From: an uncultured Pirellulaceae bacterium
GTDB lineage: Bacteria > Planctomycetota > Planctomycetia > Pirellulales > Pirellulaceae
Direction of reading: 5' to 3'
DNA: 55,596 nt
NCBI GenBank assembly: GCA_905480545.1
Contig: CAJQQR010000092.1
Coordinates: forward strand, 1-55,596
The notes under the pieces are model-generated. The model worked only from the letters and a program-made list of their open reading frames with translations. It was not told the DNA's origin and did not search any database. The position numbers were made by a program, and so were the translations under genes. The stretch's first letter is position 1. Each line of letters starts with the position of its first letter. Below are positions 1 to 55,596 of this stretch, in pieces.

Positions 1-1205
1 GTCTCAGTCAACGGCCCTGCGTAGTCAGGGAAGTTCGAAATCGCATCTTCCGGCTTGTTGTCCTTGATCGCGTTTACGAATTCAACGAAGTGACCACGTG
101 AACGGGTGTACTTCGCACGACCACAGTCTTTCCAATTGGTAAACTTACCGTCTTTGATCAGGCCGGTGTTCTTTTCGTCTCCACCGTAGTCACCAGGCGA
201 ATAGAACTTGCCTTTGGTGCCGATCACCATTGCACCACTAGAGTTCTTCGACGGAGCCCCTTCCAACACTTCTGCTGGCGGCAATTTCTTTCCGTCGTAC
301 CAAACCATTTTCACACCTGGACGTGCATCGGTTGCCGGGAATTCGAAGTCGATGATCGACCAGCCCGGATAGGTGTAACCATTGTGACCTGGATTCTGAG
401 CAACTACCGAGGTTGGGAAGGCCAGATCAGCAGCCATATACGACATGTTCAAAGTGTGACACGCCATATCGCCAAGAGCACCTGTTCCCCAGTCCCAAAA
501 ACCACGCCATTTGAAATCATGGATTTCGTTTGAGAAATAATGCTTCTTTGCCGGGCCGATCCAAAGGTCCCAATTCACGTGACCTGGAACTGGAACTTCT
601 TTTGGCTTGAAATCACCTTGAGGCCAAACCGGACGATTGGTCCAGACGTGAACTTCTTTCAAGTCTCCGATGATTCCGTCTTTGATTAACGCAGCTGATC
701 CGCGAAGGCAGTTGCCCGCAGTTCCCTGGTTACCCATTTGAGTAACCAGTTTCTTTTCCTTAGCGATTTCGCCGAGAAGACGAGCTTCGTAAATTGAATG
801 CGTCAAAGGCTTTTGTGTAAAGCAATGAAGGCCTTCTCGCATGCCAAGTGCCGACGCCATCGCGTGGTTATGATCTGGAGTCGAGACCGTAATCGCATCG
901 ATGTTCTTGGCTTCTTTTTCAATCATCTCCCGGTAATCGTTGTAAGTCTTTACACCGTCACCAAAACGCCCCTTGGCTTTGTTCATGGTGTTGTCGTCGA
1001 TATCGCAAATCGCAACAACCTTTCCGTACTTGCCAGCGTCGCCCGAATCACTTGAGCCTTTTCCACCGACGCCAACGCAACCGAATCGAACCTCTTCCAA
1101 CGACGATGTGCTTGCTTTTGCCGAAACGCCGCCAGCTGCCCAGAATCCAACACCGAGTGCTGCTGTGCTTTTGACGAAGTTACGACGCTGTTGTCTATTT
1201 GACAT
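1..1205 (-). CDS. Gfo/Idh/MocA family oxidoreductase, Tat-exported (3' end outside window)
   Basis: Predicted NAD(P)-dependent sugar or inositol dehydrogenase-like protein of the Gfo/Idh/MocA family. The ATG is at 1205 and the frame runs open off the left edge, so about 401 residues of N-terminal and central sequence are present and the C-terminus is missing. Residues 7-27 are a twin-arginine signal (R-R-N-F-V-K followed by a hydrophobic Ala/Gly stretch). A Rossmann segment follows (FGCVGVGGKG, then VVAICDIDD), then TVSTPDHNHA. The usual E-K-P active-site motif reads Q-K-P (FTQKPLTH), a variant I associate with planctomycete secreted members of the family. The W-D-W-G-T-G-A-L-G-D-M-A-C-H segment is typical of the C-terminal substrate domain. 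The protein probably acts in the periplasm in carbohydrate catabolism; the substrate is unknown. The family call is secure, the specific reaction is not. Confidence 0.92.
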   Translation of the reverse strand, partial: MSNRQQRRNFVKSTAALGVGFWAAGGVSAKASTSSLEEVRFGCVGVGGKGSSDSGDAGKYGKVVAICDIDDNTMNKAKGRFGDGVKTYNDYREMIEKEAKNIDAITVSTPDHNHAMASALGMREGLHCFTQKPLTHSIYEARLLGEIAKEKKLVTQMGNQGTAGNCLRGSAALIKDGIIGDLKEVHVWTNRPVWPQGDFKPKEVPVPGHVNWDLWIGPAKKHYFSNEIHDFKWRGFWDWGTGALGDMACHTLNMSYMAADLAFPTSVVAQNPGHNGYTYPGWSIIDFEFPATDARPGVKMVWYDGKKLPPAEVLEGAPSKNSSGAMVIGTKGKFYSPGDYGGDEKNTGLIKDGKFTNWKDCGRAKYTRSRGHFVEFVNAIKDNKPEDAISNFPDYAGPLTE

Positions 1206-1493
1206 TCGTTTTTATCTCCTAATTAAATTATTACTGCAGATTGAGAACTAAGCGATCGTTAAAAGATAACCAAAACGGCAAACAGATTCAATTGTTTCGG
1301 GATATCTTCCGCATCAGGCGCTCAAGGGTCTGGAAACGGTCATTAGTCAAAGTGAGTCGTTAAACAGGGTGTTTTTCATAGATATTCCCGATTAACACTT
1401 GGTGGATTTGCCGCTGAGCCTCGATTTCCCGTTAAGGGAGTTAGTCAACGGATCATCTTTTTATGTCACTTAGTACCATTTGACACTAAATCG

Positions 1494-3212
1494 TTACAAA
1501 GAACTGAGAAAGTTAGCTAAAGTTTTGGTGTTGATGACATCTTTTTTTGTTAAGCCACCTCGACGGGCTTGTTTGATGCCAAACTGCATGACATTCAACC
1601 CTTTTACACTGTGGGCGTCGGTGTTAATGGCGACCGGAATTTTATTGGTTTTCGCGGTCGCGCAGAACACGTCGTTCAAATCGAGCCTGGCCGGATTGGC
1701 GTTTAGTTCAAGGATTGTTTTGTATTTTTTTGCCGCTGCAAAAATTTCGTCCATCGCAACCTCATACGCTTCGCGTTTGTTAATCAATCGCCCGGTGGGG
1801 TGTGCGATGCAATCGACATGAGGGTTTTCGATTGCACCCAAAATGCGATCGGTGATCTGTCGACGGGGCTGATTTTGACCGTAATGAACTGCTCCTAGCA
1901 CCCAGTCAGCTTGCTCAAGGATTTCGTCGGGCAAATCCATTCCACCTTTTTCCAGGATGTCACATTCGATCCCTTTGAAGACGCGGAAATTTAAATCCAA
2001 CTGGTTATTGATTTGGTCAATTTCGGACCATTGTTTCAACAATCGTTTTTCATCCAAACCATTCGCCATGGTTACGCGTTTGGAATGGTCAGTGATCGCA
2101 ATATATTTCAGTCCGCGTGACTTTGCCGCGTCGATCATTTCCGCGAGTGTTGCTTTGCCGTCAGTTGCGGTGGTATGCATATGCAAGTCACCACAGATAT
2201 CTTCTTCAGTGATCAAGTCTGGAAGTTGATCACGGTCTGCCCAATCAAATTCGTTGCGTGCCTCTCTGATTTCCGGTGCGATCCACGGCAAGTTGATTGC
2301 CGAATAAACTTCTTCTTCTGTTGCGCCGGCAACATATTGATTGTCCTCTTCTCGATAAACGCCCCATTCGTTGATCTTCAATCCCATTTGCTTGGCGCGA
2401 CCTCGCACAACCACATTGTGGTCCTTTGAGCCAGAGAAGTACTGAAGCGCAGCACCAAATGACTCGGGAGGAACGACGCGAAGATCAATCTGAAACCCGT
2501 CCTCAAGCCGCACCGACATTTTGGTATCTCCACGTCCGATCACACTGGCGATTCGCTCGAACGTTGCGAACCGATCCATTACGGTTTTTGCGTCGCCCGA
2601 GTCTACTAGAATGTCAAGGTCGCCGACGGTCTCTTTGCCACGACGAAAGCTTCCGGCAAATTCGAGTCTTGCAATCGCCTCGCAGTCTGTAAAGTGTTGT
2701 TTCAGTTCGTCCGAGAGCGATGCTGCATTCGCCCATTTAATTCTTTGGTTTGCTGACGCCGCGATCTCTATGCCATCCAATATGACCTTCTCGGTTTTTG
2801 CTCCAAAGCCATCCAGCTTTCGAACTTCTTCTGCCTCGCAAGCAGCCGCTAACTGTTCAAGATCCGCAATATTTAATTCTTTAAATAAGACGGCAGCTTT
2901 TTTGGGGCCAAGCCCAGGAATTCGCAGCATATCCAAAACCGTTGCCGGAACTTCTTCTAGGATCTCATCCAATTGAGGGAGCGAGCCCGTGTTTACGAGC
3001 GTTTGACACTTTTCGGCGACACCTTTTCCGATCCCGTCGATGTCGGTAAGTTTTTGGTCCGAAGTCGCCAGAATGCTCGCAACCGATTCACCAAGATCTT
3101 TAATAACGCGGGCACCGTTTCGATAGGCACGAAGCCGAAACGGATTGGATCCTTGGAATTCAAGCAGGTCAGCGAGTTGTTCGAGCTTTTCAGCGATTCG
3201 TGCGTTGTTCAT
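1494..3212 (-). CDS. polX: DNA polymerase/3'-5' exonuclease PolX
   Basis: Bacterial family X DNA polymerase with a C-terminal PHP exonuclease domain, acting in base-excision or gap-filling repair. The order is standard: an N-terminal 8-kDa-like helical domain beginning N-N-A-R-I-A-E, helix-hairpin-helix segments (IDGIGKGVAEK; IPGLGPKKA), and the nucleotidyltransferase motif GSFRRGKETVGDLDILV with the catalytic Asp pair. The PHP metal site follows (GDLHMHTTATDGK, AITDHSKR, later IAHPTG and NTDAHS). I chose the ATG at 3212 because the family begins directly with this helix. A TTG nine codons upstream (3239) is also possible. The length of 572 residues is normal. It lies 183 bp downstream of the DUF2339 gene on the same strand. 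No missing residues noticed. Confidence 0.95.
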   Translation of the reverse strand: MNNARIAEKLEQLADLLEFQGSNPFRLRAYRNGARVIKDLGESVASILATSDQKLTDIDGIGKGVAEKCQTLVNTGSLPQLDEILEEVPATVLDMLRIPGLGPKKAAVLFKELNIADLEQLAAACEAEEVRKLDGFGAKTEKVILDGIEIAASANQRIKWANAASLSDELKQHFTDCEAIARLEFAGSFRRGKETVGDLDILVDSGDAKTVMDRFATFERIASVIGRGDTKMSVRLEDGFQIDLRVVPPESFGAALQYFSGSKDHNVVVRGRAKQMGLKINEWGVYREEDNQYVAGATEEEVYSAINLPWIAPEIREARNEFDWADRDQLPDLITEEDICGDLHMHTTATDGKATLAEMIDAAKSRGLKYIAITDHSKRVTMANGLDEKRLLKQWSEIDQINNQLDLNFRVFKGIECDILEKGGMDLPDEILEQADWVLGAVHYGQNQPRRQITDRILGAIENPHVDCIAHPTGRLINKREAYEVAMDEIFAAAKKYKTILELNANPARLDLNDVFCATAKTNKIPVAINTDAHSVKGLNVMQFGIKQARRGGLTKKDVINTKTLANFLSSL

Positions 3213-3395
3213 GGAATGTTCAGATGAAAAAGTTTGCAATTCGGATCGTTATTTTTGCAAACTTGTTAGTCTCCGTCACCTCGTCATTGCAAATGCCGCT
3301 GCAGATCCAGAAGTTTGATTTGGCGATCGTTAGGACTACGGAGTGTTTGTTTTGTGCATGCTGCCCCTGCTCGACCCAGCATGACTGGCCGGAGA

Positions 3396-6300
3396 TTACA
3401 GTAACTTTTTCAGTGATTCTTTGAAACGAGAGTAGATAAATCCCAAAGCGACAAATGTACCGCCCATCACAAAGACGCTTAAAATCTTAATTTCGGTCGA
3501 CAGGCTCCAGATGCTTGGGATGATGGAAAGGAGTGCAAGTGCCAACGTAACCAATCCCATTAACCGGTACGCGCGTTCTCGAAACCCAAGCCCTAGACCG
3601 AAGTAAACAACGCCCAGTCCGGTCCATGCCAACGTGCGGATGCCGATGATCTCAATCGTGGCGAAATCAGAAAGCTTAACCGTAACCCAGATCATCATCA
3701 AAGCAGCACTAATCAACATTATTAAGTTATGGGCTACGTTGGACAATTTTAGCTGATCTTCATTTCGTCGAGCGAATTGTTGGAATAGCATTACTACCAG
3801 TAGCGAAAGTCCGCTTTGCCAACATGCTTCTCCGCCGCTCACTTGAGCAAAAAACGAAAACAATGCAACAATCGAATATGCAACAGAAATCCATTGCAAA
3901 TCAGGATGGTTTCTGATTGTATTAAGCACGAAAAATGTAATTCCGGCGAGTGCATAGGCGAGAACCAACCAGTCGCTTGGGACAACGCTCTGAATCCAAA
4001 TGAGCGACAATGCGGCGGCTGACAATCGAAGACCCATTTGCACCTTGTGAATATGGGTGGAATCAACATTCGTTAATTCCACTAAACGCCATTGCCAAGT
4101 GCTTACCAAGAGGTTGATCAAGCAAACTGCGGCGATCGGAACGAACGTGATCAGAGCATTGGGCTCCGATTCGTTCAGGCAGACACTCAGCATTTTCAAT
4201 GAAGATAAAATGAGGAACAGCTGGGCGAAAAGTCCTAGGAAAAATGCCCGCGTTGTGACCGAGTAAAACGCGACCAAAACGGCAATTGCCGAACCGAACC
4301 AAATCCATTCTGGACCATCGCCAATGACCGAAATCGTCATGAGCAGACCTTTTGCGACAAACCCCGCTGAATATAAGGCACTGAATGAATTGGGAATTGA
4401 CTTGGCGAACGGAACCTTTGAACAGCAGTTTAGAAAGGTGTTTCGTTCCCAATACCACCAGTGAACCAAGCTGAGGATCAAAAGTCCCGTGACCAACATC
4501 GGGTAGCTGAACGATTCAATTGTAGCCGCAACAGAGAGCGATATTACAATTCCGATCATCCCACAAACTTGACTTAGAATGACAAATTCACGAATTCGCA
4601 GTCGATAATGGGCAATCAAAAAAATGACCGGAATGGAGATGATCGCCGCCGGCAACCATTCGTTAGAACCACTTAACAGGGGCAGATAATTAAACCCAAC
4701 GAGTAGGCTGATCGTTCCAGCGAAGAACCCGAGAATGGCAAGGAATCCTGTTTGAGGGCGCAATAATCTGCGATCCGCTGATTCAACGAAGGCGATGAAC
4801 CTAGCGGAAACTAAAAGCAATCCGGCAACGATCAGGCCAGCGGTGAAGAAGTCATCGGATCGCTGCAAAATGTTGCTCGACGTGAAAAACGTTGCAATCA
4901 ATGACAGGATTAGGCAAGCACCCCGTGTGATTCGGTTTTCCAAACGGATGGTCAACATCGCAAAAATAAGACCTTCGGCGGCCAATATTAGACCCAAAAG
5001 TGAGCTTGACATGTCAAATGTCATGATGCCCAAATTCAGCAACAGGATCGCCTGCACGGTATAGGCTTTGGTGCTTAGAGATTGGTTTTTGAGGGCAACC
5101 TTTGCCAGCACCGCCATGCCGAATAAAACGCCGCTGATCAATATGGAAGCCAACCAGAACGATGCCGGAGTATGGCGAACGAGTGACAGTGAAATCAGTC
5201 CAAACATGGCGGCGTTGTTCAGCGTCAAAAACCACACGCGACGGATTTGACTGAAGTCGTTGTTTTTTGCAGCGAATACGGCTACCGAATAGACCGACCA
5301 AAGTGATATTGTGAACATGATCAACAATGGCATTGGAAGGACTTTCCAGCCGGATTGGGTGGAAATAAATCCTGCGTAGGTTACCAACATGCTTACAAAC
5401 GGAAGTTTAAACCATCGATTGCGTACCATGAACCCAATGGACGCGACCGCTAGAATTAGGTTTGAACTGATAAGGAGCCACTGCGAAATTTGGCCCGAAT
5501 GAATCAATGGGATATGCGTGGCATAGTATGAAGCGCCAACTGTAAAAATCGCCATCGTTTCCGATTTGAGCCGATCTGAAATCCAGGCTACCAGCACTCC
5601 CCAAACGCACAGACAGGCCACGGCAACGTGCAGGTTTTCGATAACTTTGATAGGTTCAAAAAGGTACGACGCATAGATTGTAAAATAGGCTCCAGCCAAT
5701 CCACCAGCGACCAGAACGTGTCCAAAATTCCTCAGCTTCTCTTGTGACTTGCTCAGCCAGAATCCGACTGCAGATAACACAAGGCAAAGCAGATAGTTTC
5801 CACTGACTTTGGCTGCTGGAGGAAGGTCGATAAAGAATTGCTTTTTGTAATAGGCTAAAAATGCAAGTCCAGTCAGCAGCAACATGACTCCGATACGAAC
5901 AAACCAGTAGGTTCCCAATTTCATTTCGATCGAATTTACATCAACATTTGTTAGAGGTTTCAAGTCCGAGATGATTAATGGTTCGGTCGTTTGTTCGCCA
6001 GTTTTTGCAACATGGCCGGCATGACCCTGGTCGGTTTCGATCAACCTGTCAGTTTCGGGGTGTCTTGCTTTTTCCGATTGTGTTTCATCACCTGGAGCTT
6101 GCAGTTTTTGGGATGGGAGTGGTCTGTTTGCCAGAGAAGATTCACTGGTTTTCAAATCCGTGTCGGCGTCAAATCCTGGTTCGCTAGAATCTGATTCGAT
6201 AGTTTGGCTGTGTGTCGTATCAACAACTTGTGGGTTGTCGGTCATTGAATCGGAATGAATCGTGTCTTCAAAAAAGATGCCCTCCGTTTGCGGAGTCGAT

Positions 6301-6551
6301 GCAGTTTCAGCTGCCGTTGACGGTGCCAAAGAGGAAAGGGCTTGGATTGGAGATTTGCCCCTCGAATCATGCACGACGGCGATTTGTTTTCTATCAATTT
6401 CGATTTGTCTGACGCGATTGGTCAGGATTGACACTTGTTTTTGGGCGTCTTTTGCAATTTGCCTTGCTTGCACGGCTTTGTTGTAGGAGGAGATCGCAAA
6501 AATTAAGATGCTCAAAAGCAATGCGATCGACACAACAAAGATTTCGAACAT
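3396..6551 (-). CDS. DUF2339 giant polytopic membrane protein
   Basis: Membrane protein of 1051 residues, function unknown. It starts with one membrane segment (residues about 3-23). A short coiled-coil-like stretch (A-R-Q-I-A-K-D-A-Q-K-Q) follows, then about 150 residues of Ser/Thr/Glu-rich probably disordered linker. From about residue 215 a long series of more than 20 hydrophobic segments runs to the C-terminus, ending with a basic tail. The entry segment around residues 207-260 (KLGTYWFVRIGVMLLLTG, then PPAAKV) matches the start of the DUF2339 family. Size and architecture fit that family, which is widespread in Gram-negative bacteria and sometimes linked to the cell envelope, but no activity can be read from the sequence. 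The ATG at 6551 is the only sensible start. Confidence 0.88.
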   Translation of the reverse strand: MFEIFVVSIALLLSILIFAISSYNKAVQARQIAKDAQKQVSILTNRVRQIEIDRKQIAVVHDSRGKSPIQALSSLAPSTAAETASTPQTEGIFFEDTIHSDSMTDNPQVVDTTHSQTIESDSSEPGFDADTDLKTSESSLANRPLPSQKLQAPGDETQSEKARHPETDRLIETDQGHAGHVAKTGEQTTEPLIISDLKPLTNVDVNSIEMKLGTYWFVRIGVMLLLTGLAFLAYYKKQFFIDLPPAAKVSGNYLLCLVLSAVGFWLSKSQEKLRNFGHVLVAGGLAGAYFTIYASYLFEPIKVIENLHVAVACLCVWGVLVAWISDRLKSETMAIFTVGASYYATHIPLIHSGQISQWLLISSNLILAVASIGFMVRNRWFKLPFVSMLVTYAGFISTQSGWKVLPMPLLIMFTISLWSVYSVAVFAAKNNDFSQIRRVWFLTLNNAAMFGLISLSLVRHTPASFWLASILISGVLFGMAVLAKVALKNQSLSTKAYTVQAILLLNLGIMTFDMSSSLLGLILAAEGLIFAMLTIRLENRITRGACLILSLIATFFTSSNILQRSDDFFTAGLIVAGLLLVSARFIAFVESADRRLLRPQTGFLAILGFFAGTISLLVGFNYLPLLSGSNEWLPAAIISIPVIFLIAHYRLRIREFVILSQVCGMIGIVISLSVAATIESFSYPMLVTGLLILSLVHWWYWERNTFLNCCSKVPFAKSIPNSFSALYSAGFVAKGLLMTISVIGDGPEWIWFGSAIAVLVAFYSVTTRAFFLGLFAQLFLILSSLKMLSVCLNESEPNALITFVPIAAVCLINLLVSTWQWRLVELTNVDSTHIHKVQMGLRLSAAALSLIWIQSVVPSDWLVLAYALAGITFFVLNTIRNHPDLQWISVAYSIVALFSFFAQVSGGEACWQSGLSLLVVMLFQQFARRNEDQLKLSNVAHNLIMLISAALMMIWVTVKLSDFATIEIIGIRTLAWTGLGVVYFGLGLGFRERAYRLMGLVTLALALLSIIPSIWSLSTEIKILSVFVMGGTFVALGFIYSRFKESLKKLL

Positions 6552-6872
6552 CGTTCAACTCGCTCAAGAAGGTAGTTGGTTTGGCCGCGATAGATGGGCA
6601 AACAGGGCTTGTGAGACTAAAGCCCGGCGAGCGATCGTTTTACACAATTAAATCCGCATGAAAGGAATGGCTAACGAATTGCCAATGATTTCGGATGCAC
6701 TCGCTAAAGATTGCGAGACGAGTCGAACGTCCCCGACTTCAGGCGGTTTGTTGGTACGCCAGACTTGAATTGCAATGTTGCTACCTTCGCCAGATGGTGG
6801 ATTTTCACGCTCTAGCGAACGCAGTTACCGGTCGGCTCAACATTGATGTACCACCAGAAGCTGAAGTTTTCG
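6552..6872. other. Intergenic stretch without recognised gene
   Basis: This 321-base gap lies between two minus-strand genes. Open frames here overlap neighbours on the wrong strand and show no recognisable protein features. It presumably carries the promoter of the DUF2339 gene near its left end. No hairpin with a T-tract or other structured element was seen. Confidence 0.5.
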
Positions 6873-7379
6873 TCATTGCAGGGCCCGCTCGATTCGAGAT
6901 CGCATCTCTTCCTGTGCCAGCTTTTGCCCTGTTTTTGAGAAAAACCAGAGAGATACTGCCGCGCAAATAACGATAAGGATCAATCCATATGCCCACGGCG
7001 TTTGTCCCATTAATTGCTGCGACATCCCAAAAATCAAAGCAAAGAACGATAAGCATGCGATGGCAAGAAACGAAAAAATGACGCCGGTCCAAATGCTGGG
7101 GTGCGGACTGAGCCGACCCGTGACGATTCGATTCTCCTCTTCCTGGCGAATTTCCAAATACATCCACGGCGACCAAAAATGCCGCTTGGACTCGTCGATG
7201 GAGATCATCGCGTGGCCTCTTGTGAATCGACCATGATATTCAGATGATGATCGCGTATCGGCTTTTTCCTCGTGCTCGTCTTCTTGAATAGAAAAAGAAG
7301 CCCGGATACGACGGATCAACTCCTCTTCGCTCAGGGGGGACTCGAAAGGGAACGTGGGACACAATTGAGCAGCTGACAT
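6873..7379 (-). CDS. Hypothetical protein with two membrane segments
   Basis: 168-residue protein not matched to a named family. The first 100 residues are soluble and charged (L-S-E-E-E-L-I-R-R-I, then an Asp/Glu/Arg-rich stretch), with HFWSPWMYLEIRQEEENR and GRLSPHPSIW in the middle. Two hydrophobic helices follow (about residues 107-125 and 132-150), then a charged cytoplasmic-looking tail. The pattern W-S-P-W-hydrophobic-E ... G-R-hydrophobic-S-P-H-P resembles small membrane proteins seen next to sensors in several phyla, but I cannot name a function. It starts at ATG 7379, divergent from the propeller gene at 7566 across a 186-bp gap that must hold both promoters. Coding is supported by length and clear membrane topology. 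Confidence 0.7.
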   Translation of the reverse strand: MSAAQLCPTFPFESPLSEEELIRRIRASFSIQEDEHEEKADTRSSSEYHGRFTRGHAMISIDESKRHFWSPWMYLEIRQEEENRIVTGRLSPHPSIWTGVIFSFLAIACLSFFALIFGMSQQLMGQTPWAYGLILIVICAAVSLWFFSKTGQKLAQEEMRSRIERALQ

Positions 7380-7565
7380 CGCAACATGCCTATTGAAGGG
7401 GAGGTGAGTTGGCCTTCATTGTTTGGTCTGAGTTATTGACTTGCACTTGATTCTCTTCCCGGCCAATAACTTTGTAAAGTTTTTGTAGCAGTCGTGCGAT
7501 TCAAGAACTCCTGCTCGATTGGCCACGTAAGATAAACCAACTCACGGTTTTTGCTGCTTTGCCTG

Positions 7566-8960
7566 ATGACGAGCCCTATTTTGAAAACGAGTTTAATCCT
7601 TTTTGTTTTGTCGACTTTCGGGATCACATTTCTCGGGATCACATTTCTCGGGATTACATTTCTCGGGAGCACGGCAGTAGAATCACAAGAAGAGTTGGTG
7701 ACCCAAGATCAAGCTCTGTCTAATTGGTTGACGTGGCGAGGACCAACACAAAATGGTGTAGCCAGCCGTAATGCGAATCCGCCGATTGAATGGTCCGAAT
7801 CCAAAAATGTAAAATGGAAGGTCCCATTGGACGGGGTTGGTCATTCGACGCCGGCTGTGTACGGCGATCTTGTATTCGTTACCTCCGCTGAGGCTTATGG
7901 CGAAAAGTTCCCCCCTTTACCGGAAACCGCACCTGGTGCACACGACAACAGCCCAGTTGTACAGAGGCATCGGTTTTGGGTGACAGCCATCAATCGCGTT
8001 GACGGAAACGTGGTTTGGAAGAGTAAGGTCAACGATCTTGTTCCGCATGAAGGGGGGCATTTTACTGGAACATTGGCCTCCGCATCTCCTTCAACTGACG
8101 GGAAATTCGTCTACGCGTTTTTTGGTTCGTATGGACTCTACTGTTTGGATTTCGCCGGCAAAGTCGTTTGGCAAAAGAGCCTTGGCAAAATGAATTCCAA
8201 ACATGCTCACGGTGAAGGAAGCACGCCAGCTCTTTATGCTCAAGCGTTGGTTGTGAACTGGGATCATGAGGGGCAATCGTTTGTGATTGCGATCGATACC
8301 CAAACAGGGAAAACGATTTGGAAGAGGGATCGCGATGAAGTGACTTCTTGGTCATCGCCAATTATCGTCATGGTTGATGACCAGCCGCAAGTCATTGTGC
8401 CTGGAACAAATCGAACGAGAGGCTATGACCTAAGAACCGGTAAGGTGGTTTGGGAATGTGGCGGTTTGTCGAATAATGTTGTTGCTTCGCCGGTCTATGC
8501 GAATGGAATCGTTTATGTGGGAAGCAGCTATGAAAAACAGTCTTTTCAGGCAATCAGGATTTCGGGTGCTACGGGCGATTTAACCGGGACAGAGAACGTG
8601 CTTTGGTTTCGCAAGCGACACACTCCGTACGTTCCCTCCCCGTTGCTTTATAGGGATACGCTTTACTTCTTCCGGCACTATCAAGGGATTTTGTGCCGGG
8701 TCGATGGACCAACGGGTAAAGAAAAAGATCCAGTTAGATTAGTTGGTATGACCAACATTTACGGTTCGCCGATTGCGGCTGCAAATCGAGTTTACATTGC
8801 TGATCGAGGCGGCCGAACTGTGGTGATTGAACATGGCGAAGAATTAAAAACACTCTCCCTCAATCGGTTGAAGGATAGTTTCAACGCTTCGCCAATCGCA
8901 ATTGATCAGCAACTGATTCTTCGTGGCGAAGAATCGCTCTACGTGTTGGAAAGAGAATGA
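7566..8960 (+). CDS. Secreted PQQ-like beta-propeller protein
   Basis: Exported beta-propeller of the PQQ/outer-membrane-assembly type, 464 residues. The N-terminus is a signal peptide whose hydrophobic core is made of a repeated G-I-T-F-L unit (see the repeat at 7620). The mature part opens with WLTWRGPTQNGVA, the typical start of planctomycete PQQ-repeat proteins. It continues with repeated blades such as AIDTQTGKTIWKRDRDE, GYDLRTGKVVWECGG and VYIADRGGRTVVIEHG. No PQQ-ligating catalytic residues can be assigned, so this is probably a structural or binding propeller rather than a dehydrogenase. I chose ATG 7566; a TTG five codons upstream is the alternative. It converges on the ferritin gene with only 21 bp between stops. 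Confidence 0.88.
   Translation: MTSPILKTSLILFVLSTFGITFLGITFLGITFLGSTAVESQEELVTQDQALSNWLTWRGPTQNGVASRNANPPIEWSESKNVKWKVPLDGVGHSTPAVYGDLVFVTSAEAYGEKFPPLPETAPGAHDNSPVVQRHRFWVTAINRVDGNVVWKSKVNDLVPHEGGHFTGTLASASPSTDGKFVYAFFGSYGLYCLDFAGKVVWQKSLGKMNSKHAHGEGSTPALYAQALVVNWDHEGQSFVIAIDTQTGKTIWKRDRDEVTSWSSPIIVMVDDQPQVIVPGTNRTRGYDLRTGKVVWECGGLSNNVVASPVYANGIVYVGSSYEKQSFQAIRISGATGDLTGTENVLWFRKRHTPYVPSPLLYRDTLYFFRHYQGILCRVDGPTGKEKDPVRLVGMTNIYGSPIAAANRVYIADRGGRTVVIEHGEELKTLSLNRLKDSFNASPIAIDQQLILRGEESLYVLERE
7620..7664 (+). repeat. Three tandem 15-bp units inside a signal peptide
   Basis: The unit GGGATCACATTTCTC occurs three times head to tail (third copy with one C-to-T change) and is followed by a partial GGGA. 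Because 15 is a multiple of three, each copy adds the residues G-I-T-F-L to the hydrophobic core of the propeller's signal peptide without breaking the frame. Confidence 0.95.
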
Positions 8961-8981
8961 AGGTGTTGAGTTAATCTTCGT

Positions 8982-9491
8982 CTAGTTTGCTGCAGCTTCT
9001 TCTGCAGATCTCGCCCCCAAATCACCATCCAGATCGATTAATCCTGATGGGTCGTCCTTAAGCATTTCAAACTTAGCGGCAATGTCGCGAACGGTTTTCT
9101 CTTCTTCAACTTGTTCAGAGATGAACCACTGTAATTCGACCAAAGCCGCAAAGGCTTTTTCTTTATGAGCCAACTCGTAAAGATTGTCGATCGACTGACT
9201 CACGGCGATTTCGCTTTGGAGGGCGGCTGCAAATACTTCCGGGATGGTTGTGTATTTGGCAGAAGGGGCTTCTATCGGCTGTAGCACCAAAGGGCAATTG
9301 CGATCCAGAAGAAACGCACGCAGCCGCATCGCATGGTCATTTTCTTCTTCGCTTTGTATTTGCAACCAGCTGGCGCACCCCGGAAAGTTATGGATGGCGC
9401 AAAAACTGGACATCGCCAAATAGGAATAGGATGAGCGAAATTCCATATTGATTTGATCGTTTAACGCTTTTTGTACAACTTCGCTGAGCAT
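8982..9491 (-). CDS. ftnA: Ferritin (FtnA type)
   Basis: Non-heme iron-storage ferritin of 169 residues. From the ATG at 9491 (M-L-S-E-V-V) every ferroxidase ligand falls at the E. coli FtnA position: E17, E50, H53, E94, Q127 and E130. This strongly supports both the function and this start. A longer in-frame reading up to 9563 would add an unrelated 24-residue leader. The protein should assemble as a 24-mer cage in the cytoplasm, oxidising Fe(II) and storing it as mineral. The C-terminal tail (after residue 145) is acidic and Ala-rich. It is transcribed toward the PQQ-like propeller gene. No Fur-like operator could be recognised. Confidence 0.95.
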   Translation of the reverse strand: MLSEVVQKALNDQINMEFRSSYSYLAMSSFCAIHNFPGCASWLQIQSEEENDHAMRLRAFLLDRNCPLVLQPIEAPSAKYTTIPEVFAAALQSEIAVSQSIDNLYELAHKEKAFAALVELQWFISEQVEEEKTVRDIAAKFEMLKDDPSGLIDLDGDLGARSAEEAAAN

Positions 9492-9619
9492 GGGTTCAAT
9501 TTTGAAAAATGAGTTGAAGACGTCATCGAGCATACAGAAACAAACCGAAAAACGGTAGACCACGCAACACGACTAGCACGCAACTGGATGCAATCTATCA
9601 CTTCCCGCCGCAGCGGTTA

Positions 9620-10447
9620 TTAGTGGTCTCGTAGCCATTCGAACATCGTCTCAATCACCGCTTCGTTGTCAGCGTCGTGAAACAGTTCATGTAGTTTTCC
9701 TTCCCAAATTTTTAAATCAATCGATTGGGATTTTTCGGAAAATTCAGCGGTAGCGATTGGCGAAGTGATTTGATCGGCGCTTCCGTGCATAGCCAGCATC
9801 GGGGTCGTAACCGTCTTGGCATCGGCCAATGCCTTTTCGGCAGACTCCAAAAACGTGACTGCAAAAACCGTTGAAATCATTTGATGCTTCAACGTGTCAG
9901 CGCGGTATTCTGCCTGCTTTTTTTCGGACTTCGTCAGATCTTTTAACTTCAGTCCCGCTTTGAGAGTCAGGCTAGGCCAAACCGATTTCAAAATCCGGGC
10001 AAGCAAAAGCTTCATCTTGGGCGGTGGGTTGGTCGTTCGAAACATGGGACTTAGTAGGACCGCTGCATTAACCATGGAGGGAAACTTCTGGATAAATCTG
10101 GTGACAATCAGTCCGCCCATGCTTTGTCCAATCAAATATTTTTTTGTTCCCGACAACCCCGTTTTTTCAATGGTTAGCTTTAACTCGTCAGTCAAATTTT
10201 CAAAATGTGCCGCGTGTCCGCGTTTTCCGCCACTCAAGCCATTGCCACGTTGATCGGCAATCACGACCCGGAAGCCTTGATCGAAAAGCATCTTGCCAAG
10301 TTCCAGATATCGTCCACCATGATCGCCCAATCCATGGACAAACCAAACTTCCTTTTCTGGATTCGGTCGGTCCCAAACACGGCAATGAACGTTGATACCG
10401 TCGAAAAATTGCCAAGTTGTCGTCTCGGGTTGCATCACACGGTCCAT
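9620..10447 (-). CDS. Alpha/beta hydrolase, monoacylglycerol-lipase-like
   Basis: Serine hydrolase of 275 residues related to lysophospholipases and monoacylglycerol lipases (hydrolase_4 type). It has the oxyanion-region motif FVHGLGDHGGRY, the strand VVIADQRGNGLSGG, the nucleophile elbow G-Q-S-M-G with S109, the acid D225 in HGSADQIT, and the base H253 in GKLHELFHD. The complete triad argues for activity on a lipid ester, probably in the cytoplasm as no signal peptide is visible. Two nearby ATGs (10447 and 10435) are possible starts. It is divergent from the TylF-type methyltransferase gene. Confidence 0.9.
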   Translation of the reverse strand: MDRVMQPETTTWQFFDGINVHCRVWDRPNPEKEVWFVHGLGDHGGRYLELGKMLFDQGFRVVIADQRGNGLSGGKRGHAAHFENLTDELKLTIEKTGLSGTKKYLIGQSMGGLIVTRFIQKFPSMVNAAVLLSPMFRTTNPPPKMKLLLARILKSVWPSLTLKAGLKLKDLTKSEKKQAEYRADTLKHQMISTVFAVTFLESAEKALADAKTVTTPMLAMHGSADQITSPIATAEFSEKSQSIDLKIWEGKLHELFHDADNEAVIETMFEWLRDH

Positions 10448-10652
10448 TGTTGTGGTTCATTTCGGTCGCCCAACATGCTATCACCAGACCGGGTCGCTCG
10501 AAAGGGAAATGAACTCGATCCCATTCCAACCTGAACCTTCCGGCGTTGGTGAAAAAGATTCGCTTAACGACGTCGCAAACCGTAATCGCATACAAATTCG
10601 ACTTCGTGTATCGGCGTCCGGTGGTTTAGTATGGTGTTTCAATTGTTCAGGG

Positions 10653-11501
10653 ATGAAAAAAATGCTTAGCGAAATTCGACAATTATTTACGAAGAAAAAG
10701 TCAGCGGTCATCGATCGAAACAATCAGTTAAAGTCGCAATTTCCCGATTTTGCCGAGCAAACAATCCGACTCATAGAATTCGTTGAGCCATTTACGATGA
10801 CGTCTCCTGAGCGAATCAGTGCCATGATTGATGCGGTCGAGTATGTTACCACCAATTCCGTTAGGGGAGACGTCGTTGAATGTGGTGTGTGGCGTGGTGG
10901 CAGCATGATGGCGGCAGCGTGTTCCTTGATCGAAAGGAATTCTATTGAACGTTCGTTATTTTTGTTCGATACATTTGAAGGCATGTCGGATGCCAGTGAA
11001 GAGGATCGTGACTTTTGTGATATCGCTGCTGCGACACAATTGGAAGAACAGGCCAAAAACGATCCTGATTCGATCTGGTGTTATGCTTCGATTGAAGACG
11101 TCCGAATGAACATGTCGCAAACACAGTACCCTGCAGAACGAATTCGATTCATCAAAGGCAAAGTCGAAGAGACATTGCCTAACCAAGGTTCTGAAGGTTG
11201 CGATCAATACGATGTACCTCGCGAAATTGCAATTCTTCGATTGGATACAGATTGGTACGAATCGACCAGAGTTGGTTTAGAGGAACTTTATCCGCGTTTG
11301 GTCGACGGTGGTGTGTTGATCATCGATGACTACGGACATTGGAAAGGGTGCCGCAAAGCCGTTGATGAATACTTTGCGGAACAGGAGATCGGCATTTTTC
11401 TGCACCGCATCGACTATACGGGCCGAATTGCAATCAAACCGATTCAACAGAAATCGTCTGTTGACACCTCAACTTCAAAGATGCCAGTGGGACGGTACTA
11501 A
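10653..11501 (+). CDS. TylF/MycF-family O-methyltransferase
   Basis: SAM-dependent methyltransferase of about 282 residues, related to the macrocin O-methyltransferase family. The SAM-binding region is GDVVECGVWRGGSMM, followed by LFLFDTFEGMSD. The metal-binding catalytic part is IAILRLDTDWYEST and VDGGVLIIDDYGHWKG, with the conserved paired Asp. Members methylate sugar hydroxyls in antibiotics or exopolysaccharides; no glycosyltransferase or antibiotic genes are nearby, so the substrate is unknown. The ATG at 10653 is chosen because upstream codons overlap the divergent hydrolase start region and show no protein-like features. ATG 10662 is an alternative. Confidence 0.88.
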   Translation: MKKMLSEIRQLFTKKKSAVIDRNNQLKSQFPDFAEQTIRLIEFVEPFTMTSPERISAMIDAVEYVTTNSVRGDVVECGVWRGGSMMAAACSLIERNSIERSLFLFDTFEGMSDASEEDRDFCDIAAATQLEEQAKNDPDSIWCYASIEDVRMNMSQTQYPAERIRFIKGKVEETLPNQGSEGCDQYDVPREIAILRLDTDWYESTRVGLEELYPRLVDGGVLIIDDYGHWKGCRKAVDEYFAEQEIGIFLHRIDYTGRIAIKPIQQKSSVDTSTSKMPVGRY

Positions 11502-11613
11502 GCCCGACGGGCCAATCAGTTTTGCACTCGCAAATAGGTTTTTTGATGTATCGCGACGGCAATTACGAAGTCGATGTTCGTGGTGCACCTTCAATTGATT
11601 TCAGATTTGTGTA

Positions 11614-12420
11614 CTACGAAGCCATGTCGCCGGCTGCATTATCGGCTTTCTGATCATCCGCCGTTGCCTTCTCGGCAGCCGCATCTTTTTCATTCGCCTT
11701 GCCGTAGAAGAGCATGTGTTGCCATGGAAGTTTGTCAAACTCTTTCACTAGTTTGAACTTGTTAGCCTTCATCTCTTTCGCCACTTGCGACTTGCTCATT
11801 TTATGGAGCAGTTTGATTGGAACATCCGGGTCCTCCAAGCGATATTCTACCAGCACGATAACCCCATCGGGCTTCAATGCGTCCCGCATCGACTTTAGCA
11901 TGAACTCGGGATGTGAGAACTCATGATAAACATCGACAAGCAGGATCATGTCGACAGAATTTTTGGGCAGGTGAGGATTGTGGAACGAACCGAGAATCGG
12001 AACGACATTTTCAATTCCTTGAGTTTCAAATCGTTCCCGCATGAATTTCAACATCTCAGGTTGAACATCAACACCGTAAACCGTTCCGGTTTTGCCAACC
12101 ATTTCCGCCATTTTCAGCGTGTGAAAACCGTTTCCACATCCCATATCGCAAATCGACATACCGGGTTTCACGCCAAGGTTCGCCAGCATGAGCGAACATC
12201 TTTCTTCTTTTTCTCGAACATCTCGAATCAACCACTCTGCACCGGTGTAATGCATCGTCATTGCAATTTCACGACCCATATAAAACCGACGGCCTTTTGG
12301 GATTTTCGGTTCTTGTTTTTCGATGGAATCAAGATTGTTTCTCCGTTTCTCCTGACTTACCAAAAGACTTGTGAAAAGTAGAAGCAGCAATGTCGAAAGC
12401 GTCGCGATATTTTTGTTCAT
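11614..12420 (-). CDS. Exported class I SAM-dependent methyltransferase
   Basis: 268-residue methyltransferase with an N-terminal signal peptide or anchor (residues 4-22, a Leu-rich run then S-Q-E-K-R-R). The body carries SAM motif I as ICDMGCGNGFHTLKMAE, motif post-I GVDVQPEML, and LLVDVYHEFSHPE. The C-terminal 25 residues are an Ala/Asp/Lys-rich low-complexity tail. SAM is a cytosolic cofactor, so export of this fold is puzzling; similar signal-bearing methyltransferases do occur in planctomycetes. The substrate is unknown. It is divergent from the nucleotidyltransferase at 12587. Family call secure, localisation inferred. Confidence 0.88.
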   Translation of the reverse strand: MNKNIATLSTLLLLLFTSLLVSQEKRRNNLDSIEKQEPKIPKGRRFYMGREIAMTMHYTGAEWLIRDVREKEERCSLMLANLGVKPGMSICDMGCGNGFHTLKMAEMVGKTGTVYGVDVQPEMLKFMRERFETQGIENVVPILGSFHNPHLPKNSVDMILLVDVYHEFSHPEFMLKSMRDALKPDGVIVLVEYRLEDPDVPIKLLHKMSKSQVAKEMKANKFKLVKEFDKLPWQHMLFYGKANEKDAAAEKATADDQKADNAAGDMAS

Positions 12421-12586
12421 ATTTGGTACCTAAGTGTTTTCGCCTTATTCTATCAGACTTTGATTCCAGCGGCGAACATCGTTTGAAACAGATGGTCCAT
12501 AAGGCGTTATTCGCAATTTGGACTGGAATGGGTCACAGCTGTTGAAAACCATTACGATCGCAAACTGAATAAGGATTCAACTGACT

Positions 12587-13492
12587 GTGCCATCGATCAC
12601 GCAAGAGTTAACAAAAAAGAAATTGGTGCATCCACCAGCTTTTCTGCCAGAAAACGTGATGTACGAGACGATCATGGGGTCATACGCGTTTGGCGTCTCG
12701 ACGGATCACTCTGATCGCGATATTTACGGATTTTGTATCCCTCCCAAAGAAGACGTATTTCCGCATTTGGCGGGCGAAATTCAAGGGTTTGGAAAGCAGC
12801 GAAAAAGGTTTGACCAATTTCAAAAACACCACGTCATGGATGGAAATGCCGCAGGTGGAAAAGGGCTCATATACGATTTAAGTATCTACAGCATCGTACG
12901 TTACTTCGAATTGTGCATGGAAAACAACCCAAACGTGATTGATTCGCTTTTTACGCCGCACGACTGTGTGCTGCACGTTACGGCGGTTGGCAATCTCGTG
13001 CGTGATCATCGCACCAAGTTTTTGCACAAGGGTTGCTGGCCGAAATTCAAGGGTTACGCTTATTCGCAATTACATAAAATGCGCAGCAAGCAACCGATTG
13101 GAAAGCGAAAGGAATTGCGCGAAGAGTTTGGATTTGATGTCAAGTTTGCGTATCACACGGTTAGACTTCTTTTGGAGTGTGAACAGATCTTAATGCATCG
13201 CGATATCGACTTAAGACGTGACCGCGAACATCTGAAGGCGATTCGGCGAGGTGAAGTTTCGCAAGAAGAAAATTTTCTATTGGCTTCAGAAAAAGAGCGT
13301 GATCTAGAAAAGCTCTATCACGAGTCGAAAATCCCTGACGGTCCTGATGAAAGCCAATTGAAAGAACTGCTGCTAAATTGTCTGGAGCAGCATTATGGAA
13401 ACCTCGATGCCTGCATTGCACGCGTCGATGCAAATTCTATCGCGTTAAAAGAAATCACCGAGATCGTTGATCGGGTGCGAAATCGTATCTAG
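12587..13492 (+). CDS. Nucleotidyltransferase-superfamily protein, YcgL (COG3541) type
   Basis: 301-residue member of the DNA polymerase beta nucleotidyltransferase superfamily. The diagnostic motif is GSYAFGVSTDHSDRDIYGF (G-S-Y then paired acidic residues D...D-R-D), followed by FCIPP. Further blocks are typical of the predicted YcgL nucleotidyltransferases: LFTPHDCVLH, KFKGYAYSQLHKM and FDVKFAYHTVRLLLE. The start is GTG at 12587, with AAGGA upstream at 12571. Biochemical function is unknown; nucleotide transfer to a protein or RNA is the family-level guess. It is a monocistronic + gene followed by a clear terminator. Confidence 0.88.
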   Translation: MPSITQELTKKKLVHPPAFLPENVMYETIMGSYAFGVSTDHSDRDIYGFCIPPKEDVFPHLAGEIQGFGKQRKRFDQFQKHHVMDGNAAGGKGLIYDLSIYSIVRYFELCMENNPNVIDSLFTPHDCVLHVTAVGNLVRDHRTKFLHKGCWPKFKGYAYSQLHKMRSKQPIGKRKELREEFGFDVKFAYHTVRLLLECEQILMHRDIDLRRDREHLKAIRRGEVSQEENFLLASEKERDLEKLYHESKIPDGPDESQLKELLLNCLEQHYGNLDACIARVDANSIALKEITEIVDRVRNRI

Positions 13493-13519
13493 TTTCAAAA
13501 TGAACAATCCGGCGAAAGC

Positions 13520-13547
13520 AAACGAACTCATGCGAGTCCGTTTTTTT
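13520..13547 (+). terminator. Rho-independent terminator
   Basis: A 10-bp stem with one mismatch (AAACGAACTC against GAGTCCGTTT, loop ATGC) runs directly into seven T residues, 28 bases after the nucleotidyltransferase stop. An outer inverted repeat (CAATCCGG / CCGGATTG) surrounds it. The structure may also serve the convergent trxB. Confidence 0.8.
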
Positions 13548-13600
13548 CAAATCACCGGATTGACATTTATTTCCTTTCGGTTGGTCAATTATTCCCGGCG

Positions 13601-14674
13601 TTATTCCAGTCCTTGATCGGCAAGCCATCGCTCAGCATCAAGTGCCGCCATGCAGCCGGTTCCAGCGCTGGTGATCGCTTGACGATAATTGTCGTCGGCA
13701 ACGTCGCCGGCTGCAAATACACCGTCAACGCTGGTGTCGGTACGAAATGATTTCTTCCAAACCACATAGCCCTTATCATTTGTTTCGATTTGGCCATTCA
13801 AAAATGAGGTGTTTGGCGTGTGCCCGATGGCCAAAAACATTCCACCTGCCTCAAGTTCTTTTTTTGAATCATCGACGGTCGATGCCAAGCGAATTCCGGT
13901 CATCCCGTTTTCGTCGTCACCAAGGACTTCGTCGACCTGTGAATTCCACATGATCTCGATCTTTTCATTGTCGATTGCTCGTTGTGCCATGATTTTTGAC
14001 GCGCGAAGTTCGTCGCGACGATGCACCAGGTAAACCGTTGAGGCATATTTCGACAAATAAGTTGCCTCTTCCACCGCGGAGTCACCACCGCCAACAACTA
14101 CAAGAGGTTTGTCGCGAAATCGCGGAAGGGCACCGTCGCAAACAGCACATGCGCTAACGCCACGGTTTTTGAACGCATCTTCCGATGGCATGCCTAAATA
14201 GTTGGCTCTGGCACCGGTTGCGATGATTACGGTGTGCCCTTCAACTTCTTCTCCAGCCAGTGGCTTGAGTTTGAATGGCTTTTGCGAAAAGTCGACTTCA
14301 GCAATGTCGTCCGTGATGATCCGGGTACCAAAGTTTTCGGCTTGTTGACGCATCAAATTCATTAACTCGGGGCCGGTTACGGCATGTTTTTCGGCTTCAA
14401 CGGGCGGAAGGTCGTACTTCAATCGCCGTTCCGAAAGCGCTGAATTCAAAAAACCATCAAGTTGACCCGCTGGAAATCCAGGATAGTTTTCCACCTCGGT
14501 TGTAAGATTCAATTGGCCTAAAGGCAAAGTTCCGTTTTGGGAATTCTCGTTTGTGATGGCACCTTCGAAAACGAGCGGGCTCAAATTTGCACGAGCTGCA
14601 TAAATTGCCGCAGCCCACCCCGCCGGTCCACTTCCGATGATGATTACTTTTTCAGGTGATTTTGAATCGGACAC
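13601..14674 (-). CDS. trxB: Thioredoxin reductase
   Basis: FAD- and NADPH-dependent thioredoxin-disulfide reductase. The FAD motif [19 protein letters not shown] is at the N-terminus and the redox-active C-A-V-C is at about residues 176-179. The NADPH motif [17 protein letters not shown] and the C-terminal FAD motif [23 protein letters not shown] complete it. I chose the GTG at 14674 ([10 protein letters not shown]), which gives 357 residues. The frame stays open upstream to 14821 with an ATG at 14812, but that part has no family similarity. Short insertions around residues 38-56 and 75-100 make it longer than the E. coli enzyme. It should reduce thioredoxin in the cytoplasm. Confidence 0.92.
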
Positions 14675-14939
14675 GTTTAACTCGTTTCGTTGTTGCTTCA
14701 ATAATATTGGTGTATGAACAGCGTGAAAACGCTCTTTTGACTGACTTGGTCCACGATTATACGATCGATTCGACGCTACCCAAAGTAGGTCAGTTGATGC
14801 GTTCTCTGCCATGCTGCACAATCCGTGAGAATTCGCGTCGCATATTCAGTGACGAACGAATTACGACTATCATTACAACTTACGCTCCCCTATTTTTCAG
14901 TCGCACACCTTTCGTTGCGGTAACAACCAAGGAGAATGC

Positions 14940-16820
14940 ATGGGCACTTTGCTCGTCGCCATCGGTTCATTCGTCGGATTTATCGTCGCCTACAATACGT
15001 ATGGCCGTTGGCTTTCCAAAACGGTCTTTCATCTCGATTCCAATGCACTCGTTCCGAGTAAAGAGCTTCAGGACGACGTCGATTTTGTTCCCACAAAAAA
15101 AGAAGTGATCTTTGGCCATCACTTCACCAGTATTGCTGGAACGGGGCCTATTGTTGGGCCTGCGATTGCAGTTTTATGGGGTTGGCTTCCAGCGCTGTTG
15201 TGGGTGATTTTCGGTTCGATCTTTATCGGGGCGGTTCACGATTTCGGTGCTTTGGTGGTGAGCTTGCGCAATCGAGGGCAAACGATTGGTGAGGTTGCTG
15301 GTCGAATCATCTCACCACGTGCCAAGATACTCTTTCTGTTTATTCTCTTTTTTGCATTGACGATCGTTCTCGCCATCTTCGGATTGGTGATCGCCACGAT
15401 TTTCAGTTTATACCCTTCGTCCGTGTTGCCGGTTTGGATTTCACTTCCGATCGCGATTTGCGTCGGGGTTTGGATTCACAAATTCGGCGGTAACCACTGG
15501 GTTGCTTCCCTGGTCGGCCTGTTGATTGTCTATTTTTGCATTTACTTGGGTGCCTATCATTTTGACAGTTTTGAAATCAAGCCAACGTCGATTGCAATCC
15601 TGAATCCGATCGTCATCTGGACGTTGATTCTGTTGACGTACTGTTATATCGCGTCTGTGCTTCCCGTTTGGGTTTTGCTGCAGCCCCGAGACTTTATTAA
15701 TAGTCATCAGTTGTTGTTGGCATTGGGCCTGATGGTGGTTGGTTTGATTATTGCATGTCTTACCGGGCAAGCCAGTTTGTCGGAATCCGCTCCGGCGATT
15801 GCGAAGACAACTGAATTACCGATGGATGCACCGCCGATTTGGCCGTTTTTGTTCATCACCATCGCTTGCGGTGCGGTAAGTGGTTTTCATTGTCTTGTCA
15901 GTAGCGGAACGAGCAGCAAACAAGTCGAATGCGAGGACGATGCGAAGTTCGTTGGCTATGGAGCGATGCTCTTGGAGGGCGCGCTTGCCGTCGTCGTTAT
16001 TCTTGCGTGTTGTGCGGGCGTAGGAATGGGGAAATTTGATAAAAACAATGTCACCAACACCTATTCGATTGCAAAGTCGATTGATGGCGAAGAAGTTCGT
16101 GGCGCAGCAGCGTGGAATGCTCGATACCGCGAAAAGGCCTCATGGAATGACTATAAATTAGGTGCAAAAGTTGGCGCCTTTATCGAAGGTGGTGCGAATT
16201 TTCTTTCTGCAATTGGCATCCCACTCAAGTTGGGTGTTTGTTTAATCGCCGTCTTGGTTGCTGGTTTCGCCGCAACGACTCTTGATACCGCAACGCGTTT
16301 ACAACGTTACGTGATTCAGGAAATCGGAATGACATTGCGGGTGCCGCCTGTTTCCAACAAATATGTTGCAACCGGAATTGCGGTAGTTTTGGGTGGCGTG
16401 ATCGCGGCGATGCCGATGACCCCGGGTGATCCGACATCTTATGGGAAAGGTGGATTCCTGCTTTGGCCGCTTTTTGGGGCGACGAACCAATTACTTGCCG
16501 GACTGGCGTTCATGGTGACCCTGTTCTATCTGTGGAGGCGGAAGAAGCCGATTTGGTTCGTTTTGATTCCAATGGTGATCATGTTGATTATGCCGGCGTG
16601 GGCAATGCTTTGGCAAATGTTCAACGAAAATGGCTGGTACAACAACTGGTCATCAAAACGACATTTGTTTTTGTTTGGTCTGGTCGTGCTTGCGTTGCAG
16701 GGATGGATGATGGTTGAGGCCTTTCTGGTGTGGCCCAAAGCCAAAGGAGTTTTGGAGGAAAAACTGCCACCTCTTGAAAAGAATTCCAAGTTAGCTGCAT
16801 CGGGTGGTCGGTCATGCTGA
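14940..16820 (+). CDS. cstA: Carbon starvation protein CstA family transporter
   Basis: Polytopic inner-membrane protein of 626 residues. It has the CstA signatures FGHHFTSIAGTGPIVGPA, HDFGALVVSLRNRGQTIGE and FHCLVSSGTSSKQ near the middle, plus AGFAATTLDTATRLQRYV and FGATNQLLAGLAF. About 13-15 membrane segments are visible. The family transports peptides or pyruvate during carbon limitation. The start is well supported by AAGGAG five bases before ATG 14940. The E. coli partner YbdD (DUF466) is not encoded next to it. The gene ends with a natural TGA stop (TGC TGA), which shows that TGA terminates translation in this genome. Confidence 0.95.
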   Translation: MGTLLVAIGSFVGFIVAYNTYGRWLSKTVFHLDSNALVPSKELQDDVDFVPTKKEVIFGHHFTSIAGTGPIVGPAIAVLWGWLPALLWVIFGSIFIGAVHDFGALVVSLRNRGQTIGEVAGRIISPRAKILFLFILFFALTIVLAIFGLVIATIFSLYPSSVLPVWISLPIAICVGVWIHKFGGNHWVASLVGLLIVYFCIYLGAYHFDSFEIKPTSIAILNPIVIWTLILLTYCYIASVLPVWVLLQPRDFINSHQLLLALGLMVVGLIIACLTGQASLSESAPAIAKTTELPMDAPPIWPFLFITIACGAVSGFHCLVSSGTSSKQVECEDDAKFVGYGAMLLEGALAVVVILACCAGVGMGKFDKNNVTNTYSIAKSIDGEEVRGAAAWNARYREKASWNDYKLGAKVGAFIEGGANFLSAIGIPLKLGVCLIAVLVAGFAATTLDTATRLQRYVIQEIGMTLRVPPVSNKYVATGIAVVLGGVIAAMPMTPGDPTSYGKGGFLLWPLFGATNQLLAGLAFMVTLFYLWRRKKPIWFVLIPMVIMLIMPAWAMLWQMFNENGWYNNWSSKRHLFLFGLVVLALQGWMMVEAFLVWPKAKGVLEEKLPPLEKNSKLAASGGRSC

Positions 16821-17194
16821 GGTGGAATGCAAGGTTTTTCTTTGCTTGAGTGGACGAATGAAATGCGTTTGCATCCGAGGGCATGGAGGTAAACGAAAAT
16901 CGTTGCTTTTCCTGATCGGCAAGAATCAATGGATGGTGATTCGCTGTAGCAAAGACCCTTGCGTGGATTCTCTCCTCCCCATTGGATATTAAACTTTGTC
17001 GATCATGATTCTCACGCAAAGTTTTAGTTTTGGGTTATACTTGCAGGCCGAAACGTCGCTCGGTTTTTTGTCGCTTACCATTAGGCAATGATTGCTTAGT
17101 TTCTCTCACGATGGATCGTCGATTGAGTCGTTCTAAAAATTGAAATCGAATTGTTAAACTTTTTCGATTGATTCGATTTTAGGAGGTTGGGATC
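16821..17194. other. Intergenic stretch, possible cstA terminator
   Basis: 374 bases with no convincing gene. An AT-rich 8-bp inverted repeat (AAACTTTG at 16991, CAAAGTTT at 17017) followed by TAGTTTT could act as a weak terminator. The right end carries AGGAGG, the ribosome site for the next gene. Short open frames here have no protein-like features. Confidence 0.4.
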
Positions 17195-17704
17195 ATGAAA
17201 CCCGAATTTCTATTGTTCAGCTACGCCAAAGTTTTCTTTGACGACTACGGATTTCACAACGGAATTTGGAGATTCGTGCTCAAGGGGAAAGAAGGCGGCG
17301 TTCCATTGGAAGCCTTCGATCATGAAGATGGCTGGCATGTCGATCGGCTGAGCCTGTTGTCAGTGGTCCGAGGTTTGGAGTCACTCGAGCAACCGTCCAA
17401 GGTCGCGCTATATTCACCCAGCCGGTATGTCACGCGCGGTTTCGATTCGGCAATGTCTATTTGGAAGAAGAAAGATTGGACATGGGAGCGATTCGGTGAA
17501 GAAGTCGCGATCAAAAACCGAGATTTGTGGATTCGAGTCGACCGTGCTCTTGAGTTTCACGATGTTGACTGCCGCTATTACCGTGTTGATGCGCCACAAA
17601 GAATGGGCGCGCCGGTTTTTGCAGGGGCGGCAAGTGGTCATAAACGTCGTCGCACGATACGCCCTGCTGATGATGCATGTCGCCAATTAGAAGCCGTCGG
17701 ATAA
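17195..17704 (+). CDS. RNase HI-like protein lacking all catalytic acids
   Basis: 169-residue protein with clear RNase HI fold similarity in its second half. YSPSRYVTRGFDSAMSIW, then W-K-K-K-D-W and IKNRDLWIRVD, line up with E. coli T-D-S-Q-Y-V ... W-K-K-R-G-W ... V-K-N-V-D-L-W-Q-R-L. The catalytic positions are replaced: D10 by Tyr (in L-F-S-Y-A-K), E48 by Ser (in V-D-R-L-S-L-L), and D70 by Pro (in Y-S-P-S-R-Y-V). No equivalent of the final Asp is evident. Nuclease activity is therefore unlikely; an RNA/DNA-hybrid-binding or structural role is inferred. The start is firm, with AGGAGG upstream of ATG 17195. The C-terminal 25 residues are basic. Confidence 0.82.
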   Translation: MKPEFLLFSYAKVFFDDYGFHNGIWRFVLKGKEGGVPLEAFDHEDGWHVDRLSLLSVVRGLESLEQPSKVALYSPSRYVTRGFDSAMSIWKKKDWTWERFGEEVAIKNRDLWIRVDRALEFHDVDCRYYRVDAPQRMGAPVFAGAASGHKRRRTIRPADDACRQLEAVG

Positions 17705-17986
17705 CGAAGAATTCGCGTTTATCGACAACCCACAATTGAAGGGGCACCCAAAGCAACTGCAGTGATTTCTGATGGTTGCTTTTATCTACTTTGCAGAGTG
17801 CAGGTGCGTTGCGGGGGAATGCCAACCCGTAACAAAACCACATTCCTTCTGTTCGTTATAGTTCGCAAGATTTGCCTTCTGCGAAAACTTTGAAATTTTC
17901 AGTCGTGAATACCGATTCAACAATCAAATGTTAACAATGCATTTGTTAACTGATTGAAGAGATCACTCACGCAAAAAGGCACCTCT

Positions 17987-20230
17987 GTGAAATCGGATTT
18001 GGAATTGGACAGCGTCCGCCGTCTTCTTAACTCAGAAATCGAAAATCCTCGCTCCCTGTTGGGGCCGCACATTTTCCGCAAAAATGGAAGAAAAGCGGTG
18101 TCCGTGCGAACTTTTCAGCCCAGTTCTCGCCGCGTTTGGGTTTGCCATCAGTCACACGAAAGCCCGGTGCCGATGCAGCAAATTCATCCCGCTGGACTTT
18201 TTGAAGCCACAATTCCCATCCCTGAAAATCAAGAATCGCAATTCAGCTGCAATCAAGTCGACATGACCCAAATCAATTATCAAATTAAAGCCGCTGATCA
18301 AACCGGACAAGTAAAAACCATGCATGATCCATACGCGTTCGACACTTTTTTTACTGATCTTGACCTTCATCTGTTTGGCGAAGGTAACAACCTGCGAATC
18401 TACGATAAGCTTGGTGCACAGTCACGAACGATTAATGGTGTGACGGGAGTGAACTTTGCCGTTTGGGCACCCAATGCGAAAAGCGTTAGCGTTGTTGGCG
18501 ATTTTAACGAATGGGATGGCCGTACACATGCGATGAACAAGTTGGTTCCCAGTGGCATCTGGGAATTGTTTATCCCCGAACTTCCCAGCGGAACGTTATA
18601 TAAATTCCGAGTGAGGGACGCCAACGGTTGTTTTGTGGATAAAACGGATCCTTATGGCTTTGCGGCAGAGGTCCCGCCTCGGACTGCATCGATCGTGACT
18701 GACATGAATGCACATCAATGGCAGGATTCCTCCTGGATGGAAAGGCGTCGAAATGATGCGTCTTTGGATCGACCGATCTCGGTTTACGAAGTTCATCTCG
18801 GCAGTTGGCGTCGTGATGAAAAGTGTTACAACGGCTGGAAAAACTATCGCGATCTCGCGCATGAATTGGTTGAGTACTGTCAACAACGAAATTTCACCCA
18901 TTTGGAATTGATGCCGGTTTCCGAGCATCCGTTTACTGGAAGTTGGGGGTATCAAACGGTTGGGTATTTTGCTGCAACCAGCCGCTATGGAACCCCTGAA
19001 GACTTTATGTATTTCGTCGATTATTGTCATCAAAACGGAATTGGCGTGATTCTTGACTGGGTGCCCGCACATTTTCCAAAAGATGAATTCGGGCTCAGTC
19101 GCTTTGACGGAACGGCGTTGTATGAGCATGAGGATTCGAGAAAAGGCGAGCATCCCGACTGGGGAACATTAATCTTCAACTATGGCCGCAATGAAATTCG
19201 TAATTTCTTGCTTTCCAACGCAATTTTTTGGTTGGACAAATACCACATTGATGGGTTGCGCGTTGACGCGGTTGCGTCGATGCTTTACCTCGATTACAGC
19301 CGTGATGAGGGCGAGTGGATTCCGAACGAATTTGGCGGGCGGGAAAATCTGGAAGCGATTTCCCTGATCAAGAGGTTTAATGAAGTTTGCCATGGGGAGT
19401 ATCCAGGCGTTCTGACCATCGCCGAAGAGTCGACTTCTTTTACCGGTGTCTCCAAACCAACATTTGAGGGTGGTTTGGGTTTTAGCCTGAAATGGAACAT
19501 GGGCTGGATGAACGATACGCTTCGTTACATGTCCAAGGAACCCGTTCATCGGCAGTTCCACCACGGCGAACTGACATTCAGTTTGATCTATGCGTTTTCG
19601 GAAAACTTTATGTTGCCGCTTTCGCATGACGAAGTCGTTCACGGAAAGAAATCGCTACTGAACCAAATGCCGGGTGATATGTGGCAAAAGTTCGCGAACT
19701 TGAGACTGCTTTACAGTTACATGTGGACGCATCCCGGTAAAAAATTACTGTTCATGGGAAATGAAATCGGGCAATGGCTTGAATTTGATCATGATACCGA
19801 ACCGCAGTGGGATCTGCTCAAGCACGGTTCGCATCAGGGGATTCAGAACATCGTCTCCGACTTGAATCGGCTTTATCGTGATCAACCGGCACTTCATGAA
19901 ATCGATTTTGAATCCAATGGATTTGAGTGGGTCGATTGTTTGAGCGACAGTGAGAGCATCGTTTCCTACGTGCGACGGGCAAAGAACGGTGAGGATTTCG
20001 TCTTGATCACGTGCAATTTTACCCCTGTGGTTAGGGAGAACTTCCGCGTTGGCGTTCCTCGGTCCGGTTATTATCGTGAGATTTTTAATAGTGATTCCGA
20101 GCATTACGGTGGAACCAATGTTGGCAATTTTCCGGGCGTTCAAAGCGAAAGGATCACAACCCATGGGCGAGATGAGTCCATCTGCGTCAGGATTCCACCT
20201 TTGGGAGTGACCATTTTCAAGCCAGAGTGA
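17987..20230 (+). CDS. glgB: 1,4-alpha-glucan branching enzyme
   Basis: Glycogen branching enzyme of GH13, forming alpha-1,6 branches in glycogen. An N-terminal GlgB domain and a CBM48 module (FAVWAPNAKSVSVVGDFNEWDG) precede the catalytic barrel (VYEVHLGSW; LELMPVSEHPFTGSWGYQ; DWVPAHFPKD). The nucleophile D427 lies in DGLRVDAVASMLYLDY, the acid E480 in TIAEEST, and the third acid in PLSHDEVVHGK. The D-E spacing of 53 matches E. coli (D405/E458). I prefer GTG 17987 because AAAAGGC precedes it; TTG 17954 is the alternative. About 747 residues, a normal length. A 27-nt-loop inverted repeat, GCCCCAGC/GCTGGGGC (20256-20298), lies after the stop and may aid termination. Confidence 0.95.
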   Translation: MKSDLELDSVRRLLNSEIENPRSLLGPHIFRKNGRKAVSVRTFQPSSRRVWVCHQSHESPVPMQQIHPAGLFEATIPIPENQESQFSCNQVDMTQINYQIKAADQTGQVKTMHDPYAFDTFFTDLDLHLFGEGNNLRIYDKLGAQSRTINGVTGVNFAVWAPNAKSVSVVGDFNEWDGRTHAMNKLVPSGIWELFIPELPSGTLYKFRVRDANGCFVDKTDPYGFAAEVPPRTASIVTDMNAHQWQDSSWMERRRNDASLDRPISVYEVHLGSWRRDEKCYNGWKNYRDLAHELVEYCQQRNFTHLELMPVSEHPFTGSWGYQTVGYFAATSRYGTPEDFMYFVDYCHQNGIGVILDWVPAHFPKDEFGLSRFDGTALYEHEDSRKGEHPDWGTLIFNYGRNEIRNFLLSNAIFWLDKYHIDGLRVDAVASMLYLDYSRDEGEWIPNEFGGRENLEAISLIKRFNEVCHGEYPGVLTIAEESTSFTGVSKPTFEGGLGFSLKWNMGWMNDTLRYMSKEPVHRQFHHGELTFSLIYAFSENFMLPLSHDEVVHGKKSLLNQMPGDMWQKFANLRLLYSYMWTHPGKKLLFMGNEIGQWLEFDHDTEPQWDLLKHGSHQGIQNIVSDLNRLYRDQPALHEIDFESNGFEWVDCLSDSESIVSYVRRAKNGEDFVLITCNFTPVVRENFRVGVPRSGYYREIFNSDSEHYGGTNVGNFPGVQSERITTHGRDESICVRIPPLGVTIFKPE

Positions 20231-20411
20231 GGATGTGCCGTCCTGCGGAATGAAAGCCCCAGCGGCGAGAATCGCATTCGATCAGTTCTTGCTGGGGCGA
20301 TTTAATAGTTTTTTCCAACGCTTGCGGATAGAAACAGGACGCAAGTCTCACGAAAACCGGCATTTTACCTGTTCTTCACAGAAAGCCTCATAAAACCTGC
20401 TATTTTGGTCG

Positions 20412-20441
20412 TTGACAGGTTGTAAGGAGTTTTCGTAACAT
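20412..20441 (+). promoter_or_regulatory. Sigma-70-type promoter before rpmF
   Basis: A perfect -35 hexamer TTGACA (20412-20417), an 18-bp spacer, and TAACAT (20436-20441) as a 4/6 match to the -10 box. This would start transcription about 35-40 bases before the rpmF ATG. Confidence 0.5.
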
Positions 20442-20485
20442 GGTGGATTCGCCACCAAAAAGGCCTTTTCAACCCCAAAAATAAC

Positions 20486-20671
20486 ATGGCAGTCCCCAAA
20501 AGAAAACATTCGAATTCGCGAACCGGAAAACGTCGGGCTCATGACGCGAAACGACCCAAGCAATTGTCCACCTGCCCCAAGTGCTCCACATCGTTGCCAA
20601 CGCACGTCGTTTGTCCAACTTGTGGCTATTACATGGGGCGAAATGTAATGCCGATGGACGCGGAACAGTAA
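20486..20671 (+). CDS. rpmF: 50S ribosomal protein L32
   Basis: 61-residue L32 beginning MAVPKRKHSNSRTGKRRAHD, the canonical start. Its zinc ribbon has all four cysteines (C-P-K-C and C-P-T-C), so it is the zinc-binding form of this large-subunit protein. In many bacteria rpmF is preceded by yceD and followed by plsX-fabH. Here a non-coding stretch precedes it and fabD is the next gene, 312 bp downstream. Confidence 0.97.
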   Translation: MAVPKRKHSNSRTGKRRAHDAKRPKQLSTCPKCSTSLPTHVVCPTCGYYMGRNVMPMDAEQ

Positions 20672-20983
20672 ATCGCGTTCCGCTTAGTGCATTCAGAGAA
20701 TCAACAGAAAAGCAACTGAAAAGCAACTGGGATGCCGCTTAGACAGACGTTTTAAATTGCATGTTTAGAAGCCGCATTGTTAGAAGTGGCGTGGTTCGTC
20801 GTTGTCGTCCAGTTATCTCGCCCAATCTAGGGTAAGCGAGACGAATGGGTACCATGCATTCATGGTGGCACTTTTGGGCAGGGCAGGCTGTTTAAGCAGG
20901 GTTGCTTTCATCCCGCCTCTGGATGTCGAGTTGGCTGTGTCGTGAACTAACCTCTTCGAAGATGCAATATCCAAGGAATATCT
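20672..20983. other. Intergenic stretch between rpmF and fabD
   Basis: 312 bases without a recognised gene. plsX and fabH, often found here, are absent. Only the ribosome site AAGGA (20973-20977) just before the TTG start of fabD can be pointed out. Open frames on the minus strand look like chance. Confidence 0.5.
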
Positions 20984-21895
20984 TTGAGCAAATCCGCATT
21001 TCTTTTTCCGGGCCAAGGTGCGCAAGCCGTCGGCATGGGCAAGGCCCTTTACGAATCATCAGTGCAGGCGAAGGCCTTCTACGACAACGCAAACGACGTG
21101 CTTGGTTATGATTTAGCTGAACTTTGTTTTAGTGGACCAGCCGACAAGCTGGATTCCACTGTATACAGCCAGCCAGCGCTTTTTGTCACCAGTTTAGTGG
21201 CCCTGTCGGAATTGAAAAGCAAGAGCAGTGAGTTGGTCTCAAACTGTGCGGCGACGGCCGGTTTGAGTCTGGGAGAGTACACATCGCTCGTATTCTCGGG
21301 GGCTCTCTCTTTTGAAGATGGCCTGCGTTTGGTTCAGAAGCGTGGTGAAGCCATGCAGGCCGCGGCCGATTTGGAGCCAAGTGGAATGGTCAGCATCTTG
21401 GGGATGGACCCGGATGCAATTCAGGAAATTTGCGACGCGAATCGGGCGGAGGGAACAGTCCTGCAAATGGCGAATTTTCTTTGCCCGGGAAATATCGTGA
21501 TCTCAGGTCATGTGGATCAGTGTCAGGATGCTGCCGAGGCGGCGAATCAAGCTGGAGCGATGAAGACGATACCCCTTGCCGTCGCGGGAGCTTTTCACAC
21601 CTCGTTAATGCAGCCAGCCGTCGATGCGTTGTCTCACGCTCTTGCTGAAGTGTCTTTTAAAAAGCCAGAGATGTTGTTTGTCTCAAATGTCGACGCGGCT
21701 CCGCACGATGATCCTGAAGAGATCCGTGACTTGCTTTTACGGCAAATTTGCTCGCCGGTCCAATGGGAATCGTCGATGCGGTATTTGCTCGATCAAGGCT
21801 TTGATGAATTCCACGAAGTTGGGCCGGGGCGAGTGCTTCGTGGGGCAATGAAACGAATCAATAGAAAAGTCGCTTGCTTTGGCGCGATGGAATAA
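20984..21895 (+). CDS. fabD: Malonyl CoA-acyl carrier protein transacylase
   Basis: Transfers malonyl groups from CoA to acyl carrier protein at the start of type II fatty acid synthesis. It begins A-F-L-F-P-G-Q-G-A-Q, the family's first motif. The nucleophile S95 is in GLSLGEYTSLV and the catalytic H205 in AGAFHTSLM. The C-terminal F-H-E-V-G-P-G-R-V-L-R-G motif is present. The start is TTG 20984, supported by AAGGA six bases upstream. 303 residues is normal. It is the first gene of a tight fab cluster, followed by fabG after 33 bp. Confidence 0.96.
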   Translation: MSKSAFLFPGQGAQAVGMGKALYESSVQAKAFYDNANDVLGYDLAELCFSGPADKLDSTVYSQPALFVTSLVALSELKSKSSELVSNCAATAGLSLGEYTSLVFSGALSFEDGLRLVQKRGEAMQAAADLEPSGMVSILGMDPDAIQEICDANRAEGTVLQMANFLCPGNIVISGHVDQCQDAAEAANQAGAMKTIPLAVAGAFHTSLMQPAVDALSHALAEVSFKKPEMLFVSNVDAAPHDDPEEIRDLLLRQICSPVQWESSMRYLLDQGFDEFHEVGPGRVLRGAMKRINRKVACFGAME

Positions 21896-21928
21896 TCTTG
21901 AACTTGAAATTTTTTTCTGGGATGCAAA

Positions 21929-22687
21929 ATGCTTGAATCACTTAAGGTCGATCTGTCTGGTCAAACCGCGCTGGTTACCGGCGCTTCGCAAGGGCTTGGC
22001 AAGGCGATGGCAATCGCACTAGGGCAGAGTGGGGCCAAGGTTGCTTGTGTGGCCAGAAATGCTGACAAACTCGCTGAGACCGTAAAGGAAATTACCGATG
22101 CCGGCGGTCAGGCCGAGGCGTTTAGTTGCAGCGTTACTGATGCATCGAGTGTCACCGAATTGATGGACAAGTTGCATTCTGATTGGGAGAAGCTTGATAT
22201 TGTTGTCAACAATGCAGGCATCACGCGTGATAAATTAATGGCGGGAATGAGCGACGAGGACTTCGACGACGTGATTGCGACGAATCTCCGCGGTTGTTTC
22301 CTGTTCACCCGGGCTGCAATTCAGAAGATGCGGCGAAAGCGTTATGGTCGAATCATTAATATCTCCAGTGTTTCTGGGATTAAGGGAAATCCTGGTCAAA
22401 CCAACTATTCCGCATCAAAAGCGGGCATGATTGGAATGACCAAGAGTTTAAGCCGGGAGGTTGCGGGCAAAAAGGTCACCGTTAATGCAATTTGCCCTGG
22501 GTTTATCGAGAGCGAAATGACGGCTGAATTGGGCGAGGTTGTCATGGGGGAAGTTGTTAAACATATCCCGGCAAAACGTGTTGGTCAGCCGGAAGATGTC
22601 GCAGCGGCAGTCCTGTTTCTGGCGAGTCCCGCAGCATCTTACATTACCGGACAAGTCATCGTGGTCGATGGCGGCATGACGGCATAG
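21929..22687 (+). CDS. fabG: 3-oxoacyl-[acyl-carrier-protein] reductase
   Basis: NADPH-dependent short-chain dehydrogenase reducing beta-ketoacyl-ACP. The cofactor motif is [12 protein letters not shown] and NNAG lies at 94-97. The catalytic triad is S147 (INISSVSG), Y160 and K164 (NYSASKAG). The C-terminal end [14 protein letters not shown] is typical of FabG. 252 residues. It sits between fabD and acpP, which supports the FabG call over a generic dehydrogenase. Confidence 0.96.
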
Positions 22688-22840
22688 TTTTGGGGCTTGC
22701 CCCCGTTTAACGAAATACTCTATGCTGTTACGCTTATCTGTTAAAACCAAATGAAAAATCATCCGAACTCTGCATTGTAAAACAGTTTTTTTGCGATTCG
22801 GGTGCTTGCCAATTGAATCTAAATATGGAGGGCGATATCT

Positions 22841-23083
22841 GTGTCGTCAGTTGAAGAAAGAGTCGTAGACATCGTTGCTGAGCAGCTTGGAGCCGACAAA
22901 GAAAAGATTTCACGCAAGACTTCTTTCGTGAACGACTTGGGTGCTGACTCGCTTGACCAAGTTGAGCTTGTGATGGAGCTGGAGGAAGAATTCGATATCA
23001 ACATCCCGGATGATGCCGCTGAGAAAATCCAAACGGTTGGCGAAGCTATCGAACATATTGAAACGGCCGCTAAGGCGGACTGA
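22841..23083 (+). CDS. acpP: Acyl carrier protein
   Basis: 80-residue acidic ACP. The phosphopantetheine attachment site is S37 in [14 protein letters not shown]. The four-helix pattern and the acidic helix II (M-E-L-E-E-E-F-D) are standard. The start is GTG at 22841 with GGAGGG nine bases upstream. It ends with a natural TGA, 47 bp before fabF. The 153-bp gap after fabG may contain an extra promoter, which would suit the high expression of ACP, but no clear boxes were seen. Confidence 0.97.
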
Positions 23084-23130
23084 TCGTATCGGTTAATTAT
23101 TTTTTGCAAAATTCCTTCGAGAAGCTTTCG

Positions 23131-24366
23131 ATGCGACGAGTCGTCGTTACGGGTCTAGGTCTTGTTACGCCATTAAGTAACCAAGTTGACGATTTCTGGG
23201 AACGGTCTCTAAAGTCCGAGTCGGGTGTCGGCGCGATCGATTTGATTGACACTTCCGAGTTCAAAATCAAAATTGGCGGGCAGATAAAGGATTGGGAACT
23301 GAAATGCATCGACAAACGTGAAGCAAAACGACTCGATCGTTTTGCTCAGTTTGCTATGGCTAGCGCGGTTGATGCGGTTAACGATGCTGGTATTGATTTC
23401 TCTCGATTGGATCCTCAGCAATGTGGATGCGTTTTGGGTTCGGGAATTGGCGGCTTGAATACAATTGAAGAGCAGATGCATAAGCTGTTCTACAAAGGGC
23501 CAAATCGGGTGTCTCCGTTCACCATTCCTATGTTGATGTTGAACGCAGGTGGTGGGAATATTTCGATTCACTATGGATTGAAAGGCCCCAACTTTTCGGT
23601 CGCGACCGCATGTGCCAGTGCAAACAATGCAATTGGTGAAGCGGTTCGAATGATCCAAAAAGGTGAAGCCGACCTTCTCATTTCTGGTGGTGCAGAAGCG
23701 GCGCTTTGCAGGATGGGCTTGGCCGCTTTTGGTAACATGAAAGCCCTGTCGCCCCGAAATGACGATCCAGCGACAGCCAGTCGTCCATTCGACGCCCAGC
23801 GTGATGGGTTCGTATTGGCTGAAGGTGCCGGGATTTTGATTTTGGAGGAATTGGAACACGCCAAAAAACGCGGTGCCAAGATCTACAGTGAAATCGTTGG
23901 TTTTGGTTGCACGGCAGACGCGGGCCATATTACACAGCCAGACGAAAATGGTACGGGTGCGGGCAGAGCAATGGGTTTGGCTCTATCGGACGCGAAAATC
24001 GATGCTTCGCAAGTCGATTACATCAATGCTCATGGTACAAGTACGCCCCTTGGCGACAAAGCTGAAACTCAAGCGATCAAAAATGTTTTTGGTGATCATG
24101 CGAAATCTGTTTCGATTAGCAGCACCAAAAGTATCATTGGGCACTCGCTGGGAGCTAGTGGTGGAATCGAGTTGATTGCCGCTTCGCTTGCGATCAAAAA
24201 CAATGTCGTTCCTCCGACGGCCAATTTGACTAATCCAGATCCTGCTTGCGATCTGGATTACACACCCGTTCAACCGAAAGAGAAGAAACTCAATTATGCG
24301 TTGAGTAACAGTTTCGGCTTTGGCGGACACAATGCATGTGTGATCTTGAAGAAATTTGATTCGTAA
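23131..24366 (+). CDS. fabF: Beta-ketoacyl-ACP synthase II
   Basis: Condensing enzyme that elongates acyl-ACP with malonyl-ACP. From ATG 23131 (M-R-R-V-V-V-T-G-L-G) it has 411 residues, matching FabF (about 412). The catalytic triad is C161 (ATACASANNAIGE), H301 (NAHGTSTPLGD) and H338 (SIIGHSLGASGG). The C-terminal NSFGFGGHNACVIL is canonical. A TTG nine codons upstream (23104) is a less likely start. It is the last gene of the fab cluster, converging on the sulfatase. Confidence 0.96.
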   Translation: MRRVVVTGLGLVTPLSNQVDDFWERSLKSESGVGAIDLIDTSEFKIKIGGQIKDWELKCIDKREAKRLDRFAQFAMASAVDAVNDAGIDFSRLDPQQCGCVLGSGIGGLNTIEEQMHKLFYKGPNRVSPFTIPMLMLNAGGGNISIHYGLKGPNFSVATACASANNAIGEAVRMIQKGEADLLISGGAEAALCRMGLAAFGNMKALSPRNDDPATASRPFDAQRDGFVLAEGAGILILEELEHAKKRGAKIYSEIVGFGCTADAGHITQPDENGTGAGRAMGLALSDAKIDASQVDYINAHGTSTPLGDKAETQAIKNVFGDHAKSVSISSTKSIIGHSLGASGGIELIAASLAIKNNVVPPTANLTNPDPACDLDYTPVQPKEKKLNYALSNSFGFGGHNACVILKKFDS

Positions 24367-24465
24367 ACATCTGCTTTATAGATATACGTATTCTGGACTG
24401 AGCACACAAACGCCGTATTGTTGGCGTGTGTTGCAACGAGAGAGTCGCGAACTACTGTGCGATTT

Positions 24466-25911
24466 CTAGCTGGGGTCGTAGAGCGGATTCAGCTTGGTTG
24501 GGATCGGGGCATTTGTCTCTTTTTGCCAACGTTTCAGTTTTCCATAAAGCTCATCTCTTTTTTTCAAGTTTGATTCCGATAGATCGTTCTTTTCACCAAG
24601 ATCTGTACGCAGGTTGAATAGTTCAACTGATTGGTCTTCAAAGTACTCGATAAGCTTCCAATCGCCCGAGCGGATGGCTCCGGCAGGTCGAGTGCGAAAA
24701 AATTGATCGTCTTTGTAGGCGCCTCGATAGGTGCCTTGGAGATAGGCTGGAAAATGCCAGAAGATTGCGTCGCGATCTAGTTCGCCTTTTTGCCGCATCA
24801 GTGGAAAGATGTCTTTTCCATCTAATGGATGCCCCGTTTTCACTTTACCCCCTGCTAAATTGGATAGCGTTGGAAAAAGATCGACCCCAATGACGGGCGT
24901 ATCACATGTTGCTCCTTTGGGGATGACGCCCGGCCAACGCATCGATAAAGGCACGCGAATCCCACCTTCATAAACCATGCCCTTGGAGCCTCTCAGCGGG
25001 GTGTTGTCTGTCACTTTTCCGAGTCCGCCGTTGTCAGAATACAAAATGATCAACGTGTTTTCCTCAGCGCCTAATTCCTTGATCGTTGTCATTAGTTTAC
25101 CGATTCCTTGATCAACGCTATCGATCATGGCCGCGTATTTGGCATTCGTTTGAGAATCGACGACGGCTTTCGCTTGATAGCGTTCGGTAATTTCAGGCTT
25201 TGCTTGAATCGGTGTATGGACTGCGTAATGGGACAGGCACACAAAAAAGGGTTTGGTCGGTTGGTCTTTTGTTCCAGCAGCCAGGTGATCCCGAATGAAT
25301 CGATCTGCTTCATCTGTTAAACGATCGGTTAGATATTCGCCTTTGGGGCCATCCTTCAAATACGGATTCCTGTATGGGCTAAAATAAGTTTTCGGATGAC
25401 CCCATTGGAGTCCACCAAAATTCTTATCAAATCCCTGCATCAATGGACCTTCCTCGCCATCGCCTAAATGCCATTTCCCAAGGAAAGCGGTCGAGTAGCC
25501 ACCACTGCGAATGGACTCGGCCAATGTCGTTTGCTGACTAGGCAGAATGGTTTTGTTACCAATCGGAATAAGCTTTCGTTCTTTGGCCTTTCCGCGATCC
25601 GAATTCCCGACCGTATAAATGCCATGTCGTGGCGAATACAAACCGGACATTAAACAGGCTCTCGCCGGCGCGCAGTTCGGCGCGTTGGAGTAAGCATTCG
25701 TGAAGTTAATGCCTTCATTTGCGATGCGATCCATGTTTGGGGTTTCATAGAATTTACTTCCATTGAAACCCGTGTCCCGCCAGCCAAAATCGTCAATGTA
25801 TAGGAGAACGATGTTGGGCTTGGTGTCTCCTGCAAAGAGGCAAGAGGACGACCCGATCACATGGAATCCGGCAAACAGAAGAAAAACGAACGGGAGAATT
25901 TGGCGGATCAT
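24466..25911 (-). CDS. Secreted Cys-type sulfatase
   Basis: Formylglycine-dependent sulfatase, 481 residues from ATG 25911. A signal peptide (residues 4-27) precedes the metal-binding PNIVLLYIDDFGWRD (D40, D41). The maturation motif C-A-P-A-R has C80, which must be oxidised to formylglycine by a sulfatase-maturating enzyme encoded elsewhere. Then come GLYSPRHGIYT, FLGKWHLGDGEEG, YSDNGGLG and LFNLRTDLGEKNDLS. Such enzymes strip sulfate from algal polysaccharides and are very numerous in marine planctomycetes. The substrate cannot be read from the sequence. An in-frame extension to 25986 exists but would bury the signal peptide. Confidence 0.93.
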   Translation of the reverse strand: MIRQILPFVFLLFAGFHVIGSSSCLFAGDTKPNIVLLYIDDFGWRDTGFNGSKFYETPNMDRIANEGINFTNAYSNAPNCAPARACLMSGLYSPRHGIYTVGNSDRGKAKERKLIPIGNKTILPSQQTTLAESIRSGGYSTAFLGKWHLGDGEEGPLMQGFDKNFGGLQWGHPKTYFSPYRNPYLKDGPKGEYLTDRLTDEADRFIRDHLAAGTKDQPTKPFFVCLSHYAVHTPIQAKPEITERYQAKAVVDSQTNAKYAAMIDSVDQGIGKLMTTIKELGAEENTLIILYSDNGGLGKVTDNTPLRGSKGMVYEGGIRVPLSMRWPGVIPKGATCDTPVIGVDLFPTLSNLAGGKVKTGHPLDGKDIFPLMRQKGELDRDAIFWHFPAYLQGTYRGAYKDDQFFRTRPAGAIRSGDWKLIEYFEDQSVELFNLRTDLGEKNDLSESNLKKRDELYGKLKRWQKETNAPIPTKLNPLYDPS

Positions 25912-26090
25912 CTTGATTTCAATGAAACAGAGCGAGGAACTTTCCTTCAATTCTGCAACAAGTTGACCGCAAATGCTACGAGTCATGCGATCGAAATGAA
26001 TGTCTCGCCTCTGTTCACCGGTCCGCCAGCGTCGTCAGTTGCTGGCCGAGTGATTCGCCAGAATGGCACCAACCTGCAATCTGCGGGTTG

Positions 26091-26567
26091 CTACTCTTTA
26101 ATTAGCGGGATTGGTTTGATTCGCGTTGCGGTTCGGATTTGGATCGGCGTTTCTGACGCTGATCGTTCCAGATTTGAACCATGAATCTTGGTCAATTTTT
26201 TTCGCAGATGGATGGGTAAGTATTTGCGTTCTGGCACTTCTGGATCCATCGTTGTTTTTGAGACGCGAAATGATGCTGATTGCACCTCGCGAAGCATGCC
26301 ACTATCTAGCCAGCGTGTACAATATTTCCCGGTCGCAACGTTTTTTTGCGGAAGCATATCGTCCGACATCACAACAACTGCGTCTCGAATTTGGAATCGG
26401 CGATGGTAGGCAGACCATTCGAAAAAAATCAGCTGACGAAATGCAAGGTTGCCTCGATGATCAAGGCAGTAATTTAATTCAATGATGTCGACATGATCTT
26501 CGACAACCAGCGGATCATCGGTCACATCCACCGCGATCAAGCCGAGCAACAATACAGCTGAGTACAT
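26091..26567 (-). CDS. Hypothetical exported protein with V-E-D-H-V-D / W-S motif
   Basis: About 158 residues, no named family. After a short hydrophobic start (MYSAVLLLGLIAVDV) comes DPLVVEDHVDIIELNYCLDHRG, then LAFRQLIFFEWSAYHRRFQIRDAVVV. I recognise this pattern (an acidic E-L-N motif followed by I-F-hydrophobic-W) from uncharacterised planctomycete proteins, but no function is known. The C-terminal third is basic and probably poorly structured. The start at 26567 is chosen for the signal-like N-terminus; the frame continues to 26618. It is divergent from the prenyltransferase-like gene. No transporter or regulatory partner is adjacent. Confidence 0.62.
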   Translation of the reverse strand: MYSAVLLLGLIAVDVTDDPLVVEDHVDIIELNYCLDHRGNLAFRQLIFFEWSAYHRRFQIRDAVVVMSDDMLPQKNVATGKYCTRWLDSGMLREVQSASFRVSKTTMDPEVPERKYLPIHLRKKLTKIHGSNLERSASETPIQIRTATRIKPIPLIKE

Positions 26568-26869
26568 CTTCACGCTCCCCAACGAGATCCGATTGTGGGC
26601 CCATACGCAGTGGCACAAATGGTCGCCAACGAGCTGCGTAGGATTTTAATCGGTTGCTGATTTGGCGGATGATGCGGGGATTATCGATGATTTGGGTAGT
26701 AATGCGGCGTGGCGCGTGACAATTTGACGATTAGAAAGCTTAATCGGCGCCTTTGCAGACGGCATGAAACATTTGACCTATTCAGCTTGGTTCTCGATAA
26801 TAGACGCGTAGATCAAAAGTCTGAAACCCAAGCCGTGAACGGGCTTCGCATTTTTTCGTAGGAAACCGC
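26568..26869. other. Divergent intergenic region
   Basis: 302 bases between a minus-strand hypothetical gene and a plus-strand Tat-exported protein. It should contain both promoters. No hexamer pair clear enough to name was seen, and no inverted repeat with operator character. Confidence 0.4.
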
Positions 26870-27958
26870 ATGAATATTTCCCGAAGACGCCTAATTGCAT
26901 CTGCAAGTACTGCTCTCCCGGCAGCGTCATTACTCAGCGGACTTGGGCTCCACAATTCGTGCCTCGGTGGTGTAGAGACAACGGAGGGGAATAAAAAGGA
27001 TTTTATTGAAACGACCAAGGCTTCTGAAAAAGCGGTCGAAAAAGCAACTGCTTTTATCAAACGCACCCAGAATCGTGACGGAAGTTGCGGGGTCGACATC
27101 AATCAACAGTCCGATATTGGTTGCACATCGATGTGTGGACTTGCGCTTTTGTCCCAGGGCAATACGCCGATCGAAGGTCGGCAAAGTAAAGAACTCAAAA
27201 AGATGCGAGACTTTATCTTGCAGCAAACCAAGTCGATGCCCAGTGACGATATTACGAGCGCTACCGGAACGCAATTGCAGCGAAAGATCGGACGTCATGC
27301 GCATAGCTTTTTTGCTGCACTCTTTCTAAGTCAAATTGTTGGAGAAGCCCCTAATCCTGAGGCGACCAACAACGGTCTCCGAAAAGTCGTCGATGCGATC
27401 GTCAAAGCTCAAACGTCGAATGGAGATTGGGGAACCACCTCTTGGGCACCCACCCTTGGAACGGTTACTGGCTGGGTTAGCCTTCGCGCCTGTGATTTCG
27501 TTGGGATGCGCGTTGGCGGAGCACCAGAAAAAACGACTCAGCATCTTTTGAAAACCATGGCCAGTAGTGCAAACCAATCACGTGGCTGGATGCATGACCT
27601 CTACAAAAACGCGGCAGGTATTCGAGTGCTCTACGCGATGAAGAAAGAAAACGAAGTTGCCGCCAAAACGACTTTCGAGAAAGTTCTACGTTTGGTGACG
27701 ACCGACAACACACCCTTTACTCAAGCCGGTGGTGAAGAGTTTCTAGCGTTTCACTTGATCACCGAAACGATGCTTCAAAAAGGTGGTAAAGACTGGGAGA
27801 AGTGGTACCCCGTTGTTCGTGATAAGCTGATCGATGTTCAGAATCGTGACGGCAGTTGGACGGGACACCATTGCATCACCAGTCGTACTTTCTGCACAGC
27901 AGCCGCAATTCTTGTTTTGACGTCCCCAAATCGATTCTTGCCGATTTCCCAAGCTTAA
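26870..27958 (+). CDS. Tat-exported prenyltransferase/squalene-cyclase repeat protein
   Basis: 362-residue alpha/alpha-barrel-type protein. The N-terminus is a twin-arginine signal (N-I-S-R-R-R-L-I-A-S-A-S then Ala/Leu-rich). The mature part has QW-like repeats: TQNRDGSCGVDINQ, QTSNGDWGTTSWAPT with TGWVSLRAC, and QNRDGSWTGHHC with a final helix. These match the prenyltransferase/squalene oxidase repeat fold seen in many planctomycete exported proteins. No D-x-D-D cyclase acid motif was seen, so cyclase activity is unlikely; a binding or structural role outside the cytoplasm is inferred. The ATG at 26870 starts directly before the signal. Confidence 0.87.
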   Translation: MNISRRRLIASASTALPAASLLSGLGLHNSCLGGVETTEGNKKDFIETTKASEKAVEKATAFIKRTQNRDGSCGVDINQQSDIGCTSMCGLALLSQGNTPIEGRQSKELKKMRDFILQQTKSMPSDDITSATGTQLQRKIGRHAHSFFAALFLSQIVGEAPNPEATNNGLRKVVDAIVKAQTSNGDWGTTSWAPTLGTVTGWVSLRACDFVGMRVGGAPEKTTQHLLKTMASSANQSRGWMHDLYKNAAGIRVLYAMKKENEVAAKTTFEKVLRLVTTDNTPFTQAGGEEFLAFHLITETMLQKGGKDWEKWYPVVRDKLIDVQNRDGSWTGHHCITSRTFCTAAAILVLTSPNRFLPISQA

Positions 27959-28630
27959 GGCTGGGCGGGAGCCTTGCTCCGAAAACAGATTGCCGATAAT
28001 GTCCATTCGAAAAGCTGGTGGGAGTGCGAATTGGCACTCGCAATCCCGTCGGTTTGGTAAATCAACTCGCTGCAAGTGAATGCCTCGTTCTTTGATGTGT
28101 CATGAACTGGGCCACTAGGATCGCGGTCGATTGGAACAACGCAGATGTTTCGTTCGTGAATGAGTGGCAAACACTTGTTCGCCGTTTAGCCCATTTCCCA
28201 TTTTTGGCATTGGTTTCCAGCTTGAGTTATTCCCATCAAACCACGCCGGTATTCGTCGATGTTTGGGCATCCTTGGTGCTGTAGCCAATCTGCTATCTTT
28301 TTTGTAAATAGATGCAGGTCAAGAAAGATGACCAACCGAATAAAGGTCTGCCGGGAGCGATCAAGCGAAAGAGTAGGCTTGAAAAAAAAGAGGGCGGCGA
28401 CCTAAGGGGGATTTGAAGGAGGTCTGCCGGGTCGCCGCCAAGCGTCACTGCTCCTCCATTAAAACCGCTGCGAATCACTGGGTCAAAGGCTTATTCAGAA
28501 ATTTTCGTTAAATTTAAGGTTATTGGTTCGGCAGGGGGATATGATGAACCTTGAGGGGTTGGAAGCTATACCGTAATAACTCTGTAATAGGTGCAAATTT
28601 GAAAAATCTGTGCCGAATTCGGCGGGTGCA
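27959..28630. other. 672-base intergenic stretch between convergent genes
   Basis: It separates the prenyltransferase-repeat gene (+) from manA (-). It contains the strong minus-strand terminator at 28383-28449. The remainder shows only short open frames without protein-like features. No tRNA or known RNA motif was recognised. Confidence 0.5.
28383..28449 (-). terminator. Rho-independent terminator for manA
   Basis: A perfect 10-bp GC-rich inverted repeat (GGCGGCGACC at 28393-28402 with GGTCGCCGCC at 28440-28449, loop 37 nt). On the minus strand it is followed by a run of eight T residues after CTC. It lies about 180 bases beyond the manA stop. Confidence 0.75.
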
Positions 28631-29650
28631 TCAAGCAGATATGATCAGGAATTCAGCTTCCTTGCAACTTTCGGGAATCAGGATTTCAAAATTTTCGACA
28701 GATGCTGGAATCAAGGCAGTGCATCCCATTCGCATCAATTCAGAAGACGGGTCGCCTTCAATCCTGAATTCGCCAGAGATGACAACGATAATCTTGAAGC
28801 TGCCATCGGTTGAGATTCTTTTGCGTTCGCGTAACGTTGATCGAACGACGCGAAATTTGTCGCATTCGACCACAACTTCGTTATTGGAATCTATTTCAAC
28901 CGGCGAGCATGGTGAAACCGGGCCGAGGGAAAAATCTGTCGCGGCGATTCCAGAATCGATATGAAGTTCTCGCCCAATTCCGGCCGCGTCGACACGACCC
29001 CAATCATAAAGTCGAAACGTCGTGTTGCTGCATTGCTGAATCTCGGCAATCAGTAAGCCTTCACCAAGTGCATGAACGGTTCCAGCGGGGATAAAGATGC
29101 ATTGGCCGACAGATGGCTCAAAGCTGTGTAAAACTTCCTCGGATCGATTTTCCTCAATCGATTTGCGAAATTCAGTTTGGTCAATTCCGGTTTTCAATCC
29201 GGCATAAACTTTTGAACCGGGCGCAGCGGCCATCACGATCCAGGCCTCCGTTTTTCCAAGATCTGGTTCGGGCAAAGTTGCACCCATTTTGTCATCCGGA
29301 TGAACTTGCACACTCAGATTTTGGTTTGCATCAAGAAATTTGAATAGAAGTGGAAAACGATTTTGCAAATTCACCGGTAGCGTTGAATCGGCAATTTCCG
29401 CGGCGATGTTATTACCGAGTAATTCGATTGGATTTGAACGAACGAGATCCCCCAACGTTTTCCCGGCGTGAATTCCGTATGCGATGACACTTTGATCGCC
29501 GCCGTGATCGACAATTTCCCAGGATTCAGCATACGTCCGGCCAGCACCAATGGGTTTGTTCAGTTGAGTACCCAGCCGCCGGCCACCCCAAATGTATTCG
29601 CGAAACAAAGGCTTGAATCGAAGTGGATAAAGTTGTGTTGGTGAATCCAT
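28631..29650 (-). CDS. manA: Mannose-6-phosphate isomerase, class I
   Basis: Zinc-dependent phosphomannose isomerase (339 residues) interconverting mannose-6-phosphate and fructose-6-phosphate. The short B. subtilis-like form begins PLRFKPLFREYIWGGRRLG. Metal ligands are visible as Q115 and H117 (SVQVHPDD), E135 (GKTEAWIVM) and H193 (FIPAGTVHALGEG). The cupin-like C-terminal half ends with A-E-F-L-I-I-S-A. It supplies GDP-mannose precursors or feeds mannose into glycolysis in the cytoplasm. It follows the kinase on the same strand after 165 bp and has its own terminator. Confidence 0.94.
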   Translation of the reverse strand: MDSPTQLYPLRFKPLFREYIWGGRRLGTQLNKPIGAGRTYAESWEIVDHGGDQSVIAYGIHAGKTLGDLVRSNPIELLGNNIAAEIADSTLPVNLQNRFPLLFKFLDANQNLSVQVHPDDKMGATLPEPDLGKTEAWIVMAAAPGSKVYAGLKTGIDQTEFRKSIEENRSEEVLHSFEPSVGQCIFIPAGTVHALGEGLLIAEIQQCSNTTFRLYDWGRVDAAGIGRELHIDSGIAATDFSLGPVSPCSPVEIDSNNEVVVECDKFRVVRSTLRERKRISTDGSFKIIVVISGEFRIEGDPSSELMRMGCTALIPASVENFEILIPESCKEAEFLIISA

Positions 29651-29815
29651 TATGGAAATGCCGTCTTAATAATCATAGTTGGACTTGCTGAATTACTTTA
29701 GCTTGCTTTTTCACAAATGGCTCTAGCAATTTACAGGTCGTAATCGTGATTTTTTCAGTATGAATGCCAACTCATTCTTCTGGGGTTTTTGACGTGTCAG
29801 GCTACAGAGAATGCG

Positions 29816-31690
29816 TTACATGGTTGAGAGAAAAAACGCGGACATCTTTTTGCTGACAAACGCCATCAGGTTCGTTAGTTTCATGCCAATAAAAAAGATC
29901 GGAAAGCCGAGGACTGCAGCGACCAAACCTTTTTGAAAAGAGTCTATTTCTATCGAGGCAATGTTGATTTCACACCACGACTGCGTACACAGGATTGGAC
30001 TCGCGAGTAGGATTAGGGGTACGACAAAAAACGTGATGACGACAACGAAGCAAAGTACGCTAAACGGAAAATTGATAAGTGAGTAAAGTACGCCCCACCA
30101 TGTGGATCGGTCTTTGAGAATCGTTTTGAATTTCTCCTTCATCGTTGCCTGCTTTAAAACAGGATTTCGGTAAACGATCGATTCACCCAAAAGCCATTGG
30201 ACCATTGCACGTTCGATCGAAAGCAGCACACGTAGTATAAAAAATGCACCGAACAAGACAAAAAATCCTATCCAGATGATAAGCGTAGCAAAACCAGTCG
30301 AAATGCCTACGACGGTTACAATGAATAAGGCGAGCCCAAACGGAAAGGAAAGCAATAAGTAGAGTGCGTTCAAGTAGGTTTGATGATGGAAGATTCCTGA
30401 AAAATTTCCCGAAAAATTTCCCGAAGAATTTCGGGGAATTGCCTTTCCAGCAATGCCTTCATCGCCGTGCGAATTTTTGACGGATCCATCTGGATTTGCC
30501 ACAAAATTCGGCGGACTTGGCGGTTGGTGTGGTTGCGGTTTTTGGGGGCCGACTTGCTGTTTTCGGTAGGCCTCACTGTGACGTGGATGGTTTTGGCTTT
30601 CGAACTGCGAAGGAGTTCCTCCGTACGGATTGGGCTGGTCATCGTGAGCAGGCGTCGCAGAGGCATTTTGTTGTCCGGTCGGTACAGGATCGCGACGTTC
30701 AGGTGATGTTTCAACGATGGACTGAAAGTCTGTTTTGACTTCGCTGACCCGTTGGTATCGAAGCCCCGGTTCTTTCTCCAAAGTATGCAAAACGATTTTG
30801 TCCAGTCTTGAGTCAACTGCAGCCTTTTGTGATGGTGGAGCGAATCGACCCAGCGGCAATTCGCCGGTGAGCATTTCATAAATCACGACACCAAGCGAAT
30901 AGATGTCCGCGCGATGGTCAACCGTAAGTGGCTTTTCGACCTGTTCTGGTGCCATGTAGTGGGGTGTTCCCATCACATGGTTTGTTCGTGTCAATGACGG
31001 TGTGGCCGTTTCGTTTTTTACCAGTTTTGCCAAGCCATAATCAGCGATTTTCACTCGACCGTTTTTGTCAAGCAGAATGTTCTCAGGTTTGATGTCACGA
31101 TGTACAACGCCTTGATCGTGAGCATATTGCAAGGCGTCACAAACTTGCGGGATGATTTCAAGTGCTTCACGGGGGCTGATTTTTTGTCCAGCCAAAAGGT
31201 CGCGGATGTTCACACCGTCAACGAATTCCATCATTAAGAAAAAGTAATTGTCTGTCTTTCCAAAGTCATGGACGGTGACGATGTTCGGATGATTCAAACT
31301 GGCTAATGCTCGCGCCTCACGAGAGAACCGTACCTCAAACGTTTCTCGATGTTCGGTATCGCTTCGGATGACCTTGATGGCGACGATTCGGTCAAGGCTG
31401 GTTTGTCGGGCCTTGAACACCGTGCCCATTCCGCCTTGTCCCAACAACCCCAAGATTTCCAAACCGGGAAACTGAGATTCGATGATGGATGCAATTTTTT
31501 CGTCGAATCCGCCCGCACTTTTGGATTGATCCATGGTCACGGGGGCATCGTCAATCGAAGGTGAATCAAGCGACGGACTGGTGGGGCCCCAGCTTTGCAT
31601 CCCCAGCTTCATTAAACAGGCTGGGCAAGGCATCTTGGACCGCGAATCAATCTCCGCACCGCATTCCGAACATTGGTTTATTGTTGTCAT
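29816..31690 (-). CDS. Membrane Ser/Thr protein kinase with zinc ribbon and PF13796-like sensor domain
   Basis: 624-residue Hanks-type kinase. The N-terminal zinc ribbon has C7/C10 and C22/C25. The kinase domain spans about 77-330: glycine loop LLGQGGMGTVFKA, Lys106 in A-I-K-V-I, catalytic H-R-D with D199 and K201 in HRDIKPENILL, and D217 in I-A-D-Y-G-L (DYG in place of DFG, common in planctomycetes). The activation segment GTPHYMAPEQ is intact. A Pro/Gln/Ser-rich linker (about 330-432) contains a threefold F-S-G-N repeat. From about 433 to the end, four to five membrane segments with WIGFFVLFG and SIERAMVQWLLGE resemble the putative sensor domain PF13796. It probably phosphorylates unknown targets in response to an envelope signal. 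Confidence 0.93.
   Translation of the reverse strand: MTTINQCSECGAEIDSRSKMPCPACLMKLGMQSWGPTSPSLDSPSIDDAPVTMDQSKSAGGFDEKIASIIESQFPGLEILGLLGQGGMGTVFKARQTSLDRIVAIKVIRSDTEHRETFEVRFSREARALASLNHPNIVTVHDFGKTDNYFFLMMEFVDGVNIRDLLAGQKISPREALEIIPQVCDALQYAHDQGVVHRDIKPENILLDKNGRVKIADYGLAKLVKNETATPSLTRTNHVMGTPHYMAPEQVEKPLTVDHRADIYSLGVVIYEMLTGELPLGRFAPPSQKAAVDSRLDKIVLHTLEKEPGLRYQRVSEVKTDFQSIVETSPERRDPVPTGQQNASATPAHDDQPNPYGGTPSQFESQNHPRHSEAYRKQQVGPQKPQPHQPPSPPNFVANPDGSVKNSHGDEGIAGKAIPRNSSGNFSGNFSGIFHHQTYLNALYLLLSFPFGLALFIVTVVGISTGFATLIIWIGFFVLFGAFFILRVLLSIERAMVQWLLGESIVYRNPVLKQATMKEKFKTILKDRSTWWGVLYSLINFPFSVLCFVVVITFFVVPLILLASPILCTQSWCEINIASIEIDSFQKGLVAAVLGFPIFFIGMKLTNLMAFVSKKMSAFFLSTM
30394..30429 (-). repeat. 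Three 12-bp units in the kinase linker
   Basis: On the + strand TTCCTGAAAAAT, TTCCCGAAAAAT and TTCCCGAAGAAT follow one another. On the coding strand they give the repeated F-S-G-N residues in the disordered linker just before the membrane domain. The frame is kept because the unit is a multiple of three. Confidence 0.85.
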
Positions 31691-31996
31691 TTCAAAATCG
31701 ACTGGTTTTTCGAGGTGGAATCGCGTTGCGGATTGAGTCTTCGTCGCCCAATGAACCAGAATAAACTGATTAAACCCGCAGCATCCATATAAGAAGAAAA
31801 AAGCTTGGATGGTTACAAACTTTTCTTAGAAAAAAGATGCGGCAGGCCATGCCACATGCGAAGGCACCGGGCTCAGTGCCATTGATTGAGCCACCGTTAC
31901 GACAATGATGACTCTCGCATTTTCAGGTGCGCCAACGAAAAACGCTCGGTTTCCCGAGCGTTAAATGAAGCTTGCAACATGCGAAAACCGTCTCAA
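31691..31996. other. Intergenic stretch between ndk and the kinase gene
   Basis: 306 bases, both flanking genes on the minus strand. It holds the ndk terminator (31937-31962) and presumably the kinase promoter to its left. No gene is supported. Confidence 0.5.
31937..31962 (-). terminator. Rho-independent terminator for ndk
   Basis: A perfect 9-bp stem (AACGCTCGG at 31941 with CCGAGCGTT at 31954, loop TTTC on the + strand). On the minus strand the stem's terminal TT continues into TTT, giving a five-T run, followed by CG. It lies about 35 bases after the ndk stop. Confidence 0.8.
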
Positions 31997-32455
31997 CTAT
32001 TCGTCAGATGCCTTGAGCCATGGCGTCAGACAAGGTTCGTAGCCGCAGATTTCATTGTCAGCAAAATACAAAGCGATTTCGCGGGCCGACGCATCAGGCC
32101 CATCCGACGCGTGAACCAGGTTCATCTGGCGACTACTGCTGTAATCGCCACGGATCGTGCCTGATGCAGCATTCAGGCCGTTGGTCGCGCCAAGCATTTC
32201 GCGGACGACGCGAATCACATCAAGCCCTTCAAGGACCATCGCTACGACAGGTGCGCCGGTGATAAACTCCTCCAAGCCCGGATAAAATGGCTTTTCAACG
32301 TGCTCGGCATAATGTTGCTTTGACAATTCAGGTGTCACCTGAATCATCTTTAATCCGATAATGTTGATGGCTTTTTCTTCAAATCGCGAAATAATTTTTC
32401 CGCACAATCGACGCTGTACGCAGTCCGGTTTCAGCAGGATCAGTGATCTTTCCAA
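31997..32455 (-). CDS. ndk: Nucleoside diphosphate kinase
   Basis: 152-residue enzyme transferring gamma-phosphates between nucleoside di- and triphosphates. It begins E-R-S-L-I-L-L-K-P-D. The phospho-accepting H115 lies in MNLVHASDGPD (family N-x-x-H-G/A-S-D), and the binding segment TIRGDYSSS is intact. The start is TTG 32455, backed by AAAGGA upstream on the coding strand. Slightly longer than usual because of the C-terminal tail. It has its own terminator. Confidence 0.96.
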   Translation of the reverse strand: MERSLILLKPDCVQRRLCGKIISRFEEKAINIIGLKMIQVTPELSKQHYAEHVEKPFYPGLEEFITGAPVVAMVLEGLDVIRVVREMLGATNGLNAASGTIRGDYSSSRQMNLVHASDGPDASAREIALYFADNEICGYEPCLTPWLKASDE

Positions 32456-33268
32456 GTGAGTTTCCTTTATTCTTGTTGTTTGAATGAGTGTCTTTGATCG
32501 TCGTGGGATTTGGTGATTCGTCGTTTGGTGCCCAAGTCATGTTACGGCAGTAAAAAAGTCCTTGAGTTCAAACACGGAGCTTCTTTCTTGCTTTGGCTTG
32601 GTCCGGGGCAACGCATCACAACCATCTGGCATTAAATAATTGCCGGAGCCAACCGAAAACCATCTTGTTCGTCCAGTTTCGACGCGCGGGATTTTATCGC
32701 ATTTCTCGCCCATTCTCAACGCCGCCGTCGAAATCCGCGTGATAAACAACAGGGAATTGGCAGTTTGAAGCAGGTGGCGAGACGTAATTACGCCTTTGAA
32801 TTGCGGGCCAAAATCGATATTATTCCAAATGTGAGATTGGTGGAATGATCATGGTTTTGACCTTCTCCAGCTCAATTGCCGACTTTCTTTGATCGAAGCC
32901 TTTTCTGACATTTCGATCACCAGTGTTGTCATGGTCGTTTTGTGTTGAAGTTCATCTTCTACGTTACGAAACAAATTATCCAATTATTGTGCGGTTGCGA
33001 GCAAATGACGATCAGCAGGTTTTGAAGCGATATTTTTTTCGGTCGAGAGGGAATGAAAAACATGCACTGCTATAAGTGACTTATGGAATTTGATAATCGG
33101 AATTGGCAGATTGCTTGAATTTCTGTAAAGCATCCCATTCCGTGAAATGCACCGGACAATCGTAGCTAATGGCCACTGGCCGGACGCTAGCTGAAGCATA
33201 AATACAAATCACAAGCTCGTTTTTCGTTTACGGAAAAGGGGCCTCGAACTTTAGATTCTAACCACGAC
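32456..33268. other. 813-base intergenic region upstream of ndk and korA
   Basis: The longest non-coding stretch of the window, between divergent ndk (-) and korA (+). A 70-codon open frame on the minus strand (32537-32749) has no convincing ribosome site or family and may be chance or an intergenic repeat copy. The region must contain two promoters; no clear hexamer pair or riboswitch-like fold was recognised. Confidence 0.45.
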
Positions 33269-35134
33269 ATGATTACGATTTCGGAAGAGCTTAACACCAC
33301 CAAACCGTCCACCGAAATTGCCGGAGCGACCGTTCGTTTGGCGGGTGATTCAGGCGATGGCATGCAGCTGCTAGGGACTCAGTTGACCAATACGTCAGCA
33401 CTCTCAGGAAATGACGTTGCAACATTTCCGGACTTTCCGGCAGAGATACGCGCACCGCGTGGAACCCGGGCTGGTGTCAGCGGCTTTCAGGTTCAGTTCG
33501 CCTCTGAAGAGATCTTCACGCCAGGTGACGGGCTTGATGCATTGATTGCAATGAATCCGGCCGCGTTGCTGACCAACGTCCAAGACCTGAAAGAGAGTGG
33601 GATCTTGATCGTTGACGAAGATAGCTTCGCCGCGAAAGATTTGAAATTGGCGAAGACCGACGTCAATCCACTCGATGATGAGTCACTTTCTAAATACCGC
33701 TTGATTAAGGTGCCGGTGACATCGTTGACTCGAACCGCGGTTGCCGAGCTGGGGATGTCGCAGAAGCATGCGGATCGCTGCCGCAACTTCTTTGCGATGG
33801 GGTTGGTGTTTTGGCTTTACGGTCGCGATTTAACGCCAACTTTACGTTTTATTGATGAGAAGTTTGGTAAGAAGCCGGAGGTTGCCGACGCGAATGTCCG
33901 TGCCCTCAAAGCAGGGTGGAATTATGGTGAAACGACCGAGGCATTGGCGACCAGCTTTCATGTCAACCCGGCGAAACTTACTCCGGGGACTTACAAAAAC
34001 ATTATGGGCAATCAAGCGTTAGTTTACGGCTTGGTTGCTGCCTCAAAGTTAAGCGGGAAGGACTTATTCCTCGGCTCATACCCAATCACTCCTGCAAGCG
34101 ACATTTTGCATGAGCTGAGCAAGTACAAGCATTTTGGGGTCCGGACTTTTCAAGCGGAGGATGAGATTGCAGCGGTCTGTTCTGCGATCGGGGCATCCTT
34201 TGGTGGTTCGATGGCGATTACAACCTCCAGTGGTCCAGGGATTGCTCTCAAAGCGGAGGGCATTGGTCTGGGGATCATGATGGAGCTGCCGATGTTGATC
34301 ATCGACGTTCAACGCGGTGGGCCAAGTACCGGCCTGCCCACGAAAACCGAGCAATCCGATTTGCTGCAAGTCTTATATGGACGTAATGGTGAATCTCCCA
34401 TCCCGGTGATCGCAGCGCGGAGCCCCGCTGACTGTTTTGACGTGGCACATGAAGCTTGGCGAGTTGCGACTCGATTGATGACGCCTGTTTTTATTCTTTC
34501 TGACGGCTTTATTGCCAATGGTTCGGAGCCTTGGAAAATTCCAACGGAAGACGAATTGCAACCGATCGAAATTTCACATCCAGCGGGAACGACGGATGGG
34601 GCAGAGTTTCTGCCATATCAACGCGATGAGCTTTTGGCGCGGCCTTGGGCCCTTCCTGGAACCGAAGGGTTAACACACCGGCTGGGTGGTTTGGAAAAGG
34701 AAGACATCACCGGAAACGTTAGTTATGATCCGGACAATCATCAGCACATGACGCACGTGCGTGCACAAAAAGTCGAAAACGCTACGGAGCTGATTGGAGA
34801 CCAGGTAGTCAACGGACCGACAAATGGCGACTTGCTTGTTCTCAGTTGGGGCGGTACGTTCGGCGCTTGTGCGACCGCGGTGCAACAATGTCAAGCGAGG
34901 GGCCATTCAGTGGCTCATACTCATCTGCGTTGGTTGAATCCGTTCCCAAAAAACCTCGGCAAAATTTTGAGCAATTACAAGAAGATTCTGATTCCAGAAT
35001 TGAATACAGGACAGCTTCGCATGTTGATTCGTTCGAAGTTTTTGGTCGATGCGGAAGGCTTCAACAAGATCAAGGGAAAGCCGTTTGGTATCGCCGAACT
35101 GGTAGAGCAGATCGAGCGACAATTAACGACATGA
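33269..35134 (+). CDS. korA: 2-oxoacid:ferredoxin oxidoreductase, fused gamma-alpha subunit
   Basis: Alpha subunit (621 residues) of a two-subunit 2-oxoacid:acceptor oxidoreductase, most likely 2-oxoglutarate:ferredoxin oxidoreductase. The N-terminal gamma-like domain starts VRLAGDSGDGMQLLGTQL and includes FPDFPAEIRAPRGT. The alpha domain from about residue 250 holds GNQALVYGLVAASKL, GSYPITPASDILHEL, FQAEDEIAAV, and ITTSSGPGIALKAEG for the thiamine pyrophosphate pyrimidine site. Then comes DVQRGGPSTGLPTKTEQSDL. With KorB it converts 2-oxoglutarate and CoA to succinyl-CoA, reducing ferredoxin. ATG 33269. It pairs with korB 155 bp downstream. Confidence 0.93.
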   Translation: MITISEELNTTKPSTEIAGATVRLAGDSGDGMQLLGTQLTNTSALSGNDVATFPDFPAEIRAPRGTRAGVSGFQVQFASEEIFTPGDGLDALIAMNPAALLTNVQDLKESGILIVDEDSFAAKDLKLAKTDVNPLDDESLSKYRLIKVPVTSLTRTAVAELGMSQKHADRCRNFFAMGLVFWLYGRDLTPTLRFIDEKFGKKPEVADANVRALKAGWNYGETTEALATSFHVNPAKLTPGTYKNIMGNQALVYGLVAASKLSGKDLFLGSYPITPASDILHELSKYKHFGVRTFQAEDEIAAVCSAIGASFGGSMAITTSSGPGIALKAEGIGLGIMMELPMLIIDVQRGGPSTGLPTKTEQSDLLQVLYGRNGESPIPVIAARSPADCFDVAHEAWRVATRLMTPVFILSDGFIANGSEPWKIPTEDELQPIEISHPAGTTDGAEFLPYQRDELLARPWALPGTEGLTHRLGGLEKEDITGNVSYDPDNHQHMTHVRAQKVENATELIGDQVVNGPTNGDLLVLSWGGTFGACATAVQQCQARGHSVAHTHLRWLNPFPKNLGKILSNYKKILIPELNTGQLRMLIRSKFLVDAEGFNKIKGKPFGIAELVEQIERQLTT

Positions 35135-35289
35135 TAGTAAAACGGTATTCCACAATTTTTGATCGAAATCATAATCGATTTTCAAATGCATCGGATCGTT
35201 ATTCGTAGTCGGCCGTCTCAAGAGTTGCCGTCCGATGGAAATATAACGACGCCCACTGCGTTAATTCACAAAACTTTTTGTTCACAAAA

Positions 35290-36303
35290 ATGAGCTCAAC
35301 ACTAAACGTATTAAAGCCAACTGATTTTGCCAGCGACCAAGACATTCGATGGTGTCCCGGTTGTGGTGATTATTCGATTCTGGCTCAGATGAAAAAGATG
35401 TTGCCATCACTTGGGTTTTCCCGAGAGGAAACGGTTTTCATTTCCGGAATTGGCTGCTCGAGTCGTTTTCCGTACTACATGAACACCTACGGGATGCACA
35501 GCATTCACGGCCGCGCACCTGCATTCGCAACGGGCTTGAAATCGACGCGACCTGAGCTGCAAGTTTGGGTCATCACGGGCGACGGTGACGGATTAAGCAT
35601 CGGTGGCAATCATTTGATGCACTGCATTCGTAGGAATTTGGATGTCAACATCGTGATGTTTAACAACAGCATCTACGGGTTAACCAAAGGCCAGTATTCT
35701 CCGACTTCGCCGCTGGGTCATGTCACCAAAAGTACGCCGCGGGGTTCAATTGATAACCCTCTCAGTCCTTGCACAGTCGCGATCAGTTCTGAAGCAACCT
35801 TCGTGGCTCGCTCGATCGACTTTAATACCAAGCATCTTGGCGAAACATTAAAACGAGCCGCTCAGCACCGTGGAGTTTCTTTTGTTGAAGTGAATCAGAA
35901 TTGCAATGTCTTCAACGACGGGGTTTGGAGCCATATGACGGATAAAGAGACCAAAGAGGACAATGTATTGGTCTTGGAGCACGGCAAACCAATGATTTTT
36001 GGGAAGAACCGGGACAAAGGGATTCGCTTGAACGGACTGGACCCCGAGGTTGTTTCGCTAGAACAGATCGGTGAGGACGATTTGCTTTTCCATGATGAAA
36101 CAATCGAGTCGCCTATGCTTGCAATGCTGCTGTCTAGGATGAAATTCCCTGAATTTCCGGTGCCAATTGGAGTTTTTCGGAACATTTCTGCACCGATGTA
36201 CGACCAAAGTCTTAATGAGCAAGTCGCAGATGCCCGGCAAGAGAAGGGTGAAGGCGATTTGATGGAGCTTCTGCATTCTGGTGACACTTGGACTGTGGAG
36301 TAG
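35290..36303 (+). CDS. korB: 2-oxoacid:ferredoxin oxidoreductase, beta subunit
   Basis: Beta subunit of about 337 residues carrying the thiamine-pyrophosphate and iron-sulfur parts. It has RWCPGCGDYSILAQM with two cluster cysteines, ISGIGCSSRFPYYMNTYG, HGRAPAFATGLK, and the diphosphate-binding GDGDGLSIGGNHLMH followed by N-N-S-I-Y-G-L-T-K-G-Q-Y-S-P-T-S. F-V-E-V-N-Q-N-C-N-V-F-N-D completes the family signature. I chose ATG 35290; a TTG four codons earlier is possible. It pairs with korA. The complex is usually oxygen-sensitive, and its presence suggests ferredoxin-linked central metabolism. Confidence 0.93.
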   Translation: MSSTLNVLKPTDFASDQDIRWCPGCGDYSILAQMKKMLPSLGFSREETVFISGIGCSSRFPYYMNTYGMHSIHGRAPAFATGLKSTRPELQVWVITGDGDGLSIGGNHLMHCIRRNLDVNIVMFNNSIYGLTKGQYSPTSPLGHVTKSTPRGSIDNPLSPCTVAISSEATFVARSIDFNTKHLGETLKRAAQHRGVSFVEVNQNCNVFNDGVWSHMTDKETKEDNVLVLEHGKPMIFGKNRDKGIRLNGLDPEVVSLEQIGEDDLLFHDETIESPMLAMLLSRMKFPEFPVPIGVFRNISAPMYDQSLNEQVADARQEKGEGDLMELLHSGDTWTVE

Positions 36304-36532
36304 CCCGACGATCGATTTATAGGAGAAATTTCCGAAAATTGTGAAGGAAACTCATTGCCAGGGGTGTCTGTTCTGTTGGACAATGGTGGTAAGGGCCCGA
36401 TCTTTGCTCGCCAACTTTTGTCAAAAAGATAGTCAACTGAGCATTTGATGCCAACGTTTTAGAAGTTTCCGCATTTAACGCGGTAGGCCGGGTGACCGGA
36501 GTTGTATTTTTTCAATGGGAGTTTTTGACTAA

Positions 36533-37885
36533 ATGTCACGATTAATTATTCTACTATGCCTCACCCTAGGCATTGTCATGACCGGTTGCGGTGGTGATGA
36601 AAAGGGTAAAAGCGACAAAGGCGGTGATAAAGGAACTGCTGCGGATAAGGCCGCTTCGGGTTCAAAAGATACCACCGACAAAAAAGAAGGTGGTGGCGAC
36701 AAAAAGGATGCGAAGCCAGGCGACGGTGCTTCGGTCGGAAAATCGGGTGATATGCAAATGGTCAGTCTCAAACTGCCCAACATGACCTGAGGCGGTTGCG
36801 AACGTTCAGTGCAGTCTGCACTAACCAAAGCAGGTGTTTTCAAAGACCTTAAAACGGACTTGAAGAAGACGACAGCGACTTTTAAGGTCTCTGCTGACGT
36901 CGATTTCAAAACAAAGCTTGATGAAATCGTTGCCGGTGGTAACACACACGTTAAAGGCTACGAAGTCGAAACAGCCGCTCCAGCAAAGGGTGACGGAGCT
37001 TCTCTTCAGAATGCCGGCTCAATGCAGTTTGTTTCTGTCAACAAAACAGGTGATTGCTGTGCCAGCAAGAAAGCATGCTGCAAGGCATGTGAAACCGGCG
37101 ACAGCGAATCATCGTTTGTTACCGTTTCAACGGTTGTAGATGACGAAGAAAAAAAAGAAGAAAAGAAAACCAAAACGGTCAGCCTAAAGCTGCCGAACAT
37201 GACTTGAGGTGGTTGCGAACGTTCAGTGCGGTCTGCATTGACGAAAGCAGGAATCTTCAAGGATCTCAAAACCGACGTTAAAGCACATACGGCGACATTC
37301 GCTGTTTCAACCGGCGTCGATTTCAAAAAGAAGCTCGACGCAATCGTTGCCGACGGCAACCGTCACGTTAAAGGCTACGAAGTCGCTACCAAAAAAGACG
37401 ACAAAAAAGAAAAGCCAAAGACAAAGACGGTCAGCCTGAAGCTGCCGAACATGACGTGAGGCGGATGCGAACGTTCAGTGCGGTCTGCACTGACCAAAGC
37501 AGGTGTCTTCAAAGATCTTAAAACCGACGTCAAAAGCAATAGCGCGACCTTCAAGGTTTCAGCTGATCTCAACTTCAAAAAGAAGCTTGACGAAATCGTT
37601 GCCGACGGAAATAAGCACGTCAAAGGTTACAAGATCGAAAAGAAGAAAAAGGATGTCAAAAAGAAGACGGTCAGCTTGAAGCTGCCGAACATGACCTGAG
37701 GCGGATGCGAACGTTCAGTGCGGTCTGCACTGACCAAAGCCGGAGTCTTCAGCGATCTCAAAACTGACGTCAAAGCCAATACCGCGACCTTCGCAGTTTC
37801 GGCTGATCTTGATTTCAAGAAGAAGCTTGACGAAATTGTCAAAGCGGGTAACAAACACGTTAAAGGTTACGAAGTCAAAAAGTAA
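36533..37885 (+). CDS. Selenoprotein lipoprotein with four Sec-containing HMA domains (four in-frame TGA)
   Basis: A single frame from ATG 36533 to TAA 37883-37885 gives 450 residues if four TGA codons (36788, 37205, 37457, 37697) are read as selenocysteine at residues 86, 225, 309 and 389. Residues 1-19 are a lipoprotein signal ending V-M-T-G-C. A Lys/Asp/Gly-rich linker reaches about residue 75. Each of the four modules then reads V-S-L-K-L-P-N-M-T-U-G-G-C-E-R-S-V, about 70 residues each. This is the heavy-metal-associated motif M-T-C-x-x-C with Sec replacing the first Cys. A Cys-rich insert (C175, C176, C182, C183, C186) lies between modules 1 and 2. Each TGA has a SECIS-like hairpin about 20 nt downstream. 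TGA is a normal stop in neighbours (cstA, glgB, acpP). Predicted role: soft-metal binding or selenol redox at the envelope; this is inference. GGGAG at 36517 is a ribosome site. A selenium-unaware caller would stop at 36790. Confidence 0.88.
36804..36825 (+). promoter_or_regulatory. Bacterial SECIS-like hairpin 1
   Basis: It follows TGA 36788-36790 by 13 bases. Stem GTT-(bulged C)-AGTGC pairs with GCACT-AAC, and the loop is AGTCT. The first loop base is A here instead of G in the other copies, changing the overlapping codon from Arg to Gln, but the G-U of the loop is kept. Confidence 0.75.
37220..37243 (+). promoter_or_regulatory. Bacterial SECIS-like hairpin 2
   Basis: It follows TGA 37205-37207. 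Stem CGT-(bulged T)-CAGTGC pairs with GCATTG-ACG, with one G-U wobble. The apical loop GGTCT begins 23 bases after the TGA. The loop sequence equals the SelB-recognised GGUCU of E. coli fdhF. Confidence 0.82.
37473..37494 (+). promoter_or_regulatory. Bacterial SECIS-like hairpin 3
   Basis: It follows TGA 37457-37459. Stem GT-(bulged T)-CAGTGC pairs with GCACTG-AC, loop GGTCT starting 23 bases after the TGA. Perfect inner six base pairs. Confidence 0.82.
37713..37734 (+). promoter_or_regulatory. Bacterial SECIS-like hairpin 4
   Basis: It follows TGA 37697-37699 and is identical in sequence to hairpin 3: bulged stem, loop GGTCT. Confidence 0.82.
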
Positions 37886-37914
37886 TTTCCTTTGATGTAA
37901 GATAGAAAAAGCGA

Positions 37915-37947
37915 AAACCGAGTTGTTTTGCAACTCGGTTTTTTTAC
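37915..37947 (+). terminator. Rho-independent terminator of the selenoprotein gene
   Basis: A perfect 11-bp stem (AAACCGAGTTG with CAACTCGGTTT, loop TTTTG) running into a T-tract, 29 bases after the TAA stop. Its position right after the fourth module shows that transcription continues past all four TGA codons. Confidence 0.9.
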
Positions 37948-37999
37948 GTCTACACGTGTCCGTTGCAACCATCAAAAAAAATACAGGTCTTCTAACACA

Positions 38000-39490
38000 A
38001 TGTCGATTCGATTTTCTTCTGGCAACGCGCGATTGCATGCATGTTTTCAATCCGCATGCATCCTGATCTTGGCTTCCGGATTAGGTTGGGGGCAGGACCA
38101 ACACTCGTCCTCGGCGCCCTATTTCGGAAACGGTGCCAAAGTCGGTGAAGTCGATCAAACGTCGGCTATTGTATGGACACGCTTAACAAAACAACCGCAG
38201 GCTAATTTTGGTTTGCTTCCGATCTTCACCGAAGGGCTTCCATCGAACGCCCGATCAAAAATCGAGATGCCACTTGGCGTCTTGGACGGCGAACCGGGGC
38301 AAATCTGTGTGCATTTTGCACCATTCAATGAATCGTTTAAAAACCTATCCCAAAATCCAAAACGGCAAAAAACCCAATGGTTCGAAGTTGACTCCTCGCG
38401 AGATTTCACCCGGCAGATCAAGCTGGCAGGTCTGGCCCCAGCCACACGATATAAGTACCTAATCGAGGCTCGAAAAACTGTCGAATCTGAGCCATCGAAT
38501 TTCATTGAGGGTTTCTTCGAAACCTCGCCGATTAAGAATGATTCAACTCCGATTCGATTTATTGTTTCAACCTGCCAAGCGGTTCGAAGCATCGACTCTG
38601 GCAAGGATGGACATGTCGCATACAAACAGATGCTAGGATTCAAGCCACATTTCTTTGTCCATACGGGCGATATTTTGTACTACGACAAGGTTCCGTTAAG
38701 CAAGAACGAATCTCAGGCGCGAGCGAAATGGAATCTGATGTTTGCCTACAAACATAATCAACATTTTCATCAGCATGTTACGTCGTACTTTATGAAGGAT
38801 GATCATGACACTTTAAAGAACGATTGTTGGCCTGGGCAAACTTATGGTGATTTGACTTTTGAACAAGGCCTCAATATTTTTCGAGAGCAAGTACCGATGG
38901 GTGAGAAAACCCATCGCACCTATCGTTGGGGAAAAGACGTCCAGATCTGGATGACTGAAAATCGAGACTTTCGTTCACCTAATCGAATGCAGGACGGTCC
39001 TAAGAAGACGATTTTGGGGGCGAAGCAAAAAGCCTGGTTGAAGAAGTCGATCACCGAATCGGATGCCACATTTAAATTTGTCATCACACCCGGTCCGATT
39101 GTTGGCCCCGACAAAAAAGGTAAAGCTGATAACCATTCAAACGCAAATTTTGCCTTTGAGGGTCAGGAGCTGCGTGATTTTCTTTCACAGCAAAAAAACA
39201 CCTTTGTGATTTGCGGCGATCGACATTGGCAATATTGTTCAAAAGACCCCAAGACTGGACTGCTTGAGCTTGGATGCGGTCCGATCAACGATGAGCATAA
39301 ATTTGGAGGAAACCCCGGTCGGAAAACTGAATTCCATCGCTATTTTAGTGGGAAAGGTGGTTTCCTTGGGATTACAGTCAAAGAAGACAATGCGACGGCG
39401 GAATGGTTTACATCCAATGAAATCGATCCCGCGACCAAGCAGCCGAAAGTTAGGTATCGTGAGGAGTTTTTAGCAAGTAAAAGTGAGTAA
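38000..39490 (+). CDS. PhoD-like secreted phosphatase
   Basis: Metallophosphoesterase of the alkaline phosphatase D family, 496 residues from ATG 38000. A signal peptide (about residues 12-32) precedes a fibronectin-like N-domain that begins FGNGAKVGEVDQTSAIVWTR, as in PhoD. The metal site includes FVHTGDILYYDKV, M-K-D-D-H-D and ICGDRHWQY. It likely releases phosphate from organic esters or diesters outside the cytoplasm. An in-frame extension back to 37928 overlaps the upstream terminator and is rejected. It stands 50 bp after that terminator, so it has its own promoter or reads through. Confidence 0.9.
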   Translation: MSIRFSSGNARLHACFQSACILILASGLGWGQDQHSSSAPYFGNGAKVGEVDQTSAIVWTRLTKQPQANFGLLPIFTEGLPSNARSKIEMPLGVLDGEPGQICVHFAPFNESFKNLSQNPKRQKTQWFEVDSSRDFTRQIKLAGLAPATRYKYLIEARKTVESEPSNFIEGFFETSPIKNDSTPIRFIVSTCQAVRSIDSGKDGHVAYKQMLGFKPHFFVHTGDILYYDKVPLSKNESQARAKWNLMFAYKHNQHFHQHVTSYFMKDDHDTLKNDCWPGQTYGDLTFEQGLNIFREQVPMGEKTHRTYRWGKDVQIWMTENRDFRSPNRMQDGPKKTILGAKQKAWLKKSITESDATFKFVITPGPIVGPDKKGKADNHSNANFAFEGQELRDFLSQQKNTFVICGDRHWQYCSKDPKTGLLELGCGPINDEHKFGGNPGRKTEFHRYFSGKGGFLGITVKEDNATAEWFTSNEIDPATKQPKVRYREEFLASKSE

Positions 39491-39634
39491 TCGTAAATAG
39501 AGAAAATCGGCAGCTGTCTACCTGTTTTTTAACGATTCGAATCGACGTGGGTGGAACACCTGAGGGCCCATTCGATTAGAATGTCGCTCTACCATCAAAC
39601 TATTCGATCTCACCATTTCTTCTTGGGCGGCAGA

Positions 39635-42600
39635 ATGTTGTACCTAAAGATTTCCTGTGTTTTACTATCGGTAATCGCGTTCTACCAGTCGCGTTCCATC
39701 CACGCGAATGAGGTCGTATTTGAACGATTCACAATTACGGAAGAGTTTTATTCCGAGGGCACTTCGTTTGCAGATATCAACAAAGATGGAAAAGTCGATT
39801 TGGTGTCTGGGCCCTATTGGTACGCCGGGCCCGACTTTCTCCAAAAGGTTCGCTACACCGAAGGTGAATCGCTTCCGATAAAGGGTTATTCGAAACACTT
39901 CTTCACATGGACCTACGATTTTAACAAAGACGGCAATATCGATATCTTGACCGTAGGCATGCCAGGTGAGCCAGCGTTTTGGTTTGAGAATCCCGGGGTG
40001 AAATCGAAAGGCAAAACAGTCGCGACGCAAAACTGGAAGCGTCGCGAAGCGATCGACAATATTTGCAATGAATCGCCAGCATTCACCGACATAACAGGAG
40101 ACGGCATTCCTGATTTGGTTTGCATTCGACATGGAGCATTCGGTTACGTCGAGCCAAAATTTGACGGTACGGCAGTGACGTTTCAATTCACCGCAATCAC
40201 GCCAAATAAAGGGCTGGGTCGATTCACTCACGGAATGGGAATAGGTGATGTTGACGGCGATGGACGTAACGACCTTTTGGAAACAAATGGTTGGTGGCGA
40301 CAAACGGAAACCAAGGGGCAGCTGTTTGAGTTTCATCCGTTCCGATTTGCACAAATTGGCGGCGCGCAAATGTTTGCGTACGATTTTGATGGTGATGGTG
40401 ACAACGATGTGATCTCATCGCAAAATGCGCATGGATATGGTTTGACATGGTTTGAGCAAAAAAAATCGGGAACGAAAATCGATTTTGTTCCCCATAAAAT
40501 CATGACCGATAACCCAGCTGACAATCCGTTCGGTTTGGCCATTTCACAAATGCATGCTCTGTTTTTGACCGATGTCGATAACGATGGCGTTCAGGATATC
40601 GTGACGGGTAAACGGTATTGGGCGCATGGGGGTGGTGACCCTGGTGCGAAACAACTTCCGATTCTGTTTTGGTTGAAGACAGTTCGGAGAAAGGGTCGCG
40701 TCCTTTTTGTGCCAAAACTTATCGACGAACGATCCGGCGTGGGGACTCAGGTCACTGCCGGAGATGTCAATGGCGACGAAAAAATCGACATTTTGATCGG
40801 TAACAAATTGGGGACCTATTTGTTTGTGCAGCAGGACGATTTTCAACGTATCGAAAAAAAATGGTCGGATATCCCATTGAATGTTGGCAGCAAAGAATTC
40901 AATGAAAACGTGCGAACGACCGAACCGCTTTCGCCACGAAAGCAGCAAAAGACCTTTGTCCTGCCTCCTGGGTTTGAGATTCAACTTGTTGCTTCCGAAC
41001 CTCAAATTGCCAAACCGATGAATATTGCGTTTGGTCCGCGCGGGCGATTATGGGTCAGTAGCTCGCTGGAGTATCCATTTGCTGCGGCTGATCCATCGAA
41101 GGCCCGTGACGCCATCAAAATACTGGAGGACACCGACAACGATGGGGAAGCGGATAAGGTTACAACATTTGCGGACAAACTAAATATTCCGATGGGATTG
41201 CTACCCCATAAAAACGGCGTGATTTGTTTCAGCATCCCGAACATTTGGTTTCTGTCGGACACGGACGGTGATGGCAAAGCGGACAAGCGTGAGGTTCTTT
41301 ACGGGCCGTTTGATACGACGCGGGATACGCATGGAATGTGCAGCAGTTTTACTGACGGAAAAGATGGTTGGATTTATGCTTGTCATGGTTTCAATAACCA
41401 ATCGACGGTTTCAGGAAACGATGGTCATGAAGTCCAACTGAATTCGGGAAATGTCTTTCGCTTCAAAGCGGATGGTTCCCGTATTGAAATTGTGACTCGT
41501 GGACAAGTTAATCCGTTCGGTTTAACGATTGATAGCCGTGGAGACATCTTCACTGCGGACTGTCACACCAAGCCAATCAACTTAATTTTGCCTGGCGGCC
41601 ATCATGATAGCTTTGGAAAGCCACATGACGGTCTGGGCTATATTCCCAACGTGATGGAGCACTTGCATGATTCAACTGGAATCGGCGGCATTGCATTGGG
41701 TGAATACACGAAATTCCCTGATGTTTACAAGAGGAGTACGTTTGGTGGGAACGTTGTTACTGGACGAATCAACCGAAATCACTTGGTTTATTCGGGTTCA
41801 AGTATGGCAGCGCGAGAAGAATCAGACTTTGTGATTCCCGGTGATCCATGGTTCCGACCTGTTAATCTCCAAGTGGGTCCAGACGGGGCACTTTACATCG
41901 CCGATTTTTATAATGCGATCATCGGTCATTACGAAGTCGATCTCAATCATCCGAAACGTGATCGGCAACGTGGTCGAATCTGGCGTGTCGTGTTCTCAGG
42001 CGATGAAAACCGAAGAAATTTCAGGCAGAATATATGCATGCCGCGAACCGATTCTCCCGATTCCTTCGAAGTGCAAATCGAAGCATTTCGACAGCTTGCC
42101 AATCGGAAGGAACTTGTGGGAAACGAACCGCTTGTATTGGCGAAGGGACTAGGTTCAGAAAATCCGTTCATTCGCCGCTTCGCTGTTATGGCGATTGCAA
42201 AGCATCCAGAGTGCGAATTCTCCACTCAACTTGTTGCATTATTGGCAAAAACACCATCATCGGATCGTTACCTGATTCACGCGATCAAAATTGCGTTGCG
42301 AGACCATCTGAAGGGTCGCGATCAGCGATTCCGAGCAGTCGCGAAACTGATTCCAGAGTCGGTTTATCAGCCGTTTGCCGACGTTTGCTTGGCGATCAAG
42401 ACTGAACCGGCGGCAGAGTTTGTCGTCAACAATATTGCGAAAATTTCAAAGAACGATGCCGCAAAGCTAACGGCGTATTTGGAGTTTGTTTCTCAATATG
42501 GTTCGACCGATTCGCTTGTCTCCATTGTTTCGATCGCGCAAAAACGATTTGGAAATGACATTGATTTTCAGTTGACGTTGTTGGAAGGCATTCGCACCGG

Positions 42601-44146
42601 GCTAACGAAACGTGGCGAGAAACTCACGCCTTCTGTTCGCCAATGGGCGACAACGATTGCCGATAAATTGTTCGGTCCTACGCTTTCCGGTTCAAAGAAA
42701 GCCGATGAAGTTTTGAGTTGGAGCTACTTTAAAGATGAAACAGCGGTCGCGCCGGCGGATACCGAAAATATCTTTATCCAATCCGATCGTCGAAATTCTG
42801 CCGACGGAATGGTCAAAACGCCATTGTGGAGTAGCATCGTCAAGGGCGAACAGCAAACCGGAATATACCGAAGCGAACCGTTTGAATTGTCCAGTGAATT
42901 TTCTTTTTATCTTGCTGGGCATGATGGCGTTCCTGACAAACCTTTAGGCAATTTAAATTATGTTCAATTGCGTTTGGTCGCGACGAATCAAGTGATCCGG
43001 AAGTGCACGCCGCCGCGAAACGACACCGCCCAAAAAATGGTTTGGGATACAAAGAAGTTTGACGGTCAATTCGCGGTGATGGAGCTGGTCGATCAAGACT
43101 CAAGCGGAGCGTACGCTTGGTTGGCAGCGGGGCGATTTTCGCAGCAAGGACTGAATCCGTCAAAGAGGCTTCAGAATCAGAAAAAAGCGGCAGAGATTGT
43201 CGAGCAATTCGGTTTAACCAACATGCGAAAAAAGATTGTCGATCTGTTGGCCAATTCCAACGGTGGGCAATTGGCGGAGTCGTTGTGCTCAACACTGGTC
43301 GCTCTCGATTCCAAGTCACTTGAATCGGCTGCAGTTTTTCGAGCATCCTCAATGGTTCAAAGTTTGCCAAACGTCGGTGTGAAATCGAAGAAGTCCGCGA
43401 TTCAAGCGATCGTTTCCGGCGATTTAATCGCGGCCACGAATGTTCTGGGTGAAATTTCCAAGACCGCGTCGGCTGCGCAGCAGGGTCGATTCGCAAACGC
43501 CTTGGTCACCGACAAGAAAGGAGCGAAAACACTTGTCAAAATGGTCGAAGGCAATCAGCTTTCACCAGCCGTTTTTTCTGATTCTCGTTTAGTGGATACG
43601 ATTAAAGCGTATGACGATCAAGCGATTTCAAAAGCGGTTGATGCGTTCGTTGTGAATCTTCCGAAGTTGGATGCGGCGGCGGTTGCATTAATGAAACAAC
43701 GTATCGAAAGCTACGTAACCAAGGCTCCTGCGATTTCGAACGGGTTAAAAGTCTTTGAAAAGAACTGTGCTAACTGTCATCAGATTGCAGGTAAAGGCAA
43801 ACAGGTCGGTCCGAATTTAGATGGGATCGGAGCACGCGGTCTCGATAGATTGGCGGAAGATATCTTGTTGCCCAATCGAAACGTTGATGCCGCGTTTCGT
43901 GCATCATTGATCGGGACGGATGACGGACGAGTTTTTAACGGATTTGTCAAGAAAACAAACGATGAAACGGCATCTCATTTGACGTTGGTGGATACCACAG
44001 GGAAAGAGATCCTGATTGCAAAATCCGAGATCGAAAACCAAAAAGAGACTCGTAGTTCGCCGATGCCGAATAACTTTGGCGAGACCCTTTCGAATGACGA
44101 TTTTCGCGATCTAATCGGATTCTTGATGTCGAGCAGAAAAGAATGA
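39635..44146 (+). CDS. Secreted FG-GAP / PVC-type heme-binding protein (1503 residues)
   Basis: Multidomain exported protein. A signal peptide (residues 3-23) precedes an FG-GAP/VCBS-like propeller (to about 430) with calcium-binding loops D-I-N-K-D-G-K-V-D, D-F-N-K-D-G-N-I-D, D-V-D-G-D-G-R-N-D and D-F-D-G-D-G-D-N-D. A PVC-type dehydrogenase-like propeller follows (FVLPPGFEIQLVASEPQIAKPM; ADFYNAIIGHYEVDLNHP). A HEAT-like helical region and a C-terminal cytochrome c with C-A-N-C-H at residues 1378-1382 and V-G-P-N-L-D-G-I-G complete it. Such proteins are a hallmark of planctomycetes and are thought to oxidise sugars outside the cytoplasm, with electrons leaving through the heme. I chose ATG 39635; GTG 39551 is an upstream option. 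Confidence 0.92.
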   Translation: MLYLKISCVLLSVIAFYQSRSIHANEVVFERFTITEEFYSEGTSFADINKDGKVDLVSGPYWYAGPDFLQKVRYTEGESLPIKGYSKHFFTWTYDFNKDGNIDILTVGMPGEPAFWFENPGVKSKGKTVATQNWKRREAIDNICNESPAFTDITGDGIPDLVCIRHGAFGYVEPKFDGTAVTFQFTAITPNKGLGRFTHGMGIGDVDGDGRNDLLETNGWWRQTETKGQLFEFHPFRFAQIGGAQMFAYDFDGDGDNDVISSQNAHGYGLTWFEQKKSGTKIDFVPHKIMTDNPADNPFGLAISQMHALFLTDVDNDGVQDIVTGKRYWAHGGGDPGAKQLPILFWLKTVRRKGRVLFVPKLIDERSGVGTQVTAGDVNGDEKIDILIGNKLGTYLFVQQDDFQRIEKKWSDIPLNVGSKEFNENVRTTEPLSPRKQQKTFVLPPGFEIQLVASEPQIAKPMNIAFGPRGRLWVSSSLEYPFAAADPSKARDAIKILEDTDNDGEADKVTTFADKLNIPMGLLPHKNGVICFSIPNIWFLSDTDGDGKADKREVLYGPFDTTRDTHGMCSSFTDGKDGWIYACHGFNNQSTVSGNDGHEVQLNSGNVFRFKADGSRIEIVTRGQVNPFGLTIDSRGDIFTADCHTKPINLILPGGHHDSFGKPHDGLGYIPNVMEHLHDSTGIGGIALGEYTKFPDVYKRSTFGGNVVTGRINRNHLVYSGSSMAAREESDFVIPGDPWFRPVNLQVGPDGALYIADFYNAIIGHYEVDLNHPKRDRQRGRIWRVVFSGDENRRNFRQNICMPRTDSPDSFEVQIEAFRQLANRKELVGNEPLVLAKGLGSENPFIRRFAVMAIAKHPECEFSTQLVALLAKTPSSDRYLIHAIKIALRDHLKGRDQRFRAVAKLIPESVYQPFADVCLAIKTEPAAEFVVNNIAKISKNDAAKLTAYLEFVSQYGSTDSLVSIVSIAQKRFGNDIDFQLTLLEGIRTGLTKRGEKLTPSVRQWATTIADKLFGPTLSGSKKADEVLSWSYFKDETAVAPADTENIFIQSDRRNSADGMVKTPLWSSIVKGEQQTGIYRSEPFELSSEFSFYLAGHDGVPDKPLGNLNYVQLRLVATNQVIRKCTPPRNDTAQKMVWDTKKFDGQFAVMELVDQDSSGAYAWLAAGRFSQQGLNPSKRLQNQKKAAEIVEQFGLTNMRKKIVDLLANSNGGQLAESLCSTLVALDSKSLESAAVFRASSMVQSLPNVGVKSKKSAIQAIVSGDLIAATNVLGEISKTASAAQQGRFANALVTDKKGAKTLVKMVEGNQLSPAVFSDSRLVDTIKAYDDQAISKAVDAFVVNLPKLDAAAVALMKQRIESYVTKAPAISNGLKVFEKNCANCHQIAGKGKQVGPNLDGIGARGLDRLAEDILLPNRNVDAAFRASLIGTDDGRVFNGFVKKTNDETASHLTLVDTTGKEILIAKSEIENQKETRSSPMPNNFGETLSNDDFRDLIGFLMSSRKE

Positions 44147-44211
44147 TAGGATTGTTTTTGAATTAGCCATGAATCGGCGTGGATGGTCGGCGATTCGATA
44201 ATCGGTTCCGA

Positions 44212-45528
44212 TTATTCGTGTCGCAATGCCTCGATGGGATCCATGTAGGCTGCTTGTCGCGCCGGGTAGACGCCGAATACGATTCCGACGCCGAATGAGA
44301 TAAAGAGCGATAGAATAACTGACCAAGTTGCGATTCGTGGCTCGAGGTCATAAACGATTGGCGGCAAAAAATCTGGCGAAAACAATGTCACGACGTAACG
44401 AAAGCTTCGGAACAAGGGACCACACATCACGCCAAAAAGTACGCCAAGCAATCCACCACTGGCGGTCAGTACGACCGTCTCGGTTAGGAATTGGTAAATG
44501 ATGTCAACTCGTCTCGCTCCCAGTGCGCGGCGGATTCCAATCTCTCGAGTCCGTTCGGTCACTGTTGCCAACATGATGTTCATAATACCGATGCCGCCGA
44601 CCATCAATGAGATGCCGGCTATCACCACGAGCAGCACATTGAACATGGCCCGTGTTCGTTCGGCTTGACGCAAAAGCTCTTTGGGTACAACGACAGCATA
44701 ATCTTCCTGGTCGTGGTATGTCTCCAGGAGATTTTGAATAATCGCAGCAGTTTCATCGACCTCTTTAATGGTTTCGACGCCAACGGTAATTTGACTTAAC
44801 TCAACTTGTTCTCCTTGAAAGTCTCCTCCGACACGCCGCATTACTAAATCACCAACTCGTTGTCGCAATGTTTTCAGGGGAATGTAGGCGTCCATGTTGT
44901 AGTCGCGGGCATCCAAACTGCCGCCAATCGATGCGGAAGCCGTTCGCTTCTTCGTCAATCCAATAACAACATAAAACTCACTACCAACCCAAATCGTTTT
45001 TCCGATTGGATTCTCATAGGGAAATAGTCGTTTGGCGGTATCGGCAGCGAGGACGATGTTCTTTTTTCCGCGATCACTAAGATGCAGCCATCGCCCCCGT
45101 TCAATTTGAAGTCGATTTAGTTCAAGGTGCTCTTCAACGCAACCGACCAAGACCGCATCCGCCGTTTTGTCATCACGCCTCAGTTCAAAACGGACTTCAC
45201 GCATTGGAATCGCGTTTTTGATTGAATCAACATTTGCGACCACTCGGTCAAAATCCTTACGGAGTAGTCCGTAAACTTTTACCTTGCCCGATGGATCTGA
45301 GCCACTCGTTGTTGATGAGGGTTTCTTCGTTCGAAGAATGATATTGGTCGCTCCGAGTTCCTTGATTTGCTCCTGAGCCCGATAGCTAACGCCCTCACCC
45401 ATTGCGACCAGCCAAATGACGGTCGATGTGCCGATGAATATGCCAAGCGCCGCCAACCCAGCTCGCATTTTTTGCAGCAGAAGGCTCTTCAGACCAAGTT
45501 GAACCGTTTGTGGGAAGGTGCTTTTCAT
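44212..45528 (-). CDS. ABC transporter permease, MacB/FtsX type
   Basis: 438-residue permease. It has an N-terminal membrane segment (LLLQKMRAGLAALGIFIGTSTVIWLVAMGEG), a large periplasmic MacB core (residues about 50-290), and three C-terminal membrane segments with GIGIMNIMLATVTERTREIGIRRALGARR, the FtsX/MacB signature. The tail PARQAAYMDPIEALRHE is also typical. It exports lipids, peptides or siderophore-like molecules together with a HlyD-type adaptor. The two adaptor genes lie just upstream (16-bp frame gap to the nearest), but no ATPase gene is present in the window. ATG 45528 chosen over a start at 45549. Confidence 0.93.
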   Translation of the reverse strand: MKSTFPQTVQLGLKSLLLQKMRAGLAALGIFIGTSTVIWLVAMGEGVSYRAQEQIKELGATNIILRTKKPSSTTSGSDPSGKVKVYGLLRKDFDRVVANVDSIKNAIPMREVRFELRRDDKTADAVLVGCVEEHLELNRLQIERGRWLHLSDRGKKNIVLAADTAKRLFPYENPIGKTIWVGSEFYVVIGLTKKRTASASIGGSLDARDYNMDAYIPLKTLRQRVGDLVMRRVGGDFQGEQVELSQITVGVETIKEVDETAAIIQNLLETYHDQEDYAVVVPKELLRQAERTRAMFNVLLVVIAGISLMVGGIGIMNIMLATVTERTREIGIRRALGARRVDIIYQFLTETVVLTASGGLLGVLFGVMCGPLFRSFRYVVTLFSPDFLPPIVYDLEPRIATWSVILSLFISFGVGIVFGVYPARQAAYMDPIEALRHE

Positions 45529-45564
45529 GTTTCGTTTTAGAAGAATCAATCCGATTGTATTCTT

Positions 45565-47094
45565 TTACTTTGCAGCCTTTCCCGTCGATTTTTCACCTTG
45601 CTTTTCTTTTTCAGCGGTCGATTCTGATTCTCCATTCGCACTGCCGCTCGGTTGTAAAACTTCTTGTTGAGCTTCATCGATATGTGCCAGCGGATTGAGT
45701 ATCACCTCATCCCCTTCGGCAACACCACCCTTCACCACAATGAATACATCATTGGTGTCACCAAGTTGCAACAATCGACGTTTGACTCCGGAGGCTGTTT
45801 TCACCCAACAAAAGGTACCCTTCTCCGTTTCTACGACAGCCGAAACCGGGATTTTGATCACGTTTTCATGCTTTGCAAGAATGACTTCCACCTCAGCGCT
45901 CATACCTGGCTTTAACCCTTTGCCATCCTTCAATTCGATAATCGTATCGTACTTCACAACGTTTCCCGTCCACCAACCTGCGGGCCGAGTCACTGCTGCT
46001 ACGGATGAGACTTCCGCATCAAGCGTTTCGTTGGGAAGCGTCACAATCGCGGCAAGCCCGGGACCAACTTTGTCGACGATCGACTCATGTATCCCAACTT
46101 TAACTTGCATTTGATTCAAGTCTGGCATCAGCAAGAGGACTTGGTCTTTGTGGACTGTCGCTCCTTCCTCAATATCTGGAGCGTCTTTCCATTGTGCTGC
46201 AGACGGATAAATCACCAATCCATCGCGGGGTGCCTTGATGATGCAAAACTCATATTCTTCGAGAGCGCGATCACGTCTGGATGCATCAGCTTTTGCGCGT
46301 TCCGACTCGGCATCGAAGCTTGCTTGGGCGGCCTTAAGGTTGCCTTTCAGCGTTTCAAGTTGTTCTGCTTTTGTGAAATTTTTGAGCACATCAATTTCAG
46401 TTTGCTTTGCAATCACAGCATGGTTGGCTCGAAGTCTCGTGATCGCACGCTGTTCCATTTCCATTCCTCCCACAAAACCCTTCTCTTTTTTCAGGGCCGA
46501 AAATCGAATCCAGTCATCCGCTGAACGCAAATTTGATTTGGTCACTGAAAGCTCCTTTTCGAGAGTCATCAATTGGGTTTTGTATCGCCCTTCAAGATAT
46601 TCATTAATCGCAAGTTTCGCACTTTCCAGATTACCTTTCAGTCGTTCGGCGGATGAGCGTGTCAGGTGCGCAAATTTCGTTCGCTCGTCAATGGCTTCTT
46701 CGATTGCAAAGGTATCGAGGCGAATGAGCACGTCGCCTTTTTTTACTTTCGTCCCCCCCTCGACCACATAAATAATTGTATTTTGACCGCGTACACGACA
46801 TTTGACTTCCGTGTTTTCAGAGCTTTCCAGCGTGCCCTGTTCGATTACGGAAATAATGACATTTCCTCGTTTGATCTTGTGCGTAATCGCTTTTTCAATT
46901 CCGGCACGGGCCGAATCTTTTGGGACCATATAGATAACTGCCACGATCAATGCGAGAGAGCCGATCCCAATGATCATCCACATGAACCGCCGTCCGGTTG
47001 CCATCTTCATACGCGAACTTGGCAGCGGGTTGGTGGGTTCCTGTGGCGATCGCCCGCTGGAATTACCATGATTTGGAAGCACGCTAGTTGCCAC
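45565..47094 (-). CDS. HlyD/MacA-type periplasmic adaptor
   Basis: 509-residue efflux adaptor. One membrane anchor (about 37-56) is followed by a lipoyl-like half (VIEQGTLESSENTEVKC), a coiled-coil hairpin (about 130-270), the second lipoyl half (IIKAPRDGLVIYPSAAQW), a beta-barrel, and a membrane-proximal domain (VKIPVSAVVETEKGTFCWV). The tail is Glu/Lys/Ser-rich. It links the MacB-type permease to an outer-membrane channel. The start is GTG 47094. It is about half identical by eye to the adaptor at 47168, whose hairpin carries a cytochrome insertion that this one lacks. Same operon as the permease. Confidence 0.92.
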   Translation of the reverse strand: MATSVLPNHGNSSGRSPQEPTNPLPSSRMKMATGRRFMWMIIGIGSLALIVAVIYMVPKDSARAGIEKAITHKIKRGNVIISVIEQGTLESSENTEVKCRVRGQNTIIYVVEGGTKVKKGDVLIRLDTFAIEEAIDERTKFAHLTRSSAERLKGNLESAKLAINEYLEGRYKTQLMTLEKELSVTKSNLRSADDWIRFSALKKEKGFVGGMEMEQRAITRLRANHAVIAKQTEIDVLKNFTKAEQLETLKGNLKAAQASFDAESERAKADASRRDRALEEYEFCIIKAPRDGLVIYPSAAQWKDAPDIEEGATVHKDQVLLLMPDLNQMQVKVGIHESIVDKVGPGLAAIVTLPNETLDAEVSSVAAVTRPAGWWTGNVVKYDTIIELKDGKGLKPGMSAEVEVILAKHENVIKIPVSAVVETEKGTFCWVKTASGVKRRLLQLGDTNDVFIVVKGGVAEGDEVILNPLAHIDEAQQEVLQPSGSANGESESTAEKEKQGEKSTGKAAK

Positions 47095-47167
47095 GAATAC
47101 GTCTCACTGTAATGAGTTGATAAATATTGAACTGAGTGAAATAAAAACGTTGAGTGATCGTGTTGGG

Positions 47168-48949
47168 TTATGGTTTGGAGGTGTAGGATTCGTCATCAAG
47201 CGAACTTTGGACTTCATCCTGGGCTTCGTCGATATGGGCCAGTGGGTTCATGATGACTTCATCGCCTTCTATTAATCCATCTTTGACAACAATAAAAACA
47301 TCGTTGCTGTCTCCAAGCTTTATGGTTCTACGCTTGGGACCTTCCGGCGTTGCAATCCAACAGAAGGTTCCCTTCTCGGTTTCAATTACTGCTGCGACTG
47401 GAATAGTCAGAACGTTTTGGTGCTCTGCCAACACGATTTCGACTTCAGCGCTCATTCCCGGCTTCAGACCTTCGGTGGCTGGAAGCTCAATGATTGTGTC
47501 ATACTTGACGACGTTGCCAGTCCACCAGCCGGCCGGTTTGGTTACATTGGCAACTGAAGATACTTTCGCTTCGATGACTCGGTCGGTCAAAGTGACTTTC
47601 GCCTTGCAGCCTGCGTCAAGTCGATCGATGATGGATTCATGAACGCCAACTTTGACTTGCATCTTGTCGAGATCCGGCATCAGCAAAAGAACTTGATCCA
47701 TACGGACAGTCGCGCCCTCGGTGATGTCGGGCGTGGCTTTCCATTCAGCTGCGGAGGGGTAAATCACAAGTCCATCGCGTGGTGCGTAGATCACGCAGTC
47801 TTCTAGCTCCTGACTGACACGCTTTAAACGGCCCTCATCCATTTTTAGGCCTGAATCATCGGCCTGCAGTTTCGATTTCGTTGCGGTGACTTCTCCACGC
47901 AAAGTAGCCAGTTCCATTCCTTTTGTGTATTTTTCAAGGACCGCCAATTCTGTTTTCTTTACACTTAGCTCCAACGCGTTTTGCTTCACCAGAAATTCGT
48001 CCGCTTCCCATTCCAGTTTGCTTAAAAAGCCCTTTAAAAAAAGCTTCGTCGAACGATCGAGGATTTCTTTGCTTCGCTTAAGTCGCAGTTCCGCAATTTC
48101 AATGGCTTGTTGTATTGTCTGCTGCTGTGCATTGAATCGCCCTGTAGCATTACCCTCAGAATTTGTCCCTTTTTGACTCGCTTCAGCGGCAACTAAACGT
48201 TTTGCCCAGTCAACCAGTAACTTCCGGTCTGCAGCTGTGGGTTCCGGTTGGTCCTTCGGGGGCATTTCGCCTTTTTCCAGTTTTGAAATCATCGCCCGCC
48301 ATGGCTCAATGTTGTTCCATATGTCAACCATCGACGTGAATCGCTCTAAATCAAGCTCGCCTTCTTGTGTTTTTTGCGAATGACAATTAACGCAGAATTG
48401 AATGAGCAGAGGCCTTATCTGGGTTGGAAACATTTCTGCATCATGATTCGGCTCATAGGCATCTAGAGCGATTTTAGCTTTTGCAACATTGGCTTTCGTT
48501 CGTTCTAAAGTGGCTCGAGCAGTGTGCACGTTCGTTTTGTTTAAACTGACATTTTCTTCAATCGCTTTTGTATCGAGCCGAACTAACTCGTCCCCTTTTT
48601 TTACAATGGTTCCAACCTCAACAACCCATGTTACGGTGTTGAATCCTCGGACTTTACTTTTGACCTCGGTATTGTTTGAGCTCTCAAGAGTGCCCTGTTC
48701 GACTATGGTCACTGCAAGATCGCCGCGGGAAATCTTGTGGGTCATGCCATTGTCAATCGTGGCGTCACCAAACGACTGCTGTAACAAGAAAGCAAGCAGA
48801 ATCAATAGGCCAATGGATCCAAACGCTATGGTTCCTCGGGTCCACCACGACGCGGATTGCCGGAATTCGCCGGGGCTCTGGACTTCAGGCAATGAAGGGG
48901 GGGGCGTTGCTGTCGGTTGATTGGTTTGTGTATCGCGTTCCAAAGTCAT
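47168..48949 (-). CDS. HlyD-type adaptor with inserted cytochrome c domain
   Basis: 593-residue adaptor paralogous to the next gene (73 bp away). The shared parts are the membrane anchor (about 40-58), TIVEQGTLESSNNTEVKSK, VIYAPRDGLVIYPSAAEW, and VLTIPVAAVIETEKGTFCW. Between residues about 167 and 262, inside the coiled-coil hairpin, sits an extra domain. It reads I-R-P-L-L-I-Q-F-C-V-N-C-H-S-Q-K-T-Q-E-G, then MISKLEKGEMPPKDQPEPT and LLVDWAKRLV. This is the planctomycete cytochrome C (PSCyt1) pattern with C-V-N-C-H at 186-190. A heme c would thus sit on a trans-envelope adaptor. Frame and flanks are intact, so this is a genuine fusion and not an assembly join. Confidence 0.9.
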   Translation of the reverse strand: MTLERDTQTNQPTATPPPSLPEVQSPGEFRQSASWWTRGTIAFGSIGLLILLAFLLQQSFGDATIDNGMTHKISRGDLAVTIVEQGTLESSNNTEVKSKVRGFNTVTWVVEVGTIVKKGDELVRLDTKAIEENVSLNKTNVHTARATLERTKANVAKAKIALDAYEPNHDAEMFPTQIRPLLIQFCVNCHSQKTQEGELDLERFTSMVDIWNNIEPWRAMISKLEKGEMPPKDQPEPTAADRKLLVDWAKRLVAAEASQKGTNSEGNATGRFNAQQQTIQQAIEIAELRLKRSKEILDRSTKLFLKGFLSKLEWEADEFLVKQNALELSVKKTELAVLEKYTKGMELATLRGEVTATKSKLQADDSGLKMDEGRLKRVSQELEDCVIYAPRDGLVIYPSAAEWKATPDITEGATVRMDQVLLLMPDLDKMQVKVGVHESIIDRLDAGCKAKVTLTDRVIEAKVSSVANVTKPAGWWTGNVVKYDTIIELPATEGLKPGMSAEVEIVLAEHQNVLTIPVAAVIETEKGTFCWIATPEGPKRRTIKLGDSNDVFIVVKDGLIEGDEVIMNPLAHIDEAQDEVQSSLDDESYTSKP

Positions 48950-49125
48950 GATCGACTGATTGTTAAAATCCTTAAAAATAACTGACTAATGAATTTTAAT
49001 TTCGTTGAGAATCGGAGGGCTCCAAAAAATCAAAATACACCAACAGATGGCTCAAGGGGCGGTTTCATTTGAATTGACTTGGATTTTGCCGTATTGGCAA
49101 TGTGTAATGAATGATCTGATGCTAC

Positions 49126-50463
49126 TTATTTTGCCGGTATTTCTTTTGGTAGAACACGATTCTCTGCGATGTGTTCTTTTAGGAAGATGGCGATCTGATG
49201 TCGTGCCGCGCGGATGTTCTGGAAATCGAGTTGAAGATTTAGCGAGTCGTAGACATGTCGGTAGACCGCTTCCATTTCCATGTTCAATTCACTCGATACG
49301 CGATCTATACAGGTGGCGTTATATTTATTCCTCTTGTTCGGATCTGCGCCGAATCGTACCAGCAATTTCACGATATCGGGTTGGCAAAAAAAACAGGCTA
49401 AATGAATCGCGGTATCACCTGACTTGTTGAGGTGTTCTATATCCGCCCCGGCCTCAACTAATAATTTTGCGACTTCCGAATGTCCGAAGATCGCCGATAA
49501 AGTGAGTGGCGTGTTTCCAGCAAGATCTTCTTCTGAATTCACGTCGGTTCCAGCAACGATGTGCTGCTTTACGGCTAGAATGTTTCCCGTGATAGCCGCT
49601 TGCCAAATGCTGATTGATGGAGGCGTTTTGCTTGCTCCAGGTCTGGGCATTGACAATAGATTCAATATTCCTGGTCTTTCGGATCGGATTCGGTTTAGAT
49701 CCAACGTTAAATTCAGTGTGCGTTCCACCTTATGGTAGTAATCTTCCAGTCGGGCGTTCCAGGCGACCGACACAAGATCGGCAGCGCTAAAGCCCAAGTT
49801 GTTGCGAACATTTGGTTTTGCTCCTGCGGACAACAAGAGTCTGACGATGTCTGTATGTCCTAAAAATGCCGCCATGTGCAAGGCGGTGTTACCTTTAGCA
49901 TCTACAAGAAAAAGTTTGGCCCCCCCGGCAATAAGGATTTCGGTTGCTTCCTTTTGATTGAAAATTGCCGACACATGTAGCGGCGTCAGCTCATCATCTG
50001 ACCTCGCGTCAACCGGCACATTCCGTTTCAGTTCACGACGAATGCCAAATAAATCACCGCGACCCGTCGCGGACCAAATGTTTTGCTCCGACCATGAAAC
50101 GCTTACTGCCAATTCACCCAATGAAGCCATTGCTTCTCTTGGCGGTGGAAAGTTTGAAACCAACAAGATCAAGAGAGTGATCGCCAAAACCGTTGAAATG
50201 CCGGACATCCATTTCCACACATTCGACGACCGACTTGGCGTGACAACAATGGACTCATCAGCCTTCTGTTTGGATTCCTCGGCTCTTTCTGTATTTAAAA
50301 ATCGTTGCGACTCTTGCCGCAGATGAGAGTCGGTTTCCGCGTGAAACAAATATTCGTCTTGAAGATCCGCATCAACTTTGAGTCCACTTTCCAGTTCCCT
50401 CACGTCTTCTTCGGATGCGATTCCCAGGAAGTATCGTTGGATTAGTTCGGTCGATTTTTTCAT
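49126..50463 (-). CDS. Probable anti-sigma factor with extracytoplasmic ankyrin repeats
   Basis: 445 residues from ATG 50463, whose A is shared with the TGA stop of the sigma factor gene (translational coupling). Residues 1-60 (LIQRYFLGIASEEDVRELES, then A-D-L-Q-D-E-Y-L-F-H) match the zinc-less anti-sigma N-terminus of FecR-type regulators. One membrane helix spans about 84-103. The outside part, where FecR would normally be, is made of ankyrin repeats (TPLHVSAIFNQKEATEILI; NTALHMAAFLGHTDIVRLLL; NTPLTLSAIFGHSEVAKLLV; DTAIHLACFFCQPDIVKLLV). These come in two blocks, each closed by an L-x-L-x-L-D-hydrophobic-x-x-I-R cap. It likely senses an envelope ligand and holds the sigma factor. Confidence 0.85.
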   Translation of the reverse strand: MKKSTELIQRYFLGIASEEDVRELESGLKVDADLQDEYLFHAETDSHLRQESQRFLNTERAEESKQKADESIVVTPSRSSNVWKWMSGISTVLAITLLILLVSNFPPPREAMASLGELAVSVSWSEQNIWSATGRGDLFGIRRELKRNVPVDARSDDELTPLHVSAIFNQKEATEILIAGGAKLFLVDAKGNTALHMAAFLGHTDIVRLLLSAGAKPNVRNNLGFSAADLVSVAWNARLEDYYHKVERTLNLTLDLNRIRSERPGILNLLSMPRPGASKTPPSISIWQAAITGNILAVKQHIVAGTDVNSEEDLAGNTPLTLSAIFGHSEVAKLLVEAGADIEHLNKSGDTAIHLACFFCQPDIVKLLVRFGADPNKRNKYNATCIDRVSSELNMEMEAVYRHVYDSLNLQLDFQNIRAARHQIAIFLKEHIAENRVLPKEIPAK

Positions 50464-51005
50464 CACGTGGCCTCCGATGCGATTCTGGCCCGAATACAGT
50501 TTGCCAGTCGTTCTCGAAGTCGCCCCAGCAACTTGTACAGTGAATTTGGCGACCGGTTTTGACATTTAGCGATTTCGACCACCGAATTGTCCGAGCGATG
50601 CGGCGCAATTAGTAATTCGCGGTGCTCTGACGAAAATCGGTTTAAGCACACATGCAACGCTCGCTCGCGACTAGTGGAGTCTTCAGCGTTGCGGCGTTCG
50701 CTACGCTCAGCAAGAGTCTCGAGCATTTGGTCACTCAATAGTGGTCGACGCGATCGAAGCTTTTCCAGCTGACGCAAGCACTTGAATCGAAGAATCACTT
50801 TCCCCCATGGTGCAAAGCCATCGACGTTTTGGAGTTGATCACGTTTTTGCCACATCGTAACACTGGTCTCTTGCAATGCCTCGTCGACCAAGTCCCAATC
50901 AGGAACGAAACTTCGCGCATAACCTCGAAACGCCGGTTCATGCTTGACCAATAACGTTAAAAAGTCGGACTCACTTAGTTCAAATTTTGGTTCTTGATTT
51001 TCCAT
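50463..51005 (-). CDS. ECF sigma-70 factor, Rhodopirellula/Verrucomicrobium family
   Basis: 180-residue alternative sigma factor. Region 2 spans about 14-80 (FLTLLVKHEPAFRGYARSFV, DLVDEALQETSVTMWQKRDQ, FAPWGKVILRFKCL). Region 4 spans about 115-175 (LNRFSSEHRELLI ... SVVEIAKCQNRSPNSLYKLLGRLRERL), with the helix-turn-helix N-S-L-Y-K-L-L. This matches the planctomycete Rhodopirellula/Verrucomicrobium sigma family. It overlaps the downstream ankyrin anti-sigma gene by one base, which fixes the partnership. ATG 51005. Target genes are unknown; neighbours are natural candidates. Confidence 0.94.
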   Translation of the reverse strand: MENQEPKFELSESDFLTLLVKHEPAFRGYARSFVPDWDLVDEALQETSVTMWQKRDQLQNVDGFAPWGKVILRFKCLRQLEKLRSRRPLLSDQMLETLAERSERRNAEDSTSRERALHVCLNRFSSEHRELLIAPHRSDNSVVEIAKCQNRSPNSLYKLLGRLRERLANCIRARIASEAT

Positions 51006-51077
51006 ACATGCTACTATCCGGCGACGCCGTCAAGACCTGCTGAAATTTAGACTGCTTTTCACCCGTGAGGTATGGGC

Positions 51078-51296
51078 TTAAGGGCTCCAGATGATTCCAA
51101 GTGCCCAGAGTGCGCCCAGAGTCATAATGATTAGCCCAGTGAATTGATAAAAGCGGTGAACTCTGTTCTCCTCACGCCATAAAAGTTTGGATCGGGCGAC
51201 CATCAGCCGGTAAACGATGAATTCGCTTTTGACGGTGCTGCAAATCAAAAAAAATAAGCCGATGATTATCATCGACAGGCCCCATACCAAATTCAT
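51078..51296 (-). CDS. Small two-helix membrane protein
   Basis: 72 residues with two membrane helices (about 4-22 and 49-69) joined by a basic, aromatic loop (V-A-R-S-K-L-L-W-R-E-E-N-R-V-H-R-F-Y). No family recognised. Its ATG at 51296 overlaps the TAA stop of the large YVTN/diheme/ankyrin gene by one base (TAATG), so the two are translationally coupled. It lies 72 bp before the sigma factor start. It could anchor or accompany the upstream exported protein. Confidence 0.75.
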   Translation of the reverse strand: MNLVWGLSMIIIGLFFLICSTVKSEFIVYRLMVARSKLLWREENRVHRFYQFTGLIIMTLGALWALGIIWSP

Positions 51297-54200
51297 TATT
51301 GTCTGCCTCGGTCTTTTTCGCGAGATTCTTTTTCGGAAGCTTGCTTCTGCAAAACCTTGGCTATATTGGGTCGATCAGTTCGAATCTTCTCCAAATCCAG
51401 TCCAAGATCGATTGAATCGTCGAGCAATTTGTAAAATCCAACCAACTCGTTGCTCCATTTTCCAGATACAACATCGATGGGTGTCTCGCCACGAGTGCTT
51501 TTCGTCGTTGTTGAAGCACCCTTTGCAAGCAATAGTTTTACAATGTCTTCGCGACAGAAAAACGCTGCAGTGTGTAACGCGGTGTTTCCATCACGGTTGG
51601 TCGCGTTGACACGCGCGCCTCGGCGAATCAGGATTTTAATTATCTCTAATTGGCCACGCATCGCTGCAAGGCTTAATGGTGTCGATCCGGAATCCCGGTG
51701 TCGTTGATTAACGACACCCCGCGGTTGCCCTTTTAGAACCTGTCGCAACTCATCAATGTCACCTCGTGTAATCGCCTGGGCAATCGCATCACGAATGTCG
51801 CGATCGTTGCCGGACCGTTGCGCGAGCAACTCTTTGACAGCGTCGAGTGACTCAACAACATTAAAGATAAATTCGTTGCTGAATTTCCCTTCTGGATTCT
51901 GGACTTGTAACAGGTGAAGGCCTGGCTCAGGCAGCGAAGTCAATTGAATATTCACCTTGTCATTGTTTTCAATCGTTACGGACCCGTTGGCACGATGGCC
52001 ATCGACGATCAATTTTGCATCTGAACGAATGTGACGACCACTAATCTTCATGGTTTGTGTACCGGGATACAGAATCGGAAATTTTTGGTGTCCACTCTGT
52101 TTCTCGATCGGTCCCAACGTCCAAATCGCGGGTTGGGGGGATTTGATCATGTCTGCATCGCTGCCATGACGGGCGGTCAATGTTCCTACAAAACTTCCAC
52201 CCGCAGCGAGCAAAATGATCTCTTGTGAACTCAGACCTTGAACGCCATCGGTTTTGCTGATGTACTTTCCGTCGATCCATTGCAGTTCGACGGAGTTGGA
52301 AACTTCATTTTTAAGCAGTCTGCCGTTTGCCTCGAGCACGACCGCGCCTTCGCTGGCCGAACGCTCAAGTGCATTCATTAGATCGATGGTGAATTCGTCT
52401 TTAGCCGTCGACTTGCTGAGTGTAACTTGTCGACCCAATGCGCCAGAGAAACCCGTGCTGCCCTCAAGGACCATGTCCCAAATTGGATTGAACCGCTGGC
52501 GATTTCCCCATGAGAATTGCCACATTTTCTTTTCGGGAATTCCTTCGTTGGCGATTCTCGCATAAAAATCAAATTCCATGATATTCAAACGCCCTTGAGG
52601 TAAAATCAGGTAGCGATCATACGCTCCTCTCCATGTGGGGGCGTCCATCCCGGTGCCAGGCGTATTGGTGCTGACCAAAAAGGGTAGACGATGGCAATCT
52701 CCGCAGACGTTGGGGCGCCGCTTTGATGGATCGTTATCACCGAGGATATGAAACAGTTCGAATCCATCACGAGCACGCTGCGTCAACTCATCGGTGTAGG
52801 GCCGGCGTTGCGCCGGAGGGAATGGAATACTCAACAGGAACGACGCCATGTCATCGCGTTGTTCAGAAGTCAATCGCCCCACCTTTTTCTCATCATTCCT
52901 CAGTGGCTCACCTTCAAACGCCATTGTTGATGCAAGCCCACCATCGATCAAATGCAGCGCACTGCTGTGCGGATCGCCCGCAACTGAGTTTGGAGGAGTA
53001 TTGCCGTGAACCTTGGCGCTATTGTTCCCGCCGTACGGATCACCCGGGATTCCGTCCCAGTGATAGGGTTCGGTATCACGAAGCCCGCGAACCGGCATGG
53101 TCGAGCGAGGCATGATTTGATCTCCGCCGGAAACAACAGGCGTTTTTAAGACCCAAAGCAGTTGATCGGTGTGTCCGTCCGGATGACAACTTGCACACGA
53201 GAACGTCCTGGTGGATGAAGCGTCAGCCGTTTCAAATGCGATGCGCCCGCGTTTAAGCACCGTGTTCGTTGGGTCTTCCAAAGTGACAGTGGAAAGAACT
53301 TTTGGCGTATCCCGATCCGTCAAGTCAACATGACTAACGGTATTTGAAACAGCGTTCAAAACCCAAGCCGATGCGAGTTGACCACTCTTTTCATGTTGCA
53401 AGGCAATTCCACGTGGTACTGAATCAACACCGATACGACCAAGAACGCGACCGCTCTTTGCATCGACGGTAAATAGCTTGTCCGAGGCCGCTGCCGAGAC
53501 TACCAGTGTTGAATCGTCCGAACTAATTTCAATCGCAAAAGGGGTTGCCAGTGCTTTTTCCGGCTGGGGATGTTGCGGCGGGAGTGGTTCCAATTCAATG
53601 CGTTCTGACGTTCCATCGTTCCCATCATCGAAATTGATTCTTGTGATTTGATTTAGGAACGCGCGATTTTCAAGTTGGCTTATGTTGTGTTTCTTGGTTC
53701 CGGCCCGACCATTCACATCGTTTCGGGCGTCCGTCTGAGCAACGAAGACGGTGCCATCCGACGCTACGGTTAAGCCATACAACAATGTTCCCAGAGAATC
53801 GACAGTTTCAATCAGTTTGTCCGTTTCGGTGTCGAAGACGAACAAATCCCGATCCGGAACGTCTGGGTGCTTCACAATGTCGACAACATGGCCGAGCGAT
53901 AAAACGTTGTTATGAGTGATCGAGTGTTCCCATGCATCGAACGTCACAAGTTCGCCGTCGATGTTTTTTCTGCTGCCCCCCGACAGCTGTGTTTTGTTGT
54001 TCGATTCAAACGGAATGACATAAAGCTTCCCGTTGCGAACGGCGATCGCGCGTGGGTCTTGGGCTGGGATTTTTAATCGATTCGTAATCTTTCGGGCCGC
54101 GACGTCGACCACGGCAATCTGGTTTTCCGATGAAAGGGCGACGTAGGCTTTTTCGTTGCTGGCAAAAGCAATCCCAACCGGTTCGTCAAACGATGTGGCT

Positions 54201-54697
54201 CGGTTTGCGTCGAATTCCTGAACGGTCGCGATGACGTTTAAGTACGTTGGACTTTTTTTATCATTATCAATCACACTTACAGAATCAGAAATGTGATTTG
54301 AAACCCACACTTCCTTTCCATCAGGGCGTAGGGCAATACTAACTGGATCGATGCCCACTGGAACACGGTGGATGACTTTTTGTGACTTTGCATCAATCAC
54401 GTCCACCGTGTCCGAGGGAGTGTTGACGACGAAAATTCGATTGTTTTGAATCGCTATCGGTCTAGCGTGTGGGCTCACAAACGTAGGATGACCAACGGCT
54501 GTGTTTTTTTTCTTTGACAACCTTCTTGTTTCGGATGTCAATGCTGGAGCGGATTTCGAATCGGACACAAGTTGACCAAAGACCAAGTCCTTTTCTGAAC
54601 GAAGCTTTTTGGGGTCAGTCTTTTCGATGGTCAGCATTGCGAAAGACGTGGCGAAAGCCATGGCGACTGAGGCACAAATCAAAGCTACTGTTTTCAC
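51296..54697 (-). CDS. Secreted YVTN propeller / diheme cytochrome / ankyrin protein
   Basis: 1133 residues. A signal peptide (3-22) precedes a YVTN-type propeller (about 70-470) with FVVNTPSDTVDVIDAKSQKV, VWVSNHISDSVSVID and similar blades. A cytochrome region carries C-A-S-C-H at 501-505 and C-G-D-C-H at 665-669, like a di-heme peroxidase/MauG-type electron carrier. Beta-rich segments (about 780-945, IPT-like) follow. The C-terminus (about 960-1118) is ankyrin repeats (TPLSLAAMRGQLEIIKILI; NTALHTAAFFCREDIVKLLL) closed by SIDLGLDLEKIRTDRP, the same cap as in the anti-sigma protein. The start is GTG 54697 with GAGGG seven bases upstream. It probably acts outside the cytoplasm as a redox sensor or enzyme. 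Confidence 0.92.
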   Translation of the reverse strand: MKTVALICASVAMAFATSFAMLTIEKTDPKKLRSEKDLVFGQLVSDSKSAPALTSETRRLSKKKNTAVGHPTFVSPHARPIAIQNNRIFVVNTPSDTVDVIDAKSQKVIHRVPVGIDPVSIALRPDGKEVWVSNHISDSVSVIDNDKKSPTYLNVIATVQEFDANRATSFDEPVGIAFASNEKAYVALSSENQIAVVDVAARKITNRLKIPAQDPRAIAVRNGKLYVIPFESNNKTQLSGGSRKNIDGELVTFDAWEHSITHNNVLSLGHVVDIVKHPDVPDRDLFVFDTETDKLIETVDSLGTLLYGLTVASDGTVFVAQTDARNDVNGRAGTKKHNISQLENRAFLNQITRINFDDGNDGTSERIELEPLPPQHPQPEKALATPFAIEISSDDSTLVVSAAASDKLFTVDAKSGRVLGRIGVDSVPRGIALQHEKSGQLASAWVLNAVSNTVSHVDLTDRDTPKVLSTVTLEDPTNTVLKRGRIAFETADASSTRTFSCASCHPDGHTDQLLWVLKTPVVSGGDQIMPRSTMPVRGLRDTEPYHWDGIPGDPYGGNNSAKVHGNTPPNSVAGDPHSSALHLIDGGLASTMAFEGEPLRNDEKKVGRLTSEQRDDMASFLLSIPFPPAQRRPYTDELTQRARDGFELFHILGDNDPSKRRPNVCGDCHRLPFLVSTNTPGTGMDAPTWRGAYDRYLILPQGRLNIMEFDFYARIANEGIPEKKMWQFSWGNRQRFNPIWDMVLEGSTGFSGALGRQVTLSKSTAKDEFTIDLMNALERSASEGAVVLEANGRLLKNEVSNSVELQWIDGKYISKTDGVQGLSSQEIILLAAGGSFVGTLTARHGSDADMIKSPQPAIWTLGPIEKQSGHQKFPILYPGTQTMKISGRHIRSDAKLIVDGHRANGSVTIENNDKVNIQLTSLPEPGLHLLQVQNPEGKFSNEFIFNVVESLDAVKELLAQRSGNDRDIRDAIAQAITRGDIDELRQVLKGQPRGVVNQRHRDSGSTPLSLAAMRGQLEIIKILIRRGARVNATNRDGNTALHTAAFFCREDIVKLLLAKGASTTTKSTRGETPIDVVSGKWSNELVGFYKLLDDSIDLGLDLEKIRTDRPNIAKVLQKQASEKESREKDRGRQ

Positions 54698-55056
54698 TGA
54701 ATCACCCTCTGAATTCGTTTGCCCGATAACCCTTTTGGATTACGGAATTTCGTTTGCAAGTTACCTCTACATACGATCGACGGACCGAGTATCGCATCTA
54801 ATTGATTCGAATCGTTGGAGCAACAAAACTTATAGAAGCCTATCCATACAGATTGAGCAAATCTGCCATAAATTTTCGAAAAATTATGCGAACGCGATCG
54901 AGGCCGAGAATCTACCGACTTTAGGTTCGTTTTTTCGATTTGCACAATTGGATTGTGCTCCAACACGAGGAGTACAAAAAAACGGACGTCGCAGGACGTC
55001 CGTTTGAGAATTTACTTTGGATCTTGGTTGGAAAAAAACCAAAAAGGTTGGGCTGG
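54698..55056. other. Intergenic region left of the partial adaptor gene
   Basis: 359 bases between two minus-strand genes. It contains the terminator of the partial gene and must carry the promoter for the YVTN/diheme operon. No further gene is supported. Confidence 0.5.
54976..55005 (-). terminator. Rho-independent terminator
   Basis: A perfect 11-bp stem (AAACGGACGTC with GACGTCCGTTT, loop GCAG on the + strand) followed on the minus strand by a run of T residues. It lies about 50 bases after the stop of the partial HlyD/EF-hand gene. Confidence 0.88.
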
Positions 55057-55596
55057 TCAACGCCCACCGGGACGACCACCGCCGGGACGGCTACCGCCTC
55101 TGCCGCCCATTTTGCTCATCAGATCTGTCCATTCCTTTTTAGAAATGGCACCATCTTTGTCGGTATCCATAGAACCGACTCGGCTTTTCATGCCGTCGTT
55201 GATTTCCGCACCCTCCAGCTTTCCGTTTCCATCAGCGTCCATTCGCTTAAAGAGCTCCGCAGGATCAAATCCTCCGCCTGAACCACCTTTTGAAGCTGAT
55301 CCCTTGGGAGGTCCACCTTTGCCTGCTTCTCCAGGTGGTCGAGAAGATTTCTTTTGTTCTGCTCGTTTTGTGGGATCCACTTTGGGAGCTTTGGAAGTGT
55401 CGCCAAACTTTGAAACATTATCCCTTGAGTCGCCCGTTGCCTCGTCACCATCACCACGTGCGGATTCAATCACTGCACGCGGATTTAATACAACATCTTC
55501 GCCTTCACTCAGGCCCTCTGTGACAACAACAAAATTGTCGTCGGTCGCTCCAATTTTCAAGGTTCGTTCTTCAGGTTCGCCCCTTCCGCCACTGGA
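55057..55596 (-). CDS. HlyD-type adaptor C-terminus with EF-hand tail (5' end outside window)
   Basis: The frame is open to the right edge; about 179 C-terminal residues are visible. The start (LKIGATDDNFVVVTEGLSEG then D-V-V-L-N-P-R) matches the end of the two HlyD-type adaptors at 45.5-49 kb. After a Gly/Pro/Lys-rich linker come two EF-hand loops (D-A-D-G-N-G-K-L-E and D-T-D-K-D-G-A-I-S) and a Gly/Arg/Pro-rich tail. Calcium binding is therefore expected outside the cytoplasm. The missing N-terminal part should contain the membrane anchor and lipoyl domain. A hairpin terminator follows the stop. Confidence 0.85.
   Translation of the reverse strand, partial: SSGGRGEPEERTLKIGATDDNFVVVTEGLSEGEDVVLNPRAVIESARGDGDEATGDSRDNVSKFGDTSKAPKVDPTKRAEQKKSSRPPGEAGKGGPPKGSASKGGSGGGFDPAELFKRMDADGNGKLEGAEINDGMKSRVGSMDTDKDGAISKKEWTDLMSKMGGRGGSRPGGGRPGGR

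Follow-up and report, generated by a model that had tools for sequence, protein, structure and literature searches.

A planctomycete gene with four in-frame TGA codons, predicted to encode a heavy-metal-associated lipoprotein with four selenocysteines

Does a reading frame interrupted by four TGA codons encode one protein that carries selenocysteine (Sec) four times, and what would such a protein do? The question is raised by a gene at positions 36533-37885 (forward strand) of a 55,596-nucleotide stretch of DNA from an uncultured Pirellulaceae bacterium, the whole of which is called the window here. The frame comprises 451 codons and ends in TAA, and its only internal stops are four TGA codons, at codons 86, 225, 309 and 389 (36788-36790, 37205-37207, 37457-37459 and 37697-37699, forward strand); base composition predicts ~24 stops over this length, and the other two frames of the same strand contain 16 and 31. 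An earlier note, made from the sequence alone, had described a single frame broken only by TGA, always at the same motif position, and this description held: there is no TAA or TAG inside, and every TGA lies in LPNMT-U-GGCERSV, where it takes the place of the first Cys in the C-x-x-C site of a heavy-metal-associated (HMA) domain. GC3 stays between 0.45 and 0.61 across the five inter-TGA segments. With Cys written for Sec, the entire product has a calculated mass of 47.7 kDa and matches the Pfam HMA model (PF00403) in four stretches (E = 4.2e-33; 114 bits against a gathering cut-off of 24.8).

The features of the gene, all on the forward strand, are those of a putative lipoprotein. A candidate ribosome-binding site (GGGAG, 36517-36521, read by eye) lies 11 nt before the ATG, and a predicted signal peptide (36533-36589) ends at Cys19 of a lipobox-like V-M-T-G-C, also read by eye; the single-domain gene of a congener has V-L-T-G-C, and half of the 40 short TGA-form relatives (20) conform to a strict lipobox pattern. 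A Lys/Asp/Gly-rich linker (36590-36754) precedes HMA modules 1 (36755-36973), 2 (37172-37390), 3 (37424-37642) and 4 (37664-37882), whose pairwise DNA identity is 0.75-0.84 (16-25% different), and a candidate intrinsic terminator, a stem-loop with a T-run read by eye, stands at 37916-37945. Between modules 1 and 2 lies a five-Cys linker, CCASKKACCKAC (37055-37090), which is absent from the congener's single-domain gene, differs between database fragments (it is altered in P0020-P0025) and may itself bind metal.

One way to read through the four codons would be for UGA to mean tryptophan throughout the organism (code 4 or 25). Of the 26 ORFs in the window that reach 250 aa, 6 end in TGA, among them a 2-oxoacid:acceptor oxidoreductase alpha gene two genes upstream (33269-35134), and UGA is therefore not globally recoded, in agreement with the earlier note, which had pointed to genuine TGA stops nearby. 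A tRNA-Sec with a UCA anticodon is present, and sense codons at the site in relatives are Cys in 6 of 6 cases. Trp does occur at the site in one database protein, P0014, which lies outside the 72-row set described below and was seen as protein sequence, not as codon. We rejected the tryptophan reading on these grounds and regard it as the least probable of the alternatives considered.

The source genome assembly (300 contigs, 87.6% complete) contains tRNA-Sec (68.7 bits, anticodon UCA), SelB (379.4 bits), SelA (583.7 bits) and SelD (265.6 bits), each above its curated cut-off, so that selA, selB, selC and selD, the genes that the earlier note had proposed to look for, are all present. Across the genomes of the same bacterial family, SelB was found in 43 of 47 with a TGA form as compared with 71 of the remaining 194 (Fisher P = 3e-12, a value that overstates independence because the genomes are related). 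Of the four TGA-form exceptions, three (G044, G062 and G176) have tRNA-Sec and SelA, and in G176 a remainder of SelB sits beside SelA at a contig end. The fourth, G135 (80% complete), counts against the Sec reading, as it has none of tRNA-Sec, SelA and SelB over the cut-off. Among genomes with a Cys form, the near-complete G004 and G005 have neither SelB nor tRNA-Sec, and G046 and G019 do have Sec machinery. SelA-family matches occur in G004 (297 bits, just above the cut-off) and G005 (260 bits) without SelB over the cut-off or tRNA-Sec; these are perhaps SelA paralogs.

To collect relatives, 241 genomes of this bacterial family were searched with read-through of stop codons; 59 gave matches, the source genome included. 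With a floor of 28 bits, 72 domain rows were aligned (4 from the window and 68 others); seven matches below the floor (in L019, L080, L083 and L086) were left out, as were 7 of the 80 listed match places (G043, with one TGA, G092, G015, G098, G124, G081 and G082). The codon at the Sec site was TGA in 66 rows, TGC in 5 and TGT in 1, i.e. TGA or Cys only, which bears out the expectation that a TGA-tolerant search would find homologs with Cys, and no random residues, at the Sec positions. The second Cys is retained in 71 of the 72 rows, its sole loss being in a decayed fragment, L002. In a phylum-wide sample of 392 genomes (threshold E 1e-9), 8 genomes outside the family had matches; the site is TGA in one of them (G552, same class), which by eye has a hairpin with a GGTCC loop at the equivalent place, and the other seven have no stop. 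Database proteins with Cys at the site were also found (P0002-P0004 and P0017-P0019), and among the 8 proteins read of 15 matched, four (P0005, P0008, P0013 and P0016) are stubs ending at LPGMT, one of which, P0008, is recorded as a hypothetical protein of Mariniblastus sp.

Between modules of the window gene, the part after the TGA gives dN/dS of 0.12-0.21 (dS 0.58-1.29), which shows purifying selection: what follows each UGA is maintained as protein. These values weigh directly on the idea that the gene has decayed, with an 85-residue protein ending at the first TGA and the remainder being untranslated remains of Cys domains. Decay would fit the facts that gene callers stop at the first TGA, that public records contain such stubs, and that a related decayed fragment exists elsewhere in the source genome. 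It does not fit four TGA codons at one site with zero TAA or TAG, the low dN/dS after every one of them, or the identical TGA in 61 further non-relic domains; the true relic, L002, moreover differs in its lost second Cys and a stem of just 3 bp. We therefore rejected decay as very improbable. The relic itself (1486-1689, reverse strand, contig C275 of the source genome, G000) reads KLPNMK-U-TGRES, has lost most of the hairpin stem along with the second Cys, and is similar to the HMA portion of the YceI fusions described below.

Bacterial SECIS elements carry a conserved G in a small apical loop, according to the accessible part of PMC1088965. Hairpins were accordingly scored as a stem whose loop starts 13-30 nt after the TGA and has a G within its first two bases, the distance range having been chosen in this analysis and not taken from that paper. 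In the window gene such hairpins follow each TGA, all with the loop GTC: hairpin 1 (36808-36822, 6 bp), hairpin 2 (37223-37241, 8 bp), hairpin 3 (37475-37493, 8 bp) and hairpin 4 (37715-37733, 8 bp). Taken singly they are only borderline, with null frequencies of 0.079, 0.047, 0.050 and 0.054, respectively (0.047-0.079), and the four segments have unremarkable folding energies, since 0.31-0.50 of resamplings reach values as low. Across the family, the stem after the TGA reaches 6 bp or more in 50 of 66 rows (48 of 62 distinct) and is shorter in 16 of 66, while synonymous resampling, with 300 trials for each of two codon usages, gave a mean of 12.9 and a maximum of 23 when codons followed the window's usage, and a mean of 13.3 and a maximum of 25 when they followed that of the individual gene. 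The effect is tied to the site, as 50 of 65 rows scored at the TGA, whereas the same test placed at ten other codon offsets scored in 1-27 of 65; stems in the six Cys rows measure 3, 3, 2, 2, 8 and 2 bp. When 56 distinct relatives were placed in one register, six stem positions paired in 36-56 sequences, several with changes on both sides, the loop-adjacent position paired in 27 and the outermost in 4. In the genus of the window the stem reads TCAGTGCG/TGCACTGA, with variants, and is shifted by five bases relative to the rest of the family, and it is retained in all four modules and in both genes of the congener G061. An Rfam search of 36000-38500 returned a lone sub-threshold match, to an Enterococcus sRNA family (22.4 bits versus 100), over the terminator. 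Taken together with the codons, the machinery and the selection results, the insertion of selenocysteine at all four TGAs of the 36533-37885 gene is strongly supported as a prediction from sequence.

Apart from the relic and the window gene, 61 genes carry the TGA, in three architectures: 40 are short forms of about 106-197 residues, 12 have a different N-terminal part and about 240-270 residues, and 9 carry a YceI-type motif, YceI being confirmed by Pfam in both fusions tested (L043 and L074). The YceI-type proteins (L043, L058, L068, L071, L074, L075, L081, L082 and L085) have a C-terminal Sec-HMA domain with U-S/T-G-C. In the forms of ~250 residues (L022, L024, L026, L049-L050, L052-L054, L019 and L021) a Lys-rich N-terminal part precedes a single Sec-HMA domain; they have Cys versions in P0002-P0004 and P0017-P0019, and one such form gave a sub-threshold Pfam match to LTXXQ (Spy/LTXXQ). 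A profile search found one HMA domain per relative, the two matches in L064 representing two adjacent genes. The only congener compared, G061, has at the same locus a 166-residue lipoprotein-like gene with one domain and one Sec, and by eye the oxidoreductase alpha and beta genes before it and a phosphatase-like gene after it are common to both loci. Because G061 has the one-domain version between the same neighbours, the array of four modules is most likely a product of duplication within the genus.

The single module of that congener and the division of the assembly into 300 contigs could also be taken to mean that the array was built from a shorter gene by assembly error. The modules, however, differ by 16-25% in DNA, and the junctions recur in separate database fragments, 1-2 at 76-98% identity and also 2-3 and 3-4. 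A 132-residue query taken from between the first and second TGA matched 13 database proteins: six of 128-135 residues (P0020-P0025) match the entire query at 76-98% identity, and seven shorter ones (P0026-P0032) match modules 2-3, 3-4 or similar, with variants in linker length. These pieces, 73-135 residues long, are database records, with no source given for P0020, P0022, P0027-P0030 and P0032; P0029 represents 27 contigs, the longest of 2.2 Mb. All except P0031 (12 of 13) end at LPNMT, as at a next UGA, and the codons at these junctions are inferred to be TGA. Misassembly was accordingly rejected, and we give it hardly any credence.

If the four-Sec product is made, its fold suggests a role with metals. 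An AlphaFold2 model of module 4 (pLDDT 91) has the order E-H-E-E-H-E and is ferredoxin-like, its best Foldseek match is MerP (1osd, TM 0.77), and in the aligned PDB chains the M-x-U-x-x-C motif corresponds to metal sites. In the mechanism that we propose, each hairpin would recruit SelB so that Sec is inserted at four points during a single round of translation. The product, predicted to be exported and lipid-anchored, would bind a single thiophilic ion, for example Cu(I) or Hg(II), at each selenolate-thiolate pair U-G-G-C just ahead of HMA helix 1. Capacity would be increased by the tethering of four sites and by the five-Cys linker, and replacing S by Se would give higher affinity and a site recoverable after oxidation. 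Soft-metal trapping by this product is inferred, and it is not separated from redox activity because U-x-x-C is also a common redox motif. The same four-Sec product might instead cycle between selenenyl-sulfide and selenol-thiol states and reduce surface disulfides or peroxides, metal binding being incidental; many Sec families have redox motifs such as UxxC and most are probably redox in function, according to the accessible part of the inventory in PMC13188914, and the retention of both site residues in 71 of 72 rows is compatible with either role. We consider this redox role rather unlikely in view of the modelled HMA fold, which is not thioredoxin-like and among solved structures comes nearest to MerP and copper-binding domains, and of the correspondence of the motif to metal sites. 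We prefer, with a probability of about two in three, the reading of a four-Sec, predicted surface-anchored product in which soft metals, for example Cu(I) and Hg(II), would likely be trapped.

Counting against the preferred reading, the neighbourhood of the gene contains no adjoining metal-transport gene; there are no mer genes beside it, and no functional partner stood out among the relatives' flanking ORFs (BLAST-clustered and unannotated, ~1-2 kb per side). Further along the window, 39551-44146 (forward strand) encodes a 1531-residue PVC-type heme-binding CxxCH protein (TIGR02604, TIGR02603) with a TGA stop.

How new is such a protein? With MerP (TIGR02052) and PF00403 it shares the fold and the M-x-C-x-x-C site, MerP 1osd being also the best structural match, and it scores 79.7 bits against TIGR02052, below the cut-off of 92.55; unlike MerP, it has Sec for the first Cys, four modules, a lipobox and no mer genes alongside. 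Among the Sec-containing proteins tabulated by the Global Ocean Sampling survey (PMC2398784) are MerP and an ATPase UxxC; its Sec-MerP is likewise MerP-like, carries Sec and comes from marine DNA, and the comparison is with the table row alone (2 sequences, 0 Cys homologs). Two NCBIfam models also match all four stretches. NF041115, a UxxU metal-binding (seleno)protein, is another small metal-binding Sec protein (60.3 bits, below its cut-off of 95), but it describes a single domain of 74 positions with U-x-x-U, versus U-x-x-C here; NF045683, a MerT/CopZ fusion-like heavy metal transport selenoprotein, matches through its CopZ-like part (61.2 bits, below its cut-off of 375), the match being confined to that C-terminal part. 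The single-Sec HMA relatives of the same bacterial family share the LPNM-x-U-x-x-C site, the hairpin and the downstream sequence but have one domain and one Sec each, some being fused to YceI. Animal selenoprotein P is an unrelated protein whose SECIS elements lie in the 3' UTR, in contrast to a hairpin after each UGA here.

Since the survey table lists Sec in MerP and ATPase UxxC and NCBIfam holds two related Sec models, the idea of a single Sec in MerP/HMA-like proteins was already known. The earlier note had proposed a four-Sec HMA lipoprotein as a new type; its Sec reading and the tandem four-Sec form stand, but the protein does not stand alone: it is the tandem member of an HMA family that is widespread and otherwise single-Sec, and earlier predictions had already placed Sec in MerP/HMA-like proteins. 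Selenoproteins are reported in a planctomycete genome paper, to judge from the accessible part of its text (PMC4807772). A 2026 inventory of prokaryotic selenoproteins (PMC13188914) gives, in its accessible part, 119 families or subfamilies with at most three Sec and mostly one, and its Table 1, taken in full, lists no PF00403 lipoprotein. Literature searches, whose coverage left out most subscription papers and preprints, found no tandem-Sec HMA protein. What is new, with reference to that inventory as accessible, is the planctomycete Sec-HMA family, with its short lipoprotein-like, YceI-fused and ~250-aa forms, together with its tandem four-Sec member.

Drawn together, these observations point, somewhat less firmly than the trapping role yet still on the probable side, to a message in which four SECIS elements would specify four Sec; to a sponge of selenolates, tethered at the cell surface, that would take up Cu(I) or Hg(II) and would have grown from a one-Sec module by duplication within one planctomycete genus; and to the most extreme member of a Sec-HMA family that is large, includes lipoproteins as well as YceI and ~250-aa fusions, and is stored in databases as truncated stubs. 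The consequences for annotation are direct, as Sec-HMA genes are being cut at UGA, for example in the four LPGMT stubs, and the arrays appear as pieces of 73-135 residues. The predicted four Sec exceed those of every bacterial family in the accessible part of the inventory (PMC13188914). A bacterial protein with four Sec would be a natural test of SelB efficiency at successive UGAs in one message, where partial efficiency at each UGA would leave most products truncated, and it raises the question of why Sec sits in metal sites, beyond enzyme active sites.
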